DNA from: Deltaproteobacteria bacterium
GTDB taxonomy: Bacteria; Bdellovibrionota_B; Oligoflexia; Oligoflexales; Bog-1112
Reading direction: 5' to 3'
NCBI GenBank assembly: GCA_016186945.1
Contig: JACPKR010000004.1
Location: forward strand, 5,055 to 69,054
DNA length: 64,000 nt
The position numbers and the translations under genes are program-made. Every line of letters begins with the position of its first letter. Position 1 is the stretch's first letter. Shown here piece by piece: positions 1-64,000 of the stretch. The notes below the pieces were generated by a model. That model saw nothing but the letters and a program-made list of their open reading frames with translations, did not search any database and was not told the DNA's origin.

Positions 1-1398
1 GCATAATACTAATGTATCTTTAACGATTCTTGCAACGGATGTAGAGAGAAAAATATCGTCCTTTCCAGTCCGAGCAAAAGATTGCAGTCCGGCGACAATA
101 TCTTTGATCCGAATTCCTGTTTTCTCAATTGCTTGCAGGAACTTCTGGGCTTGTTCTAAATCGGCATTTTCGAGTTGGAGAAGGCGTGCAATCTGGTTGG
201 CTCTCATCATGATGACGCCAAGTGGGTTGTTTATTTCATGTGCTACACCTCCAGCCATTTCACCTAACGCTGCCATTTTACTGCTCTGAATAAGTTCGAA
301 TTGCGTTCTACGCAGTTCTGTCACAAGCCGTGAGTCCCTTTGATCCTTCAGGGAAAAAACGTATAGGCCTTGTATTTGCATGATACGACGATTCAACAAT
401 ACCGGAATTTTTTCCCCTGATTTATTTACGCAAATAGCTTCCATTTCATTGATCTCGTCTCCTTCCCATAAAATTGGGGCCCCGTCCTCTTGTGTTATCA
501 ATGTCGGGAATTTCATCTCAAGAAGCTCATTCGGTGTGAAGCCTGTAATGCCTACCGACCTTGCATTTGCAAATTCAACCCTTCCCTGTCCGTTGACAAC
601 AAGGATTGCTTCGGAAACTGAGGCGACGACATGGTCTGTATATTCCTTTGCTTTGCGAAGCTCTGACTTGTGGAATTCAATATTAGTCGCCATTTGCTTC
701 ATACCGTGGAGAAGCGTGGAAAATTCAAAAATAGGTGAAGTTCCGATCTTGATGGCAGACTCACCTTTTCCGATCCGCTCGGAAATTTCACCTAAATTGG
801 CAAGCGATCGTGAAAAAACATTGCCCAGCCAGTAAAGGAATCCGAACGCTAAAATACCTGCAATTAGAAATATCAGGAGCAGGCTTTTCGTACTGTCCTT
901 GAGAGCCTTATTGAGTAGCTCAAGGCTTAGGTTTAGCTTTACATACCCTACTATTGATCCGTCGGGAAGATCCACCGGTGACAACATCTCCAGGCGATCC
1001 TGGCCTGTCAGTAGTGTTAAAGAACGAATCGATGACACGTCATCTGTATGAGAGGAGCTTTCCAAAATAGGGTAGGTAGTCTCACCATTCTGATTCAAAC
1101 TAACCAGAACATCCCCTTCCTTACTCAGGACGGATGCGGATAGAACGTTCGGATTCAAATTAAGGTTTCCAACAGCAATCTTGATCGAATTAAGGTCGTC
1201 AAAAAAAAGGGAATCCCTAATTGTGGAAATGAAAGAACCAATCGTTTCAATTGCGGATTCTCTGAAGGATTCACGCAGCTTCTGGTTTTGTTGGTGGATG
1301 CTAAAGAAAAAAACGAAAGATAACAGGGACGCCATTGAAAGGAGTAATAACCAGGAAAGGACAAAATTAATTCTAGGTTTTATTTTTCCTACGATCAT
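1..1398 (-). CDS. Sensor histidine kinase (PAS/HisKA), 3' end beyond window
   Basis: Membrane-bound two-component sensor kinase; 466 codons are visible and the ATPase domain lies outside the window. Translating the minus strand gives a first membrane segment (about residues 11-34), a periplasmic region of about 135 residues, a second membrane segment (about 171-195), a HAMP-like linker, a PAS domain (about 265-370, with an AILVVNGQGRVEFANA core) and a HisKA H-box GGVAHEINNPLG with the phospho-accepting His near residue 387. The ATG overlaps the stop of the upstream PhnD-like gene as ATGA, implying translational coupling. It probably signals together with that binding protein. Its partner regulator is not in view. 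Confidence 0.93.
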   Translation of the reverse strand, partial: MIVGKIKPRINFVLSWLLLLSMASLLSFVFFFSIHQQNQKLRESFRESAIETIGSFISTIRDSLFFDDLNSIKIAVGNLNLNPNVLSASVLSKEGDVLVSLNQNGETTYPILESSSHTDDVSSIRSLTLLTGQDRLEMLSPVDLPDGSIVGYVKLNLSLELLNKALKDSTKSLLLIFLIAGILAFGFLYWLGNVFSRSLANLGEISERIGKGESAIKIGTSPIFEFSTLLHGMKQMATNIEFHKSELRKAKEYTDHVVASVSEAILVVNGQGRVEFANARSVGITGFTPNELLEMKFPTLITQEDGAPILWEGDEINEMEAICVNKSGEKIPVLLNRRIMQIQGLYVFSLKDQRDSRLVTELRRTQFELIQSSKMAALGEMAGGVAHEINNPLGVIMMRANQIARLLQLENADLEQAQKFLQAIEKTGIRIKDIVAGLQSFARTGKDDIFLSTSVARIVKDTLVLC

Positions 1399-2318
1399 TT
1401 TTTTTCGGCCTCTTGCGACTTGTCCCAAATATTCACAGAAGGTATCTCAGCAAGAGACGTAACGATCTCATCGAGAGTTTCTATTTCCAGAGATGAAACT
1501 TCGTCAAACTTTGCCGTGTTACTTAATTGAATCAGGGCTTGCTGAGCATCTGGATCCTTATGCATCTCCAAGAGGATTTGTTTTAAAACAGGCTCATTTT
1601 CCCCGAATCCTTCGCGGACAAACGCAAGCTGCCTTGGGAGAGGAGGGCCTGAAAAGACGACACGAAGAGAGTCCTTTACATTTTTGGACAGGGACTCAAA
1701 CGTCCAATTATCTATTGACCCCACGTCGACTTTATTCTTCAACACCCAAAACACAGTATTTGCATCTTTACCAGAAAAACCGTATCGAACAGCGTTTACA
1801 TCATCATATTTTTCCGTCGACGAGACCAAAGTAAGGCCGTTTTTAAGCAGCATGTAGTAGGGAGCCAGAAAACCGCTCGATGAAAATCTCAGTTCAAACG
1901 CAAGCGTTTTCCCTCGGAGATCCGCAAGTTTGTAAATCGAGCTGTCACTCCTTGCGAAAACAAGCGTCTGATACTGTGACTTTCCCTTTTTCCAGCTCCG
2001 CAGAAGAGGGTGACAACCAGCACGATAGCATATAAAGGAACCGATCAACGGACTGTCTATAAAGATATCCGCCTCATTTTCGGACAGTAGTCTGGCCATT
2101 GCTTCATGGTTTTTGACGATCCGCAGTCTTGCTTCCTTAACTCCAAGGGCGGCCATTTTTTTTGCAACATAATCCGCAAACGGACGCAACTGTGTCATCT
2201 CTCTCGTCGGTTCAAGGGAGATGGAAGCAAAGGTTAGAAAGTCCTTGGATATAGAAACCGCGGGAACGCTGAAAAGCAGAAAAACCAGGACAAATTTTTC
2301 GATAAACTCGAGCTGCAT
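1395..2318 (-). CDS. PhnD-like periplasmic substrate-binding protein
   Basis: A 307-residue secreted protein of the phosphate/phosphonate-binding (PhnD, SBP type 12) superfamily. It has an N-terminal hydrophobic signal segment (about residues 8-24, ending near AVSIS) and then the family's opening strand and 'LRPFADYVAKKM' helix. Features such as 'GKTLAFE' and 'DVGSIDNWTFE' match the two lobes of this fold. No ABC ATPase or permease gene is adjacent; instead the stop overlaps the start of a histidine kinase by 4 bp. The context suggests a ligand-sensing role for the kinase rather than uptake. The ligand cannot be read from sequence. Confidence 0.82.
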   Translation of the reverse strand: MQLEFIEKFVLVFLLFSVPAVSISKDFLTFASISLEPTREMTQLRPFADYVAKKMAALGVKEARLRIVKNHEAMARLLSENEADIFIDSPLIGSFICYRAGCHPLLRSWKKGKSQYQTLVFARSDSSIYKLADLRGKTLAFELRFSSSGFLAPYYMLLKNGLTLVSSTEKYDDVNAVRYGFSGKDANTVFWVLKNKVDVGSIDNWTFESLSKNVKDSLRVVFSGPPLPRQLAFVREGFGENEPVLKQILLEMHKDPDAQQALIQLSNTAKFDEVSSLEIETLDEIVTSLAEIPSVNIWDKSQEAEKK

Positions 2319-2326
2319 CTCTTATC

Positions 2327-3370
2327 TCAAATCTCCATCTTCAGTCGAACAAGAAACTGATCATCCCTGACGCTGAGAGCCGAGCCAGTTTCTTCTTCAA
2401 GGAGACAGTACTCAATATTCAAAGCCAGGTGGCGATCCAAGCCGAGTATGATTGCAAGCGTTTTCATGGCCCGATCCCAGGTTAGAGGATTGGCCAACTG
2501 GGGAGACACACCCCCGATCTTTAATGTATCGGACCGGAAGAGGGGTTCTATTGAGTGAATCAGGTAAGTTCCTGGTAATTCTAGGAGATACGAAGCCTCC
2601 CAGTAGTAACCATGACGTGGCAGAAGGCCATCCTGTGATTTAATGATTTCACCCCGGAGATGCCATGATGCGAGATCGAAGTCCAGGCGGGAGCCTATCC
2701 AAAAATGGGTTCGGTCTGTCTTATCTCCCAGGTCATCGTAGTGTTGAATACTTTGGGATAGCTGATTTTTCCAGTCAAAGTCGTCGATGAGGGTTCCACG
2801 AAATCCCCACGCTGCGAGCTTGAGAGGCCGATATTGGACGCTGAGGCCGGCTCCTCCTTCGAATGTCTGGCCATCTTTAGGGGGGCCATCATCGTAAACC
2901 AGCATCTTGAATGATGGATCCTTTGCAGCTTCCCGTGTCCCTAAGTGACGCTGTTGAGCGAGGCTTGCGTTGAAAGTTAAGTTTAGTGAATTCAATTCAA
3001 ACTGAGTTTCAGAAACCAGATGATACTGTCTGTTTCGCCAATAGGCTGTACCGATCAAAGGATACACTTCGGTTCGTCTGTCAGTCTTAATGAAAGGTCG
3101 GTTTTTCCCCAGTTCGAATTTCGTGTTGAGGGAGGGAAGTCTAAACGTAAAATAGTGGCGATCGATATGGGCTGAGGAGTCCGTGAACTTTGCTTCCACA
3201 GCGTAATCGAGTGCCGGACGAATCGGAAACTGTAGAGAGAAAGCAGCCTTGTCCAAACCTACCTGAGGACTTCTGGTCGCAACTTTGTTGACTCCGCTAT
3301 CCTGATGGGAAAAACCGCCTTCTCCTTCGACATCGACGTATTGAAGTTCCACGACTGTTTTGAGAGTCAC
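2327..3370 (-). CDS. Porin-like outer-membrane beta-barrel (start frameshifted)
   Basis: The open frame encodes 347 residues rich in alternating polar/hydrophobic strands and aromatic girdle residues and ends in a strand (FLVRLKMEI), typical of an outer-membrane barrel; the substrate is unknown. The open frame begins at a GTG at 3370 with no signal peptide. A much better start is an ATG at 3462 with GGAGG 7 nt upstream and 3 nt after the preceding stop. That frame reaches a TAG at 3408-3406 after 18 codons. One extra T in the T9 or T7 tract (3426-3434 or 3415-3421) would join it to this frame and give a signal peptide ending SASA. The gene is therefore a frameshift, slippage site or sequence error. 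Confidence 0.72.
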   Translation of the reverse strand: MTLKTVVELQYVDVEGEGGFSHQDSGVNKVATRSPQVGLDKAAFSLQFPIRPALDYAVEAKFTDSSAHIDRHYFTFRLPSLNTKFELGKNRPFIKTDRRTEVYPLIGTAYWRNRQYHLVSETQFELNSLNLTFNASLAQQRHLGTREAAKDPSFKMLVYDDGPPKDGQTFEGGAGLSVQYRPLKLAAWGFRGTLIDDFDWKNQLSQSIQHYDDLGDKTDRTHFWIGSRLDFDLASWHLRGEIIKSQDGLLPRHGYYWEASYLLELPGTYLIHSIEPLFRSDTLKIGGVSPQLANPLTWDRAMKTLAIILGLDRHLALNIEYCLLEEETGSALSVRDDQFLVRLKMEI

Positions 3371-3465
3371 CGGAAGCTCAGAGATGAGTTCAGCCGATGC
3401 GGAATCTAAGGGGGAAAAAAAGAGGAAAAAAAAAGGTAACGATTGGGCGAAAAATGTCTCATCGT

Positions 3466-4770
3466 TTAACCTCCACTCGCCAGCACATCATTGGTCCACG
3501 AGGACTTCAACATGGTAACGGATCCTTCGCGTTCATTGGCCGTAAAGACTATGCCGTTATTGGTATGAACCGCAAGCCCTTCAGTTCCGACAAGGCTTGA
3601 TTTTGTCCCGCCTGCACTTTGATCCTCTGTCCATTTGTTGCCGACTTTGGCAACGGAATCAAACGTGGGAGTTTTGGGGTCCGTGATGTCATAAACAATA
3701 ACCGCGTGAGACTCCTGTAGGGCCAGTAAGCCGTAAAGATGCCCTGACTTTTCAACGATTCCGCATTCTTCCGGCTCAATATTCTTCGTCGATTTTCTTT
3801 TATCTCGATTGTAGTCCGAAGGCAGGGCATCGGTGATGCGGGTTGTTGATAGAAATGTGTTGTCAGCAAAATTGAACATAGAGAATGAATCATTTTTTTC
3901 GTTTGAAATGAGGGCGTATTTTCCATCTTTGTCGATGCAGACTCCATCGGGTTCGGCAGCCAGGCCAGCAGCTTTTTCCCCGGAAGGGTCAGTGACCGTT
4001 GGCATGTCGATGACTGTTAAAGTAGCAGACGGTACCAGTGATAACTTGAAGATTCCGATTTCGCTTGTCTCCTGTATGGTTACAATAACGGTATCATTGT
4101 CGGAAGAGATAGCAACACCTTCGGGTTCAGAGTCTTCACTATGGCTTACTTCGATTTCTTGTTTGAGTTCCCACGAGTTTGGATCCGTGGCGCTGCTATC
4201 TATGACGGAAACGCTACCGCCATGACGGGAATCTGGTTTGCACGCTCGGTCCTCCCTATCATCCTCGTTCACAACGACTAACCATTTCCCATCAGACGAG
4301 AATTGAGCTGAGTCAGGATTAAAACCAACATCCATTTTTCTGGTAAGCGAAAGATCCTCACTTTTGACAATGAGGATGCTACCTTTATTACAAACACTGT
4401 TATCCGAATCATACCCTTCGATATCGATCAATGTCGCTACAATCCATTTCCCATCGGGAGAAACCGTGATGGCTGACATCCCGGATTGTGAGTCCTGCTC
4501 GTAGAATTGTGGGGAGCCCAAAGTGAAGCCATCTGCCGTGTAAGTTAGCTGGGTTAGTGACTTCTGCACGGCTGATACATAGACAGCTTTGTTATTGGTC
4601 CCGGGAATCATGCGAATAATCTCAGGGTTGGCGTCTGCAGGGGTTGCAAGCGTCTGTACTGTAGAAATCGAGAACGAGCTGTAGGTCGTTGCGGAATCAC
4701 CAGAATCATCATTCTTTCCGCATCCTACCAAACCAATGACGAACACCGAGTAGAAGATTTTTCTTTTCAC
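3466..4770 (-). CDS. Beta-propeller lipoprotein (choice-of-anchor-I-like)
   Basis: Secreted lipoprotein of about 434 residues. From a GTG at 4770 (GAGGG 5 nt upstream; an in-frame GTG at 4782 is the alternative) the protein starts with a basic n-region and a hydrophobic core ending in the lipobox LVGC, Cys about residue 17. The rest is repeating 'SPDGKWIV / SSDGKWLVV / KDGKYALIS' blades of a YVTN-type beta-propeller. The C-terminal 'GTEGLAVHTNNGIVFTANE' resembles the end of choice-of-anchor-I proteins. It leads the operon running through the porin, binding protein and kinase; the porin start is 3 nt past its stop. Binding partner unknown. Confidence 0.72.
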   Translation of the reverse strand: MKRKIFYSVFVIGLVGCGKNDDSGDSATTYSSFSISTVQTLATPADANPEIIRMIPGTNNKAVYVSAVQKSLTQLTYTADGFTLGSPQFYEQDSQSGMSAITVSPDGKWIVATLIDIEGYDSDNSVCNKGSILIVKSEDLSLTRKMDVGFNPDSAQFSSDGKWLVVVNEDDREDRACKPDSRHGGSVSVIDSSATDPNSWELKQEIEVSHSEDSEPEGVAISSDNDTVIVTIQETSEIGIFKLSLVPSATLTVIDMPTVTDPSGEKAAGLAAEPDGVCIDKDGKYALISNEKNDSFSMFNFADNTFLSTTRITDALPSDYNRDKRKSTKNIEPEECGIVEKSGHLYGLLALQESHAVIVYDITDPKTPTFDSVAKVGNKWTEDQSAGGTKSSLVGTEGLAVHTNNGIVFTANEREGSVTMLKSSWTNDVLASGG

Positions 4771-4867
4771 AGGGGCCCTCACGAACGATTATTTATACTT
4801 AGTGCTCGGCATAGTTTCGCATTTCTATAGCCCCTTTTGCAAAAGTTGCCGTATGCTGCTTTTTTTT

Positions 4868-4916
4868 GGAGTGCGACGCATTCCTCGCCCCCCCAGACCC
4901 CCCTCTCCCTATTTTG
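4868..4916 (-). repeat. Family A repeat, left-arm fragment (A1)
   Basis: Read on the minus strand this matches the left arm of the copy at 51190 (AATAGGGAGAGGGGGGT, a G-rich spacer, GGGCGAG, then GCGTCGC). It provides the TAG stop codon of tadA. No other features were seen in 4771-4867 between the lipoprotein gene and this repeat. Confidence 0.75.
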
Positions 4917-5370
4917 AGACACGTTTCTTATGAAAAAATGTGCTCAGCATATTTCCGCATTCTTGGGAGAGGACGCCCCCTACTACTTCTAATCGGTGGT
5001 TCAAACGTTTATCCTCATGCAATTTGTAGAGGCTGCCGAGGGCGCCGGCTTTTGGGTCATAAGCGCCGAAGTACACTGTGCGGATGCGAGCTTGGACGAG
5101 GGCACCAGCACACATGATGCAGGGTTCAAGGGTTACGTATATGTCGCAATCCGGTAGGCGCCAGTTTTTCAATTGTTTGCAGGCATCTTCCAGCGCGATG
5201 ATTTCCGCATGGCGGGTGATACAACGCAGTGATTCACGAACGTTGAAGCCCGTTCCGATCACGCGATCGTTCTGAACGATCACGGCTCCTATGGGAACTT
5301 CGTCGATTTGCTCAGCCTGACGGGCCAGTGCGATCGCCTGTTCCATGTATTGTTCCGGAGAACTGCTCAC
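4909..5370 (-). CDS. tadA: tRNA adenosine(34) deaminase TadA
   Basis: Zinc-dependent deaminase converting A34 to inosine in tRNA. The 153-residue protein has the cytidine-deaminase-fold motifs HAE (about residue 53) and PCIMC, with a conserved N-terminal 'YMEQAIALA' helix that supports the GTG start at 5370. That start lies 3 nt after the stop of the recombinase-like gene, so the two are probably cotranscribed. The last codon and the TAG stop fall inside a family A repeat, so the native C-terminus may have been replaced. Confidence 0.93.
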   Translation of the reverse strand: MSSSPEQYMEQAIALARQAEQIDEVPIGAVIVQNDRVIGTGFNVRESLRCITRHAEIIALEDACKQLKNWRLPDCDIYVTLEPCIMCAGALVQARIRTVYFGAYDPKAGALGSLYKLHEDKRLNHRLEVVGGVLSQECGNMLSTFFHKKRVSK

Positions 5371-5373
5371 GTG

Positions 5374-6258
5374 TTATCTCATATGTTTGCGAATATTCCC
5401 CAGCCTTCTAAGGCCGAGGTGCTTCATGACATCATCCGGTGTTTTACCTTGACTCAGCAGATAGCTTACCGAGTGGTGCCGGAGTTTTTCCGAATTGAGC
5501 TTGCGAAGCTTACAAGCGCTCCCCAATTCGTACAGCATGAATTTCAACCCATGTCGGCTTACTTTGGGCTGAGGGGTGAGAGAGTCCTTTCCACTGAAAC
5601 CGACGAGAAGTTTTGCATCCGCTAGCTTAGGGTTGTTTTCTTGGACGAGTCGCTGCTTGTATTTCAAAAGAAGCTCTTTAGTGATGGGGGCAAGGATAAG
5701 CACGCGGGCACGTTCTCCCCGGATGAGGAGGGTCCCTTGTCCTTTTTGGCAAAGGAAGTCACTCCATTCCAGGTCGATCAACTCGCTGACTTTGACACCT
5801 TCGAAACCCAAGAGGCAGAGGATGACCTGGTCTCTCTCAGCTTTGATGGGGATTGCATGTTTTGCAAGTTCAATCAGCCGCTCAAGGTCCTTGATCTGCA
5901 TCCGGGGGGCATGGTTTTCAAAGCGAGTCGGGATGGGGTATTCATCAAAGGGGGAAGAGCTTGTTTCCTTCGAGAGAAAGCGGAAAAACTGGCGTATGGC
6001 TATGACCGAACGCCGGATGGAATTCTGCTTTCCGTGGCGATTGGTTCGCTTGACTTCTTCCTGGTAGTAATGGAGGAGTTTTTCGTCGACATGGTTTAAC
6101 GGAAGACCGATGACTAGAAGATGTTCCAGGAAAAACAAGACGTCTCGGCAGTATGATTGGATCGTTGCTTCTTTTTTTCCTCTTTCTTTCAGGTGGGTTC
6201 CAAACGTGTTTACAAGACCAATGTAGTCCAAGCTGGCCGTTCTACTCATTCCACTCAT
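5374..6258 (-). CDS. Degenerate XerC/D-like tyrosine recombinase
   Basis: A 294-residue protein with an N-terminal SAM-like DNA-binding domain (about 10-100) and a C-terminal tyrosine-recombinase fold (about 120-294). ATG 6258 has GGGAG 7 nt upstream; an ATG at 6273 is in frame. The catalytic set is largely lost: the first Arg motif reads GVKVSEL (Lys156), the HxxR His is Glu257 (Arg260 kept), LGH is LGL, and no Tyr occurs at the nucleophile position near the C-terminus (His292). It should not cut DNA. It may be a structural or DNA-binding Xer paralogue. It is followed by tadA after 3 nt. Confidence 0.78.
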   Translation of the reverse strand: MSGMSRTASLDYIGLVNTFGTHLKERGKKEATIQSYCRDVLFFLEHLLVIGLPLNHVDEKLLHYYQEEVKRTNRHGKQNSIRRSVIAIRQFFRFLSKETSSSPFDEYPIPTRFENHAPRMQIKDLERLIELAKHAIPIKAERDQVILCLLGFEGVKVSELIDLEWSDFLCQKGQGTLLIRGERARVLILAPITKELLLKYKQRLVQENNPKLADAKLLVGFSGKDSLTPQPKVSRHGLKFMLYELGSACKLRKLNSEKLRHHSVSYLLSQGKTPDDVMKHLGLRRLGNIRKHMR

Positions 6259-6280
6259 CAGGGATCTCCCCATTTGCCTT

Positions 6281-6298
6281 AAGTCTTATTTTAGACTT
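6281..6298. promoter_or_regulatory. Inverted repeat in divergent intergenic region
   Basis: AAGTCT (6281-6286) and AGACTT (6293-6298) form a perfect 6-bp inverted repeat in the 98 bp between the divergent recombinase-like gene and the gene upstream of ntrY. Its size and place fit an operator, but no regulator is identified. Confidence 0.3.
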
Positions 6299-6356
6299 TA
6301 ATTGAAGGTAGAGAAAGCAAAGGAAAGAATTTGATGTAAGGTGTAGGGAGGGGATG

Positions 6357-7061
6357 ATGTCTGGATCAAGTAAACTTGGGGTCTTGTTCCCGTTTGTTGT
6401 TATTAGCGGAGCGTGGACTGTCCCACCTTACTACCAATCCTTTGAGAAAGCGTCGAAGCATGAGGCTCAGTTAGATTCTGTCATTATTGAAGTCAACGGC
6501 GAGCCGAGGAGTGTGAAGAATGGAGAGGAATTGTCGTTCGTTCGAGGAGACGAGCTTCTTGTCAAAAAAGTTTTGCTAAATTCCCCGGAAGCGAAACCTT
6601 CCATCACCAATGTTGTCGGTTTTGTAAATGAAGGGTCCGGGTCTAACGATCTTGGTTACAAGATCGACACTTCAACGGAACTGACAAAAAAGACCTGGGC
6701 GCTGAATCCCGAAGGAACGGTCTACACCGTCGTCGCCTATAGTCAGAGGATCCTCCACGGGGCGGTGTTCCTTAACCGGGTTGAGCCGCGCTTGGAGTAT
6801 ATAGATGTCGACATTAATGGAAAAACAAGGGTCATGCGCGAGGGTGAAAAACTACTTGTGAAAAAAAGCGACAGTTTTAAAGTCGAGCGAGTGGTTACGA
6901 ATCTACGGGATAACGAGACTATAACCTTTGCTATAGTCCCTGTTATAAGAGGCGAGCAAGAAGCTGAAGTACCTGCAGAAAAAGGCGCCAAGGAGTACCG
7001 GATCGTTTTCCGCCACAAAGAGTATACCTTTGCCAAGATTCCCATGATTGTTGAAAATTGA
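6357..7061 (+). CDS. Hypothetical membrane-anchored protein upstream of ntrY
   Basis: Unrecognised 234-residue protein. It begins with a hydrophobic segment (about residues 7-26) consistent with an uncleaved anchor or signal peptide. The remainder contains two related segments, about residues 42-76 and 148-182, each of the form 'VNGEPRSVKNGEEL...LLVKKVL.N' and 'INGKTRVMREGEKL...FKVERVVTN', so it looks like an internal duplication of a small beta domain. The start is the second of two adjacent ATGs, behind GGGAGGGG. The stop overlaps the ntrY start by one base (TGATG), so translation is coupled. It may be a periplasmic accessory of NtrY; that is inference. Confidence 0.75.
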   Translation: MSGSSKLGVLFPFVVISGAWTVPPYYQSFEKASKHEAQLDSVIIEVNGEPRSVKNGEELSFVRGDELLVKKVLLNSPEAKPSITNVVGFVNEGSGSNDLGYKIDTSTELTKKTWALNPEGTVYTVVAYSQRILHGAVFLNRVEPRLEYIDVDINGKTRVMREGEKLLVKKSDSFKVERVVTNLRDNETITFAIVPVIRGEQEAEVPAEKGAKEYRIVFRHKEYTFAKIPMIVEN

Positions 7062-9316
7062 TGAATTTTCCGTTTCCAAAAACCTACGACGAGAGACGGC
7101 GCGTCGTCGAATTCGCTGTGATTCTCCTGTGTGCGGTTTTGCTGATCGCTATAAGTCGGCTGGAAGTCCGTCTATTTTCCCTCGGCGAATTACTTTCCGC
7201 CAATCGTGAATTTTTCACTACCCTGGTTTATTTTGCCCTGATCAATCTGAACGTTATCTTGATCCTGATTTTAAGCTTCTTGATTTTCCGTAACTTGACG
7301 AAGTTAGTACTGGAGCGGCGGAGGGGGATGCTCGGTTCGAAGCTTCGCTCGAAGCTGGTTGTTTCGCTAGTATTTTTCGCTCTGGCACCTACTCTTCTTC
7401 TTTTTTATGTAACGACGCAGTTTATCATGACGAGCTTTGAAACCTGGTTTTCAGAGAAGGTTCAGACAACCATTCAAAAGACGCAGGAGGCTGGTTCTCA
7501 TATTTATAAGCAGGATCAGAAGCGTCTGGCAAGTCTAGCTCGGATCGCCCTTCAGCGGGTTGTCTTGCAAGGCCCGGCGGAAATTTTCGCAGATGAAAAC
7601 ACGGTGATTGATGCGAAGGCCCTGACGGGTTTTGATACGGACTACGGGCTTAATTCTTTGCGTATTTATGGGATAGACGGCTCGATCATTTGGGCTAGCG
7701 ATAAAAGCGATAAAGAGGGAGCAGGATATTTTTCTACTGGCGGGGTTTATCCGCGAGACGTTATCCGCCTGTTTCTGCGTGAACCCGACCTCAAGTCTCA
7801 CAGCCGTGTGGTCGGGGAGGAAGGTCAGGATGTTGTCCTAGGGGGAGCACCCCTGCGGGAACCGTCCAACCAACGATTGCTGGCTGTGGTGATTGCCGAA
7901 GTGCGATTTGAGACGCAGATTTTGAAAAGCGTAGAACAGATTCTTGCGGATTTTGCCGACATCAAGCCCGGAGCCAATCTGATCCGCCTAAGCTACATGA
8001 TCACAATTGTCATGATCGTTCTTCTCATAGTCTTTTCAGCAAGCTGGCTTGGATTCTATGTAGCTCGTGAAATTACAGGGCCTATTCAAAATCTTGCGGA
8101 AGCGACAAGGGAAGTGGCTCTTGGAAATTACAGCGTAAATCTGCAAGCTTCATCTGACGATGAGGCGGGGCAACTTGTGAATTCGTTCAACTCCATGACT
8201 CGCGACTTGCGTGATCAACGAAAAGTGACCGAACTGGCTCAAGCCCATTTGCAAGCGTCTAACGAGGAACTGGACCAGAAAAGGCAGTACCTGGAAATTG
8301 TTCTCAAGCACATTGCCGCAGGGGTGATCGCCCTGGACTCAAGGCAACGCGTGACTTCTGTGAACGCCGCCGCGGAGAAAATTCTGAAAGTGAAAGCGAC
8401 GGATCTTATAGGCCACCACGCACAGATAGGCTTTGGCCAGGAACTTTACGAAGCGTTCTGGCAGCCGCTGGTGGAGGGCTTAGCCGACAGTGGAAGTTTC
8501 CACGGCCAGGTGGAACTGAGCAAGATCGGGCGGGAACTAACGCTTATTGTCAATGCGCTGCGCCTTCATGATGAAAACGACGTGGAAATGGGCTATGTGA
8601 TCGTTTTTGACGATGCTCTTGCCAAACTTCGTGCGCAGCGGGTGCTTGCGTGGCGGGAAGTGGCGCGCCGAATTGCACATGAAATCAAAAATCCCATAAC
8701 ACCCATTAAACTCAACGCACAGAGGTTAGTGAGGAAATTTCATGACCGATTCGAGGAGAAAGATCAGGAAATTTTTGAAACCTGTATGGAGACAATTGTC
8801 ACTCAGGTAGACTCACTGCGGGATCTGGTGAATGAATTTACGAAGTTTTCCAAACTTCCCAGTATCAATCCCAAGCCTGAAGATGTAGGGACGGTTGTGG
8901 CCGATGCGGTGAAACTCTTTCGTATGAGTTACGGAGACATTGATTTTGAGGTTTTAGGAACAGAGGGACTTCCTCGCTTCCCGGTCGATAAAGAGCAGCT
9001 AAATCGTGCGCTGGTCAATATTCTTGGCAACGCCGTATCGTCTCTTCAAGAAGGGAGGAAGGGGCGCATAGAGGTGCGCTGCCAGTTCCTCAACGACTTG
9101 AAACTGGTGCGGATTGAAGTGGCTGACAATGGGTGCGGGGTGCCAAACGAATTGAAAGAACGGGTGCTGGAACCGTACTTTTCAACGAAAGATGAGGGGA
9201 CAGGCTTGGGTTTGGCAATCGTCCATCAAATTATCACCGATCATGGGGGGTATTTGAGACTGACTGATAATCATCCTCAGGGTACCGTGATTATTATCGA
9301 GTTACCAATTGCCTAG
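7061..9316 (+). CDS. ntrY: NtrY-type nitrogen/redox sensor histidine kinase
   Basis: A 751-residue membrane kinase. Three hydrophobic segments lie in the first ~125 residues, then a ~190-residue extracytoplasmic domain, another membrane helix (about 310-335), HAMP (about 335-390), PAS (about 410-520), HisKA with RRIAHEIKNPITPIKLNAQR (His near residue 540) and a HATPase domain with N, G1 (DNGCGVPNE) and G2 (GTGLGLAIV) boxes. This layout is that of NtrY, which phosphorylates NtrX; the response regulator follows 84 bp later. The gap between them holds a family A repeat. Confidence 0.88.
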   Translation: MNFPFPKTYDERRRVVEFAVILLCAVLLIAISRLEVRLFSLGELLSANREFFTTLVYFALINLNVILILILSFLIFRNLTKLVLERRRGMLGSKLRSKLVVSLVFFALAPTLLLFYVTTQFIMTSFETWFSEKVQTTIQKTQEAGSHIYKQDQKRLASLARIALQRVVLQGPAEIFADENTVIDAKALTGFDTDYGLNSLRIYGIDGSIIWASDKSDKEGAGYFSTGGVYPRDVIRLFLREPDLKSHSRVVGEEGQDVVLGGAPLREPSNQRLLAVVIAEVRFETQILKSVEQILADFADIKPGANLIRLSYMITIVMIVLLIVFSASWLGFYVAREITGPIQNLAEATREVALGNYSVNLQASSDDEAGQLVNSFNSMTRDLRDQRKVTELAQAHLQASNEELDQKRQYLEIVLKHIAAGVIALDSRQRVTSVNAAAEKILKVKATDLIGHHAQIGFGQELYEAFWQPLVEGLADSGSFHGQVELSKIGRELTLIVNALRLHDENDVEMGYVIVFDDALAKLRAQRVLAWREVARRIAHEIKNPITPIKLNAQRLVRKFHDRFEEKDQEIFETCMETIVTQVDSLRDLVNEFTKFSKLPSINPKPEDVGTVVADAVKLFRMSYGDIDFEVLGTEGLPRFPVDKEQLNRALVNILGNAVSSLQEGRKGRIEVRCQFLNDLKLVRIEVADNGCGVPNELKERVLEPYFSTKDEGTGLGLAIVHQIITDHGGYLRLTDNHPQGTVIIIELPIA

Positions 9317-9318
9317 CC

Positions 9319-9376
9319 AAGGAATTTCTTGGAGGAACCAGCTGCGCAGTTTCCTCCAAACCACCTCCTTGCCCCA
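9319..9376 (+). repeat. Family A repeat, right half (A2)
   Basis: Starts 3 bp after the ntrY stop. It contains the hairpin TTGGAGGAA-12 nt-TTTCCTCCAA and the CCACCTCCTTGCCCC right end. It fills most of the ntrY-ntrX gap and ends 25 bp before ntrX, so it will be transcribed in the ntrYX mRNA. Confidence 0.8.
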
Positions 9377-9400
9377 TGCAGCTTTTTCTAAGGACCTAAG

Positions 9401-10795
9401 ATGAGCAATTCAAGCAACACAAAAAAGTACCTTGCCCTCATCGTCGACGATGAGAAAAGCATCTGCGATACCCTTGCGGGCGTGCTCTCAGATGAGGGAT
9501 GGGAGAGTGTGAGCGCATACACGGGGAAGGACGGACTGGATATTTTCAAAAAGCAGCCTGTCGACCTCGTTTTCCTTGATGTGTGGATGAAGAAAATGGA
9601 TGGCATCCAGGCGCTTCAGAAAATGAAGGAAATACGAGAAGACACCCTCATCGTTGTCATGAGTGGACATGGGAACATTGAAACAGCTGTGAAAGCGACG
9701 AAACTCGGAGCCTTCGATTTTCTTGAAAAGCCGCTCTCTCTCGAAAAAATACTCCCCATCCTCGACCATATAGAAACCAAGAAGAAGGAAGAAAAGGAAC
9801 CAGCGAGTGTGGCAGCCAAAGGCTACGAGCTGATCGGAATCTCGGACGATATTGCTTCAGTCCATCGACAAATCAAGATGATTGCACGTCGTAACAGTTG
9901 GGTGCTCATTACGGGAGAAAATGGGACGGGGAAGGAAGTCGTAGCACGTAACATTCACCTGCAAAGTCTGAGGGCCGACAAAAACTTCGTGGCGGTCAAC
10001 TGCGCCGCTATCCCTGAGGAACTTATAGAAAGCGAATTGTTTGGTTATACGAAGGGGGCTTTCACGCACGCCATTCAGTCAAAAATGGGCAAGTTCGAGT
10101 TAGCCCACCATGGGACGCTCTTTCTTGACGAAATTGGCGACATGTCACTAAAGACACAGGCAAAAATTTTGAGGATTTTGCAGGAGCAGTCCTTCCAGCG
10201 CCTGGGGGACAATAAGACGATTTCTGTCGACGTCCGGGTGGTCGCCGCCACAAACAAGAACCTACAGGAAGAGATTGAGAGAGGTAGTTTTCGCGAAGAC
10301 CTATTCTACCGTTTGAAAGTGATCCCCATTCACATGACCCCCCTGCGAGATAGGAACGAGGACATTCCGGTACTCTGTCAGCATTTTCTGAGCAGGACAG
10401 CAGATGAATTTGGTGAAGAGACAAAGGCGATGTCGGAGGAGGCTCTGGAGTTCTTCCGGCACTACCACTGGCCTGGTAACGCGAGAGAGCTGAAGAATAT
10501 GATCGAGCGCCTTTGCATTATGGTCCCCGGGACGACGATAAAGGAAGACGATGTTCGCGAGCTTATCGCGATCAAACCAGGACAGGAAGAGCAAGGAAGC
10601 TCCATGACCGTCTTTGGAGATACTTTGAAGGAAGCTCGGTCGAGGTTTGAGAAGTCGTTCATCATTGATAAACTTGAAGAAAATGAGTGGAATATTTCCA
10701 AGACCGCCGAAGCAATCGGTTTGGAACGGAGCAATCTCCACCGCAAGATGCGCCTTTATGATATCGAGCTGAAGCGTCGTCGCTTGCAAAATTAG
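9401..10795 (+). CDS. ntrX: NtrX-like AAA+ response regulator with altered GAFTGA loop
   Basis: A 464-residue NtrC-family regulator. The receiver domain covers residues 10-125 (acidic DD at 16-17, phospho-acceptor Asp60, Lys110). The AAA+ domain covers about 145-385, with Walker A GENGTGKE (172-179) and Walker B LFLDEIGD (240-247). A Fis-type HTH lies at the C-terminus (NISKTAEAIGLERSNLHRKM). The sigma-54 contact loop reads GAFTHA (219-224) instead of GAFTGA, so productive contact with sigma-54 is doubtful and it may act as a repressor or on another polymerase form. The pairing with ntrY supports the name. Confidence 0.86.
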   Translation: MSNSSNTKKYLALIVDDEKSICDTLAGVLSDEGWESVSAYTGKDGLDIFKKQPVDLVFLDVWMKKMDGIQALQKMKEIREDTLIVVMSGHGNIETAVKATKLGAFDFLEKPLSLEKILPILDHIETKKKEEKEPASVAAKGYELIGISDDIASVHRQIKMIARRNSWVLITGENGTGKEVVARNIHLQSLRADKNFVAVNCAAIPEELIESELFGYTKGAFTHAIQSKMGKFELAHHGTLFLDEIGDMSLKTQAKILRILQEQSFQRLGDNKTISVDVRVVAATNKNLQEEIERGSFREDLFYRLKVIPIHMTPLRDRNEDIPVLCQHFLSRTADEFGEETKAMSEEALEFFRHYHWPGNARELKNMIERLCIMVPGTTIKEDDVRELIAIKPGQEEQGSSMTVFGDTLKEARSRFEKSFIIDKLEENEWNISKTAEAIGLERSNLHRKMRLYDIELKRRRLQN

Positions 10796-10814
10796 AAAGG
10801 CAGGGGGGAAGTCC

Positions 10815-12029
10815 ATGATGGGCAAGAACTTGACGGCCGTTCGTGATCGGAACGGTCTAGTGATTTCCGGATTTTCGCAACCGATTGGGGAAAGGGAAGC
10901 ATGGCAGGTTTCTTCCTTCAATGAAGACTTTCTGCTGGCTAAGAAGGCTGCAGCGTCTACGGATACTGTGATGGGGGCATCGTTTTGTTCTACGGATGTT
11001 TTTGCGGACTTCCTTTTGGGGATGCACCTTCGCAAGTGGAGCGGAGCGGTCGTGATCGACTCCGGCTATGGGGAGAAACGCCTCTACCTTCGCGACGGGG
11101 AGCTTGTTTTTGCCACTTCCGACCTTTTCGACGACAGGTTGGGGGAAATTGCGTACCGCAAGGGAATGATCACGCTCGACCAATTGACGGAATCCGCAGC
11201 GAAAGTGACCCGAGGCTTGAGGTTTGGCCAGGTTAGCGTGCGCTCGGGAATTTTTACCGACTTTGAACTGTGGTTGGCCTTGAAAGAGCAGGTTAAGGAA
11301 ATTCTGAAATCTGTTTTTATGGTCGATTCGGTTTACTTTGAATTGGGTGCGGGACGACATGAAAGTTCAGAAGTTATTTTTAGCGAAGGGGCGGCATCTC
11401 TGGTCGAATCGTGCTATGGATACGGCGCTATGTTTAGAAGTTTCGTGGAAACACTGAAGCCAACGAGCTGGGTAACGATGCAGAACCCGGCGCGTGCGGA
11501 AGAGGGAACGTTCCTGGGTGATCTGATTGCGATCATTGGGCGAAGGATTTCCGTAAAGGATTTCATCAATCAGTCGAAGCTTCAACGTCCCTACATCCTA
11601 AGTGCTCTCATGGACCTTGTGAATAGAGGAGTTTGCCTGATAGAGGAAGCCAAGGTGCGAACTTTCGACGAGTACGGCCCCAAGTTGTTTGCCATCCGCA
11701 AGCTTGTGAAAGCGTATGAAATCGCTGTCAAGATTGCACAGAAAGCTTTCGAGGACGAGAGTATGCTTTTCCCGATCGCTGATTTGCGCAGTCTTGTCAG
11801 TTCCTTCAACATAGACATGCCTGTCTTTTTTCTCGACCCGTCCGGAAATATCAGCCCTGAGTCGACGTATAGTATCTACAGTCAGTGTTCCTTCGTCAAA
11901 GGGCGGTACGAATTTTTCGAGATTAGAATCAAAAGCTTAATTGAATTCCTGGTGCAAGTGACAGGCGATCATCTTTCGGATGCTGTGGTCAGGCAAATCC
12001 GTTCCTCCATCCGGGAATATTACGCGTGA
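10815..12029 (+). CDS. DUF4388/PATAN domain protein
   Basis: A 404-residue cytoplasmic protein without signal or membrane segments. Residues about 60-150 ('FLLGMHLRKWSGAVVI', then 'EKRLYLRDGELVFATSD' and 'GEIAYRKGMIT') match the DUF4388/PATAN domain, which is linked to signalling in former Deltaproteobacteria, often near two-component systems. The C-terminal half is alpha-helical and unassigned. The ATG follows AGGGGGGAAG. It starts 19 bp after ntrX and its stop overlaps the rlmB GTG, so it belongs to the ntrYX transcript. No reaction can be assigned. Confidence 0.75.
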   Translation: MMGKNLTAVRDRNGLVISGFSQPIGEREAWQVSSFNEDFLLAKKAAASTDTVMGASFCSTDVFADFLLGMHLRKWSGAVVIDSGYGEKRLYLRDGELVFATSDLFDDRLGEIAYRKGMITLDQLTESAAKVTRGLRFGQVSVRSGIFTDFELWLALKEQVKEILKSVFMVDSVYFELGAGRHESSEVIFSEGAASLVESCYGYGAMFRSFVETLKPTSWVTMQNPARAEEGTFLGDLIAIIGRRISVKDFINQSKLQRPYILSALMDLVNRGVCLIEEAKVRTFDEYGPKLFAIRKLVKAYEIAVKIAQKAFEDESMLFPIADLRSLVSSFNIDMPVFFLDPSGNISPESTYSIYSQCSFVKGRYEFFEIRIKSLIEFLVQVTGDHLSDAVVRQIRSSIREYYA

Positions 12030-12775
12030 AGGAAAAGAAGGAAACCCGAAAGGACGGAAACCAGTTTACCATAGAAGGCCTCTCAGCCCTGTCGGAGTTT
12101 GTGAAATTCAGGCCTGATCGCATTCGTCAAATCTTCTGCAAACAATCAGCAGAGGGAAAAGTTAGACGGCTCTTGAGCGATTGTTCCCAGCAAAAGCTCC
12201 CGCTTCAAGTTCTCAACGAGATGGACAAGCGAGACAGGGGACCAGTCTCTGCCTTAGTAGAAGTTCATGTCGTTGATTTCCAAACCGCCCAGCAACGATT
12301 TCAAAAACGAGCGGGGGCTGATCTGGTTCTTGCCCTTGACCATATTGTGGACCCCAGAAATCTGGGTGCGATTGTGCGGTCGGCTGCCTTCTTCGGTGTA
12401 CGAGAAGTGATTGTCCCTCGAACGCGGCAAGTTCTGTTGACAGAAGCGTCGGTAGGAACGTCCCAGGGAGCTTTTGCTCTGACTGATTTGGTTCTGGTGC
12501 CGAACCTGGTCCGTGCTTTGGAAATTCTTAAAGATTTTGGTTACTGGATCCTCGCCGCAGATGGGGAGGGAGAAGCGTTTCAAAAAAATGTTGGCATGTT
12601 TGACAAAGTTGTTTTAGTCCTTGGCGCCGAACAGGACGGTGTGTCAGCGCTAGTGAAAAAGAAGGCTGACAAGCTTATTGGCATCACCGGCGCAAAACGT
12701 TCAGTCGAGTCTTTGAATGTCAGTGTTGCAGCGGGTATACTCTTGCATAGTTTTTCGCACTCCACCGTTTCTTGA
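12026..12775 (+). CDS. rlmB: 23S rRNA 2'-O-ribose methyltransferase (RlmB/TrmH family)
   Basis: SPOUT-class methyltransferase of 249 residues. An N-terminal substrate-binding domain (about 1-80) precedes the SpoU domain with its three motifs: DPRNLGAIVRSAAFFG, LVLGAEQDGVS and SVESLNVSVAAGI (the knot). The family's best-known member modifies G2251 of 23S rRNA, but closely related TrmH proteins act on tRNA, so the exact target is inferred. The GTG start overlaps the DUF4388 stop as GTGA. The tRNA/tuf promoter overlaps its stop codon. Confidence 0.85.
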   Translation: MKEKKETRKDGNQFTIEGLSALSEFVKFRPDRIRQIFCKQSAEGKVRRLLSDCSQQKLPLQVLNEMDKRDRGPVSALVEVHVVDFQTAQQRFQKRAGADLVLALDHIVDPRNLGAIVRSAAFFGVREVIVPRTRQVLLTEASVGTSQGAFALTDLVLVPNLVRALEILKDFGYWILAADGEGEAFQKNVGMFDKVVLVLGAEQDGVSALVKKKADKLIGITGAKRSVESLNVSVAAGILLHSFSHSTVS

Positions 12776-12800
12776 CCTTTTGAGGTAGCTGGGATAATTA
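12772..12800 (+). promoter_or_regulatory. Putative sigma-70 promoter of the tRNA-tuf operon
   Basis: TTGACC (12772-12777, overlapping the rlmB stop) followed after 17 bp by TAATTA (12795-12800), or after 15 bp by GATAAT. It lies about 33 bp ahead of the first tRNA, as expected for a stable-RNA promoter. Confidence 0.55.
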
Positions 12801-12832
12801 AAACCATCTCTCTCGAAAGAGTCGGGACTTGG

Positions 12833-12908
12833 GCTGGCTTAGCTCAGCTGGTAGAGCGGCTGATTTGTAATCAGCAGGTCGTAGGTTCGATTCCTATAGC
12901 CAGCTCCA
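12833..12908 (+). tRNA. tRNA-Thr (anticodon TGT)
   Basis: Full cloverleaf: GCTGGCT pairs with AGCCAGC, the anticodon stem GCTGA/TCAGC holds loop TTTGTAA, and the CCA end is encoded. First of four tandem tRNAs ahead of tuf. Confidence 0.95.
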
Positions 12909-12918
12909 TGTAATAACC

Positions 12919-13004
12919 GGAGGGGTGCCCGAGTGGCCAAAGGGGGCGGGCTGTAAACCCGCTGACGTACGTCTTCATAGGTTCAAATCCTATCCCCTCC
13001 ACCA
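12919..13004 (+). tRNA. tRNA-Tyr (anticodon GTA)
   Basis: An 86-nt tRNA with a long variable arm, as for tRNA-Tyr. Acceptor GGAGGGG pairs with CCCCTCC, anticodon loop CTGTAAA, CCA encoded. Confidence 0.94.
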
Positions 13005-13013
13005 GTCAACAAA

Positions 13014-13090
13014 GCGGGAGTAGCTCAGCTGGCTAGAGCATTAGCCTTCCAAGCTAAGGGTCGCGGGTTCGAATCCCGTCTCCCGCTCCA
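13014..13090 (+). tRNA. tRNA-Gly (anticodon TCC)
   Basis: Acceptor GCGGGAG pairs with CTCCCGC; anticodon stem TTAGC/GCTAA with loop CTTCCAA; CCA encoded. Confidence 0.95.
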
Positions 13091-13159
13091 TTGTCTCCGA
13101 CGGCCAGAAACCTACGGTTTCCGGACTTCCTTTCAAGGGAGTGTCGTTCAGATAAGGAC

Positions 13160-13234
<75 letters not shown>

Positions 13235-13314
13235 CAAAATTCGGTAGCATTTTTTGCTCAATTCTGGGATACAAGGCGTTCGACATCATGTTACCATGTT
13301 TAGTTAATGATATC

Positions 13315-13336
13315 AGTGATGACAGAAGTCATTACT
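13315..13336 (+). promoter_or_regulatory. Stem-loop in the tuf 5' leader
   Basis: AGTGATGAC (13315-13323) pairs with GTCATTACT (13328-13336; one G-U) around an AGAA loop, 4 bp upstream of the tuf GGAGG. It could be a processing site between the last tRNA and tuf mRNA, or modulate tuf translation. Confidence 0.4.
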
Positions 13337-13351
13337 CTTTGGAGGAAAGAA

Positions 13352-14545
13352 ATGGCTAAGGCAAAGTTCGAGCGAAAAAAACCACATGTGAACATAGGTA
13401 CCATTGGCCATGTGGACCACGGAAAGACAACACTTACAGCTGCCATTACAAAGGTTATGTCCTTTGTTACGGGAAGCGCTTTTACAAAATTTGACGAGAT
13501 CGACAAGGCGCCAGAAGAGAAGGCGCGCGGTATCACGATCGCGTCCTCACACGTTGAGTATGAGAGTCCCAAACGTCACTACGCACACGTTGACTGCCCG
13601 GGTCACGCCGACTACGTCAAAAACATGATCACCGGGGCTGCCCAAATGGACGGCGCCATTCTTGTTGTCAGTGCTTCTGACGGTCCCATGCCTCAGACTC
13701 GCGAGCATATCCTGCTAGCCCGCCAAGTTGGTGTGCCTAAGATTGTTGTATTCCTTAATAAAGTAGACATGGTGGAAGACGAGGAACTCCTTGAACTTGT
13801 AGAAATGGAGATCCGCGAGCTTCTTAACACATATCAGTTCCCTGGGGACGAGACCCCCATCATCCGCGGTTCTGCTCTCAAAGCTTTGGAAGCTGATAAA
13901 GTCGATGACCCTTGGGCAAAGAAAATTGTCGAACTGATCGAAACTTGTGACTCCTATGTTCCCGTGCCAAAGCGGGACTTGGACAAAGACTTCCTCATGC
14001 CCATTGAAGACGTCTTCTCAATTTCTGGACGCGGTACCGTAGTAACGGGTCGTGTGGAGACAGGGATTGTAAAAGTAGGCGATGAGCTTGAAATCATTGG
14101 TATCCGCGAAACGGTCAAAACAACCTGCACGGGGATTGAGATGTTTAGAAAACTTCTCGATCAAGGTCAGGCCGGCGATAACGTCGGTGTTCTTCTCCGC
14201 GGTGTAAAAAGGGAAGATGTTTTGCGCGGACAGGTTTTAGCAAAACCAGGGACGATTAAGCCTCACACGAAATTCAAGGCAAAAGTCTATGTTCTAACAA
14301 AAGAAGAAGGCGGTCGACACACCCCTTTCTTCAAGGGTTATAGACCTCAGTTCTACTTCCGCACAACGGACGTAACAGGATCTGTGAAACTTCCTGAGGC
14401 TGTAGAGATGGTGATGCCGGGGGATAACGTCGATATGGATGTCGAATTGATCAACCCTATCGCCATGGACGCCGAAGTTCGTTTCGCTATCCGCGAGGGT
14501 GGTCGTACGGTAGGTGCTGGTGTCGTTGCGCAAGTGATTGAGTAA
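13352..14545 (+). CDS. tuf: Elongation factor Tu
   Basis: GTPase that delivers aminoacyl-tRNA to the ribosome. 397 residues, the usual length. P-loop [11 protein letters not shown]3 DCPGHADY and G4 NKVDMV are intact, followed by the two beta-barrel domains ending in [17 protein letters not shown] 13352 is chosen because GGAGG lies 6 bp upstream; an upstream in-frame ATG at 13307 overlaps the leader hairpin and lacks a ribosome binding site. Cotranscribed with the tRNAs before it and tRNA-Trp/secE after it. Confidence 0.98.
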
Positions 14546-14572
14546 GTAAGTAGATGCGATAAAAATCTGCGA

Positions 14573-14645
14573 AGGCGAGTAGCTCCAATGGTAGAGCGGC
14601 GGATTCCAAATCCGCATGTTGGGGGTTCGAGTCCCTCCTCGCCTG
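14573..14645 (+). tRNA. tRNA-Trp (anticodon CCA)
   Basis: Acceptor AGGCGAG pairs with CTCGCCT; anticodon stem GCGGA/TCCGC with loop TTCCAAA. Unlike the other tRNAs here, CCA is not encoded (the next bases are CGC), so it must be added by CCA transferase. It sits between tuf and secE. Confidence 0.94.
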
Positions 14646-14684
14646 CGCATAAGCGAGAAACATATTCAACCTGAGGTGCCTGTC

Positions 14685-15065
14685 ATGGGCAAAGATGATG
14701 CTACCTGGCTCAATATTTGTTACGTGATCTTCGCTATCATCATGGCCTATGTCGGCTTCAAATTCATTGCAACTTTAGGCATTCAGCTAGGTTGGACGGA
14801 TCGATACGATGAATGGTTCCCCTCTGTGAACAATATCGGAGGGCTTGCCATAGGTGCTGCGGCAGCTCTCTGGTTACGGGCGGCTGTTCCCCGAAGGGAG
14901 TATCATGAGTCCGCCATCAGCGAGGTTCGTAAGGTAACGTGGCCAAGTTTTGAAGATACCAAGAAGATGACTGTTATCGTGGCGGTAGTGGTAGCTATCT
15001 TTTCTGTTATTCTCGCCGCGTTCGATATTTTGTGGGCAAAGGTTTTACAGTTTATTCTACCCTAA
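14685..15065 (+). CDS. secE: Preprotein translocase subunit SecE
   Basis: Membrane subunit of the SecYEG translocon. 126 residues with three hydrophobic segments (about 9-32, 52-70, 98-122), as in the longer proteobacterial form. The signature [16 protein letters not shown] before the last helix is diagnostic. The ATG at 14685 is used; a longer in-frame start would run back through tRNA-Trp. nusG follows. Confidence 0.95.
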
Positions 15066-15117
15066 GAGCATACGGTTAAATCCCGCGCTCTGGGGTGGCG
15101 ACATTGAGGAAGGTTCC

Positions 15118-15783
15118 TTGGCGGAGCAAAATCTAAAAGCAAACGAAAAGGGTGAAGGGGATGTCGTGGTGGATCACAACGCCGGTACATTGAAAGCCCA
15201 GGATCCCCGAGAGGAAACTGTGGATAAGGACAAATTCACGGATCCTCGGTTTAAATGGTACATCGTCAACACCTATTCGGGTTCCGAAGAGACGGTGAGA
15301 AATTCTCTCATCGAGAGGGTCGGCAAAGCTCACCTAGAGGAGCAGTTCGGCGAGATTTACGTCCCCAAGACTTCGGTTGAGAAGGTTCTCAAGAGTGGTA
15401 AGAAAAAGAAAATAGACAAAACGTCTTTCCCAGGTTATTTACTCGTCCAGATGACCCTCAGTGATCAGAGCATGGCGTGTGTGACCAACACTCCCAAGGT
15501 GACGGGTTTTGTGGGTAACCGCAGAAATCCTCGTCCCATGCCCATTCGTGAGGTTCTGCATCTGATTGACCGCACGCTTGCCGCGCAGGCGAAGATTGAA
15601 GCAAGCGCAGCCATGACCTTTACCAAAGGTGAGTCGGTGAAAGTGACGGATGGACCTTTTACCAACTTCGACGGAGTGGTCGAAGAAGTTCGTGCGGACA
15701 AGATGAAAGTGAAGGTTTTGGTAAGTATTTTCGGTCGAGAAACCCCTGTCGAGCTAAACTTTTCCCAGGTGGCCAAGACTTAA
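15118..15783 (+). CDS. nusG: Transcription termination/antitermination factor NusG
   Basis: RNA-polymerase-binding elongation factor that links to Rho and the ribosome. 221 residues: a ~45-residue acidic N-terminal extension, the NGN domain opening at '[15 protein letters not shown]', and a C-terminal KOW domain ([20 protein letters not shown]). The start is TTG at 15118 with GAGGAAGG just upstream. The N-terminal extension makes it longer than E. coli NusG (181 residues). Confidence 0.96.
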
Positions 15784-15830
15784 ATGGCTTCGACAAGACA
15801 CTTCGCGATTGCGAAATCTTAAGAAACCGT

Positions 15831-15858
15831 TTGACTTTTTTTGAGGTTGTAATAAAAA
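15831..15858 (+). promoter_or_regulatory. Putative promoter ahead of rplK
   Basis: TTGACT (15831-15836) followed after 16 bp by TAAAAA (15853-15858). It lies in the 129-bp nusG-rplK gap, where E. coli also has a ribosomal-protein promoter. A small hairpin TTCGC-GATT-GCGAA precedes it. Confidence 0.4.
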
Positions 15859-15912
15859 ACTCCTCCCTGCGACTTCCGCAAAGGACAAACATTCTCTGAA
15901 GATATAGAGGAG

Positions 15913-16344
15913 ATGAAGGTGGCTAAGAAGGTTGCCAGTATCGTCAAATTGCAGATTCCAGCTGGAAAAGCAAGCCCAGCTCCCCCGGTCGGAACGGCGC
16001 TTGGACCACGCGGTGTGAATATCATGGGCTTCTGTAAGGATTTCAACGACCGCACCAAAAACCAGGCGGGATCAATTCTGCCGACCGTGATTTCCATTTA
16101 CGCTGACAAGACGTTCAGCTTCATCACGAAAAGTCCCCCCGCATCGGACCTCCTCAAAAAGGCCGCTAAAGTGGAAAAAGGTTCCCAGACTCCAGGAACG
16201 GCAGCCTCCGGTACAGTGACGAAGCAACAAGTCAAGGAAATCGCAGAACTGAAGATGAAAGACCTGAACGCTTATGACATCGACGCTGCTATGAAAATCA
16301 TCATGGGATCAGCCCGAAGCATGGGCCTGACAGTCGCCGAATAA
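15913..16344 (+). CDS. rplK: 50S ribosomal protein L11
   Basis: GTPase-centre ribosomal protein binding 23S rRNA. 143 residues, standard length. The N-terminal [17 protein letters not shown] and C-terminal rRNA-binding part ([12 protein letters not shown]) are conserved. The ATG follows an AGAGGAG ribosome binding site. First gene of the rplK-rplA-rplJ-rplL cluster. Confidence 0.97.
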
Positions 16345-16397
16345 CCTTCAAGTAGGAGAATCGCTAGCGCGGTTCGCATGCACTACGGAGATTTGAA

Positions 16398-17090
16398 ATG
16401 GCTAGAGGAAAAAAATATAGAAAAGTTCTGGAGAAAGTCGATAGTGGCAAAAACTATCCTCTCCAGGAAGCTATCGCTCTTGTAAAGGAAATGTCCTACA
16501 GTAAGTTCGTCGGAGCCGTCGATCTTGCCGTGAATCTGGGTGTTGACCCCCGACACGCTGAACAGAACGTCCGAGGAGCAGTCGCGCTTCCTCACGGCCG
16601 CGGCAAGGTCGTAAGGATCGTTGTTTTCGCAAAAGGACAAAAAGCGATCGAAGCGAATGATTACGGAGTTGAGCAAGTCGGCGGTGAAGACTTAGCGCAG
16701 AAGATCCAGGACGGCTGGCTTGACTTCGACCAGGTTGTTGCTACCCCCGATATGATGGGTGTTGTCGGTAAATTGGGGAAAGTGCTAGGACCTCGCGGTC
16801 TCATGCCCAACCCGAAGATGGGTACCGTTACATTTGAGTTAAAACAGGCTATTCAAGAACTTAAAGCCGGGCGGGCCGAATTCAAAGTCGATAAGGCGGG
16901 AATTGTTCACACGGCTGTCGGTAGGGTCGATATGGATTCCGAAAAATTAAAGGAAAACGTCGATGCTGTGATCGAAGCCTTGGTCAAGGCAAAACCCTCT
17001 ACGGCAAAGGGAACCTACCTGAAAAAGGTCTCTCTTTCAGCGACCATGAGTCCGGGGGTCAAAGTCGATACAACACCTTATCGAACGTAA
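16398..17090 (+). CDS. rplA: 50S ribosomal protein L1
   Basis: L1-stalk protein that helps release deacylated tRNA. 230 residues, typical length, with '[20 protein letters not shown]' conserved. In many bacteria L1 represses the rplKA mRNA; a dedicated L1 site could not be identified here. rplJ starts 18 bp downstream. Confidence 0.97.
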
Positions 17091-17108
17091 AGGAAAAAGG
17101 AGTCGCCC

Positions 17109-17642
17109 ATGGCAAAGATGAGATCAGCAAAAGTAGAGCTTGGTAAGGAAATCGCAGAGCGATTCAAACAGTCTAAAGCCTCTATCATTGCGGAATATCG
17201 CGGGATGAAAGCCGAGGAATTGAGAGATCTGCGCGTCGATCTGCGCGCAGTAGGTTGCGAATTTCAGGTTGTAAAGAACCGTATCGCTCGCAAAGCTATT
17301 ATGGAATCTGTGCCCGAACTTGCGGAACTCGCTCCACAACTCAAAGGCCCTCTCGGTGTCGTCTATTTGAAGAAAGACGTCGGAGAAGGTACGAAGACTG
17401 TTATTAAATTTACAAAAGAGAAGTCAGAACTTTTTAAAATAACCGGCGGGGTGATAGATGGCCGTTTGGTGTCGACTGACGATATCGACGCTATAGCCAC
17501 GTTGCCAAGTCGGGAAGTTCTGCTCGCTAGGATGCTCGGAAGCCTTATTGCTCCTCATCGCCGCTTGATGGGTGTTGTGAATGGGGTTGCTGGCAATCTG
17601 GTAAGGACAATAGCAGCGATTAGGGATAAGAAATCTCAATAG
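17109..17642 (+). CDS. rplJ: 50S ribosomal protein L10
   Basis: Base of the ribosomal stalk; anchors L7/L12 dimers through its C-terminal helix. 177 residues. The N-terminal 'IIAEYRGMKAEELRDLR' and 'VVKNRIARKA' are conserved. A strong AAGGAG precedes the ATG. The rplA-rplJ gap is only 18 bp, so any L10 autoregulatory leader would have to lie in coding sequence. Confidence 0.96.
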   Translation: MAKMRSAKVELGKEIAERFKQSKASIIAEYRGMKAEELRDLRVDLRAVGCEFQVVKNRIARKAIMESVPELAELAPQLKGPLGVVYLKKDVGEGTKTVIKFTKEKSELFKITGGVIDGRLVSTDDIDAIATLPSREVLLARMLGSLIAPHRRLMGVVNGVAGNLVRTIAAIRDKKSQ

Positions 17643-17703
17643 AATCAAAATATCGGCATGACGGATCTTCCGGCTGACGATTGGTGAAACATTGGAGGAA
17701 AAG

Positions 17704-18087
17704 ATGGCAACTGTTACTAAAGAGCAAGTTATTGAGTTCCTGGAACGCCTGACCCTGTTGGAAGCGGCGGAACTGGTAAAGGACTTGGAAGGCAAATTCG
17801 GCGTAAGCGCAGCGGCCCCGGTCGTTGTCGGTGCCGTTGGTGGAGGAGCCGCAGGTGGAGCCCCCGCTGTTGAGAAGACTGAATTCACGGTCGTTCTTAA
17901 AGCCTTCGGTGACAAGAAGATTAATGTTATAAAGGAAGTTAGAGGCTTGACAGGACTCGGACTGAAAGAAGCAAAAGACTTGGTCGAAGGCGCTCCCAAG
18001 GAACTGAAACACGGCCTAAGCAAAGAAGAAGCAGAGAAAATGAAAGCAGTTCTCGAAAAAGAAGGCGCGACCGTCGAAATTAAGTAA
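17704..18087 (+). CDS. rplL: 50S ribosomal protein L7/L12
   Basis: Multicopy acidic stalk protein recruiting translation factors. 127 residues: an N-terminal dimerisation helix, an Ala/Gly-rich hinge (about 40-57) and the conserved C-terminal domain ([20 protein letters not shown], then [13 protein letters not shown]). ATG 17704 is chosen behind GGAGG; an in-frame TTG at 17692 would place the start in the ribosome binding site. Confidence 0.97.
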
Positions 18088-18136
18088 ATTCGGGTGCTTT
18101 GTTATAAAATCTATTCACAAACCTTAAAGAATCCAG

Positions 18137-18166
18137 AAAACCTGTGAGCAAGGGCGCACAGGTTTT
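18137..18166 (+). terminator. Stem-loop (attenuator-like) between rplL and rpoB
   Basis: AAAACCTGTG (18137-18146) and CACAGGTTTT (18157-18166) form a perfect 10-bp stem with a 10-nt loop and a weak T-rich tail. It occupies the position of the rplL-rpoB attenuator/processing site in E. coli and may likewise lower rpoBC expression relative to the ribosomal genes. Confidence 0.6.
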
Positions 18167-18189
18167 GTGTATCTTTGTGACGGGAGCGT

Positions 18190-21100
18190 ATGATGACCTC
18201 GTTGGCCGCGACTTTTGCGAGACCCAGGAAGAATTATCAGAAAATCAACCCTTCCATCAAGCATCCTTATTTGATCGAAATCCAGCAGATGAGTTACGAA
18301 AAGTTTCTCCAGCGGGATATAGATCCTAATAAGCGAGAAATGGTTGGTCTGCAAGCGGTCTTCCACTCCGTTTTTCCCGTCAAGGATTTTGCGGATACCG
18401 CATCGGTGGAATTTGTAAGCTACTCTTTCGAAGAGCCAAAGTATGCCGTTGGAGAATGCCGCCAGAGAGGGATGAGCTACGCTGCGCCCCTTAAAGTTGT
18501 TGTGCGACTGGTCCTTTGGGATGTGGATAAAGAATCGAACGTCAGGACGATTCGAGATGTCAAGGAGCAGGAAGTTTACTTCGGTGAACTTCCCCTTATG
18601 ACGGAGAATGGAACGTTCATCATCAATGGTACCGAGCGCGTGGTCGTATCTCAGTTGCATCGGTCAGCTGGTGTTTTTTTCGATCACGACAAGGGAAAAA
18701 ATTCCTCTGTAGGTAAAATCCTCTATACGTCACGTGTCATCCCTTACAGGGGCAGTTGGTTGGATTTTGAGTTTGATCTCAAAGACATTCTCTATGTCCG
18801 TATCGACCGTCGTCGCAAAATGCACGCGACAATCCTTCTAAAAGCGCTGGGCTTTTCTGAGGAAGAGCTGCTGAATCAGTTTTATAGAAAAGAACATATT
18901 ACCGTAGAAAAGGGGAAGTTCCGAGTCCAGCTGGAATATAAACTTCTCAGGGGTCAAAGAGCGACGCAAGACATTGTGGATCCTAAGACCGGAAAAGTCT
19001 TCGTCAAGAAAAACCGACGTATCACGGTCGGAGCGGTGCGACAAATGGAATCCTCTGGGTTGAAACATCAACACATCGAAGATGAGTACCTTCTGGGGAA
19101 AGTTATCGCCCAGGATGTTCTCGATAAGGATGGTAATGTTCTCGTCGCCCTCAACACGGAGATTTCACAAGATGAGCTAGACGTCCTCGTTAAGAATGGC
19201 ATCAAGGCCTTCGACATACTCTTCATCGACGGAATTAACGTCGAAAGCACTTTCCGAGACACCTTGCTCAGCGATCGAGTTCAAAGCAAGGAAGAAGCTT
19301 TACTTGAAATTTATCGTCGTCTTCGTCCTGGCGACCCTCCTTCCGTCGAGTCTGCAGAGGCTTTGCTTAACAACTTGTTTTTCAATGCTGATCGTTACGA
19401 CCTGAGCGCGGTTGGTCGCTTGAAGCTTAATGAGCGGCTGGGCCTGGAACTACCCATTGAGCACCGCACCCTGACGAAGGAAGATATTCTCAAGACAATC
19501 GATTATCTTTTGAAGCTCAAGACGGGCCAAGGTGATATAGACGACATTGATCACTTGGGCAACCGACGTGTGCGAGCTGTGGGCGAGTTATTGGAAAACC
19601 AATACCGGATAGGTTTGCTGCGCATCGAGCGGGCCATAAGGGAGCGTTTGCAGATTCAAGATATTGAAACGTTGCTTCCCCATGATTTGATAAACAACAA
19701 GCCAGCTTCAGCAGTGGTCAAGGAATTTTTCGGAAGTTCTCAGTTAAGCCAATTCATGGATCAGACAAACCCGCTTTCGGAAGTGACCCACAAACGTCGT
19801 TTGTCGGCTCTTGGACCGGGAGGTTTGAGTCGTGAACGCGCAGGTTTTGAGGTCCGCGACGTCCATGCCACTCATTACGGACGTATTTGCCCCGTCGAAA
19901 CACCTGAGGGTCCAAATATCGGTCTTATCTCCTCTCTGGCGTCCTATGCCCGTGTAAACGAGTACGGATTCATCGAAACTCCGTACAAAGTCATTCGCAC
20001 GGAAGACGGCGATCCAAAAGATATTGGTAAGGTCAAATACCTCAGTGCATCGGAAGAACACAAGGATCACGTCATTTCCCAAGCGAGTGAGTCGGAAAGA
20101 CTTGTTGAAGGCGAATATGTCAGTGCTCGTCGACGCGGCGAGCCTGAGATTGTCCCTGGTGAAGAAGTTGACATGAGTGACGTTGCCACAACCCAGCTTG
20201 TGTCTGTTGCTGCAAACCTGATTCCTTTCCTTCAAAACGATGACGCGAACCGAGCTTTGATGGGTTCCAACATGATGCGGCAGGCTGTGCCCCTCATCAA
20301 GACTAAGGCTCCCCTCGTGGGAACCGAGATGGAGCGCATCGTTGCAAGGGACTCCGGAGCGTCGGTCGTTGTGAAACGAGACGGCGTTGTAGCTTCCGTG
20401 GATGCGGAACGGATTGTCGTAAAAATTGATAGAGAAGAAGAAACCGCACTGACTGAAGTAGGAACTGACGCAGACATTTACGGTCTTAAGAAATATACAC
20501 GTTCGAATCTCGATACGTGCATAAATCAAAAGCCTATCGTGAAAGTCGGAGAGCGAGTCAGGAAAGGTGACGTGATAGCTGACGGTTTTGCAACCGAAAT
20601 GGGTGAGCTTGCCCTAGGTCAAAACGTAACAGTCGCCTTTATGCCTTGGAACGGCTACAACTTCGAGGACTCTATTCTTATATCTGAGCGAGTTGTAAAG
20701 GAAGACCTTTACACATCTGTCCATATTCAAGAATTCGAGTGTATTTCTCGCGACACGAAGCTTGGTCAGGAAGAGATCACAGGCGATATTCCCAACGTTG
20801 GAGAAGAAGCTCTCGCTGACCTAGATGAGGCCGGAATTATCCGCATTGGTGCGGAAGTGAATCCTGGGGATATACTCGTCGGGAAAATCACACCTAAGGG
20901 TGAAACACAACTTTCCCCGGAAGAAAAACTGCTGAGGGCTATTTTCGGTGAAAAGGCAGGAGACGTTCGTGATACCTCCCTTCGCGTCCCACCCGGGGTG
21001 GAAGGCACGGTGATTGGCTGTAAAGTCTTTTCTCGTGAAGGTGCGGAAAGAGATCTGCGAAGCAAACAGATAGAGGAAAGCGAAGCTGCCAAGTTACGCA

Positions 21101-22350
21101 AGGACGAACGTGACACGATCAACATCATTAAAGATTCAGCCTTACGAAAAATCCTAAAGATCTCTGAGAAATCAAAACTCGGCAGGGATATCAAAGATAA
21201 AGACGGCCAGATCCTCCTGGTGAAGGGTGATGATCTTACAGAAGAGCGACTTGTGGCTTTGGACTACGTTAGCTGGTACGATCTGACGCTTTCCAGTGCG
21301 GAAAAAAACAAGCTGCTTTCCAAAGTCCTTGTCAACCTTAAGGAAAAAATAAACCAGATCAAAGGCATGACAGACTTGCAGCTTAAGAAGTTGAGTAAGG
21401 GGGATGAACTTCCTCCGGGCGTTATAAAGATGGTCAAAGTTTACGTGGCCATCAAAAGAAAGCTTCGAGTCGGTGACAAGATGGCGGGTCGTCACGGTAA
21501 TAAAGGTGTGATCTCGCGGATTCTAGCCGAGCAGGATATGCCTTTCACGGCAGACGGGCATCCCGTGGACCTCGTATTGAACCCTCTCGGTGTACCATCT
21601 CGTATGAACGTAGGTCAGATTTTAGAAACTCACTTGGGCTGGGCAGCGCGCCACCTTGGTGTCAAGTTGAATCAGATCATGGAAGAAGCTTTCAATCGCA
21701 AAGAGTTAGAAAAGCTTATCATGCAAGTCTGGGAAGGAGATCATGTAAAGGGTGAAATCGAGGCGTTCGTCAAAGGATGCAGCGATGACGAACTCAGGGA
21801 ATTCATCGCGAAATATCAGGACGGAATTTTTATCTCCAACCCCGTCTTCGATGGCGCGAATGAAGAAGAGATTGAAAAAGCACTGGAACTTGCAGGTGTC
21901 GAAAAGATCGGACAGACGGAGCTTTACGACGGACTTTCCGGCGAGAAATTCCACAATAAGGTAACCGTCGGAGTGATGTACATGATGAAGCTTCATCACT
22001 TGGTTGATGAAAAGATTCACGCTCGTTCGATAGGTCCTTACTCCCTCGTGACACAGCAACCTTTGGGCGGTAAGGCGCAGTTTGGTGGTCAGCGGCTGGG
22101 AGAGATGGAAGTTTGGGCGATGGAGGCTTACGGTGCTGCCTTTACCCTCCAGGAGATGTTGACCGTGAAATCCGACGACGTGCAGGGACGTACACGCATG
22201 TATGAGTCTATAGTCAAAGGCTCGAACATTGCGACACCTGGATTGCCAGAAAGCTTTAACGTACTGATCAAGGAACTGCAGAGCTTGGCTCTCGATATTA
22301 ATTTGCTAAAAGATGACGGACAGGTCTTTGTTCCGCAGAATGTTCATTAA
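18190..22350 (+). CDS. rpoB: RNA polymerase subunit beta
   Basis: Catalytic beta subunit, 1386 residues (E. coli 1342). The rifampicin pocket [20 protein letters not shown] and [10 protein letters not shown] keeps the wild-type contact residues, so the predicted phenotype is rifampicin-sensitive. The C-terminal switch/clamp region is conserved ([17 protein letters not shown]). Two adjacent ATGs (18190, 18193) follow GGGAG; the second has the better spacing. rpoC starts 20 bp downstream. Confidence 0.98.
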
Positions 22351-22370
22351 ATCCTTTCGAGGAGAACGGT

Positions 22371-25300
22371 TTGAACGACTTATTAAATTTTTTCGAAAAA
22401 CCAACAGACACTTTGAATTTCAGTGCCGTACGCATTTCTCTCGCTTCTCCGGAAAAGATTCGTAGCTGGTCTTACGGGGAAGTAAAGAAGCCGGAGACCA
22501 TCAATTACCGAACGTTCAAACCTGAGCGAGACGGTCTCTTCTGCGCAAAAATCTTCGGTCCTGTAAGGGACTACGAATGTATCTGCGGCAAGTACAAGCG
22601 TATGAAGCACCGCGGTATCGTGTGCGACAAATGCGGGGTGGAAGTCATCCACTCTCGTGTTCGTCGTGAGCGGCTGGGGCACATCAACTTGGCTGCGCCC
22701 GTTGCGCATATTTGGTTTTTGAAGTCGCTGCCCTCTCGTATTGGGACCATCCTCGACATTTCTTTGAAAGATGTGGAGCGAATTCTTTATAGCGAATCGT
22801 TCGTAGTCCTCGATCCAGGGGACACTGCGGTAACCAATCTCGAAAAAGGGACGGTTCTGAGCGAGGAAGAATACGACGAAACCGTCGCCAAACTCGGTAA
22901 CGGAGCGTTCCGTGTGGGAGGTGGAGCGGAAGCGGTGCTAGAATTGCTGCAGGGCATTGATATTGACGCCCAGCTTGAGGAATTAAAGCAGCAATTCAAC
23001 GAAGCCACGTCTGAAGCAGTGCGTAAGAAACTGCAAAAGCGGATTAAAGTTATCGAATCGTTCAACGTTCGTGACGAGAGTGGCCACTTCATGGCCAAGC
23101 CAGAGTGGATGATGTTAAATGTGATTCCTGTGTTACCACCTGACTTACGTCCTCTTGTTCCTCTGGACGGTGGCCGTTTTGCGACGTCGGATCTGAACGA
23201 CCTCTATCGTCGGGTGATCAATCGTAACAACCGTCTGTTACGGCTCATTGAGTTGAACGCTCCTGACATCATCGTGCGCAATGAAAAAAGGATGCTCCAG
23301 GAATCCGTCGATGCCTTGTTTGACAACGGACGTCGGGGGAAAGTTTTCACGGGACCCAATAAACGTCCCCTGCGCTCACTTTCCGACTTCCTTAAGGGAA
23401 AGCAAGGACGCTTCCGTCAAAACTTGCTCGGTAAGCGGGTTGACTATTCCGGACGTTCCGTCATTGTTGTCGGGCCCGACCTGAAATTGCATCAAGCTGG
23501 TCTGCCTAAGAAGATGGCGATCGAGCTTTTCAAACCCTTTCTTTATTGCAAATTGGAAGAGCACGGAGTTGTTTCAACAATCAAGAGCGCGAAGAAGCTT
23601 GTAGAAAAAGAACATCCAGAAGTCTGGGACGTTCTGGAAGAGGTAACAAAGGAACATCCTATACTTCTTAACCGCGCTCCGACCTTGCACCGGCTTGGTA
23701 TCCAAGCATTCGAGCCTGTCTTGATTGAAGGCAAAGCCATTCGCCTGCACCCGCTAGTATGTTTCGCTTTTAACGCAGACTTTGACGGTGACCAGATGGC
23801 TGTTCACCTCCCGCTTTCCATCGAGGCACAGATGGAAGCCCGGGTCTTGATGATGTCGACGAACAACATTCTCAGCCCGGCTTCAGGTTCTCCAGTTGTC
23901 GTACCGTCTCAGGATATCGTTCTTGGGGTCTACTACCTTACAAAGGAAAACCTGGTGGAATTGGGAGCAGGCCATGTGTTCTCGTGCCTGGAAGAAGCTC
24001 GTTCAGCGTATGACCACGGTGAAGTAGGCTTGCAGGCACCCGTGCAGGTACGGTTGAAAGGCAGGCTCGTCAAGACAACTGTCGGTCGCGCTTTGCTCTC
24101 TGACATTATCCCGGAGGAACTCCCCTTCGAGTCTTACAACAAAGTGATCGGGAAAAAGGAGTTAGCTGATCTCGTCGATACGTGTTTCCGTGTATGCGGT
24201 CCCAAGAAGACCGTATTGATGGCAGACGCATTACGAACGATGGGCTACACCTTTTCGACAAAAGCAGGTCTTTCGATCGCTATCGGAGATATGATTATTC
24301 CAGGAGAAAAGAAGAAGCTTCTCCACGAGGCAGAAGAAGAAGTTAAGAAGATCAAGGAACAGTATTCCGAAGGGCTTTTAACCGAGGGTGAGCGTTATAA
24401 CAAAGTTGTTGATATCTGGGCGAACGTGACGGAACGGATTGCCGAGTCAATGTTCAGCAACATTGCCGAAGAGGAAGTTATAGATAAGGAAGGGAAGACT
24501 CGTAGGGTTCCTTCCAGCAACAGTATTTTCATGATGGCTGATTCCGGAGCCAGGGGTTCTGCCCAACAAATTCGCCAGCTGGCGGGGATGCGGGGTCTGA
24601 TGTCGAAGCCGTCAGGTGAGATTATCGAAACTCCGATTACCGCGAATTTCCGAGAAGGATTGACGGTACTTCAGTACTTCACTTCGACTCACGGTGCGCG
24701 CAAAGGTTTGGCTGACACGGCATTGAAGACTGCCAGTTCTGGATACCTCACTCGTCGTCTGGTAGACGTTTCTCAGGATGCCATTATTACGGAAGACGAT
24801 TGCGGAGTTAGCAAAGGAGTGAAGGTTACCCATGTGCGAGAAGGTGCCGAGGTAAGGCTTAACCTGGCTGAGCGCGTCCTGGGACGAACAGTAGTAAGTA
24901 GTGACATTAAAAATCCAGTTTCCGGAGCAGTGATTGCAAAAGTCGGGAAAATTCTCGACGAGGCGGATTGCGACAAGATACAGGAAGCAGGGATTGAAGA
25001 AATTGAGGTGCGCAACCTCCTCATCTGCCAATCTAAGCGAGGAGTTTGTGCGCTTTGCTACGGACGCGACCTATCTTCTGGTCATAGGGTGGATATTGGT
25101 GAAGCCGTCGGTGTGATAGCTGCCCAATCTATCGGTGAGCCTGGAACACAGCTCACGATGCGTACCTTCCACTTTGGTGGTACGGCGACACACAAAGTTG
25201 AGACCAGCACTTTGGAAAGCCGTTTTTCAGGTTCGATTCGGTTCAAAAATATTCGCTGCATCCGAAGCAGGGAAAATAAGCTCGTTGTGCTGTCTCGAAA

Positions 25301-26549
25301 TGGTGAAGTGCAAGTCATAGATGACAGCGGTCGCGTGCGCGATAGTTACCCGATTGTTTATGGTGCGAGTCTTATCGTGAAGGATGAAGACAAAATCGCA
25401 GCAGGTGATCGAATCGGTGAATGGGATCCCTTCGCTGTTCCTATCGTTTCCGAAGCGAGAGGAAAGATCAGATATAAGGAACTTGTCGAAGGTAGGTCGT
25501 TGGAGGAGAAAATTGATGACGTCACCTTCCTCATTCGTAAGGTTGTCATCGAGTCCAAAGGGGAGACCTTTAAACCCGCTATCGAAATTGTTGATAACAA
25601 GGGAGCGATCGTTCTTTCAGAAAGCGGGAAAAGTTCCTATTCGTTACCGATCGGTTGTATTGTTAACGTGGATGAAGGTTTGGAAGTGCAGCCGGGGGAT
25701 ATTCTTGCAAAGATTCCTCGTGAAGCAACCAGGACAAAAGATATCACCGGTGGTCTTCCTCGTGTAGCTGAGCTTTTCGAGGCGAGAAAGCCGAAAGAAG
25801 CCTCAGTAATGGCAGATAGCGATGGGACGATTACCTACGGAGAAGATACGAAAGGAAAACGTAAACTCGTCATTACGGACAATAAGGGGGCGAGCACAGA
25901 GTACTTGATTCCTAAAGGCCGTCACATCCTAGTGAGTGAAGGTGACTATGTCCGCAAGGGCGAGGCGTTAGTGGATGGGCAGTCTAATCCGCATGACATT
26001 TTGCGCATTATGGGTGTGGAAGCATTGACGGATTTCTTCGTAAATGAAATCCAAAGTGTCTACCGACTACAGGGCGTGAAGATCAACGATAAGCACATCG
26101 AGGTCATCATCAGGCAGATGCTGAGACGTGTCATGATCCTCGAAACCGGGGACTCGCGTTACCTTCCCCAGGAGACCGTTTCCAAGAACGAACTCATGGA
26201 GGAAAACGCCAGGCTTGAGAAGGAAGGCCTGAAGCCAGCCGTATGGGAACACGTCCTACTGGGGATAACAAAAGCCTCTCTTACGACGGAAAGCTTCATT
26301 TCTGCGGCTTCCTTCCAGGAGACAACCAAGGTGCTGACACAGGCTTCCATCTCAAGCAAGATGGATAATCTGAGAGGACTCAAAGAAAACGTAATCATGG
26401 GTCGCCTCATTCCCGCAGGAACAGGCAGTGAGCATTACAAAAACCTTACAGCCAAGGAAAGCGGTGAGATTGAGGAAGAAGAAGAGACTAGCGCCATAAG
26501 TGAGACTCATGAAGAGGTGGCTGAAAGTGCAACGACGAGCGGAATGTAG
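22371..26549 (+). CDS. rpoC: RNA polymerase subunit beta'
   Basis: Catalytic beta' subunit, 1392 residues. The N-terminal zinc-binding cluster ([20 protein letters not shown]), the Mg-binding [12 protein letters not shown] and the second cysteine cluster ([15 protein letters not shown]) are present. It starts at TTG with GAGGAG upstream. The C-terminus carries a ~25-residue Glu/Thr-rich tail after the omega-contact region. Confidence 0.98.
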
Positions 26550-26557
26550 TTTTCCGT

Positions 26558-26566
26558 TGCTATAAT
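26558..26566 (+). promoter_or_regulatory. Extended -10 promoter ahead of rpsL
   Basis: TTGCTATAAT, a perfect TATAAT with the TGN extension, lies 9-17 bp past the rpoC stop in the 72-bp rpoC-rpsL gap. No good -35 is visible, as is usual for extended -10 promoters. It would give rpsL-rpsG its own transcript. Confidence 0.5.
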
Positions 26567-26621
26567 TCGGTCGCTCTGATAGATAGGCCAGCGGCAATAA
26601 AAGAAAAAATAGAGGAAATCA

Positions 26622-26996
26622 ATGCCAACGATCAACCAGTTGATTAAAAGAGGACGTAGAGACCAAGGAGCAAAATCCAAAGGTCCAGCCTTACAACGCT
26701 GTCCGCAGAAACGCGGTGTTTGCCTGAGAGTTTATACAACTACACCAAAAAAACCTAACTCGGCCCTTCGTAAAGTCGCTAGGGTGCGTTTAACAAACGG
26801 TATGGAAGTGACCTCTTATATCGGTGGAGAAGGGCATAACCTACAAGAACACAGTGTTGTTGTTGTGCGTGGGGGGAAGGTGAAAGACCTCCCCGGTGTT
26901 CGCTATCACATTGTACGAGGCTCCCTCGACACGCAGGGGGTTAACAATCGAAAACAGAGTCGTAGCAAGTACGGCACCAAGAAACCAAAAAGTTAA
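26622..26996 (+). CDS. rpsL: 30S ribosomal protein S12
   Basis: Decoding-centre protein, 124 residues, standard length. The conserved loops '[18 protein letters not shown]' and '[15 protein letters not shown]' keep the lysines whose mutation gives streptomycin resistance, so a sensitive genotype is predicted. It follows rpoC and precedes rpsG by 16 bp. Confidence 0.98.
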
Positions 26997-27012
26997 GTGG
27001 AGTTAAGCAGAT

Positions 27013-27501
27013 ATGGCACGTCGAAGAAGAGCTGTTAAGCGAGTCATCCTTCCCGATCCAGTTTATGGAGAAGAGATCGTTACAAAGTTTATGGGTAGCA
27101 TGATGATTGATGGCAAGCGTTCTTGCGCAGAGAAGATATTCTATGGCGCCATGGAGATCATCAAAGAAAAGGGAATGAAAACGTTTCAAGGCTGTGCCAG
27201 CGAACTGGAAGTTTTCAAACTCGCTATTGATAATGCGAAACCCCTGCTCGAAGTGAAATCACGACGCGTGGGCGGTTCCAACTATCAGGTACCTGTAGAA
27301 GTAAGGCCAGAACGTCGCCAGGCCCTCGCTTTCCGTTGGATTATCGAATTTGCACGGAAACGACAGGGAAACAGTATGACAAGCAAACTTGCTGGTGAAT
27401 TTATGGACGCAGCTTTGAAAAAAGGAGCGACCATTAAACGACGTGAAGAAGTTCATAAGATGGCAGATGCGAACAAAGCCTTTGCCCACTACCGTTGGTA
27501 A
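27013..27501 (+). CDS. rpsG: 30S ribosomal protein S7
   Basis: Primary 16S-rRNA-binding protein at the 30S head, 162 residues. It opens with [10 protein letters not shown] and keeps the '[20 protein letters not shown]' core. In E. coli S7 represses the str operon; a strong terminator here separates it from fusA. Confidence 0.97.
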
Positions 27502-27511
27502 TCTGTTAAAG

Positions 27512-27550
27512 AAATCCCGTGCATTCTCTTAGCGAAGCACGGGATTTTTC
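27512..27550 (+). terminator. Rho-independent terminator between rpsG and fusA
   Basis: AAATCCCGTGC (27512-27522) pairs perfectly with GCACGGGATTT (27537-27547) around a 14-nt loop, followed by a T-run. It ends 16-20 bp before the fusA start, so fusA expression needs read-through, or this acts as an attenuator. Confidence 0.85.
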
Positions 27551-27565
27551 TGTTAAGGGCGAGTG

Positions 27566-29623
27566 ATGGCAGACTTAACGCGCGTGCGCAATATCGGGAT
27601 CATGGCCCACATTGATGCAGGGAAGACAACCACTACAGAACGTATCCTCTACTACACGGGAAACATTTATAAGGTCGGAGAGGTTCACGAAGGGACGGCT
27701 ACGACCGACTGGATGATTCAGGAACAGGAACGAGGAATTACCATAACCTCGGCTGCCGTGTCGTGCTCCTGGAAAGACCACACCATCAACATCATTGACA
27801 CCCCCGGTCATGTCGATTTCACAATCGAGGTGGAACGTTCCCTGAGAGTTTTGGACGGGGCTGTTGCTGTACTCGACGGAGTACATGGGGTGGAACCTCA
27901 GACAGAAACTGTGTGGCGCCAGGCTGATCGCTACAGGGTTCCTCGGATCTGCTTTGTCAACAAACTTGACCGGGTGGGGGCAAGTTTTGAGAACTCAGTC
28001 GAAACGATTAAGACAAAACTTCTCGCCCATCCCCTGCCTTTGCAAATTCCCATCGGGATCGAGGAAAATTTTCGCGGTGTAATCGACCTCATCAATCAAA
28101 AAGCTCTCATCTGGCAAGGAGATGAAGAATGGGGCAAACACTACGATGAAGTCGAGATTCCCGAGGATATGAAAGCTCCGGCTCAGGCGGCACGCGAAAA
28201 AATGATTGAAACGCTAAGCGAGTTCGATGAGTCCTTGATGGAAAAATACCTTGAAGGATCAAGCATCAGTTCAGAGGAAATAGACAAAACAATCCGTCGC
28301 GTGACACTTTCCATTCGTATAATCCCCGTCTTGTGTGGGAGCGCCTTTCGCAACAAAGGTGTACAGCCTCTCCTTGACGCGATCGTCAAGTATCTGCCTG
28401 ACCCCATGGAGCTGGGAGACGTTATCGGTCTGACTACAGATGACAAGGAGGAAGCTCTAGCAAGGAGACGAAGTCCAGACGAGCCTTTTTCGGCCCTTGC
28501 CTTCAAGATTGTGAGCGACAACTTTGTCGGACTGTTGACATACGTACGCATTTACTCAGGAAAGTTAAAGAGCGGGGAAGTCTTTCTCAACGCAAGGACA
28601 GGGAAAAAAGATAGGGTTCAAAAAATTTTCAAGATGCAAGCTGCTCAACGCAAGGAACTTAAGGAAGTGATTTGCGGGGATATTGTAGGTATTGTCGGGC
28701 CGAAAATGCTGGCAACAGGCGACACTCTTTGTGATCCTAAGCACCCCATACGCTATGAGTCGGTCTTGTTCCCCGAACCCGTCATCTTTCAAGCTATCGA
28801 GGCGAAACAGACCTCGGACATGGAACGTCTGGAGAAGTCGCTCAGACGGCTTGAGGTGGAAGATCCTACCTTGCAAATTAAGGAGGATCAGGAGACTGGC
28901 CAGATCCTCATCGGGGGGATGGGAGAACTGCACCTTGAAATCATTGTCGACCGTTTGAAACGGGAATTTCGCGTAGAAGCCAATGTTGGAAAACCACAGG
29001 TTGCGTATAGGGAAGGAATTTCCTTTTCCAGTACGGTGGAAAAAGTATGGGACCGGCACGTCGGTGAACGAAGACAATATGCCAGGATTGAAATCAAGGT
29101 GGAGCCAACAGACGATCAAACCGGACTTGTGTTTGAAAACAAGGTGGCCAATTTGCCAGAACCATACGCGAAGGCGGTTCAAAAAGGTCTTCGCAATGCC
29201 CTGACCGCAGGTCCCATTGCGGGGTTTCCCGTCGTTGGAGTTAAGGCAACCCTTCTCGGTGCGTCGGTAGACAAAGAGTGCTCCGACGAATCAGCTTTTG
29301 AAATAGTCGCAGGGCTGACGTTGAGAGAGTGCCTTCAGAAAGGACAGCCTAAACTTCTTGAGCCGATGATGTCTCTTGAAGTTCTTGTTCCCGATGCCTA
29401 TCTGTCCAACGTTATCACGGATCTCAACGGGCGGAGAGCAAAAATTCAGCAGCTTTCTCAAAAAGGGGAGCTTCAAATTGTCGATGCCTTAACTCCTCTT
29501 TCTGAGATGTTTGGCTACTCAACTGACTTACGGTCGGTTTCTCAAGGGAGAGCCAACTATTCCATGAAATTTTCTCGTTATAACGAAGTTCCCGAAGAAG
29601 TGATGACAAAGTTCCACTATTGA
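27566..29623 (+). CDS. fusA: Elongation factor G
   Basis: Ribosomal translocase GTPase, 685 residues. P-loop [15 protein letters not shown]3 DTPGHVDF and G4 NKLDRVGA are intact; domains II-V follow, with '[19 protein letters not shown]' and '[16 protein letters not shown]' near the end. ATG 27566 is taken; a GTG at 27563 is also in frame. The gene lacks a clear promoter and lies directly behind the rpsG terminator. It converges on tRNA-Val. Confidence 0.97.
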
Positions 29624-29649
29624 TTGTTCTAGATGATGTTTTAGAAAAG

Positions 29650-29726
29650 TGGTGGGCGATAGAGAACTCGAATCTCTGACCTCTACGATGTCAACGTAGC
29701 GCTCTAACCAACTGAGCTAATCGCCC
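29650..29726 (-). tRNA. tRNA-Val (anticodon GAC)
   Basis: On the minus strand, acceptor GGGCGAT pairs with ATCGCCC (plus-strand order), anticodon stem CTACG/CGTAG holds loop TTGACAT, and CCA is encoded (TGG at 29650-29652 on plus). It is convergent with fusA. Confidence 0.94.
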
Positions 29727-29746
29727 TTTGTGCCTTAAGCTGTTTG

Positions 29747-29920
29747 TGGCAAGGAGGTGGTTCGGAGGAAACTGGTTCCTCCAACGTAATTCAAGCAAAG
29801 TAAAACATTGGTTCGCTTTGTCAAGTATGGAACTAAAGTCCTGGGGGAGCGACCCTTCGCTTTGCTCAGGGCAGGCTTTTCCCTCGCCCCCCCAAACCCC
29901 CTCTCCCTTTTTGCCCCAAG
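29747..29920 (-). repeat. Two degraded family A repeat pieces (A3)
   Basis: 29747-29782 carries the GGAGGAA/TTCCTCC hairpin core. 29841-29920 carries the opposite arm (GGGGGAGCGAC, CCCTCGCCC, CCCTCTCCC, TTTTTGCCCCAAG) with about 20 bp inserted. Between them no gene is seen. The second piece ends 9 bp from the ftsY stop. Confidence 0.7.
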
Positions 29921-29928
29921 TTGATGCT

Positions 29929-31071
29929 CTAGGAAAGCATGGAATCCACGAATTCCTTGGCGTTGAATTGCCTCAAATCGGCAGCCTTTTCCCCTACACC
30001 GATGTAGCGTATGGGCACTTGGAATTCATCCGAGAGGCCTATAATGACCCCGCCCTTCGCTGTCCCGTCGAGTTTGGTCACGCAGATACCCGACAGGTTG
30101 ACGACCTCCTTAAACGCTCGTACTTGGAGAAAGGCGTTCTGTCCTGTTGTCGCATCAATGACGAGGAAGGTTTCGTGGGGGGCGTTTGGAATTTCTCTAC
30201 TGATGACGCGCTTGATTTTTCCGAGTTCGTCCATCAGGTATTGTTTGTTGTGGAGGCGACCGGCTGTGTCGATCAGAAGGATCTGGGTCCCCCGTGCTTT
30301 CGCTGCTTTGATCGCGTCGAAGGCAACAGCTGCGGGATCGCTCCCTTCCTGGTGGGCGATCACCTTCACTCCAAGTCTGTCTCCCCAGATTTTCAGTTGG
30401 TCGATAGCTGCTGCTCGATAGGTGTCGGCAGCGCATAGCATGACCGAATGGTTTTCGGCAAGGAAATGGGCGGCGAGTTTCCCGATGGTTGTTGTTTTCC
30501 CAACACCGTTAACTCCGACCACGAGAATGACGAGGGGTTCGTTTTCTGCTGCGGTTGCGGTGTTTGGTGTGATGCTGAGGATTTTCTCAGCTTCCTGCGA
30601 AAGGATATCTCGGATTTGTTCCCACGTCAGAACCGAGGATTCCTTCAGTGTTTTGTTCACGTGGGAGATAAGTTTTTCGGTTGTTCTAACGCCGATGTCT
30701 GAGCGGTAGAGGATTTCGTGAATGGAGTCGAGAGTGTCAGCATCGAGGTTTGCTTTTGAGTTGAGCAGTGTTTCAAAATGGGAGCGTAGGGAGTCTCTTG
30801 TTTTGCTGAGTCCGTTTCTCAGGCGTTGAAGCCAGGCTTGGGAGTTGAGATGTCGTATCTCCTCAATATCCTGGGGCAAGCTAGCTCGCTCTTCTGCTTC
30901 TGTTGCAAGTTCATCACGTTTCTCACCTGGCTGTTCTGTCTTTTTGCGGGAAGATAAAACATAATAAGAAAGCAGGAGGAGCACAATCACTGAGACGATC
31001 AGGGCAAGTAGGCCCCAGAAAAGTTCCGGCTTTGCTTTCAAGGCGTCTATAAGGTTTAAATAATTAGGCAT
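29929..31071 (-). CDS. ftsY: Signal recognition particle receptor FtsY (membrane-anchored)
   Basis: SRP receptor GTPase, 380 residues. Unlike E. coli FtsY it begins with a true transmembrane helix (about residues 17-41: LFWGLLALIVSVIVLLLLSY) followed by a short charged linker. The NG domain has P-loop GVNGVGKTTTIGKLA, DTAGRLHNK, TKLDGTAKGG and GVGEKAADL, all intact. The stop borders a family A repeat. Confidence 0.96.
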   Translation of the reverse strand: MPNYLNLIDALKAKPELFWGLLALIVSVIVLLLLSYYVLSSRKKTEQPGEKRDELATEAEERASLPQDIEEIRHLNSQAWLQRLRNGLSKTRDSLRSHFETLLNSKANLDADTLDSIHEILYRSDIGVRTTEKLISHVNKTLKESSVLTWEQIRDILSQEAEKILSITPNTATAAENEPLVILVVGVNGVGKTTTIGKLAAHFLAENHSVMLCAADTYRAAAIDQLKIWGDRLGVKVIAHQEGSDPAAVAFDAIKAAKARGTQILLIDTAGRLHNKQYLMDELGKIKRVISREIPNAPHETFLVIDATTGQNAFLQVRAFKEVVNLSGICVTKLDGTAKGGVIIGLSDEFQVPIRYIGVGEKAADLRQFNAKEFVDSMLS

Positions 31072-31149
31072 ATTATCTCATTTTCTTCATGGTTGGATCA
31101 ATGATGGCTGAGAAGACTAGCACAGTGAATTGAGGGAGTGAACTTAAAG

Positions 31150-31875
31150 ATGAGGGTCAAGGGGTGGACAATTTGCTTTGTATTAGCGTTATCAGGCCTG
31201 ACAGAGACCTTGCGGGGGCAGGGGCTTTCTGAGGATGGCGTTATTCCTGAGGCACCGGTATTCCAGGAGCGAGGTGGGGAGGGGTGGATATTGATGCCGA
31301 CTCGTTGGGACCACAATATCGGCATTACTTTTGGGATGAGCCGAGGGACCTGGGAACTGGAGGGCTTGGATCCTGTAAGGGGCCAGCAATTTCCTTCCCA
31401 AGCTTTTTTGGGAAAAGTGCAGTACACGTTTCATCTACCGATCGTAGGAAACCTTGGATATGTTCTGGGGTCGTCCCTCGGATATTACTTGGAAGAAGGT
31501 CGTTATCATGATGAATTGCACAGGGTGTCGTCGATCCACTTCCCCGGTATACATTTGGGTCTGGTGTTGAATGTCACCCCCGGTCTGCGCGTTGAGGGAG
31601 CTTTCGAAACTTACCTGGAGCGCATAGACGAGTTGGCTTTAGACACGAAGGAAGGGCGAAAGAAAATCAGTATGACTATGCGGCCGGATTATGATCTGAT
31701 GCTAAGCATGGATATGTTCTACAGCCTGCACTGGGGGGTAAGGGTGGAATGGCACAAAAGAAGGGTTTCCAACACTCCCCCTCGCGAGTCAGAAGGTCAG
31801 ATTGTAGATTCCCTGATACGAAAAAAAGACAATTGGATTGCCGTAGGATTCATTTTTCACTTTTTTGCTGGATGA
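31150..31875 (+). CDS. Outer-membrane beta-barrel protein, unknown function
   Basis: About 241 residues with a signal peptide (core ICFVLALSGL, cleavage near LRGQG) and alternating beta-strand pattern (FGMSRGTWELEG, VQYTFHLPIV, NLGYVLGSSLGYYLEE), ending in a strand (IAVGFIFHFFAG). It looks like a small outer-membrane barrel of the OmpA/OmpW size class but matches no named family. ATG 31150 is used; a GTG at 31138 is in frame but too close to the GAGGGAG. It is divergent from ftsY. Confidence 0.68.
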   Translation: MRVKGWTICFVLALSGLTETLRGQGLSEDGVIPEAPVFQERGGEGWILMPTRWDHNIGITFGMSRGTWELEGLDPVRGQQFPSQAFLGKVQYTFHLPIVGNLGYVLGSSLGYYLEEGRYHDELHRVSSIHFPGIHLGLVLNVTPGLRVEGAFETYLERIDELALDTKEGRKKISMTMRPDYDLMLSMDMFYSLHWGVRVEWHKRRVSNTPPRESEGQIVDSLIRKKDNWIAVGFIFHFFAG

Positions 31876-31891
31876 AAAAGCATTATTTTTC

Positions 31892-31921
31892 TTGGCCTGT
31901 TTCCTTTTTCGCATATATAAT
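31892..31921 (+). promoter_or_regulatory. Sigma-70 promoter of the HU-like gene
   Basis: TTGGCC (31892-31897) and TATAAT (31916-31921, spacing 18; or TATATA at 31914, spacing 16), 34 bp upstream of the ATG in an AT-rich gap. Confidence 0.6.
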
Positions 31922-31955
31922 TCAATATTAATCATCACCACAGAGGAGAAAAGGA

Positions 31956-32417
31956 ATGGCCAAACAGAAAAAAAGGGCACAAAAAAAAGGTACTACGAAA
32001 GCTCAAGGGGCTAAGAAACGAACCGCATCAAAAACATCGACAAATAAAGGAAAGAAAACGATGAAGACAACAAAAGAGGTTCAACCAGTTTCCAGGATTG
32101 CTAAATCTGCTAACAAGGCACGCACAAAAAGTGAAATTGTGCGACTCTTGGCGGAGAGCACAGGCCTTTCCAAGAGGGAAGTGGATACAGTGTTCGGCAG
32201 TCTTTCTGAGTTGATCGGCATGGATGTCGGGAAGAAAGGACCAGGTGTGTTCAGTGTTCCCGGTCTTATGAAGATTGTTCGCGTGAGCAAGCCTGCGACA
32301 AAAGCTCGCAAAGGAGTCAATCCTTTCACCGGTGAAGAAACCGTATTCAAAGCAAAGCCAGCACGCAATGTTGTCAAAGTCAGAGCACTTAAGGCTTTGA
32401 AAGACATGGTGAAGTAG
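31956..32417 (+). CDS. HU-family DNA-binding protein with lysine-rich N-terminal tail
   Basis: Nucleoid protein of 153 residues. Residues 1-55 are a Lys/Thr/Ala-rich tail resembling eukaryotic H1 tails; residues about 56-153 are an HU/IHF domain ('TKSEIVRLLAESTGLSKREV', then 'GVFSVPGLMKIVRV' and 'KARKGVNPFTGEE', the DNA-binding arm). Such tailed HU proteins are known in several phyla. It has its own promoter and an AGAGGAGAAAAGG ribosome binding site and ends 11 bp from the convergent permease gene. Confidence 0.88.
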   Translation: MAKQKKRAQKKGTTKAQGAKKRTASKTSTNKGKKTMKTTKEVQPVSRIAKSANKARTKSEIVRLLAESTGLSKREVDTVFGSLSELIGMDVGKKGPGVFSVPGLMKIVRVSKPATKARKGVNPFTGEETVFKAKPARNVVKVRALKALKDMVK

Positions 32418-32428
32418 GCCACGAGGGG

Positions 32429-33310
32429 TCAGGACTTTCTCCTCTCGGAGCCTTTCTCTCGAGGATCAAAGATATCCCGAAGACTATCCCCTAAGAAATT
32501 AAAAGCCAGCACTACTACGGCAATCATCATTCCCGGAATGATGCTTAAGTTCGGTGCCTCGGTTAGAACTGCCCTGCCCTGAAAAAGCAGGCTTCCCCAC
32601 GTCGGGGTTGATGAGTTTGCTCCGAGGCCCAAAAAACTTAAACTCGCCTCGACGATAATCACGCCAGATAGTGAAAATGTTGCAGACACGAGTAATGGTG
32701 TCCACAGGAAGGGGAGTATATGCTTGGTGAGCAGTCGGAAGGATCCAGCACCCAGGGAACGTGAGGCAAGAACATGGTCTCGCTCACGCAGACTTAAGAC
32801 TTGCCCCCTGACAAGACGCGCTGTTCCCGTCCACCCCGTCACACTTATCGCCAGAATGACGTTGTGAACGCTTGGTCCGAGGATCGACGAGAGGGACATC
32901 GCAAGAAGTATGCCAGGAAAGGCCATAAGTATGTCAACAAGACGCATGATCAGAATGTCGGTAATTCCCCCCCAGTAGCCCGCAATCAATCCAAGGCTTA
33001 CGCCTAAAATACTCGATAGCGCAACCGTCAAAACAGCTATATAGAGCGTGATACGTGAGCCTAAGATTACAGCACTGAAAACGTCCCGCCCGAGTGTGTC
33101 ACAACCAAACGGGTGCGCAGCATTCGGTGGGCATAAGCGAAGGCTTAAATTGATTTCCTCAGGGTCAACCCAGATTAAGAAATTACCCAGTAGTGCTGAT
33201 CCAAAAAATAAAACAAGGATAAGTGACGCAAACAGAAAACGAGGGTTTCTAAGCGCCTTTCGTAAGTGTCGGCCCGCTTTGGGAACATGACTAAGCGTTG
33301 CTTTACGCAT
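32429..33310 (-). CDS. Oligopeptide/dipeptide ABC transporter permease (DppC type)
   Basis: Inner-membrane permease of 293 residues with an N-terminal cytoplasmic part, a first helix (about 27-48), a periplasmic loop (PFGCDTLGRDVFSAVILG signature) and five further helices. The EAA-like loop 'RSLGAGSFRLLTKHILP' binds the ATPase. Translation is coupled to the DppB-type gene (TAATG, 1-nt overlap). No binding protein or ATPases of the system are in the window. Substrate likely peptides, but nickel or other ligands are possible. Confidence 0.87.
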   Translation of the reverse strand: MRKATLSHVPKAGRHLRKALRNPRFLFASLILVLFFGSALLGNFLIWVDPEEINLSLRLCPPNAAHPFGCDTLGRDVFSAVILGSRITLYIAVLTVALSSILGVSLGLIAGYWGGITDILIMRLVDILMAFPGILLAMSLSSILGPSVHNVILAISVTGWTGTARLVRGQVLSLRERDHVLASRSLGAGSFRLLTKHILPFLWTPLLVSATFSLSGVIIVEASLSFLGLGANSSTPTWGSLLFQGRAVLTEAPNLSIIPGMMIAVVVLAFNFLGDSLRDIFDPREKGSERRKS

Positions 33311-34227
33311 TAGAACTTCACCCTTGGGTCTACCACCTTGTAGAAAAGGTCCGTGACTAAATTGACAATAAGATATCCACTTGAGAAAAATAGGACACAG
33401 CCCTGGACAAGGGGATAGTCTCGATTTCCCAACGCATCGAGAATGAGAGTCCCCAGCCCAGGCCAGTCGTAAATTTTCTCCGTTACGACGGCTCCCGTTA
33501 AAAGGACACCGAATTGCAAGCCTAATATGGTGACAAGAGGTAACGAGGCGTTCCTGAGAACGTGTTTAAAAATCACAAAGAAAGGGTGAGCCCCTTTGGC
33601 CCGCGCTGTGCGTACGTAATCTTCCCTGAGCGTATCTAAAATGGAGTTGCGTGCCATACGACTTATGATTGCGGCAAGGGAAGTCCCTATCGTCAGAGCA
33701 GGAAGAATAAAATGCGTCCAGTTTCCCATCCCGGAAACCGGAAGCATGTTCATATGAATTGAGAAGAGCAAAATCAGCATGGGGCCAAGCCAAAAGTTGG
33801 GAATGGCAACCCCCAGGAGGGCGAAGGTCATGGCCAAATGATCCGAAAAGCGGTCTTTTCGCAAAGCCCCTAAAACCCCCAGGGGGAGGCCCATAACAAT
33901 AGCGACCAGAAGCGAGGCCAAGGCGAGTTCCAGAGTCGGCGGTAAACGTTCCAGCAGCAAACTGAGCACAGGACGGTTGTAAATCAAGGACTTGCCAAGA
34001 TTTCCATGGAAGAGGCCCTCAATATACTTGAAGATCTGCTGATAGATGGGTAGATTTAATCCCAGCTGGGTACGTACAAGCTGTTTTGCTTCCGCCGTCG
34101 CAAAATCCCCCAACATGAGGTCCACAGGGTCTCCCGGGACCAAGTGAATCATCAAGCTGATGATTATAACCACACCTAAGGCGACGGGTATTAGAGTTAA
34201 CAGTCGATTCAAAATGAAAGAAAACAT
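33310..34227 (-). CDS. Oligopeptide/dipeptide ABC transporter permease (DppB type)
   Basis: Inner-membrane permease, 305 residues with six helices and the family's N-terminal 'LVPGDPVDLMLG' motif and EAA loop ('RTARAKGAHPFFVIFKHVLRN'). It pairs with the DppC-type permease just downstream. Upstream lies a 346-bp gap whose main content is a family B element. Confidence 0.87.
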   Translation of the reverse strand: MFSFILNRLLTLIPVALGVVIIISLMIHLVPGDPVDLMLGDFATAEAKQLVRTQLGLNLPIYQQIFKYIEGLFHGNLGKSLIYNRPVLSLLLERLPPTLELALASLLVAIVMGLPLGVLGALRKDRFSDHLAMTFALLGVAIPNFWLGPMLILLFSIHMNMLPVSGMGNWTHFILPALTIGTSLAAIISRMARNSILDTLREDYVRTARAKGAHPFFVIFKHVLRNASLPLVTILGLQFGVLLTGAVVTEKIYDWPGLGTLILDALGNRDYPLVQGCVLFFSSGYLIVNLVTDLFYKVVDPRVKF

Positions 34228-34321
34228 GTTGGAGACGTACCTTGGTTTTTAGATTGACTTAAACAGGATGCTTAGGGCATCAATGACAAACTGACGAACA
34301 GTTTCCGAGAACCTACATATA

Positions 34322-34488
34322 TATAGTATTTGGGAAAAAGAATTTGTGAAGAGGGCCTTTTTTGGAAAAAAGTTCCCCTCCACACCTCCCCCCAAAAAAC
34401 TTTAGATATTGAAGTTTTTGAAAAGGGGCTTGGGGATAGAACTTTTTTCAAAAAGTTTTTCCCCAAATTGATTATCTTGAATACTATA
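34322..34488 (+). repeat. Family B MITE-like element (B1), full length
   Basis: 167 bp bounded by perfect 9-bp terminal inverted repeats TATAGTATT...AATACTATA, AT-rich with internal short palindromes (CTTTTTTGGAAAAAAG-like) and C-rich blocks. It shares most of its length with the copy at 48611-48780. No coding capacity. It fills half of the 34228-34573 gap; the rest shows nothing recognisable apart from an AAGGAG ahead of the next gene. Confidence 0.8.
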
Positions 34489-34573
34489 GTTTAATTTTAA
34501 ATTCGAATCTAGTGTAGCGGCTTCCGGTCCTTTTTCACTTTTGTTCACGATAATTAAATAATAAGGAGAAACT

Positions 34574-34984
34574 TTGAGTCGAACAGATTTGCTTTCGGAA
34601 AGTTCAAACGTTCCTAAAAAGGACAACGAAAATGTCCTTTCCCTTCATTTGTCCTCTGCCCTTCTTCGGAAACTTACAGAGAAAGCAGCAGTGGAAGGCA
34701 TAGGGGTCAACGATCTGGCAAGTGAACTTCTAGCAGAGGGACTTGTCCTACGAGCTTGGGAGATCGTAGAGAAAAAAAATGCGATGCGTGGGCCAAGCGA
34801 CCAGGCTTCCCAGTACGGTAAGAATCGAGGCCAGAAGACAGGTTTTCGTAACAATAACAACTATGGCCGCAAACAAACAGATTCCTCGTCTCGTTATAAC
34901 CAACAGAGTTACAAAAATATTATGGAAGATGGGGCAAGCTTTCTGGAGTACGTCCGCAGTCAGGAGAAAGGAAAGAGGGTCTGA
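34574..34984 (+). CDS. Small protein, ribbon-helix-helix-like domain plus Asn/Gln-rich tail
   Basis: 136 residues from a TTG with AAGGAG 5 bp upstream. Residues about 20-60 (LSLHLSSALLRKLTEKAAVE, then GVNDLASELLAEGL) have the strand-helix-helix pattern of CopG/Arc DNA-binding domains. Residues about 75-115 are rich in Asn, Gln, Tyr and Arg (NRGQKTGFRNNNNYGR), low complexity. The last 65 bp overlap, in the opposite direction, the end of the phosphopantetheinyl transferase gene. Possibly a DNA- or RNA-binding regulator; not a recognised family. Confidence 0.6.
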   Translation: MSRTDLLSESSNVPKKDNENVLSLHLSSALLRKLTEKAAVEGIGVNDLASELLAEGLVLRAWEIVEKKNAMRGPSDQASQYGKNRGQKTGFRNNNNYGRKQTDSSSRYNQQSYKNIMEDGASFLEYVRSQEKGKRV

Positions 34985-35657
34985 ACGGAAAAACAAGACC
35001 CCACAAAACCGTGACGAAGAGTCGTTCCTGTGGCGATTCTATCCAGGTGAAGGAACCTTTAAATTTTGAGCCTGAGGGGAAACTGGGTAGAGCCTTCAAT
35101 AGTTGGATAGAGAAACTTTTTTCTGCCCACCCGATTTCAATGATCCGAGCGTCTTGAAAACCGAACCAGGTCTGTGAGCGTGGGTAACAGTATTTAAACA
35201 AAGACTCCTTTGCGGAAAAGATGAGTGATAGCACGTCTTGATGTGACCGCTCGGAATTAGTAAGCAACGCAAGATCGTCGGTGTGGCAGATATGCGATTG
35301 AATCGACGGGGAGATTTTTGCGGGAATCTCAATATCGATCCCCAGATCAGGGTACCCTTGCTCTGATGATGTGACTACAACGACGTGTCCGTTCTTGTGC
35401 GAGACGGACCCTCGGATTCCTTCGGGCCAGACAGGCATTCCTCCAGTATCTTTCAAGACGGGGCCCATCTCCGGGTTCAATGCATGAAGGAGCCAGCGGC
35501 CTTTCAGAAATTCATCCCGTCTTCCCTGATGTCTGTAGCTTTCCACAAGCCTTTTTTCCTCCATAGGGAGATCTTTTAATTCTTCCTTGCCTAGTTTAGA
35601 ACACTTGTCAAGGTAGGCAACAGAGAGAGGGCCAAGTTGAAAGGTGTGAAACTTCAT
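34920..35657 (-). CDS. 4'-phosphopantetheinyl transferase (EntD/Sfp-like)
   Basis: Transfers the phosphopantetheine arm of CoA to carrier proteins. 245 residues with the superfamily motifs VSHKNGHVV, GIDIE (Mg-binding) and FSAKESLFKYCYP. Length and motif spacing fit the EntD/Sfp group acting on non-ribosomal peptide or fatty-acid carrier proteins. Start ATG at 35657 overlaps the end of orn. The last ~20 residues are antisense to the convergent gene and poorly family-like. Confidence 0.83.
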   Translation of the reverse strand: MKFHTFQLGPLSVAYLDKCSKLGKEELKDLPMEEKRLVESYRHQGRRDEFLKGRWLLHALNPEMGPVLKDTGGMPVWPEGIRGSVSHKNGHVVVVTSSEQGYPDLGIDIEIPAKISPSIQSHICHTDDLALLTNSERSHQDVLSLIFSAKESLFKYCYPRSQTWFGFQDARIIEIGWAEKSFSIQLLKALPSFPSGSKFKGSFTWIESPQERLFVTVLWGLVFPFRPSFLSPDCGRTPESLPHLP

Positions 35658-36223
35658 GTGTTCTCGGAGGGGGCCTTGAAGATGGTTTGACGGAAAAACT
35701 TCAACTCCTCAATACTTTCTCTAATATCATCCATCGCTCGATGAGCATCTTGTTTTTTCGGGATTTTAATTTTTGGATACCAGGACTGGCATAGAAGTTT
35801 AGCACTGCTCACATCGACCATCCGGTAGTGAAGGAGTTCATCCAGACGGGGCATGTGTTTTATGATAAACCGTCGATCATGCCAGATGCTGTTCCCGGCA
35901 AGGATTGCTTTTTCCTTCAACGAGAAATAGTTGCTTAAGAAATTCAGGAGCTGATCCTCTGCTTCTTTTATACTTGTTGAGGAGTGGATGGCTTTTTCCC
36001 ATAGTCCGGATTTGGAGTGGTGTTTTTGGTTCCATTTATCCATACGAGCAAATACATCAGCCTCATGCTTAATGACAAACTCAGGAGCAGTATCGAGTAT
36101 CTCCAGGTGTTTATCGGTCACGATTGCGGCGATTTCGAGGATGGAGTCGGTTTCCGGAAAAAGTCCCGTCATTTCCATATCGACCCAAAGGAAATACTTC
36201 CGCGATATTTTGTTTTCCGCCAA
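35654..36223 (-). CDS. orn: Oligoribonuclease
   Basis: DEDDh 3'-5' exonuclease degrading 2-5 nt RNA (including pGpG). From TTG at 36223 (AGGGAG 6 nt upstream) it is 189 residues, near the 181 of E. coli; a longer reading to 36280 has an unusual N-terminus. The catalytic residues are visible in 'LWVDMEMTGL', 'AGNSIWHDRRFI' and 'HRAMDDIRES'. A family B element lies upstream. The stop overlaps the transferase start by 4 bp. Confidence 0.93.
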   Translation of the reverse strand: MAENKISRKYFLWVDMEMTGLFPETDSILEIAAIVTDKHLEILDTAPEFVIKHEADVFARMDKWNQKHHSKSGLWEKAIHSSTSIKEAEDQLLNFLSNYFSLKEKAILAGNSIWHDRRFIIKHMPRLDELLHYRMVDVSSAKLLCQSWYPKIKIPKKQDAHRAMDDIRESIEELKFFRQTIFKAPSENT

Positions 36224-36310
36224 ACGGGACTCCCTGCTGCAAGGAGGGGACCTTCGCCATAGGTCGTGGAAGGGGGCCACCTCTCTATTTTCAATACGAC
36301 GAAATTAACC

Positions 36311-36394
36311 TATAGTATTTGAGAAAAAGAATTTGTGGAGAGTACCTTTTTTGAAAAAAAGTTTTTCCCAAAATTGATTATCTTGAATACTATA
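36311..36394 (+). repeat. Family B element, internally deleted copy (B2)
   Basis: 84 bp with the same perfect TATAGTATT/AATACTATA ends as B1 but lacking its middle ~80 bp. It lies between the orn start and the DsbA-like gene. Confidence 0.82.
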
Positions 36395-36436
36395 CAATAA
36401 CGTTTTGGACAAAAGATTTTCACATACGGAGTGCTC

Positions 36437-37510
36437 ATGAACAGTTTTCACCATGTTCTATCGATCGCGATATTTCTGGCATCGTTCCTAACGGTGTCGA
36501 GTCAGGCTCAGGCAAACAAGTCACCAGCCTACAAAGTCTATGGCGAAACAGTGACTCTTGGTGATGCGAAAAAGAAGGATATTTCCACCTTCTATGAACT
36601 TGACAAGAAAGCTTATGACCGCGTTCAGGAAATGGCTCACCAGGACTATTTAGACAGATTCTGGACGAAAATCGCAACGGACCAAAAAACCTCGGTGGAA
36701 AAAGCCAAGGAAAAGTATTTGGCGGATAAGATCAAAGTCAGCGACAAGGAAATCGCAGAAATCCTGATAAAATTCAAAGATCATCCCCAGCTCAGTAAGC
36801 TTTCTGCCGATGAACAGCGAAGTCAGGTTGTCAGTTATCTGGGTGAAAGAGAGAAGCAAAGAATTTACGAGGGAATCATCTCAAACGCGATTCAGTCGGG
36901 TGATCTGGTCGTTCTGCTTCCTCAGCCTGAGGAACCTGTCTATCAGCTGACATACTGGGACAACGACCATGTGCGCTACGGGCCGGAGGTGTCGGACACA
37001 AAACCCGTTAACTGCAAGGGCAACGACTGCCCCGTAACTGTCGTTGAATATTCTGAGTTCCAGTGTCCCTTCTGCGGCAAAGTGGTTCCGGATACAAAAA
37101 GAGTTATGAGCGAATACAAAGGGAAGATCCGATGGATCGTGAGGGATTTTCCTCTCGACAGCATCCATGCACGCGCCAGACCCGCTGCCATAGCTGCTAA
37201 GTGTTCGCAAAAGCAGGGGAAATATTGGGAATACTACAATAAACTGTTCGACAATCAACGCGCTCTTTCCGACCAGGACCTTGAAAAATACGCAAAGGAA
37301 ATCAGTCTCGATCTTGGCAAATTCAAAAAATGTCTCAGCAGTGATCAGGCGGAAGTGACGGCCTTGATCGATCGAAATTTCAACTCTGGGCGGGATTTTG
37401 GGGTAACGGGAACTCCAACGTTCTTCATAAATGGTCGAAAAGTCTCGGGAGCCCTTGGGTTTGGCGAATTTAAGCGGATGATCGACGAAGAGTTGGCGAA
37501 GAAAAAGTAA
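36437..37510 (+). CDS. DsbA-family thioredoxin-fold protein with helical N-domain
   Basis: Periplasmic protein of 357 residues. Signal peptide about 1-26 (cleavage near AQA-N). Residues about 27-165 are helical and charged, without a clear family match. Residues about 190-355 are a DsbA/BdbD-like thioredoxin domain with CPFC at 210-213 and the cis-Pro loop GVTGTPTFF. Extra cysteines flank the active site (NCKGNDC at 192-198). Expected role: disulfide formation or isomerisation. ATG 36437 is taken behind GGAG. Confidence 0.86.
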   Translation: MNSFHHVLSIAIFLASFLTVSSQAQANKSPAYKVYGETVTLGDAKKKDISTFYELDKKAYDRVQEMAHQDYLDRFWTKIATDQKTSVEKAKEKYLADKIKVSDKEIAEILIKFKDHPQLSKLSADEQRSQVVSYLGEREKQRIYEGIISNAIQSGDLVVLLPQPEEPVYQLTYWDNDHVRYGPEVSDTKPVNCKGNDCPVTVVEYSEFQCPFCGKVVPDTKRVMSEYKGKIRWIVRDFPLDSIHARARPAAIAAKCSQKQGKYWEYYNKLFDNQRALSDQDLEKYAKEISLDLGKFKKCLSSDQAEVTALIDRNFNSGRDFGVTGTPTFFINGRKVSGALGFGEFKRMIDEELAKKK

Positions 37511-37564
37511 AGATTTTCATGGCCTTGACGATACGAAGGAAAGAACCCTCGTGGAGTGAAGGTC

Positions 37565-38011
37565 ATGGGCGGAAGAGAACATCGTCGAACCCTTCGTATT
37601 AGTCTCCAGAAACCTCTACAGGTGATCATTGGATCCATTGGGTCTGATGTCCGTTACGATTTGGAGACACGAGATATTTCTACCCGGGGGTTCTTTCTGG
37701 AATTCGAGAAGCCGGGGCGTTTCCCCTTCACAAGTTCCAGTATCATGGAAATATGGCTGGAGCTATCCCCGGGGGATTCGATTTTTTTCAACGGAAAGAT
37801 GGCCAGAGTTGTCTTGCCCGCAGAAGCAGAAAGTCAAGGGACTAACCCCGGAATAGCCGTGCGTATCGTCCAAATCGAGCCTGAGGAAGAAAAGAGATTG
37901 GCGGATTTCGTGCAGGCTCAAGAAGACGAAGCGATTAAGGCAGAGGAAGAAGAAGAGAAAAAAGGTAAGAAAACCCCACCAGCTCCCCCAAAATCCAACG
38001 CTGTGGCATAA
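37565..38011 (+). CDS. PilZ-domain protein (putative c-di-GMP receptor)
   Basis: Cytoplasmic protein of 148 residues. The PilZ domain (about 4-115) carries the c-di-GMP-binding RxxxR (GGREHRRTLR) and D/NxSxxG (RDISTRGFF) motifs. The C-terminus (about 115-148) is Glu/Lys-rich then Pro-rich. GGAG lies 8 bp before ATG 37565. It follows the DsbA-like gene by 54 bp and precedes the NamZ-like gene by 32 bp. Confidence 0.85.
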   Translation: MGGREHRRTLRISLQKPLQVIIGSIGSDVRYDLETRDISTRGFFLEFEKPGRFPFTSSSIMEIWLELSPGDSIFFNGKMARVVLPAEAESQGTNPGIAVRIVQIEPEEEKRLADFVQAQEDEAIKAEEEEEKKGKKTPPAPPKSNAVA

Positions 38012-38043
38012 TGAGAAGCAGGTACTAGATAAGGAGTTAGAGA

Positions 38044-39264
38044 ATGCAAATCGGGCTGGAATGCCTGCTAGGCTCACCGGAAAAAATAAAAAATTGGGGA
38101 AAATGTGCGATCCTCTGCAATCAAGCCTCAGTAAGCAAAGACCTGCGTCATATTCTCCCCTTATTACAGGAAACGATGGGAAGCAAACTCGTCAAAATTT
38201 TCAGCCCTCAACACGGTCTTAGCTCTACAGTCCAGGACAATATGATCGAATCCGAGCATGGCAGAGATCCTCTTAGCGGCCTTCCCGTCTGGTCTTTATA
38301 CTCCGAAAGTAGGCAACCCACCGAGGCAATGCTTGAAAACGTGGACACGATCATCATTGATTTGCAAATCGTGGGCTGCCGAGTCTATACCTTCAAGGCG
38401 ACCATACGGGCCTGCCTAGAAGCTGCTAAACAGTGGGACAAGAAGGTCGTCGTCTTGGATCGCCCCAACCCCATCGGAGGGACCGTTTTAGAAGGTCGTT
38501 GCGTCGATAACAGTTATCGTTCCTTCGTTGCCCCTGATTTCATTCCCATGCGACATGGTTTGACGGCTGCGGAAGTTGCACGTTTTCTTAATCAGGAAAT
38601 CGGATGTGAACTCGACTGGGTTGGATTGAGAGACTGGGAACCTGAGATGGGATGGCCTTCCGATCGACCTTGGGTTCTGACCTCGCCCAATCTGCCTACA
38701 CTCGATGCAGTGACTGTTTACCCAGGAATGGTGCTGCTCGAAGGGACGAATCTGTCTGAGGGGAGAGGGACAGGTCTTCCCTTCCAACTCATCGGATCTC
38801 CGTTCGTGGAAGATCCACATACCTTGGTCGGAGATATCTATAAATACTTCCCCATGACTCTCGCGGGTCTTCATCTGCGTCCAACCTGTTTCATGCCTAC
38901 TTCTGGCAAATGGGCAAACGAAGTCTGCTACGGTCTCCAGATTCATGTTTTGAACCCCAGAGCCGTCAACAGCTTCTCCTTAGGTCTTGCGATTATCCAT
39001 TCCTGCATGTCCTTCACAGGATTCGCCTGGCGTCAGCCTCCCTACGAATATGAATACGAAAAACTGCCGATGTCTGTCATTCTTGGTTCTCCTGGCGTTG
39101 AGAAACATGTCAGAGACCTTAAGACCGACGATCCTTTCTGGGAAGAAGGGATAAAGCGGTTTATTGAAAGGTCATCCTCTTGTCTTCTTTATGAACGGGT
39201 GAGGGTGCATGATCGACAGGCAAATTTTCAAGCAAACCCGCATTTTGAGTCGTTAGCTTTTTGA
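38044..39264 (+). CDS. NamZ-type exo-beta-N-acetylmuramidase (DUF1343)
   Basis: 406-residue DUF1343 protein. Family blocks visible: FSPQHGL (about 57), 'IDLQIVGCRVYTF', 'VLDRPNPIGG', 'EGTNLSEGRGTGLPFQ'. DUF1343 includes NamZ, which removes terminal MurNAc from peptidoglycan fragments. No signal peptide is seen, unlike many homologues, so a cytoplasmic recycling role is likely. Its last 104 bp overlap the convergent TPR gene. Confidence 0.83.
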   Translation: MQIGLECLLGSPEKIKNWGKCAILCNQASVSKDLRHILPLLQETMGSKLVKIFSPQHGLSSTVQDNMIESEHGRDPLSGLPVWSLYSESRQPTEAMLENVDTIIIDLQIVGCRVYTFKATIRACLEAAKQWDKKVVVLDRPNPIGGTVLEGRCVDNSYRSFVAPDFIPMRHGLTAAEVARFLNQEIGCELDWVGLRDWEPEMGWPSDRPWVLTSPNLPTLDAVTVYPGMVLLEGTNLSEGRGTGLPFQLIGSPFVEDPHTLVGDIYKYFPMTLAGLHLRPTCFMPTSGKWANEVCYGLQIHVLNPRAVNSFSLGLAIIHSCMSFTGFAWRQPPYEYEYEKLPMSVILGSPGVEKHVRDLKTDDPFWEEGIKRFIERSSSCLLYERVRVHDRQANFQANPHFESLAF

Positions 39265-40678
39265 AGAGGGGAAGATCGGCAATTTTTTCAAAGTCCCTGT
39301 CGTGACGCGCAACGTCTTGTAAGGACGGATCAATCAGAATCGCTTTCTTTAAATGACTGAGGGCCAATTGTTGGAAGCCGCTCAATGAATAAATACACGC
39401 TTTGTTATAGAGCGCCACGGCATCCGTAGGGTCCAGCTGAATCGCTTGGTCGAAGAAATCCAGTGCATTGAGAAAATCTTCAAGATGGTAGAAAGATAAT
39501 CCAACGGCGTTGTAATAAGCTGAGTTCCGAGGTTCAAGGACGATGGCTTTCTTATAGGAGTCAATCGCCCGGGTATGAAGTTTCAGCTCCTCCGAATAGA
39601 CTTGGCCAAGGATAGCGTAAAACGCAGCGTTGCCTGGGAACTCACTGTTCACCACATCGCAAAATTCTTGGAGTCGGTCTATCTTTTTCAAGCTAACGAA
39701 GGCATTGACGGCGACTTTCAGAGTGTTGGTTTTGTCGGAACTTAGGTGAAGCGCCTGTATGAACTCCCGTGATGCGAGGTCAACTTGATTTCTCTTCACC
39801 GCTATCACACCTAGTTGACTATGAATGATGGATTTCACGACATCGGGAACACGATCTTGTAACGCCTGACGGAGTAGCGTTTCTGCCTTTTCATCTTGCT
39901 CTTTGAAGCGAGACAGGAAGATTCCGTAGTTGATCCTAAGTTCTGGTTCAGGGTTGTTAGGTGCCGTCAGAAGCTTCACATAGATAGCTTCTGTCTTGTC
40001 ATACTCTTGCGTCTCGATAAAGCGGAGGGCTAGTGCCTGACTTGCGAGTGAGCTGTGAGTTGTCTCCTCAATTCTAATGAGAGCATCCTGAAGAGAGACT
40101 CCCTCAAGAGAATCAGCCATTAGACCAAGGAGGAATGGTAAGATCAGCCCTCGACTTTCGGGATAGACATTCGCAAGCGTTTCCAACTCGGACAACGTGT
40201 TGCTCTCCTTCCCCATGCTTAACGCAAGGCTTATTTTGCTGAATTTCAGACGCCATGATTCCGTTGGCGCACTGTTAAGGATTTCTTTCGCGTTGTCACG
40301 TAGCCCCAGGGCTTCAAAAACATGCGAAAGCGCGACATACCCAAACTCAGTCTGAGGGTCAAGTTCTAACGCTTGCTGCGCAAGTTCCAGCGCTTTTTTC
40401 GCAAATTCCTCTTGCAAAGGCTGTAAGGAGAATTTGCGAATGAAAATGTGGGAGAGGATATAGTGAGCATAAGCTGAAGAAGGCTGCAGCTGAATCACCC
40501 GCACGACCTCATTTTCAAGTTCGGAAAGAAACTCGTCATGCTCTGTCCACGCTTTGATTTCAAGCTCGCTTAGTTTATCGGGCAACGAAAAAGCAACGGC
40601 AGAATAGAAGGCCGGGAAAAGCAGGAGAGATAAGCTAAGGAAGAATCTGCATAATTTCTTCGGTAATTTTGCAACCAT
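39161..40678 (-). CDS. Tetratricopeptide-repeat protein, secreted
   Basis: 505 residues. Signal peptide about 1-30 (core FFLSLSLLLFPAFYSAVA). At least eight TPR-like helical pairs follow, with consensus-like units such as 'AIDSYKKAIVLEPRNSAYYN' and 'ALDFFDQAIQLDPTDAVALY' near the C-terminus. Likely a periplasmic scaffold; partner unknown. The 3' end is antisense to the end of the NamZ-like gene. Confidence 0.82.
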   Translation of the reverse strand: MVAKLPKKLCRFFLSLSLLLFPAFYSAVAFSLPDKLSELEIKAWTEHDEFLSELENEVVRVIQLQPSSAYAHYILSHIFIRKFSLQPLQEEFAKKALELAQQALELDPQTEFGYVALSHVFEALGLRDNAKEILNSAPTESWRLKFSKISLALSMGKESNTLSELETLANVYPESRGLILPFLLGLMADSLEGVSLQDALIRIEETTHSSLASQALALRFIETQEYDKTEAIYVKLLTAPNNPEPELRINYGIFLSRFKEQDEKAETLLRQALQDRVPDVVKSIIHSQLGVIAVKRNQVDLASREFIQALHLSSDKTNTLKVAVNAFVSLKKIDRLQEFCDVVNSEFPGNAAFYAILGQVYSEELKLHTRAIDSYKKAIVLEPRNSAYYNAVGLSFYHLEDFLNALDFFDQAIQLDPTDAVALYNKACIYSLSGFQQLALSHLKKAILIDPSLQDVARHDRDFEKIADLPLFKKLTTQNAGLLENLPVDHAPSPVHKEDKRMTFQ

Positions 40679-40783
40679 AAAATCTCCATTGTTATAATCG
40701 GCAAAAATTGTTTGATTTTCATAAAAAACATTTAAGATGCGGATTGTATTGATTAATTTCGGCTATTGCGTCTAAAGATACGG

Positions 40784-40866
40784 AAGGATTTCTTGGAGGA
40801 ACCAGCTGCGCAGTTTCCTCCAAACCACCTCCTTGCAACAAGCGGGACCACCTCCTTGCCACAAGG
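40784..40866 (+). repeat. Family A repeat, right half with partial duplication (A4)
   Basis: Contains the GGAGGAA-CCAGCTGCGCAG-TTTCCTCC hairpin core and right end, with the ACCACCTCCTTG block twice. It lies between the TPR gene and the protease, directly upstream of the protease start. Confidence 0.8.
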
Positions 40867-40912
40867 CTTGGGTAAACGTTTTAACTTCCGATACGAAGTC
40901 GGGAGCATACCC

Positions 40913-43324
40913 TTGTTGAAGAGAATTCCCCAAATCATTCCCCTCGCTATCCTGTTTATGGGCTTTCTGTATGGACTCGTGCCATTATTCGAAATTCTGT
41001 TTGGGAAAAAAATCGAACAGCCAAACTCTGGCTATAGGGAACAGGACAGAAGTCGGGATGACTCTCTATTTGGGGAGCTTCTTCTGTCTATTTTGAAAAC
41101 GTACTACGTAGATGCTGCGAACATTCACTACGCAAGCTTACTGGTGCAGACTCTTATGAACCTTAATCAGAGTGGTGCTTACGGCTTTTCGGTTAGGGAG
41201 ACGGGCAACTCTTTGATGATCGAGTGGGGAGAACGTGCGTTAGCAATGCCCAAGCCATCGGACGATGACGATTTGGAATTTACGCAACAGATAGTGAAAT
41301 TGATTGAGTTTCTAGAAAGCGAGAAGGAGGCGGAAGGAAAGAGCGGAAGCAATGTCATGTTTGATGTGTTCAGTGCGCTTACAGATTCATTTGACCCGCA
41401 TACTAAGTTGATGTCGAAGGAGGAGTATAGGGAACTGAAGGAAGGGACAGAGGGGAGTTTCGGTGGCTTAGGGATTCTTGTCGGCATACGGGACAAAATG
41501 CTAACCGTGATGGAATCTCTTCCCCAGAGTCCTGCTGAGCGTGCAGGGATTAGGGAGCATGACAGAATATTGTCTATTGATGGAATGCCGACGTTTGGAT
41601 TGGGGTTACGCGATCTCATCAAGGTTATCAGGGGTGACCCTGGGTCGGAGATGGCCTTGCTTCTTCTCCGAGATAACTCCCTTGCTCCTCAGCGGGTCTT
41701 TGTTAAAAGGGAGCTTGTGGAGATGGATCCTGTCTCATCTCTAAGCCTTGAGTCGCCTGAAAAACAAAATGTCATCATGATGAAGATCGAATCGTTCTCA
41801 GCGAAGACCTACTTAGAATTTCTCAATGAACTGAATTTAGCGATGATGAAAACAGAGGAAGTGGACGGACTGATCATCGACTTACGCTCCAATCCTGGAG
41901 GCTTACTAGACCAAGCCGTGCGTATCGCTGACCTGTTCATCAGCAAGGGAACGATCGTGATGACCGAGGGGCAGACCGTTGAATCAGAGGTGGCGACGAA
42001 AGATGTCGTGCCTCTCTCGGTACCCATCGTTTTACTTGTCGACGAAAACACAGCCTCTGCAAGTGAAATACTGGCAGGAGCATTGCAGGATCATGGAAAA
42101 GCGCTGGTCATAGGTCAGCCAAGTTTTGGAAAAGGGACAGTACAGACGGTGTTTGAACTTCCCAACGACCTTGCATTGAAACTTACCGTCGCTCGTTATT
42201 TCACGCCTAAGGCGCGCAAGATTCAGGATGTAGGCATCGTTCCTGACATATGGCTGCAGCCTGTCAGAAAAAATAGTGTCAACCTCAACCTCTTCGGAGA
42301 TTTGCGCTATCGGAGAGAGAAGTTCCTCAGCCATCTTCGATACAAGAGCGGCGCCAATCCCTCCGACTTTGACCAGGGTGATGCCACCGAAACGCCCTCG
42401 ATTGCAAAAAGCTACTATTTAGACGATGGAGAAAGCCCACAGACTAGAGAACATGAAGTCGAACTCGCCCTTCATGTTATTGACAGCCTTAACACCAGAG
42501 CGCCCTCGAGTCCAAGGCGCTCCTTGCTTTCAGGGATACGGAAAGTTCTAAGCAAATGGAACACAGAAGCGGATTCCTTTCTAAAGGAACATTTTGCCAT
42601 TCATTGGTTGAAGGAACCTCGCAGCCCGAGCATTAAACTTCGCATCGCGAATCTTTCGCTCGATCGAGCTAGCGTCTTCCCAGGAGAAGATGTCCAATTG
42701 TACTACGAAGTGGTCAACGAGGGATCGCGCGATGCTGAACAAACGTCTCTATTTGTGCGCTCTTTCGACGAAGATACCGTCGAGGTACTCCTTGGAACGA
42801 TTAGGAAAGGCGAGACGAATCGAGGCGTAGTGAAGGTTTCCATACCCTCGACTTGGGAAAAGCCTCTTGTGGATTATGAGACAGGTTTGGCTGTGGGAGC
42901 AGCGTACCTGCAAGGGTCGCTGAGGCCTATTCAAGTGGGGGTAAAGCACAAGGACCCTGCGATCCTCCTGGCCCAGAGCCAATTGATTGAGGAGAAGGGG
43001 GGAAGTCTCTCTGGTGTTCTGGAAGTTGCTGAGGCAGCAAAGCTCTTGATCACGGTCAGCAACTCAAGCGGGTTCCCGGTTGAGATCGAAGCTGTGGATC
43101 TGGTTAATCTGTCAGGGCGACAGATCATTGTAGGAGCAATCGATCAGCTTCGTCTGGGGCGTATTCCTCCTCACAGTAACAAGTTAGTGACAGTGGAAAT
43201 AGCTGCCTCCGCTCAACTTGAATCCGACGAGTTAAACCTCGGACTGTCCATAGAGAGCAGGGACTTGAAAGTGCCCTTTTTCAGAACCTTCGACATAAAG
43301 GCAGTCCCCGGTCGAAAAAGGTAA
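40913..43324 (+). CDS. C-terminal processing peptidase (S41, PDZ) with added C-terminal domains
   Basis: Secreted S41 protease, 803 residues. From TTG 40913 (GGGAG 7 bp upstream) it starts with a signal/anchor segment (KRIPQIIPLAILFMGFLYGL); reading back to a TTG at 40766 would translate a family A repeat and is rejected. A PDZ domain (about 170-260, GGLGILVG) is followed by the S41 core with Ser-Lys dyad residues in 'DENTASASEILAGALQ' and 'SFGKGTVQTV'. The C-terminal ~270 residues contain CARDB-like beta domains. The TAA stop is the left end of a family A element. Confidence 0.88.
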   Translation: MLKRIPQIIPLAILFMGFLYGLVPLFEILFGKKIEQPNSGYREQDRSRDDSLFGELLLSILKTYYVDAANIHYASLLVQTLMNLNQSGAYGFSVRETGNSLMIEWGERALAMPKPSDDDDLEFTQQIVKLIEFLESEKEAEGKSGSNVMFDVFSALTDSFDPHTKLMSKEEYRELKEGTEGSFGGLGILVGIRDKMLTVMESLPQSPAERAGIREHDRILSIDGMPTFGLGLRDLIKVIRGDPGSEMALLLLRDNSLAPQRVFVKRELVEMDPVSSLSLESPEKQNVIMMKIESFSAKTYLEFLNELNLAMMKTEEVDGLIIDLRSNPGGLLDQAVRIADLFISKGTIVMTEGQTVESEVATKDVVPLSVPIVLLVDENTASASEILAGALQDHGKALVIGQPSFGKGTVQTVFELPNDLALKLTVARYFTPKARKIQDVGIVPDIWLQPVRKNSVNLNLFGDLRYRREKFLSHLRYKSGANPSDFDQGDATETPSIAKSYYLDDGESPQTREHEVELALHVIDSLNTRAPSSPRRSLLSGIRKVLSKWNTEADSFLKEHFAIHWLKEPRSPSIKLRIANLSLDRASVFPGEDVQLYYEVVNEGSRDAEQTSLFVRSFDEDTVEVLLGTIRKGETNRGVVKVSIPSTWEKPLVDYETGLAVGAAYLQGSLRPIQVGVKHKDPAILLAQSQLIEEKGGSLSGVLEVAEAAKLLITVSNSSGFPVEIEAVDLVNLSGRQIIVGAIDQLRLGRIPPHSNKLVTVEIAASAQLESDELNLGLSIESRDLKVPFFRTFDIKAVPGRKR

Positions 43325-43538
43325 TGCGTAAGCCACTTGGGGCAAGGAGGAGGGTTGGGGGGCGAGTGAAGCGTCGCCTCACCCAAGGAATTCAGGGAGG
43401 AGCCTCCACTGTCATCCCGCGGCTTGACTGCGGGACCCAAACGGCCGCCTCCCCCGAAAAAGTTGGATCCCGCGGTCAAGCCGCGGGATGACAGTAGTTT
43501 CCTCCCAACCACCTCCTTGCCCCAGTGGCTGACGCATT
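43323..43538 (+). repeat. Family A element with nested C palindrome (A5), with terminal inverted repeats
   Basis: 216 bp. The left end (43323-43350) and right end (43512-43538) are near-perfect inverted repeats of about 27 bp (AATGCGTxAGCCAC(T)TGGGGCAAGGAGG; one mismatch, one indel). Element C lies inside at 43408-43495. It supplies the protease stop codon on the left and ends 48 bp before the glycosyltransferase start. Confidence 0.85.
43408..43495 (+). repeat. Family C palindrome (C1)
   Basis: 88 bp: two 33-bp arms starting ACTGTCATCCCGCGG and ending CCGCGGGATGACAGT, inverted with 2 mismatches around a ~22-bp core. Each arm holds its own CCGCGG hairpin with loop CTTGA. Confidence 0.9.
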
Positions 43539-43585
43539 GCGTCAAGTTGATTTTCTTCTGTCCGATGACAGGAGAGGAGGAGACG

Positions 43586-45292
43586 ATGCCCAAGGATGGG
43601 AAAATTGCCGTTATTGTTGGAACCCTTGATATTCCCAGAATCTTGCTTACCCTTCAGCCACTTGCGAGCCGTTTTTCCCTGACTCTCTTTGTTTTGGAAG
43701 GTGCAAAAATACCCGACAGTATCAGCAAGTTTTGCGAGGTTAGGATTTACCAGCATGTGGAAGACATGCCAGGTTTTATGCGAGGCTTGGAGAAAGAGGC
43801 TGCCCATTATGACTTATTGCTGGGCTTGGAAGGAGCGCGTTTAAGCACTTATCAGGCTTTGCAACTCAGCAAGCGGTTTGCTAAGCCACTGGTCATATTT
43901 TCGAGTGAGACTAAACCTCTGAAGGACGAACAGTTTAAGAATGTCCAATCTTTGCAGAAAGACCTCTTCAAAAACACAGATCTTTTTCTCGTTCCTTGTC
44001 AAAAATCTAAGAACCACCTTCTCTTTCAAGGCGTTTCAGCGGATAGAATCGCCAATGTTCCCCTCCTGGTCGATAGGGAAAGGTTTAGTCCCCAGTCAGG
44101 TTCCAAGGGGAAGTTTCGACGCTATATCGGTGTGGGGGAAGATGATTTTGTGGTTCTCTTTTACGACGACCTAGAAGCTAACCCGGCACCTGAGGCTTTG
44201 CTCAGAAGCCTGGTTCTGATGCGACAAAAGAACGCAGACCTTGCTGCCCGTATCAAAGTGATTTTTGCAGGTTGTGGGGCGGACGAAAAAACCCTCAAGT
44301 ATATGGCTTACGACTGGGGGGTGGGCGATGCAGTGTATTTCATTCATCAGGAGATTGATGGGTTTTGCGAGGATGTCTTTCTGGCGAGTGACGCGCTGCT
44401 GTGTGCCCCAGGCCATGATAAAGATCGACTACCTCGGCTTCCTTTTGAAGTTTTGGAAGCTATGGCATGTGGGGTTATTCCTGTCGTCGTCCCTTCATCT
44501 TCAGTCAAGGACTTGGTGGGCGACTACGGAATGCTTGCCGATGATTTGTCCCCGACTTCTCTTGCTTTTGTATTATTTCAACTTGCTGGCGATCGCTCCT
44601 TTCTCCTGGAGAAACGCGAGGTCTTGAGACGAGCGAGCTTCCTGGGTGAAGGAGGTGAATGGGTTGATCGCATCGGCAAACTTCTGTCTGTACTAAAAAG
44701 AAGGGCGGGTGAGAATGACGAGAATGTTCGCAACTTCGTGGTGCAGATCCAAGGAGACCAGGTCAGTTCAATTCTCAAGCAGGCAGGCGTGGATGAGTTC
44801 ATGAAGGCCCATGAGCTGACAGATAAGCAGAGAGGTCTTCTCCTGAGAACGAAAGCAGACATCTTGCACCAGAACGGTGAGCTGGAAGAAGCTATAGGTG
44901 CCTTTGAGTCAGCCATAATATGTGATGAAAAAAATGTAGATGCCTATGTCGGGCTAGGAACAATTGCATTGAGCAGTTTTGCCCAGGAGGAAGCTGTCAC
45001 CTTCTTCCGTAAGGCTATCTCTTTTGACCCCGGAAATGCGAAGGCCGCTCTTGGTCTTGGATTGGTGTTCTTTCGTGCTGGCCTCGCCTCTGACTCGCTC
45101 TATTGGCTTGAACGTAGCCTGCTGAGTGGAGTGGCCAACTCCACGCTTCCTCTCAACACGATTTCACGAATATGCCGGGAGGCGAAAGATATCGAGTGGG
45201 CCTTAGGAGCACTGGAGAAGATTATCGAGAATGTTGGGGAACAGGACTTGCTGATGCATAGCCTTCGAGATCTTCGTTTACGAAACGGTTGA
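43586..45292 (+). CDS. GT-B glycosyltransferase (group 1) with C-terminal TPR
   Basis: 568 residues. ATG 43586 follows GGAGAGGAGG; a longer frame to 43424 would translate repeat sequence. A GT4-like two-Rossmann domain (about 5-380) contains 'EVLEAMACGVIPVVVPSSS', the nucleotide-sugar-binding region. A C-terminal TPR part (about 430-560) has 'AIGAFESAIICDEKNVDAYV' units. Sugar and acceptor unknown. The gene is flanked by inverted A+C repeats and overlaps the end of dut by 71 bp. Confidence 0.8.
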   Translation: MPKDGKIAVIVGTLDIPRILLTLQPLASRFSLTLFVLEGAKIPDSISKFCEVRIYQHVEDMPGFMRGLEKEAAHYDLLLGLEGARLSTYQALQLSKRFAKPLVIFSSETKPLKDEQFKNVQSLQKDLFKNTDLFLVPCQKSKNHLLFQGVSADRIANVPLLVDRERFSPQSGSKGKFRRYIGVGEDDFVVLFYDDLEANPAPEALLRSLVLMRQKNADLAARIKVIFAGCGADEKTLKYMAYDWGVGDAVYFIHQEIDGFCEDVFLASDALLCAPGHDKDRLPRLPFEVLEAMACGVIPVVVPSSSVKDLVGDYGMLADDLSPTSLAFVLFQLAGDRSFLLEKREVLRRASFLGEGGEWVDRIGKLLSVLKRRAGENDENVRNFVVQIQGDQVSSILKQAGVDEFMKAHELTDKQRGLLLRTKADILHQNGELEEAIGAFESAIICDEKNVDAYVGLGTIALSSFAQEEAVTFFRKAISFDPGNAKAALGLGLVFFRAGLASDSLYWLERSLLSGVANSTLPLNTISRICREAKDIEWALGALEKIIENVGEQDLLMHSLRDLRLRNG

Positions 45293-45923
45293 GGCAAGGA
45301 GGCGGTTTGGAGGAAACTGCGCAGCTGGTTCCTCCACTGTCATCCCGCGGCTTGACCGCGGGATCCAACTTTTTCGGGGGAGGCGGCCGTTGGATCCCGC
45401 GGTCAAGCCGCGGGATGACAGTGGAGGCTCCTCCCTGAATTCCGGGGGAGGCGACGCTTCCCTCGCCCTCCCCAAAAACCTCCCTCTCCCTTTTCGCCCT
45501 GCCGGTGGAACCAAATCCACCCATTCTCTTACCCAGACAGACCAAGTGTGGCAAGCGATAGCTCAACCCCAAGACGAGTTGGGCGATTCTGTCACCTGCC
45601 TTAACTTCGTAGGGTTTCGTGGAGACGTTCCACAATAAGACTTCAAATTCATCAGGAAAGTCGGCGTCCACTGTTCCTACTGCATTGGCAAGAGTGATGC
45701 CGTGTTTGAACGCCAAGCCGGAACGAGCGCGGACTTGAATTTCGGGAACGGCTCCTGCGGGAACGTTTTCCCAGTCCACGCGGTCAATCCACACACCTGT
45801 GGGAACTTTCACAACCGCTCCCGGGGGAATGCTTGTCGTCACTCTTGCCTTGAGGTCTGCACCGGCACTGAGTTCGGTCTGATAAGCCGGTTCGCAATCA
45901 GCTTGCCATCTAAGAATGATCAT
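45222..45923 (-). CDS. dut: dUTP diphosphatase with repeat-derived C-terminal extension
   Basis: Hydrolyses dUTP to dUMP, keeping uracil out of DNA. The catalytic fold fills residues 1-141: motif I SAGADLKA, motif III with RSGLAFKHGITLANAVGTVDADF-like residues (about 68-90), motif IV AGDRIAQLVL, and motif V GGFGSTG at 135-141. Dut proteins normally end here. Residues 142-233 come from family A and C repeats (signature VIPRLDRGIQ) and finally antisense of the glycosyltransferase. Third gene of rpsO-pnp-dut; the ATG lies 10 bp past the pnp stop. Confidence 0.9.
   Translation of the reverse strand: MIILRWQADCEPAYQTELSAGADLKARVTTSIPPGAVVKVPTGVWIDRVDWENVPAGAVPEIQVRARSGLAFKHGITLANAVGTVDADFPDEFEVLLWNVSTKPYEVKAGDRIAQLVLGLSYRLPHLVCLGKRMGGFGSTGRAKREREVFGEGEGSVASPGIQGGASTVIPRLDRGIQRPPPPKKLDPAVKPRDDSGGTSCAVSSKPPPCLNRFVNEDLEGYASASPVPQHSR
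45288..45502 (-). repeat. Family A element with nested C palindrome (A6), inverted copy
   Basis: Minus-strand copy of A5, about 190 bp nearly identical to it, starting at the glycosyltransferase stop codon and ending inside dut. With A5 it brackets the glycosyltransferase gene as an inverted pair. Confidence 0.85.
45336..45422 (-). repeat. Family C palindrome (C2)
   Basis: 87 bp with two perfect 33-bp inverted arms (45336-45368 and 45390-45422). The central ~21 bp runs opposite to that of C1, so the two are inverted copies. It is read through by dut. Confidence 0.92.
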
Positions 45924-45933
45924 CGGCGTGGGG

Positions 45934-48030
45934 CTATGAAAATGTGGGTTTCATACCGAAGGCATCCCGTCGGGAGAGTTTAATTCTTCCCTGACGGTCG
46001 ATGTCGATGACTTTCACTAACACTTCATCTCCGAGTTTTACCGCGTCTTCGATGCTTTCGATCCTTTTATCATCCATGTGTGATATGTGGCACAAACCGT
46101 CAACTCCGGGACGCAGCTCAATAAAGGCTCCGAAGTCTACGACGCGGACCACTCGTCCCAGGTAAACTTCCCCGACTTGTGGGGTTGTTGTATAGGCACG
46201 GATGAGGGTTTTAGCAGCTTGAGCGGATAACGAGTCGGGCGCGACGATCGTGACCACACCGTTATCGCCGATATCCATTTTAACACCAGCTTCAGAGCTG
46301 ATTTTCTTGATGTTCTTTCCTCCTGGTCCGATCAAGTCTTTGATTTTGTCGGAACCGATCTTCAGTTTGAACATGCGGGGTGCAAGGGAGCTTAGGTCTT
46401 GCGGTTCGGCGATTGCTTCAGCCATTTTGCCGAGGATGTGCAAGCGGCCTTCGCGTGCCTGTTCCAGAGCCTGCATCATGAGTTCAGGCGAAATGCCGCC
46501 TATCTTGATGTCCATTTGCAGTGCTGTGATTCCTTTTTTTGTACCGCAGACTTTGAAGTCCATGTCGCCCACGTGATCTTCATCACCTAGGATGTCGGAC
46601 AGGATAGCGCTTTGTTCGCCTTCCTTAACGAGTCCCATGGCGATACCTGCCACAGAGTCTTTGAGAGGGACCCCTGCTTTCAGAAGGGCCATCGTTCCTG
46701 CGCAGACGGTTGCCATGGAGGAGCTTCCGTTGGACTCCAGAATTTCAGAAACCAGCCGGATCGTGTAAGCAAAATCGTTCTCACTAGGCACCATAGGATA
46801 AAGTGCGCGACGTGCAAGGCTTCCGTGACCGATTTCGCGACGGCTCGGGGTCCTCTGCATGCGAGCTTCCCCTACACTAAAGGGAGGGAAGTTGTAGTGC
46901 AGCATGAATCGGTCCTTGATTTCCGTGTCCCAGAGCGATTCCAGACGTTGTTGATCCTCGGCCGCAGCGAGAGTGACGGAAGCAAGAGCTTGTGTCTCAC
47001 CCCTTGTAAAGAGGGAAGAACCGTGTGGTCGTGAAAGAATACCCGTCTCGCACTTGATGGGTCGTATCTGCGCCAGACCCCTTCCGTCGATGCGTCGCTT
47101 GTCCCTGAGTATCATTGTGCGCATGAGTTCTGAACGCAGCTTGCCAGCAAGCTGACTGATGGCTTGTTCTCGTGCAGAGTCGTTCTCAGGGTTCAACTGG
47201 GTGATCGCGTCTTGTGTGACTTTGCTGATAGCCTTGCTGCGCTCCTGCTTATCGGAAATCCCGAGAGCATCGTTCAGCGGGCCTTGAATGAGTTCCCTGA
47301 CCTTTGTCTGAAGTTCTGTATCGGTTTGCATTTCGGGAACCGACATTTTTGCCTTGCCAATCTCCTGCTGTATTTTTTTCTGGAATTCGAAGAAGGGCCG
47401 CATTTCATTGTGTGCAAACTGAATGGCGTCCAGCATTTCCTTTTCTGAAGCTTCGTTAGCACCCGCTTCCACCATCAAGACAGCATCGGGGCTGCAAGCG
47501 ACTGTGAGGAAGAGGTCTCCCTCACCTGCCTCGCCTTCAAGAGGATCGACCATAAGTTGACCCTCTTTGCGACCAATGTTTAAGGCAGCAACTGGGCCTG
47601 CGAAAGGAATATCACTGATCATCAGAGCGGTACTGGCACCGACAAGAGCCAAGGGGCCAGGGTTATGCCCGTGCTCATAAGAAAGGACAGTCGCTGTGAT
47701 GACAGTCTCGTTTTTGAATGCTTTGGGAAAGAGAGGGCGTAAAGGCCGGTCGATCAAACGAGCCGTCAAGGCTGCTTTGTCGGAAGGCTTTCCCTCGCGT
47801 TTGAAATAGCCACCGGGCACTCGGCCCGCAGCATAGGTTTTTTCAATATAGTCGACACCGAGGGGGAAAAAGTCCAGGCCAGGGGAAGCTTTGTCTGCGG
47901 CGCATACGGTGACAAGAACCTGGGTGTCACCTGAGCTGACCATGACGGAGCCGTTTGCCTGGCGTGCGAATTTCTGAAACTCGAACTTAATGGTTCGACC
48001 GTTGATATTAACTTCGTGTGAAATAGACAT
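45934..48030 (-). CDS. pnp: Polynucleotide phosphorylase
   Basis: 3'-5' phosphorolytic exoribonuclease and degradosome enzyme. 698 residues from ATG 48030 (AAGGA upstream); a longer frame to 48081 is rejected. Two RNase PH domains, a KH domain (about 550-610, 'DLIGPGGKNIKKISSEAG') and an S1 domain ending in 'GRIKLSRRDAFGM'. It follows rpsO, as in many bacteria. Confidence 0.97.
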   Translation of the reverse strand: MSISHEVNINGRTIKFEFQKFARQANGSVMVSSGDTQVLVTVCAADKASPGLDFFPLGVDYIEKTYAAGRVPGGYFKREGKPSDKAALTARLIDRPLRPLFPKAFKNETVITATVLSYEHGHNPGPLALVGASTALMISDIPFAGPVAALNIGRKEGQLMVDPLEGEAGEGDLFLTVACSPDAVLMVEAGANEASEKEMLDAIQFAHNEMRPFFEFQKKIQQEIGKAKMSVPEMQTDTELQTKVRELIQGPLNDALGISDKQERSKAISKVTQDAITQLNPENDSAREQAISQLAGKLRSELMRTMILRDKRRIDGRGLAQIRPIKCETGILSRPHGSSLFTRGETQALASVTLAAAEDQQRLESLWDTEIKDRFMLHYNFPPFSVGEARMQRTPSRREIGHGSLARRALYPMVPSENDFAYTIRLVSEILESNGSSSMATVCAGTMALLKAGVPLKDSVAGIAMGLVKEGEQSAILSDILGDEDHVGDMDFKVCGTKKGITALQMDIKIGGISPELMMQALEQAREGRLHILGKMAEAIAEPQDLSSLAPRMFKLKIGSDKIKDLIGPGGKNIKKISSEAGVKMDIGDNGVVTIVAPDSLSAQAAKTLIRAYTTTPQVGEVYLGRVVRVVDFGAFIELRPGVDGLCHISHMDDKRIESIEDAVKLGDEVLVKVIDIDRQGRIKLSRRDAFGMKPTFS

Positions 48031-48140
48031 GATTTTTTTTTCCTTTAAGGGTGACAGTAAGAATTTTCGAACTCTCAGCACCCGGTATTAAGGGGGGTAA
48101 GGCTTAGTTGATCTTAACATAAGAGCCGGCGAAGACTACT

Positions 48141-48410
48141 TTATTTACGAATACCAAGCTTGGTGATGAGATCTTTGTAGGCGCTGCTATCTTTTCGATT
48201 AAGGTAATTGAGCAGTTGGCGCCGCTGGCCGACCAATTGCATCAAACCTCGCCGTGAGTGATGATCTTTCTCATTGTTTTTAAAGTGTTCCGTGAGATAG
48301 TTCAGCCGCTCCGATATTAAAGCAACCTGAACTTGGGGAGATGCGGTGTCTCGTTCATGCAAACGATACGTGTTGAGGACTTCCGCTTTCCGTTCCTTTG
48401 TAAGGGCCAT
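48141..48410 (-). CDS. rpsO: 30S ribosomal protein S15
   Basis: 89 residues, exactly the common length, from ATG 48410 (AAAGGATTGGAA upstream). Contains 'SPQVQVALISERLNYLTEHF' and 'RRGLMQLVGQRRQLLNYL'. First gene of the rpsO-pnp-dut operon; in E. coli S15 represses its own mRNA. A possible promoter lies upstream (TTGAAT then TTGATAAT on the minus strand, 48432-48470). Confidence 0.97.
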   Translation of the reverse strand: MALTKERKAEVLNTYRLHERDTASPQVQVALISERLNYLTEHFKNNEKDHHSRRGLMQLVGQRRQLLNYLNRKDSSAYKDLITKLGIRK

Positions 48411-48610
48411 TTCCAATCCTTTTATAAACAATTATCAATAAGTTAAGTGTATTAGATTCAAGAACGACAGGGCTTTTTGCCCATTTCACCTAGCTTGTAG
48501 GATAGTATGTCTTTACTCGATGGGGCGGAATTTACAAGAAAAAAGTGAAACGTGCAAGGTGCATTTTCCCCTTCTGCCTGCCATGCGGTAAACTGAAAGG
48601 ACTGAACCTA

Positions 48611-48780
48611 TATGTAGTATTCAGGATAATCAATTTGGGGAAAAACTTTTTGAAAAAAGTTGTTTCCCCAAGCCCCTTTTTAAAAACTTCAATATTTAAA
48701 GTTTTTTGGGGGGAGGCGTGGAGGGGAACTTTTTTTCAAAAAAGGTCCTCTCCACAAGTTCTATTTCTCAAAGACTAATT
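48611..48780 (-). repeat. Family B MITE-like element (B3)
   Basis: About 170 bp, the reverse complement of B1 over nearly all its length, with degraded ends (TGTAGTATTC / AAGACTAAT). It separates rpsO (minus) from the reductase gene (plus) and ends 15 bp before that gene's start, so it may carry part of its leader. Confidence 0.8.
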
Positions 48781-48794
48781 AAAGGAAGGGCTTC

Positions 48795-49421
48795 ATGTTT
48801 CTAGTCAATGTTATGGCCATCAGCGTCGACGGGGAAATTGCCGCCGAACCGTTAGAGGATAACGACGGCAGGGTCACAGTAGGTCTGAGCAATGCTTACG
48901 ACCAGAAACTTGTCGATGATGAACTCGCCTCCTGCGACGCCGTCATCCTGGGGGCCGAATCGGTCCGCGCGGCAGGAAAACTCCGGCCCGTGAAAAACCG
49001 CCTGGGCGTCTACCCCATGTGGGTCATCTTTACTGTGAAAGGCCTCGATATGTCGCTGCCCTTCTGGCAGCAAAAAAACATCCCCCGGCTCGTTGTCTCC
49101 CCCACGCCAGTCAAACTACATGGCGATACGGTTATGAATCTTAACTACCAGGACAAAAAACCAGGCGAGTACATTTTGGGACATTTAAAGGAACTCGGCG
49201 CCGAGAAGGTTCTGCTTTTCGGAGGAGGACAGATAAACAAGATTTTCTACGATGAGAATCTGGTCGATGAGGTCAAAATCACCCTAGCCCCCCTTCTTCT
49301 GGGTCAAGGGATCGCTCGCTTTCTCGGAACACCTTTGCTTTCTCCTCGCCGTCTACAGCTTCTCAACTTTCACGAGATGGATGATTTTCTTTACCTCCAC
49401 TACCGTGTCGAAAAGGAGTGA
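48795..49421 (+). CDS. RibD C-terminal-domain reductase (DHFR-like fold)
   Basis: 208 residues with the RibD-C/DHFR-like NADPH-dependent reductase fold: 'VMAISVDGEIA' at the start, 'CDAVILGAESVRAAG' (nucleotide site) and 'LGAEKVLLFGGGQINKIFYD'. RibD reductases reduce the riboflavin precursor; a stand-alone domain like this could be a riboflavin/archaeal-type or unrelated pyrimidine reductase. No other rib gene is near. The ATG follows AAAGGAAGGG. Confidence 0.82.
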   Translation: MFLVNVMAISVDGEIAAEPLEDNDGRVTVGLSNAYDQKLVDDELASCDAVILGAESVRAAGKLRPVKNRLGVYPMWVIFTVKGLDMSLPFWQQKNIPRLVVSPTPVKLHGDTVMNLNYQDKKPGEYILGHLKELGAEKVLLFGGGQINKIFYDENLVDEVKITLAPLLLGQGIARFLGTPLLSPRRLQLLNFHEMDDFLYLHYRVEKE

Positions 49422-49462
49422 GCGTCAAATTTCAGACGCCTGGAAATTGACATTGCTCTGAT

Positions 49463-49485
49463 TTTTCCCAACGTCCCAGGGAAAA
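49463..49485. promoter_or_regulatory. Inverted repeat upstream of the sigma-54 flgF promoter
   Basis: TTTTCCC (49463-49469) and GGGAAAA (49479-49485), separated by 9 bp, centred about 85 bp upstream of the -24 element. This is a usual distance for an activator (enhancer-binding protein) site. Confidence 0.35.
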
Positions 49486-49557
49486 GCATGGTTAAGCAAA
49501 GCCCAAATACTTCCTACTTTTCACGTTAATCTCTGTCGTTACAAACACAAGAGAGAT

Positions 49558-49573
49558 TGGCCCGGTTCTTGCT
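49558..49573 (+). promoter_or_regulatory. Sigma-54 promoter driving the flagellar operon
   Basis: TGGCCCGGTTCTTGCT matches the -24/-12 consensus TGGCACGRNNNTTGCW at 15 of 16 positions, with GG (49559-49560) and GC (49571-49572) 10 bp apart. It ends 23 bp before the flgF start. Confidence 0.85.
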
Positions 49574-49596
49574 CCTAATCAGCTTGGAGGAAAGGT

Positions 49597-50385
49597 ATGC
49601 TGCAAAACGTCCACACATCACTGTCGGGAGCCTTGGCGCAAGAACGTGTCCTTGAAATCATTGCCAATAACCTTGCGAATCTAAATACCGTCGGATTTAA
49701 GGAAGAAAATGTAACCTTCAAACTTTTGACACCTGAGCCTAACCAGTATTATACGGAACCGCTTCCCGAAGAAAATTTCCGCATCACGCTTGAAGACGTC
49801 CTTCCCCTCAGAGGAAACGAAAACAAATATGTCGGGATTGCGGAAGTGAGCCGCAACGAATTACAGGGCAGCCCGTCTGAAACCAAAAACCCACTCGACG
49901 TCATGATCGAAGGAGGGGGTTACTTTGCTGTCCATACACCTTCCGGTATCCGCTACACACGAGCAGGCTCGTTTTCACTCAGCACGGAAGGCGGCCTGGT
50001 CGACAAATGGGGACACCCCGTTCTCGGAGAACGTGGCAATATCTTCCTGTCAGGTGCAAAAGTAGAGATCAATCACTTGGGAGAAGTTTATCAGAACGGA
50101 GAATTTATCGACCGCCTGCAAGTTCATACATTCAAGGACAATACGCTCCTGGAGAAGGTCGGCCTGAACCACTACTTCTACCACGGCCCAGAGGAAGATG
50201 ACAGCGTGGTCGCCTTTCCCACAGTTAAGCAAGGCTATCTGGAATCTTCCAATGTCAACGCGATCAAGAATTTGACGAACATGATCATTGCTCATCGTTC
50301 CTACGAAGCTTACCAGAAGGCAATCAAGAACTACGACTCTATGATGGAAAAATCAAGCAACACTCTCGGAGACACTAAAGGGTAA
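49597..50385 (+). CDS. flgF: Flagellar proximal rod protein FlgF
   Basis: 262 residues, a rod subunit of the basal body. The N-terminal rod motif 'LEIIANNLANLNTVGFKEE' and C-terminal 'SNVNAIKNLTNMIIAHRSYE' (D0 helices) are clear; the middle D1 part carries 'EGGGYFAVHTPSGIRYTRAG'. GGAGG lies 6 bp before ATG. First gene behind the sigma-54 promoter; flgG follows after 18 bp. Confidence 0.93.
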   Translation: MLQNVHTSLSGALAQERVLEIIANNLANLNTVGFKEENVTFKLLTPEPNQYYTEPLPEENFRITLEDVLPLRGNENKYVGIAEVSRNELQGSPSETKNPLDVMIEGGGYFAVHTPSGIRYTRAGSFSLSTEGGLVDKWGHPVLGERGNIFLSGAKVEINHLGEVYQNGEFIDRLQVHTFKDNTLLEKVGLNHYFYHGPEEDDSVVAFPTVKQGYLESSNVNAIKNLTNMIIAHRSYEAYQKAIKNYDSMMEKSSNTLGDTKG

Positions 50386-50403
50386 CAAAGGGGGGACCTC
50401 ATC

Positions 50404-51183
50404 ATGATGCGTTCATTACTCACAGCAGCGACAGGCATGGAAGCCCAACAACTGAACATTGATACGATCGCCAACAACCTTGCGAACGTTAACACGACAG
50501 CCTTCAAACGCTCCCGTGCTAACTTCCACGACCTCCTTTATCAGACCCTTAGAGCGCCGGGGCAAAGTGCGACAACGGGAAACGTTGTCCCCGGTGGAAT
50601 TCAAATCGGCACGGGAGTCAAGTTGTCTTCCGTCGACAAGATGTTTACAGAAGGTGCCATTCAAGTGACGGGGAATGACCTGGACTTCATGATTGAAGGA
50701 GACGGCTTCTTCCGCCTACAGAAAGATGACGGGGAAGTCGTATACACACGCAACGGGCACTTCAGCAAGGACGCCACGGGTCGCATCGTTTCCGCTGATG
50801 GGTATGCTCTATCTCCCGAAATTGTCATCCCTGCGGATGCGAAAAATATAACCGTCGGCTATGACGGCACTGTAACGATTAAAATCGAGGGAGAAACCCA
50901 AGAACTCGGGCAAATCCTATTGGCATCCTTTATCAACCCTACGGGACTTGTCTCCCTAGGGGGCAACAACTTTGCAACGTCCCGAGCGAGTGGGGAACCG
51001 ATCGTAGGTGCGCCCAACCAAGGGGGCATGGGGAAAATCGGTCAGGCAGAGCTGGAAAGCTCGAACGTCAATATCGTTGAAGAAATGGTCAACATGATCA
51101 CTGGGCAGCGAGCCTACGAAATTAGCTCGAAAGTCATTCAGACGGGTGACCAGATGCTTCAAACCACCAACGGCATAAGGTAA
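50404..51183 (+). CDS. flgG: Flagellar distal rod protein FlgG
   Basis: 259-260 residues (E. coli 260); two adjacent ATGs (50404 and 50407). 'IDTIANNLANVNTTAFKRSR' at the N-terminus, 'DFMIEGDGFFRLQKDDGEVV' in the middle and 'SSNVNIVEEMVNMITGQRAYE' at the C-terminus identify FlgG. A family A repeat begins 7 bp past its stop. Confidence 0.96.
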   Translation: MMRSLLTAATGMEAQQLNIDTIANNLANVNTTAFKRSRANFHDLLYQTLRAPGQSATTGNVVPGGIQIGTGVKLSSVDKMFTEGAIQVTGNDLDFMIEGDGFFRLQKDDGEVVYTRNGHFSKDATGRIVSADGYALSPEIVIPADAKNITVGYDGTVTIKIEGETQELGQILLASFINPTGLVSLGGNNFATSRASGEPIVGAPNQGGMGKIGQAELESSNVNIVEEMVNMITGQRAYEISSKVIQTGDQMLQTTNGIR

Positions 51184-51189
51184 TCGTGT

Positions 51190-51315
51190 AATGCGTAAGC
51201 CACTTGGGGCAAATAGGGAGAGGGGGGTTTGGGGGGCGAGTGAAGCGTCGCCTCCCCCGGATTTCTTGGATGAACCAGCTGCGCAGTTTCCTCCAAACCA
51301 CCTCCTTGCCCCAAG
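51190..51315 (+). repeat. Family A element (A7) between flgG and flgA
   Basis: 126 bp, the best-preserved copy without an inserted C. Left end AATGCGTAAGCCACTTGGGG; right end CCTCCTTGCCCCAAG; the outermost right ~12 bp are missing. It contains the only ATG giving flgA a full-length signal peptide. Confidence 0.85.
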
Positions 51316-52078
51316 CACTCTTGTGTTTTTACTCCTCAGCATCAGAGCATGGGGCACGGAGTTGCCGAATATGAATCTCGACACCCAGGCTCATGAAAAG
51401 CAAGAACTGTCGGCAGAAGAAGTGAGTAAGACGCTGGAGGACATCCTTCAGGCAAGAAACCTGGAGTTCGAAGACCGTCGTCTTGTACTTTCAAGACTTA
51501 CGCTTCAAGACAAGGTGGAAACTGACTCCCAACCCTTCGTGTTGGAATTCCCGGCATTGGACAGCCTCTTGACAAAGGGCCTAGGCGACCCTCGCCAATT
51601 ACGACGTGTGTCCTTACTGGAAGTTGTTTTGAGACCTGTCAGGGACCGTTCTCGGGAGCAACATTTTCAAGTGCTAGCTCGTCTTGACGTGGAACGGAAA
51701 GTTTTGGTTGCGAAGGAATCCTTGAACCGTGACACGGAGCTTAGCCCTCACCATCTGGAATGGATATGGAAAGAGGATCGAAGTTTGCAAGGTGATTTGC
51801 TCAAGAACACCGAAGATGTTGTGGGTCTAGTGGCAAAACGTCCTCTCATCAAAGGCCAGGTCGTGCTGCTTAGTTATTTTCAAAAAAAGATTGCAATCAA
51901 ACGCGGGCAAGTGGTGAGGGTGAATCTGGATCTATCTTCGATTTCCATTTCCAGTCATGTGAAGGCCCTTGAAGACGGCATCGTCGGGCAAGATATCCAG
52001 GTGCTGCATCCTGTGACAAAAAAAGTCTTACAAGCAAAGGTGATTTCCGACTCCCATGTGCAAGCGATTACAAATTGA
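51191..52078 (+). CDS. flgA: Flagellar P-ring assembly chaperone FlgA (start in repeat)
   Basis: Periplasmic chaperone for FlgI. The SAF domain occupies the C-terminal half ('RPLIKGQVVLLSYFQKK', then 'VRVNLDLSSISISSHVKALE' and 'GIVGQDIQVLHPVTKKVLQA'). The start is uncertain: ATG 51191 lies inside the family A repeat and gives about 42 repeat-coded residues before the hydrophobic core LVFLLLS. GTG 51323 would give a core without a basic n-region; ATG 51371 would lose the signal. Most likely the repeat inserted into the original 5' end. flgH overlaps the 3' end by 23 bp. Confidence 0.82.
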   Translation: MRKPLGANRERGVWGASEASPPPDFLDEPAAQFPPNHLLAPSTLVFLLLSIRAWGTELPNMNLDTQAHEKQELSAEEVSKTLEDILQARNLEFEDRRLVLSRLTLQDKVETDSQPFVLEFPALDSLLTKGLGDPRQLRRVSLLEVVLRPVRDRSREQHFQVLARLDVERKVLVAKESLNRDTELSPHHLEWIWKEDRSLQGDLLKNTEDVVGLVAKRPLIKGQVVLLSYFQKKIAIKRGQVVRVNLDLSSISISSHVKALEDGIVGQDIQVLHPVTKKVLQAKVISDSHVQAITN

Positions 52079-53057
52079 GCTAATGATTCTCATGATGGTC
52101 TTGACCGGCTGTTTCGCAAAAATGCGGACAATCGGTAGCAGACCGTTACAGGTCGAGCCGAAAAACCTTCAGAAAGTAGGAAGTCCCGTCCCAGCTAAGG
52201 AGTACCCACAGCAATTCTATAGGAAAAAAACTCAGCTCGATATTCGTGAAACAGACGAACCTAGTTTAAATGGCAGTCTGTTTAATGTCGAGAATGCAAA
52301 GAACGACTTGTATAGAGACACAGCCCCCGATGGGATAGGGAATGTCGTGGCTATCGCTGTAGTGATCCCTCCTGTCGAAGGAAAGACGGCTGAGGCCAAG
52401 GAACAAACAGAGGAGGAAAAGAAGGCTGCTGAGGATGAACTCATCAAAGACTTTCCTGAGCTTGAACCCCCAACCGATCAGTCTAAGCGTCTCCTTCGTA
52501 GCTTCAACATGAAGATTGCGAAGACGTATCCCAACGGGGACGTGCTTGCGGTTTACACAAGAAGTTCCGAGACAGACTTTGAAGTCAAAGCTGTTGAAGT
52601 GTCCGCTAGGATCCCCTACGAGAAACTTGTGAGCTTGGAAGGAGTTACCACTAAAGACTTGCGTGACGTGAAATTCCGATCCTCAGATTCCAAGGAAAGC
52701 GTCGAGCGCGTTTCGACAACATGGGAGGACGAATATACCTTGCGCATCAGTGGCTTTACCGAAGCGCAGTCGAAGGAAGCCTCGGAACTTAACCTAAAAC
52801 GTCAACAGCTTTTGCAGCTACGGCAAAATATGTACGATCGTCTGAAAACGTTCAGCTCTGAAAGAGGCACTATCGCGAAGGAACGAGACAAACTTCTGAA
52901 AGAACGCAAGGATGAGAAAGAAGAAATGGAAAAACTCAAAACGAAGATCAAGGAGCTGGAAGATTCCCTAACCGCCAAGGACCAAGTGATCAAGGAACAA
53001 GAAGCAAAAATGGGAGAGTTAGAGAAGAAAGCTCCTGAAGGAACGACCACGCAATGA
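52056..53057 (+). CDS. flgH: Divergent FlgH (L-ring lipoprotein) with C-terminal coiled coil
   Basis: 333 residues. Signal peptide with lipobox VLTGC (Cys about residue 19), as expected for FlgH. 'GSLFNVENAKNDLYRDTAPD' followed by 'IGNVVAIAVV' corresponds to the FlgH N-terminal signature, and 'YPNGDVLAVYTRS...EVKAVEVSARI' to its central barrel region. The C-terminal ~95 residues (about 235-330) are a Lys/Glu-rich coiled coil absent from normal FlgH (about 230 residues). Position between flgA and flgI supports the call. Confidence 0.75.
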   Translation: MCKRLQIELMILMMVLTGCFAKMRTIGSRPLQVEPKNLQKVGSPVPAKEYPQQFYRKKTQLDIRETDEPSLNGSLFNVENAKNDLYRDTAPDGIGNVVAIAVVIPPVEGKTAEAKEQTEEEKKAAEDELIKDFPELEPPTDQSKRLLRSFNMKIAKTYPNGDVLAVYTRSSETDFEVKAVEVSARIPYEKLVSLEGVTTKDLRDVKFRSSDSKESVERVSTTWEDEYTLRISGFTEAQSKEASELNLKRQQLLQLRQNMYDRLKTFSSERGTIAKERDKLLKERKDEKEEMEKLKTKIKELEDSLTAKDQVIKEQEAKMGELEKKAPEGTTTQ

Positions 53058-54067
53058 GATTGAAATGTAACATTTTTAGCGCCGTCATTACTTTCGTAGT
53101 TGCCCATACTTTATTTGCACAAACAAAACTAAAAGACCTAGTCAACGTCAAGGGCGTGCGGTCTAACCAGCTCATCGGTTACGGACTCGTCATGGGACTT
53201 ACTGCAACGGGAGATTCAAACTCTGCGACGACTCGACGAAGTGCCGCATCCATGTTGCGAAAAATGGGGCTGAAGGCCAGTGAGAACGAAATTGCACTGG
53301 GAAACGTGGCTTCTATCATCGCCACTGCGGAACTTCCCCCTTTCGCACGCATCGGTGACAAAATCGATGTCAGGATCTCCGCAAATAGCGATGCAAAAAG
53401 CCTGGCAGGAGGCACCTTGCTTCAAACCCACATGCGGGCAGGGGACGGTAAAACTTATGTCATTGCTCAGGGAGCGGTTGTCATCGGGCAAGCAGACGGG
53501 CAGGGTGCGAGAGTCCTAACCGTTGCGAGAGTCCCCCAAGGAGGGGTTGTGGAAAACGAATTTTCCCCCGATTTTGCACATAAGGATGTTGTGCGGTTAA
53601 GTCTGAAACATCCCGATTTTACGACCAACTATCGAATTGTTAAAGCCATCAACGCACACTTCAAGGGATTCTATGCAGACTCCCAGGACCCCACTACCGT
53701 CAATATACAGGTTCCTTTTCACTTCCGGGACCGCATTATTCCGTTTGTTTCCGAGGTCGAACAACTTAGCGTCAACATCGACCGGCGAGCAGTCGTTGTC
53801 CTCAATGAAAGGACAGGCACCGTCGTATTGGGCAGTCAGGTGACGATCAACCCCGTTACAATCTCTCACGGTGACCTCTCCATCAAAGTCACCCAAAAAG
53901 ATCAGAAAGAGGAAGCCGATCAGTCCATGCTTACCGTAAAAGGCGCTACCGTAGGTGAGTTGGTCGAGGCGCTCAACCTCTTCGGTGTTAAACCCGTCGA
54001 TCTTGTTGGAATCATTCAGGCTATGCACACAGCGGGGGCCTTAAACGGAGATCTGGAGTTCATGTAA
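53054..54067 (+). CDS. flgI: Flagellar P-ring protein FlgI
   Basis: Periplasmic ring around the rod, 337 residues. Signal peptide about 1-22 (VVAHTLFA), then 'KDLVNVKGVRSNQLIGYGLV' and 'LTATGDSNSATTRRS', diagnostic of FlgI. The C-terminus 'LFGVKPVDLVGIIQAMHTAG' is conserved. The ATG overlaps the flgH stop (ATGA). Confidence 0.96.
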   Translation: MRLKCNIFSAVITFVVAHTLFAQTKLKDLVNVKGVRSNQLIGYGLVMGLTATGDSNSATTRRSAASMLRKMGLKASENEIALGNVASIIATAELPPFARIGDKIDVRISANSDAKSLAGGTLLQTHMRAGDGKTYVIAQGAVVIGQADGQGARVLTVARVPQGGVVENEFSPDFAHKDVVRLSLKHPDFTTNYRIVKAINAHFKGFYADSQDPTTVNIQVPFHFRDRIIPFVSEVEQLSVNIDRRAVVVLNERTGTVVLGSQVTINPVTISHGDLSIKVTQKDQKEEADQSMLTVKGATVGELVEALNLFGVKPVDLVGIIQAMHTAGALNGDLEFM

Positions 54068-54076
54068 GGGGTGCCC

Positions 54077-54382
54077 GTGGACATTAAACCTGTGGGAGTG
54101 GATACCGGACCGATCGCCAATCCACAGCTTCACGAAGTTGCTGAGGAGTTCGAAGCCCTCTTCCTTGACATCGTCATGAGAGCTATGCGTAAAAGCGTGA
54201 CCAAATCGGGGTTTATCGACGGAGGAAACGCTGAGGAAATCTACGCGAGTATGTTGGATTCGGAATACGCCAAGCTTATGTCAAAACAGGGCGTTTCCGG
54301 CCTTGCCGATAATATCGAACGCCAGCTCAACCAGATGCAGGGACGGCATGCCTATAAACCCCCTCGCCTTGCCCCGCCCTAA
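54077..54382 (+). CDS. flgJ: Rod-binding protein FlgJ (short, no muramidase domain)
   Basis: About 101 residues. The rod-binding domain 'EEFEALFLDIVMRAMRKSV' and 'AEEIYASMLDSEYAKLMSKQ' is that of the FlgJ N-terminus; the peptidoglycan-hydrolase domain of enteric FlgJ is absent, as is common outside gammaproteobacteria. Start GTG 54077 (AAGGGG 5 bp upstream) or GTG 54071. The gene follows flgI after a few bases. Confidence 0.85.
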   Translation: MDIKPVGVDTGPIANPQLHEVAEEFEALFLDIVMRAMRKSVTKSGFIDGGNAEEIYASMLDSEYAKLMSKQGVSGLADNIERQLNQMQGRHAYKPPRLAPP

Positions 54383-54460
54383 GGAGGTAAAAAGTTTCCA
54401 CCTGGAGTCATTGCCTGGTCGGACAAAAAAATGGAAAATAATGTCAGGGTTAATAAATTC

Positions 54461-54552
54461 CTTTTGGGAAAAAGAATTTGTGGAGAGGACCTTTTTTGAA
54501 AAAAAGTTCCCCTCCACGCCTCCCCCCAAAAAACTTTAATTGATTATCCTGG
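54461..54552 (+). repeat. Family B element, truncated copy (B4)
   Basis: About 92 bp matching the left two-thirds of B1 (GGGAAAAAGAATTTGTGGAG then CCTTTTTTGAAAAAAAGTTC and CCTCCCCCCAAAAAACTTTA) joined to the right end TTGATTATCCTGG. Terminal inverted repeats are degraded. It sits between flgJ and flgM inside the flagellar operon and ends 15 bp before the flgM start. Confidence 0.78.
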
Positions 54553-54567
54553 GAAAAGGATGGAATT

Positions 54568-54915
54568 ATGAAAGTAAGCAACGAGGCAGCGACTCCCTCC
54601 GTAAACCGTGAACAGAGTACCCAGGCAAGCGAAAAGACTAAGAAAACCAGCGCAACAAAAAGCCTGCAAAAAACCACCGGAGCGGACACAACGGCAACGG
54701 ATTACGATGTGAACCTATCCCAAGGGTCGAAGGAACTTACACAAGCCTATGAGAAAGCTTTTGCCATTGCCAAAAACACACCCGACGTTCGTGAAGACAA
54801 GGTAAAGGAACTCAAAGAGAAAATCAGTAAAGGACTTTATCGCATCGACTCCGGTGCGGTAGCTGACGGCATTTTGAAAGAAGCAGTAAGGGATCGTCTA
54901 GCAACACGAGAATAG
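54568..54915 (+). CDS. flgM: Anti-sigma-28 factor FlgM
   Basis: 115 residues. The disordered Thr/Lys/Ser-rich N-terminus is followed by the FlgM C-terminal sigma-28-binding helices ('RVREDKVKELKEKISKGLYR'-like, at about 75-100, with 'AVADGILKEAV'). It holds FliA inactive until hook completion. GGATGGAATT precedes the ATG, close to the B4 repeat. flgN follows after 4 bp. Confidence 0.85.
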   Translation: MKVSNEAATPSVNREQSTQASEKTKKTSATKSLQKTTGADTTATDYDVNLSQGSKELTQAYEKAFAIAKNTPDVREDKVKELKEKISKGLYRIDSGAVADGILKEAVRDRLATRE

Positions 54916-54919
54916 ACTT

Positions 54920-55486
54920 ATGAGCCAATCGCAAAGCAAAACTTGGGAGTCATGGTCGGCGATAGTGCTGACTTTAATCGCTGATGTCGAGCAACTGATG
55001 GCAGCATTCAAAGTGCTTCCTGACAACATTCAAAAGGAGCATGCCGCTGCACTGTCACGAGATATTGAGGCTCTGGAACATGTGGGACAGGAGAAGCAAA
55101 AGATCGCCTCTCAAATTAAGCAGGCTTATGCGAAGTTGGGAGATAGCATCCGTGCCTCGTTTGGAGGCGAGCTTAGGAACCTGTCAGACTGTTTGAAAGC
55201 CGTCGCTAAGGAAGCGTCCGTTCTGAACACACTTCAGCCGAAAAATGACAACTATCAGAAGCTTCTCCAAAGGTTTGAAACAAAAGTTCACAGGATGGTG
55301 GCCCTATCCCAAGAAGTCCGTCCGCACATGGAACGCAACAAGCTTGTCCTCGACAGACTTCTCAGCTTCCAGAGGCAGAGCCTGCAATTCTGGACTGATC
55401 TTGTGCGTGAACGCTCTTCCTTCTATGGGGCGAAGGGCAAAAAAGTCTCCGTCGACACGGCGATCCAACTTAACGTTGAGGTCTAA
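54920..55486 (+). CDS. flgN: FlgN-like flagellar export chaperone
   Basis: 188 residues, all helical, with coiled-coil spacing; weak family resemblance, but position between flgM and flgK, size and composition fit FlgN, the chaperone for hook-associated proteins FlgK and FlgL. Its stop overlaps the flgK ATG (TAATG). Confidence 0.72.
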   Translation: MSQSQSKTWESWSAIVLTLIADVEQLMAAFKVLPDNIQKEHAAALSRDIEALEHVGQEKQKIASQIKQAYAKLGDSIRASFGGELRNLSDCLKAVAKEASVLNTLQPKNDNYQKLLQRFETKVHRMVALSQEVRPHMERNKLVLDRLLSFQRQSLQFWTDLVRERSSFYGAKGKKVSVDTAIQLNVEV

Positions 55487-56901
55487 TGAGCGGGCTTAAC
55501 CAAACTCTAAACATCAGCGATCAGTCCCTCTTTGCATCACGTCAGGGAATTGACACAACCGCTCACAATATTGCAAACGCACAGACAGAAGGATATTCCC
55601 GCCAGGCTGTGAAAATTAACGCGCGCGACCCTATTCTGAAACAGGGCCTGCTTGTGGGAAGTGGAGCCTATGTTGCCTCCATAGGCAGAGCGCATGATCG
55701 CTTTATCGAAAGGCAGGTAAATGGGGCTGGCTCTGCCCATGGCGAGAGCGAGGGAAAATACAATGCCTATGTAGAACTTGAGGGTCTTTTTAGTCCGGAG
55801 CTTGCCACGAATCTGTCGCAGCAGCTTGATCACTTTTTCGATGCCCTACAAAGCCTTTCTGGTCAGCCTGAAGAGATGACCGTGAGGACTGCCGTGAAGG
55901 AACGAGGTGAAAGCCTGGCTCAGTCATTCAATGAAATGGACCGCAGTTTGAAAACCTTTCGGGACAATTCCAATGAAAAATTGCGAGCCTCGGTCGACAG
56001 ACTCAACGAGCTTCTGGAGAATATAGCTGGGTTGAACCTCAAAATTCAAGAAACGGAATATGGCGAGCAACGTATATCAAACGATTTGAGAGATCAGCGC
56101 GACAGGCTCGTCCGGGACCTCAGTCAGTATATGGACGTCAATTACTATCATGATCAGTTCGGAATGCTCACACTTCGTGGGGCAGGGAGCACGCTTCTGG
56201 TAGAAAGGGGGTACGCTTCGCAATTCCGAACACGGCGCAATGACCAAGGCATGTATGACCTTGTCGTCACGGACGCCGACGGGAACATGGCTCAGGACGT
56301 CAGCCGCAAAATCGCAAGTGGTTCACTGAAAGCGATCATCGACACCCGGGATCATACGATCGGGAAACTTTTGGCACAGAACAACGACCTTGCCTTTAAT
56401 TTTGCCAAGGAAGTGAACCGAGTCCATAAGGAAGGTTTTGGAATTGGCGAGTTCAGCGCGGCAAATAGTAGGAATTTTTTTGAAGAACTGAAGGATGTTC
56501 ATAACGCTGCGCAAAATATCAAAATAGAGTCGACTATCCAGAATTCTGTCAACGCAATTGCTGCTGCGAGTACGCCGGAAGCAGTCGGTGACAACGTGAA
56601 TATAAACAAGCTGCTGGATTTGCGTAACCATCGTTTCCTCGCCAACGGAACAGCAACATTTCACGAATATTTTGCGAATAATGTCGGGGATCTGGGGACG
56701 GAGGCGAAGCGAGCGATGCATAGTATGGAAGCCGACCGGATTCTATTCGACGATGTTACGGGGCGCAGGGAAAGTGTAGCAGGGGTGTCCATGGATGAGG
56801 AAGCCAGCAATATGATTCGATGGCAGGCAGCTTTCACAGCATCGTCCAAGCTGATTACAACCATAGATGAGATGTTCCAAACAGTTCTTTCCTTAAAATA
56901 G
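55486..56901 (+). CDS. flgK: Hook-associated protein FlgK (HAP1)
   Basis: Hook-filament junction protein of 471 residues. The N-terminus 'DTTAHNIANAQTEGYSRQAV' and C-terminus 'DEEASNMIRWQAAFTASSKL' are the conserved D0 helices. It is shorter than the E. coli protein (547). Translation is coupled to flgN. Confidence 0.94.
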   Translation: MSGLNQTLNISDQSLFASRQGIDTTAHNIANAQTEGYSRQAVKINARDPILKQGLLVGSGAYVASIGRAHDRFIERQVNGAGSAHGESEGKYNAYVELEGLFSPELATNLSQQLDHFFDALQSLSGQPEEMTVRTAVKERGESLAQSFNEMDRSLKTFRDNSNEKLRASVDRLNELLENIAGLNLKIQETEYGEQRISNDLRDQRDRLVRDLSQYMDVNYYHDQFGMLTLRGAGSTLLVERGYASQFRTRRNDQGMYDLVVTDADGNMAQDVSRKIASGSLKAIIDTRDHTIGKLLAQNNDLAFNFAKEVNRVHKEGFGIGEFSAANSRNFFEELKDVHNAAQNIKIESTIQNSVNAIAAASTPEAVGDNVNINKLLDLRNHRFLANGTATFHEYFANNVGDLGTEAKRAMHSMEADRILFDDVTGRRESVAGVSMDEEASNMIRWQAAFTASSKLITTIDEMFQTVLSLK

Positions 56902-56915
56902 CATAGGAACATTTA

Positions 56916-57815
56916 GTGAGAGTTTCCGACAGACATCGTTTCCTTATCTCCACGAATCGGATTGAAGATGCCAAGGAGCAGAACGCCAAGGTGTTGAAGC
57001 AGTTCTCGTCACAGCGGCGTATCAACTTACCCCACGATGACCCGGTAGGAGCCTCTCAGGCTCTCAAACACACGAATCGCCTTGCAGACTTGCAGAGTCT
57101 TCATAATAACCTGCAATTTAGCAAAGGCTTTCTCTCAGTAACGGAGAGCGCTCTGTCGACGATCCAGGAAAATTTGAATCGAGCGAAAGAACTTTCAATT
57201 GGTATGGCCAGCGATACTTTCGGGCCGGATGCGCGTGCATCCACTGCCAAAGAGATAGGGGAAATTGTTAACAGTATCATTCAGATGGGCAACTCGCGTT
57301 TCGGAGCGAAATATGTTTTCTCCGGCTTTCGCACGAGTGCGCCGGCGTTTGATCGTGACGGAGTTTTTTTAGGCGATGACGGGGAGATTTTTCTCCAAAC
57401 AGGAGAGGGAAAATCTCAGCGGATAAACTTTTCGGGACGGGAACTTTTCGAAGCTTCCGCGGGCGGACGGTCGGAAGATACTACGCAGATGATTGACAGC
57501 CTCTTGATTCTTAAGCGAGGGATGGAGGAGAATAACAAAGAAACCATCCAGCAGAGCTTGGAGAGGATAGACCGGTTCATAGATAAGGCAGCTAGCATGC
57601 AAGCTAGTGTCGGGGCCATTACCAACACTTTGAGTGAAGCGGAAAAGCAGCTCGGTCTGAAGGAAGACCTTGAAAAAGAACAGCTTGCCGTCATCGAGGA
57701 TGTGGACATGTTCTCAGCTTCCTCCGATTTCAAGCGCAGTGAACAGGTTCTGCAAAGCGTGTTATTGACATCGAGTAAAATGCTGCAGCCGTCGCTTTTT
57801 AACTTTCTGCAGTGA
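56916..57815 (+). CDS. flgL: Hook-associated protein FlgL (HAP3)
   Basis: 299 residues from a GTG 14 bp past flgK. The N-terminus 'RRINLPHDDPVGASQALKHT' and 'TVQENLNRAKELSI'-like helix, plus the C-terminal 'SEQVLQSVLLTSSKMLQPSL', mark a flagellin-like HAP3. It forms the second junction zone above FlgK. csrA follows 36 bp later. Confidence 0.92.
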   Translation: MRVSDRHRFLISTNRIEDAKEQNAKVLKQFSSQRRINLPHDDPVGASQALKHTNRLADLQSLHNNLQFSKGFLSVTESALSTIQENLNRAKELSIGMASDTFGPDARASTAKEIGEIVNSIIQMGNSRFGAKYVFSGFRTSAPAFDRDGVFLGDDGEIFLQTGEGKSQRINFSGRELFEASAGGRSEDTTQMIDSLLILKRGMEENNKETIQQSLERIDRFIDKAASMQASVGAITNTLSEAEKQLGLKEDLEKEQLAVIEDVDMFSASSDFKRSEQVLQSVLLTSSKMLQPSLFNFLQ

Positions 57816-57851
57816 ATTTCACTGAGACCACTTTTACCCAGGGAGGGGTAG

Positions 57852-58136
57852 GTGCTTGTTCTAACACGGAAACTAGGTGAAGGAATCGCGATTGGTGACG
57901 ACATCAAAATCATCGTCATGCAGATCAAGGGAAAACAGGTCAGACTCGGGATTAAAGCTAACCCGAACACGATCGTTCATAGAGAAGAAGTTTACCGTAG
58001 GATTCAAGATGAGAACCGAGTTGCGTCGCAAATGAGTCGAGAAGCGATAGGAGAAGCGGCTGCGTTGATGGGAATCAGACGGACGGAAAAGAGCAATCTG
58101 CGGCTAAAGAAACGATTTCATGGAAAAAAAGACTGA
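57852..58136 (+). CDS. csrA: Carbon storage regulator CsrA
   Basis: RNA-binding post-transcriptional regulator, 94 residues. The CsrA core (1-60: MLVLTRKLGEGIAIGDDIKI, then 'VRLGIKANPNTIVHREEVYRRI') is followed by a basic C-terminal tail (GIRRTEKSNLRLKKRFHGKK), longer than in E. coli (61 residues). GTG start behind GGAGGGG. It precedes fliW, its usual antagonist. Confidence 0.94.
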   Translation: MLVLTRKLGEGIAIGDDIKIIVMQIKGKQVRLGIKANPNTIVHREEVYRRIQDENRVASQMSREAIGEAAALMGIRRTEKSNLRLKKRFHGKKD

Positions 58137-58265
58137 TTTTTGGTTATACGTTCAATACACGGGAAATTTGCGGAACCCCTAAGTCTTGCGATAGAATAGA
58201 AAATGTAGACCAATCGTCATGAATCAAGTTTCGAGCTCCCACGCAACAAAAAGGGAGGAGTCGCT

Positions 58266-58802
58266 TTGATAAAGGTTAGCACAGTAAGGTTTGGAGCCAT
58301 CGAGGTAAACGAGGAAGATGTAATAGAACTTCCTCATGGGTTGATTGGATTTCCGGAGCTGAAAAAATTTATCTTGCTGGATCATGACAAAGAATCCCCT
58401 TTCAAATGGTTTCAATCACTTGACGACGGGGCGATCGCTTTTGTCATCATCAACCCACTGCTCTTCAAACCCGACTACTTCGTCGAAGTTACAGAAGCAG
58501 AAGTCAGCGACCTCGAGTTGAAGGATGAAAAAGACGCCGTCGTGTCGGTCATCATCACCATTCCGTCTGATCCCAACAACATGACCGCAAATCTGAAAGC
58601 ACCTTTGATCTTCAACCTCAACAATCGCCTTGGTAAGCAAATTATCCTCAATAACGGAGAATTCACAACGCGACACAACGTTATGGAAGAGATGAAGAAA
58701 CATAGCTCCGTAAGCGAAGCACAAAAAGTGCAAGAGGTGGTTGAAACAGCAAAGAATGTGAATCGCAAGCAAGCAAAAGGAAAACCTGCTACATCTATTT
58801 AA
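58266..58802 (+). CDS. fliW: Flagellar assembly factor FliW
   Basis: Binds CsrA and flagellin in the FliW-CsrA-flagellin switch that ties hag translation to secretion. 178 residues from a TTG with GGGAGGAG upstream. Core 'LPHGLIGFPELKKFILLDHD' and 'NNMTANLKAPLIFNLNNRLG'; the last ~30 residues are a basic extension beyond the usual ~150. The AAGGGAGGAG ahead of it contains GGA triplets, possible CsrA sites. Confidence 0.9.
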   Translation: MIKVSTVRFGAIEVNEEDVIELPHGLIGFPELKKFILLDHDKESPFKWFQSLDDGAIAFVIINPLLFKPDYFVEVTEAEVSDLELKDEKDAVVSVIITIPSDPNNMTANLKAPLIFNLNNRLGKQIILNNGEFTTRHNVMEEMKKHSSVSEAQKVQEVVETAKNVNRKQAKGKPATSI

Positions 58803-59694
58803 GCGCTTTCCCTGTACTCCAGTCGACTGGGAATCCTACTTCCTCTGCTACCCAATCGTAATACAAATTCATAACGGCGCGACAGACACTTCCTTCCTCT
58901 GCGGATTTGAAGGAAAGATCGTCGATTTGTCGTACAGGGTAGATTCCTCGAACAGTCGAACTTATGAAGGCCTCCTCATAAGCTTTCAGTTGGTCTTTCA
59001 TGATGACTGACTTGTGGGGATGAAAACCACCCTTGTTTAAAAGACCTATGATAAGATCCCTAGTCGTCCCTCGCAAAAGCCCGGAGTGCAATTTAGGAGT
59101 ATCGACGAAAACCTTATCACCTTCCCTGCGGACGAAGAAAATATTGGCTGTCGAAACTTCCGTCACTTCACCAGACGGATTGACCCACAAAATGTCGCTG
59201 AACCCCTTCTTAGCAGCCTCCTTCATGGCGACTATAGCAGGAAGGTAAAAACTTGCTTTGACCCTTGGGCCTCTTGCCGAGTGGGAAGACGACACGGTTT
59301 GTAGGCTCACCCCTTCTCGTAGATGCGAAGCAGGGATACGTCGGGCCGGGAGAGCAAAAATGACCTTATTGCAAGGCACGTCAGCTGGTAAAAGCGGGAG
59401 ACCCTCTCCTCGCGTGACAATGAGGCGAAGGTAGAGCTTCGGCGCATCGACCTCGTTCGCTAGAGATTGAAGTTCATCCAGCAAGTCCTCCTCAGTCCAT
59501 GGGAGACTTAGACCAATTTGCTCTGCGGAATATGCGAGTCGCTTCATGTGTCGGGAAGCCTTGATAATTTTCCCATGGAAGCACGTCAGAACCTCAAACA
59601 CTGAGTCTCCGAATAGAAACCCTCTGTCGAATACGGAAATCTTTGCGTCCTCAAGCTTGCAAACATTCCCATTGATCGAAACCAGGCCTTTCAT
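58795..59694 (-). CDS. Class IV PLP aminotransferase (BCAT/ADC-lyase family)
   Basis: 299 residues from ATG 59694 (GGAGG 6 nt upstream); a longer frame to 59910 would run into rimO. Fold-type IV motifs: 'SVFDRGFLFGDSVFEVL', PLP-Lys in 'RVKASFYLPAI', and 'VNPSGEVTEVSTANIFF'. Could be branched-chain aminotransferase, D-amino-acid aminotransferase or aminodeoxychorismate lyase; sequence alone does not decide. Last 8 bp overlap fliW. Confidence 0.87.
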   Translation of the reverse strand: MKGLVSINGNVCKLEDAKISVFDRGFLFGDSVFEVLTCFHGKIIKASRHMKRLAYSAEQIGLSLPWTEEDLLDELQSLANEVDAPKLYLRLIVTRGEGLPLLPADVPCNKVIFALPARRIPASHLREGVSLQTVSSSHSARGPRVKASFYLPAIVAMKEAAKKGFSDILWVNPSGEVTEVSTANIFFVRREGDKVFVDTPKLHSGLLRGTTRDLIIGLLNKGGFHPHKSVIMKDQLKAYEEAFISSTVRGIYPVRQIDDLSFKSAEEGSVCRAVMNLYYDWVAEEVGFPVDWSTGKALK

Positions 59695-59740
59695 GTAAGA
59701 CCTCCCTTTCCCTTCAATTCTTTGGACAGGTGCTTTTACT

Positions 59741-61093
59741 ATGAAACCAGCCCGGACACTGCAAAAAAAAGTGCATCTCGTTTCCCTCGGTTGCGCACGT
59801 AATCTCGTCGATTCCGAGGTAATGCTAGGCTCCCTTTTTAAGAATGGCTGGAAACATACGGCAGAACCGGGATCAGCCGATGCTGTGATTATTAACACCT
59901 GCGGCTTCATTCAGTCAGCGAAAGAAGAGAGTATCGACACTATTTTGTCGATGGCAGAACTTAAAAAAACAAAGCCGGACATGAAGCTTGTCGTGACCGG
60001 ATGCCTGTCGCAGCGGTATAAAAAACAACTCGCGACGGGCCTTCCGGAGGTCGATTTCTTCCTCGGCACGGACCAGTTCACAGATATTGACACCTATCTT
60101 TTTTCCCCGCCCGAAAAAGGGACGGTCATCGCGAAACGGACGCACGCTCTCTACAACGAAGAATTAGCGCGCGTGAACACCTTGTCCCCCTTTTCGGCCT
60201 ACGTAAAAGTTGCGGAAGGCTGCCAACACAACTGTTCCTTCTGCATTATCCCCGCCATCCGCGGGCGCCTCCGTTCGCGGACGATTTCCAGCGTTGTGAA
60301 GGAAGTCACCGACCTGGTCAATCAGGGGGTTAAGGAAGTCGTCCTCATTGCCCAAGACTTGGCCGCATTCGGACGCGATCGAGACAAGGATGAACTTGTC
60401 GAGCTTTTGAAGGCTCTCGCAGCAGTCGATGGTCTGCAATGGATTCGCCAGCTTTATATGTACCCGGAAAATATAAGCGATGAGCTTCTCGACCTCATGG
60501 CAGGCGAACAAAAAATCGTCAAATACCTGGATGTCCCTGTTCAACATGCCAGCGATAAGATTCTTAAGAAGATGAACCGGATCTTGTCACGTGAAGAGAT
60601 GACAAACGTTTTCAGAAGGGTTAGGCAAAAAGTGCCAGAGATTGCGATTCGCACAACGATCATGGTCGGCTTCCCGGGTGAAAGTGATGAAGACTTCGCG
60701 CTTTTGCGTGACTTCGTAAAAGAGATGCGTTTTGAGCACCTGGGTTGCTTCTCCTATTCTCAGGAAGAAGGGACCGTGGCGGGACGCATGCAGGAGCAAG
60801 TTCCTGACGAGATCAAGGAAGCCAGACTTGCAGAAATTATGGAAGTTCAGCAAAAAATTTCCAGGGAGAAGCTTCAAACCCACGTAGGAAAAACTTACCC
60901 TGTTCTTATCACGGGAACTGATCCGGAAAACGAAGCTCGCCTGCTTGGTCGCCTGGCGACCCAGGCCCCGGACGTCGACGGACTCGTCTATATTGAGGAT
61001 GGAGACGCGCTTATCTCGGGTGATGTCGTTCCTGTTCGTATTACCGAAGCTTTTGAATATGATCTCAAGGGACAGGCAAGGAAGGGAGTTTGA
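59741..61093 (+). CDS. rimO: Ribosomal protein S12 methylthiotransferase RimO
   Basis: Radical-SAM enzyme adding a methylthio group to Asp of S12. 450 residues: UPF0004 domain with 'VSLGCARNLVDSEVMLG', radical SAM cluster CQHNCSFC (about 158-165, 'VKVAEGCQHNCSFCIIPAIR'), and a C-terminal TRAM domain. Divergent from the aminotransferase. Its stop codon lies in a family A hairpin. Confidence 0.95.
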   Translation: MKPARTLQKKVHLVSLGCARNLVDSEVMLGSLFKNGWKHTAEPGSADAVIINTCGFIQSAKEESIDTILSMAELKKTKPDMKLVVTGCLSQRYKKQLATGLPEVDFFLGTDQFTDIDTYLFSPPEKGTVIAKRTHALYNEELARVNTLSPFSAYVKVAEGCQHNCSFCIIPAIRGRLRSRTISSVVKEVTDLVNQGVKEVVLIAQDLAAFGRDRDKDELVELLKALAAVDGLQWIRQLYMYPENISDELLDLMAGEQKIVKYLDVPVQHASDKILKKMNRILSREEMTNVFRRVRQKVPEIAIRTTIMVGFPGESDEDFALLRDFVKEMRFEHLGCFSYSQEEGTVAGRMQEQVPDEIKEARLAEIMEVQQKISREKLQTHVGKTYPVLITGTDPENEARLLGRLATQAPDVDGLVYIEDGDALISGDVVPVRITEAFEYDLKGQARKGV

Positions 61094-61120
61094 GGGAAAA
61101 CTGCGCAGCTGGTTTCCCTC
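61092..61120 (+). repeat. Family A hairpin core (A8)
   Basis: GAGGGAAA (61092-61099) and TTTCCCTC (61113-61120) with CTGCGCAG in the loop, overlapping the rimO TGA. Could act as a weak terminator; the T-run is short. Confidence 0.6.
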
Positions 61121-61135
61121 AAGAAAGTCTTTAAA

Positions 61136-61550
61136 TTAAAATTTGGCAATCAACCAATTAGCCTGGACGGAGTCCAAGCGGCGGTCGTTGAACACAGGAG
61201 AAATAATAAGAGAGCGATCCTTTGGCGGCCCCTCATAACCCCGTGCTGGGGAGGAGGAACCAATCTGAGTCCTTCCCGTAAACATGGGGAAAAACACAAT
61301 ATAAGTGCCCAGGACGCTTCCTCCAATGAACCCAAGGGAAGCGCCCACAGCGATGTATCGCATCTTCCCTGAGGGGTTACTGGAAAGACCCAGGAAAGCA
61401 GCTCCGAGCGCAGCCCCAAACGCTGTCGAATAACCAGCCGTGATGAATAAGTCCTGGAAGCGCTGCTCGGTCTTGATCTCCTGGGCGGAAGACAGCCTGG
61501 AAGAAATCAAAAAACCAAACAATATTAAGATGTTTAGGATTAACTTCATA
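61136..61550 (-). CDS. Small secreted or membrane protein, glycine-zipper region
   Basis: 137 residues from ATG 61550 (an upstream frame to 61684 lacks sense as a start). Signal peptide about 1-26 (ILNILILFGFLISS, then LSSAQ). The middle (about 35-85) is Gly/Ala-rich and hydrophobic with GxxxG patterns ('FGAALGAAFLGLSS', 'VGASLGFIGGSVLGTYIVFF'). Not recognised. It has its own promoter and is convergent with rimO. Confidence 0.65.
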
Positions 61551-61597
61551 GGCCAACTAATTTTTTCTAGTTTTTTTCTAGTGGGGTACCTAAATTT

Positions 61598-61627
61598 ATT
61601 ATAACGTTGTTTGGCATTCAGGGGCAA
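61598..61627 (-). promoter_or_regulatory. Sigma-70 promoter of the small membrane-protein gene
   Basis: On the minus strand TTGCCC (61627-61622), 18 bp, then perfect TATAAT (61603-61598), about 48 bp from the ATG. The remaining 61628-61868 gap ahead of rho shows no clear features apart from a TTGACA (61673) without a good -10. Confidence 0.55.
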
Positions 61628-61868
61628 ATCGCCGGTGTGCGAACCTGAGCCGTGGCAAAATGTTCTTGATATTTGACAAGACAAGAAGTAATAAACTTAA
61701 CGCCGCGTTGACAGCCCATGATCAAGCAAAGTAGCATGAATGGCAACGCATCAGGAAACTGACCTAAGTTAAATTAATTCAGCAACAACTATAAGTTAAC
61801 AATCTTGGATAATTGGATCCTTCATTGTTTTACCTTTAACAATCAACCTACCAAAGTGAGCAAACCTT

Positions 61869-63170
61869 ATGGCCAAAGAAGCCAACCAACGATCTCTTAG
61901 CGAAGAAAACACACCCGAAGTCATCAATTTAAATGAAGTCAAACTCCGTCGAATCTCCGATCTTACCCAAATGGCGAAAGGTTTTGGGATCATCGGTGCG
62001 GGTTCCATGCGTAAACAGGAGCTGATTTTCTCCCTCCTGCAGGCACAGTCCGAAAAAGGGGGTGTCATCTACGGCTCAGGTGTTCTCGAAACACTACCGG
62101 ATGGCTTCGGTTTTCTAAGAGCCCCTGACTATAATTACTTACCCGGTCCGGATGACATTTATGTGTCTCCTTCGCAGATCAGACGCTTCAATCTTCGCAC
62201 AGGGGATACTGTCGAAGGTCAGATTCGCCCTCCTAAAGATAGTGAACGCTACTTTGCGTTACTCAAGGTTGAAAAAGTAAATAACGAGACCACGGAAAAA
62301 GAGATCGACAAAATTATTTTCGACAACCTGACTCCTCTTTATCCGATGGAGAAGTTTAGCCTGGAATTTGATCAGAAGATTTACTCTACACGCATTATTG
62401 ACATGCTGGTTCCCATCGGGAAAGGTCAGCGTTCTCTAATCGTAGCTCCTCCCCGTACCGGTAAGACCGTCTTGTTGCAACAAATTGCGGCATCAATCGA
62501 AAAAAATCACCCGGAAGCCGTTCTCATCGTTCTCCTTATCGACGAGCGGCCTGAGGAAGTGACCGACATGGAACGTTCGGTGAAGGGTGAAGTGATCAGC
62601 TCGACATTCGACGAGCCTGCACAACGACACGTTCAAGTTGCCGAGATGGTGATCGAGAAAGCCAAGAGGCTTGTGGAACACAAGAAGGACGTCGTTATCC
62701 TCCTCGACTCTATCACTCGATTAGCCCGAGCTTACAACGCGGTTGTGCCCCCCTCCGGTAAAATCCTCTCCGGTGGTGTCGACTCCAATGCTCTCCATAA
62801 ACCAAAGCGATTCTTCGGTGCCGCTCGTAATGTCGAAGAAGGAGGCTCACTCACTATCATCGCAACGGCCTTGATTGATACAGGTTCCAGGATGGACGAA
62901 GTTATCTTCGAAGAATTCAAGGGAACGGGTAACATGGAACTTCACCTCGACCGTAAGCTCGTTGAGAAGCGCATCTTCCCGGCCATTGATCTTAACAAGT
63001 CAGGAACACGTAAAGAAGAGTTGCTCCTGCCGAAGGATGTTCTTAATCGTATGTGGATCCTTCGTAAACTTCTTCAACCACTGAACCCCGTTGATTCTAT
63101 GGACTTCTTGCTAAGTAAATTGGATAAGTTCGAGACGAACTCGGATTTTATCGTTTCCATGAATGGTTAA
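61869..63170 (+). CDS. rho: Transcription termination factor Rho
   Basis: Hexameric RNA helicase, 433 residues. An N-terminal helical domain and cold-shock RNA-binding domain ('[20 protein letters not shown]') precede the RecA-like ATPase: Walker A '[15 protein letters not shown]', Walker B '[16 protein letters not shown]', Q-loop '[20 protein letters not shown]'. Has a ~170-bp leader after a divergent promoter region. rpmE follows 15 bp later, as in many bacteria. Confidence 0.97.
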
Positions 63171-63185
63171 AACAAGGATTGGATT

Positions 63186-63596
63186 ATGAAAGCTAACATT
63201 CACCCCGAATATCAATTGGCCAATGTTGTCTGTGCCTGTGGGAACAAGTTCCAAACGCGTTCAACATTGAAAGAAATAAAGGTCGAGATTTGCAGCAACT
63301 GCCATCCCTTTTTCACAGGTAAGCAGAAGTTGATCGACACTGCCGGTCGAATTGAGAAATTCCAGAAAAAATACGCGAAAGCTGCGGAGACCGAAAAGCC
63401 AAAGGCTGCTGTTCAAGTGGTGGCTGTTGCGGAAAAAGTTGAAACGCCGAAGGCTGAAGTGAAAAACGCTGCTCCGAAAGCTAAAGCCGCTCCCAAAACC
63501 AAGGCAGCACCGAAAGCTAAGACGGAACCCAAGGCTAAGACGGAACCTAAGGCTGAAAAACCAGCGAAGGCTCGGAAAACAAAGGCGACCGAATAA
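63186..63596 (+). CDS. rpmE: 50S ribosomal protein L31 with long Ala/Lys/Pro-rich tail
   Basis: 136 residues where L31 is normally about 70. Residues 1-70 are a zinc-type L31 ('[20 protein letters not shown]', Cys pairs C16/C18 and C36/C39, '[20 protein letters not shown]'). Residues about 70-136 are a repetitive tail of KAAPK, KTEPK and similar units. The tail is unusual and may bind rRNA or another protein. It lies between rho and prfA. Confidence 0.92.
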
Positions 63597-63601
63597 CCTG
63601 T

Positions 63602-63618
63602 CCCCCAATTTTTGGGGG
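63602..63618 (+). terminator. GC-rich hairpin after rpmE
   Basis: CCCCCAA (63602-63608) and TTGGGGG (63612-63618) with a 3-nt loop, 5 bp past the rpmE stop. The GGGGGAGCGACGG that follows recalls the family A arm. Without a T-run its role as terminator is uncertain. Confidence 0.35.
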
Positions 63619-63667
63619 AGCGACGGTTTTCTCACCATCGCCGGACCCCTCCCCTTCGTGAGGAAGC

Positions 63668-64000
63668 ATGTTTGCCAAGCTTGAGTCCATCGAAAGACGC
63701 TACGTTCACATCGAAGACTCTCTCCTAGATCCCAATCTTGATAGTGCTCAGCTTAAAAAGCTAACAAAGGAAAGAGCGGAAATAGAAGAAATCGTCGCAT
63801 CCTACCGTGAACACAAAGCTGTGAAAAAGGAATGGGACGATGCCAGGGAAATGCTGGAAAGCGGAGAGCCTGACCTCAGGGCGCTCGCACAGGCTGAACT
63901 GGACAAGCTTCAGGAAAAACTCGACGAAATCGCCGAGCGTCTGACACTATTGCTCCTACCTTCCGACCCCCGCGATAGTCGTAACGTTATTCTTGAAATA
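63668..64000 (+). CDS. prfA: Peptide chain release factor 1 (5' part; cut by window end)
   Basis: 111 codons visible. Translation from ATG 63668 reads MFAKLESIERRYVHIEDSLL then 'DPNLDSAQLKKLTKERAEIE' and 'LLLLPSDPRDSRNVILEI', which is the helical domain and the conserved start of the PCRF domain of RF-1. RF-1 reads UAA and UAG stops. Position after rho-rpmE is common. Confidence 0.93.
   Translation, partial: MFAKLESIERRYVHIEDSLLDPNLDSAQLKKLTKERAEIEEIVASYREHKAVKKEWDDAREMLESGEPDLRALAQAELDKLQEKLDEIAERLTLLLLPSDPRDSRNVILEI

Follow-up and report, generated by a model that had tools for sequence, protein, structure and literature searches.

The window, i.e. the whole 64,000-nt stretch of DNA that was analysed, belongs to a 2.66-Mb metagenome assembly of 76 contigs and 91% completeness, the only genome of its species examined. 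It contains a dUTPase gene (dut) and a convergent glycosyltransferase/TPR ORF (GT), which meet in repeat sequence:

45934-48081, minus strand: pnp gene, upstream of dut, which fixes the gene order with relatives
45222-45923, minus strand: dut ORF, ATG start, 233 aa
45501-45923, minus strand: dut core, a complete trimeric dUTPase with motifs I-V (profile matches, alignment, AlphaFold2)
45225-45500, minus strand: dut C-terminal tail, 92 aa, coded by repeat and antisense GT sequence
45222-45224, minus strand: present dut stop TAA, within the GT gene
43424-45292, plus strand: convergent GT ORF, likely start ATG at 43565 or 43586
45290-45292, plus strand: GT stop TGA, formed from element sequence
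45428-45500, minus strand: left part of a MITE-1-like element, which begins where the GGFGSTG codons end and lacks its outer terminal repeat
45337-45427, no strand: nested palindromic element P, 91 bp
45287-45336, minus strand: right part of the MITE-1-like element, supplying the GT stop, outer terminal repeat missing
about 43331-43540, no strand: second composite, upstream of GT, with P nested in a MITE-1 that retains both ends, in the opposite orientation to the composite in dut

The dut/GT junction

The dut core carries motifs I-V as SAGADL, RSGLAFKHGI, TVDADFPDE, GDRIAQ and GGFGSTG, the last of which ends the core at residue 141 (45501). It matched the Pfam dUTPase family (PF00692, E 2.3e-14), NCBIfam TIGR00576 (dUTP diphosphatase) over the full family length (residues 8-142, 103.1 bits with a cut-off of 102.55), and solved dUTPases in phmmer searches. 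In an alignment with 16 relatives all five motifs, including the C-terminal GGFGS, were present and their key residues fell in invariant columns. A genome search for dUTPases of the trimeric type returned the dut of the window as its only match.

The frame continues past GGFGSTG for 92 aa and terminates inside the convergent GT gene, with an overlap of 71 bp between the two ORFs, which agrees with the extension placed at 45222-45500 by a first-pass annotation of this DNA. The codon-usage score was 0.16 in the core versus 0.00 in the part of the tail behind the element, and no coding signature was found in the codon usage of the tail. An AlphaFold2 model of dut, with an input alignment of 17 sequences, had pLDDT values >90 for most of the core and <50 for most of the tail, without secondary structure predicted after residue 122, and the roughly 90 aa of the tail are thus predicted to be unstructured. 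The region of motif V also had low pLDDT, as expected for what is a mobile arm in dUTPases (PMC3905902, PMC12524310).

The relatives used for comparison were Oligoflexales MAGs, which suggest the same placement for this genome, and the convergent GT-dut order of the window recurs in relatives. Their dut genes end 1-17 residues after motif V, and a 92-aa tail was not found in any of those compared. In G001, a member of the same genus, the dut and GT stops are about 7 bp apart without a repeat (the last dut codons contain NN, so that the exact dut stop is inferred), and in G012, with the same gene order, the stops are 6 bp apart, again without a repeat. The dut ends of the relatives, the repeat-free junctions of G001 and G012 and the longer GT orthologues (below) together indicate that the junction in the window has lost the dut stop, the spacer and about 18 GT codons. 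The first-pass annotation had proposed both the loss of the original dut stop and the comparison with a relative lacking the insertion, and that comparison bears the proposal out.

The change to the neighbouring gene had not been part of that proposal. The GT is truncated at the same insert, with a C-terminus about 18 aa shorter than in most orthologues, most of which run about 15-25 aa beyond the point where the GT of the window meets the element, with one more distant protein as exception. The GT stop TGA falls in TTGAGGCAAGG, for which the counterpart in the MITE-1 family is TTGGGGCAAGG. Compared with the orthologues, the GT residues lost apparently correspond to the second helix of the last TPR. 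It is one and the same insert, as read from the sequence, that changed the predicted C-termini of both dut and GT.

The insert and its repeat families

The insert (45287-45500) is a nested pair of repeats, with a MITE-1-like element outside and the palindrome P inside. The inverted arms of P span 45331-45427 and are 39 bp long and perfectly complementary. We searched the dut copy of MITE-1 for complete terminal inverted repeats and a target duplication, and both were absent; its MITE-1 part has 73% identity to the consensus with the flanks counted and looks diverged. By its letters, this MITE-1-like copy has been eroded or has changed secondarily. The dut composite and the second composite at 43331-43540 have 56 identical bases in common, which makes exchange between the two composites possible.

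Intact MITE-1 is short and non-coding, measures 143-144 bp and carries terminal inverted repeats of 25 bp (GTAATGCGTAAGCCACTTGGGGCAA). There are about 100 copies in the genome, with 221 terminal-repeat matches in the 2.66 Mb. Target duplications of 8-9 bp with no more than one mismatch flank 9/23 intact copies, and flanks paired at random never agreed over 8 bp with 0-1 mismatch, which indicates that the MITE-1 family has transposed. A core of ~48 bp (TTGGAGGAACCAGCTGCGCAGTTTCCTCCAAACCACCTCCTTG) within MITE-1 also stands alone, and is found in the window at 45287-45336, 9330-9376, 40794-40864 and 29741-29774, as well as in G005 and G007, which represent two other genera of the family and each hold about 40 or more such places. 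This distribution suggests that the core is an older REP-like repeat that was captured by MITE-1.

The 27-bp half-site of P gave four matches in the window, with none expected from shuffled sequence, and 151 in this genome, thus supporting the earlier reading of a repeat insertion. A search of 57 other genomes of the phylum gave no match to the half-site, P was confined to this genome among 56 searched, and a search of plasmids for P gave no match. The half-sites occur as singles, tandem runs and inverted pairs, a pattern resembling that of REP/BIME sequences; short tandem runs with a period of about 40-50 bp were seen at G000 C6:118785-118931, C24:41327-41456, C5:27742-27966 and C3:7496-7662. 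Elsewhere in the genome P mostly sits within another, A+T-rich repeat. The window also holds an A+T-rich repeat of ~175 bp without P (34312-34486, 48615-48789, 36313-36392 and 54463-54539), which is related to this usual host of P. Scanned against Rfam with gathering scores as threshold, the window gave tRNAs only, and no known repeat or RNA family.

Two possible roles or partners of P were considered and are not claimed here. The genome has four Y1_Tnp matches, the two best of which resemble short IS200/IS605 TnpA proteins beside TnpB-like frames and are not clear RAYTs, and a RAYT is therefore not put forward as mobiliser of P. These two TnpA genes are located at G000 C40:48968-49324 (L144) and C40:39015-39323 (L145), and the second of them is broken and has inverted copies of P on either side. 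As for a role as simple bidirectional terminator, a terminator-like pattern is present in P, but the total of such patterns in the region was 8, with 7.2 expected by chance.

Other proteins with element-coded ends

We surveyed 451 kb of genome stretches with 169 element places, which were chosen for holding elements, so that the numbers do not represent genome-wide rates. Besides dut, this sample holds at least six proteins with recognised domains whose last residues are coded by elements:

L106:7406-8332, minus strand: Maf nucleotide pyrophosphatase, about 100 extra residues
L120:14225-15142, minus strand: UbiG-like methyltransferase, about 60 element-coded residues
L109:1898-3148, minus strand: DnaJ, about 50 element-coded residues
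L122:5195-7009, plus strand: ABC exporter, about 20 element-coded residues
L113:4098-5375, minus strand: Kdo transferase, shorter element-coded end
L112:3621-4058, minus strand: Hsp20 protein, shorter element-coded end

The tails of the Maf and UbiG-like proteins derive from MITE-1 without the P hairpin. Repeat-driven remodelling of C-termini thus looks common in this genome. Many long ORFs also have repeat sequence at the N-terminus, and in L107:2505-4211 and L108:6310-8133 on the plus strand, and L104:4959-6374 and L111:6403-7797 on the minus strand, the first 50-115 residues are largely repeat. We set these N-terminal extensions aside, as frames were called from the earliest codon that could serve as a start; the true starts of these ORFs are probably further downstream, and automatic calling would probably place them too far upstream.

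Origin and fate of the dut tail

We consider the dut tail to be selfish DNA fused to the C-terminus at the dut/GT junction, tolerated and probably neutral (probability about 0.75). In the ancestor the two convergent genes would have had their stops within a few bases of each other, and a MITE-1-like element would have entered this junction. The dut stop, the short spacer and the last 18 or so GT codons were lost, with this insertion or later, and the 91-bp P would have become nested in the element, an order of steps and an accompanying deletion that we infer. In the present sequence the dut frame runs through the element, for 92 residues in all, up to a chance TAA in the GT antisense sequence, and GT terminates at the TGA supplied by the end of the element. 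The dUTPase would then be made with its tail, which is predicted to trail in disordered form behind the mobile motif V arm, and most likely would be tolerated without a function, because the end of the dUTPase is a mobile surface arm.

Such a frame can arise by itself. P is open in 4/6 frames and the whole dut composite in 3/6, with 2/3 frames open for the dut insert in its present orientation, and since the insert is open in half its frames, read-through requires no selection. The open frame has been kept despite the divergence of the MITE-1 part, which could hint at constraint, but a composition-matched shuffle of the dut tail remains open 5% of the time, and the elements themselves do so more often.

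As the main rival reading, the tail might be removed, either by cleavage of the hairpin by RNase III, giving a non-stop message and trans-translation, or by trimming by proteases, which would leave an enzyme of near-normal length. The 39-bp perfect hairpin lies in the dut coding strand, where the RNA fold of 45286-45520 reaches -148 kcal/mol (z -9.6), the sole in-frame dut stop is located beyond it, the tail is predicted to be disordered, and a like idea has been put forward for the QMITE2-extended EnhC of Coxiella (PMC5896051). Tagged non-stop products are normally degraded, however, so that dUTPase would drop, and the Maf and UbiG-like tails have no P hairpin to cut; we therefore regard removal as unlikely. 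A more elaborate version, in which a genome-wide wave of palindromes remodels housekeeping C-termini and the 39-bp hairpin before the only dut stop acts as a post-transcriptional switch (via RNase III and non-stop message) setting the dUTPase level, is a highly speculative one to which we give little credence. Recruitment of the tail for interaction, localisation or regulation of the dUTPase has a precedent of a kind in Mycobacterium smegmatis, where motif VI of the dUTPase, five residues long, is needed in vivo and dispensable for catalysis (PMC12524310), and the frame is long and open. The lack of both a codon signal and predicted structure, the default openness of element frames, the similar tails on unrelated proteins and the absence of the tail from all relatives compared make such a function very improbable.

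A misjoin at a high-copy repeat or a mis-resolved palindrome, with a stop at the real junction, was weighed as well, since the assembly consists of many contigs, several of which end in P copies (C7, C46, C54, C56 and C75), and a perfect palindrome like P is difficult for short reads. We consider this improbable, as pnp-dut and GT are conserved neighbours whose order is kept in other genera, the MITE-1 part starts right after the motif V codons and its opposite end is where the GT end meets it, and paired reads can bridge elements as short as these (91-144 bp). Finally, the alteration of both flanking C-termini could be read as decay of a dut gene whose function is covered by another enzyme, but this is scarcely credible for a gene with five intact motifs and coding codon usage in its core, directly behind pnp as in the relatives, and without a second match in a genome search limited to the trimeric family, to which the dimeric dUTPases are unrelated.

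Tolerance is thus the best supported of the three fates (tolerated, removed or useful) that the first-pass annotation had left side by side, being consistent with the open frames, the absence of codon signal and structure, and the similar ends of other genes, while usefulness remains without support. A core enzyme of the nucleotide pool apparently tolerates an addition of 92 residues after its catalytic arm, and abundant small mobile repeats changed both proteins at a tight convergent junction, in an order with few cultured members. For annotation, such tails, and many of the apparent N-terminal extensions here, should be taken as repeat sequence and not as domains.

Similar events have been described in other bacteria. 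In the Erwinia carotovora amidase ECA3499, an RU-1/ERIC repeat at the 3′ end took away the usual stop, and the protein now continues past its conserved domain into a C-terminus coded by the repeat (PMC2759123), as in dut the work of a short mobile repeat; it differs from dut in its element family, in a tail of about 35 aa and in having no nested palindrome, and no altered convergent neighbour is described for it. The last 33 residues of EnhC in Coxiella burnetii Dugway come from a 3′ QMITE2 with a strong mRNA stem, and other genes also overlap MITEs at their 3′ ends (PMC5896051). The dut case resembles it in the C-terminus coded by a 3′ MITE, the strong stem and the further genes affected, and differs in having another element, two nested families and a single-copy housekeeping enzyme. 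The palindromic elements of Rickettsia (RPE, ~100-150 bp) have open frames and lie in-frame in conserved proteins, and the one in gmk was described as neutral or slightly detrimental (PMC2229807, PMC10969869). Compared by description, RPEs are like P palindromic repeats whose open frames end up in-frame in conserved proteins, but they are described as inserts within genes, whereas dut represents read-through at the terminus, in whichever frame is open. Working dUTPases with additional residues behind motif V are known from the C-terminal extension of the Drosophila trimeric enzyme (PMC5794464) and from the mycobacterial motif VI (PMC12524310); these are lineage-specific parts of the protein, whereas the dut tail derives from repeats and was seen in a single genome. 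The dut case is therefore a clean but ordinary instance of a kind already described in other bacteria, with the nested insert and the altered neighbour as its particulars.
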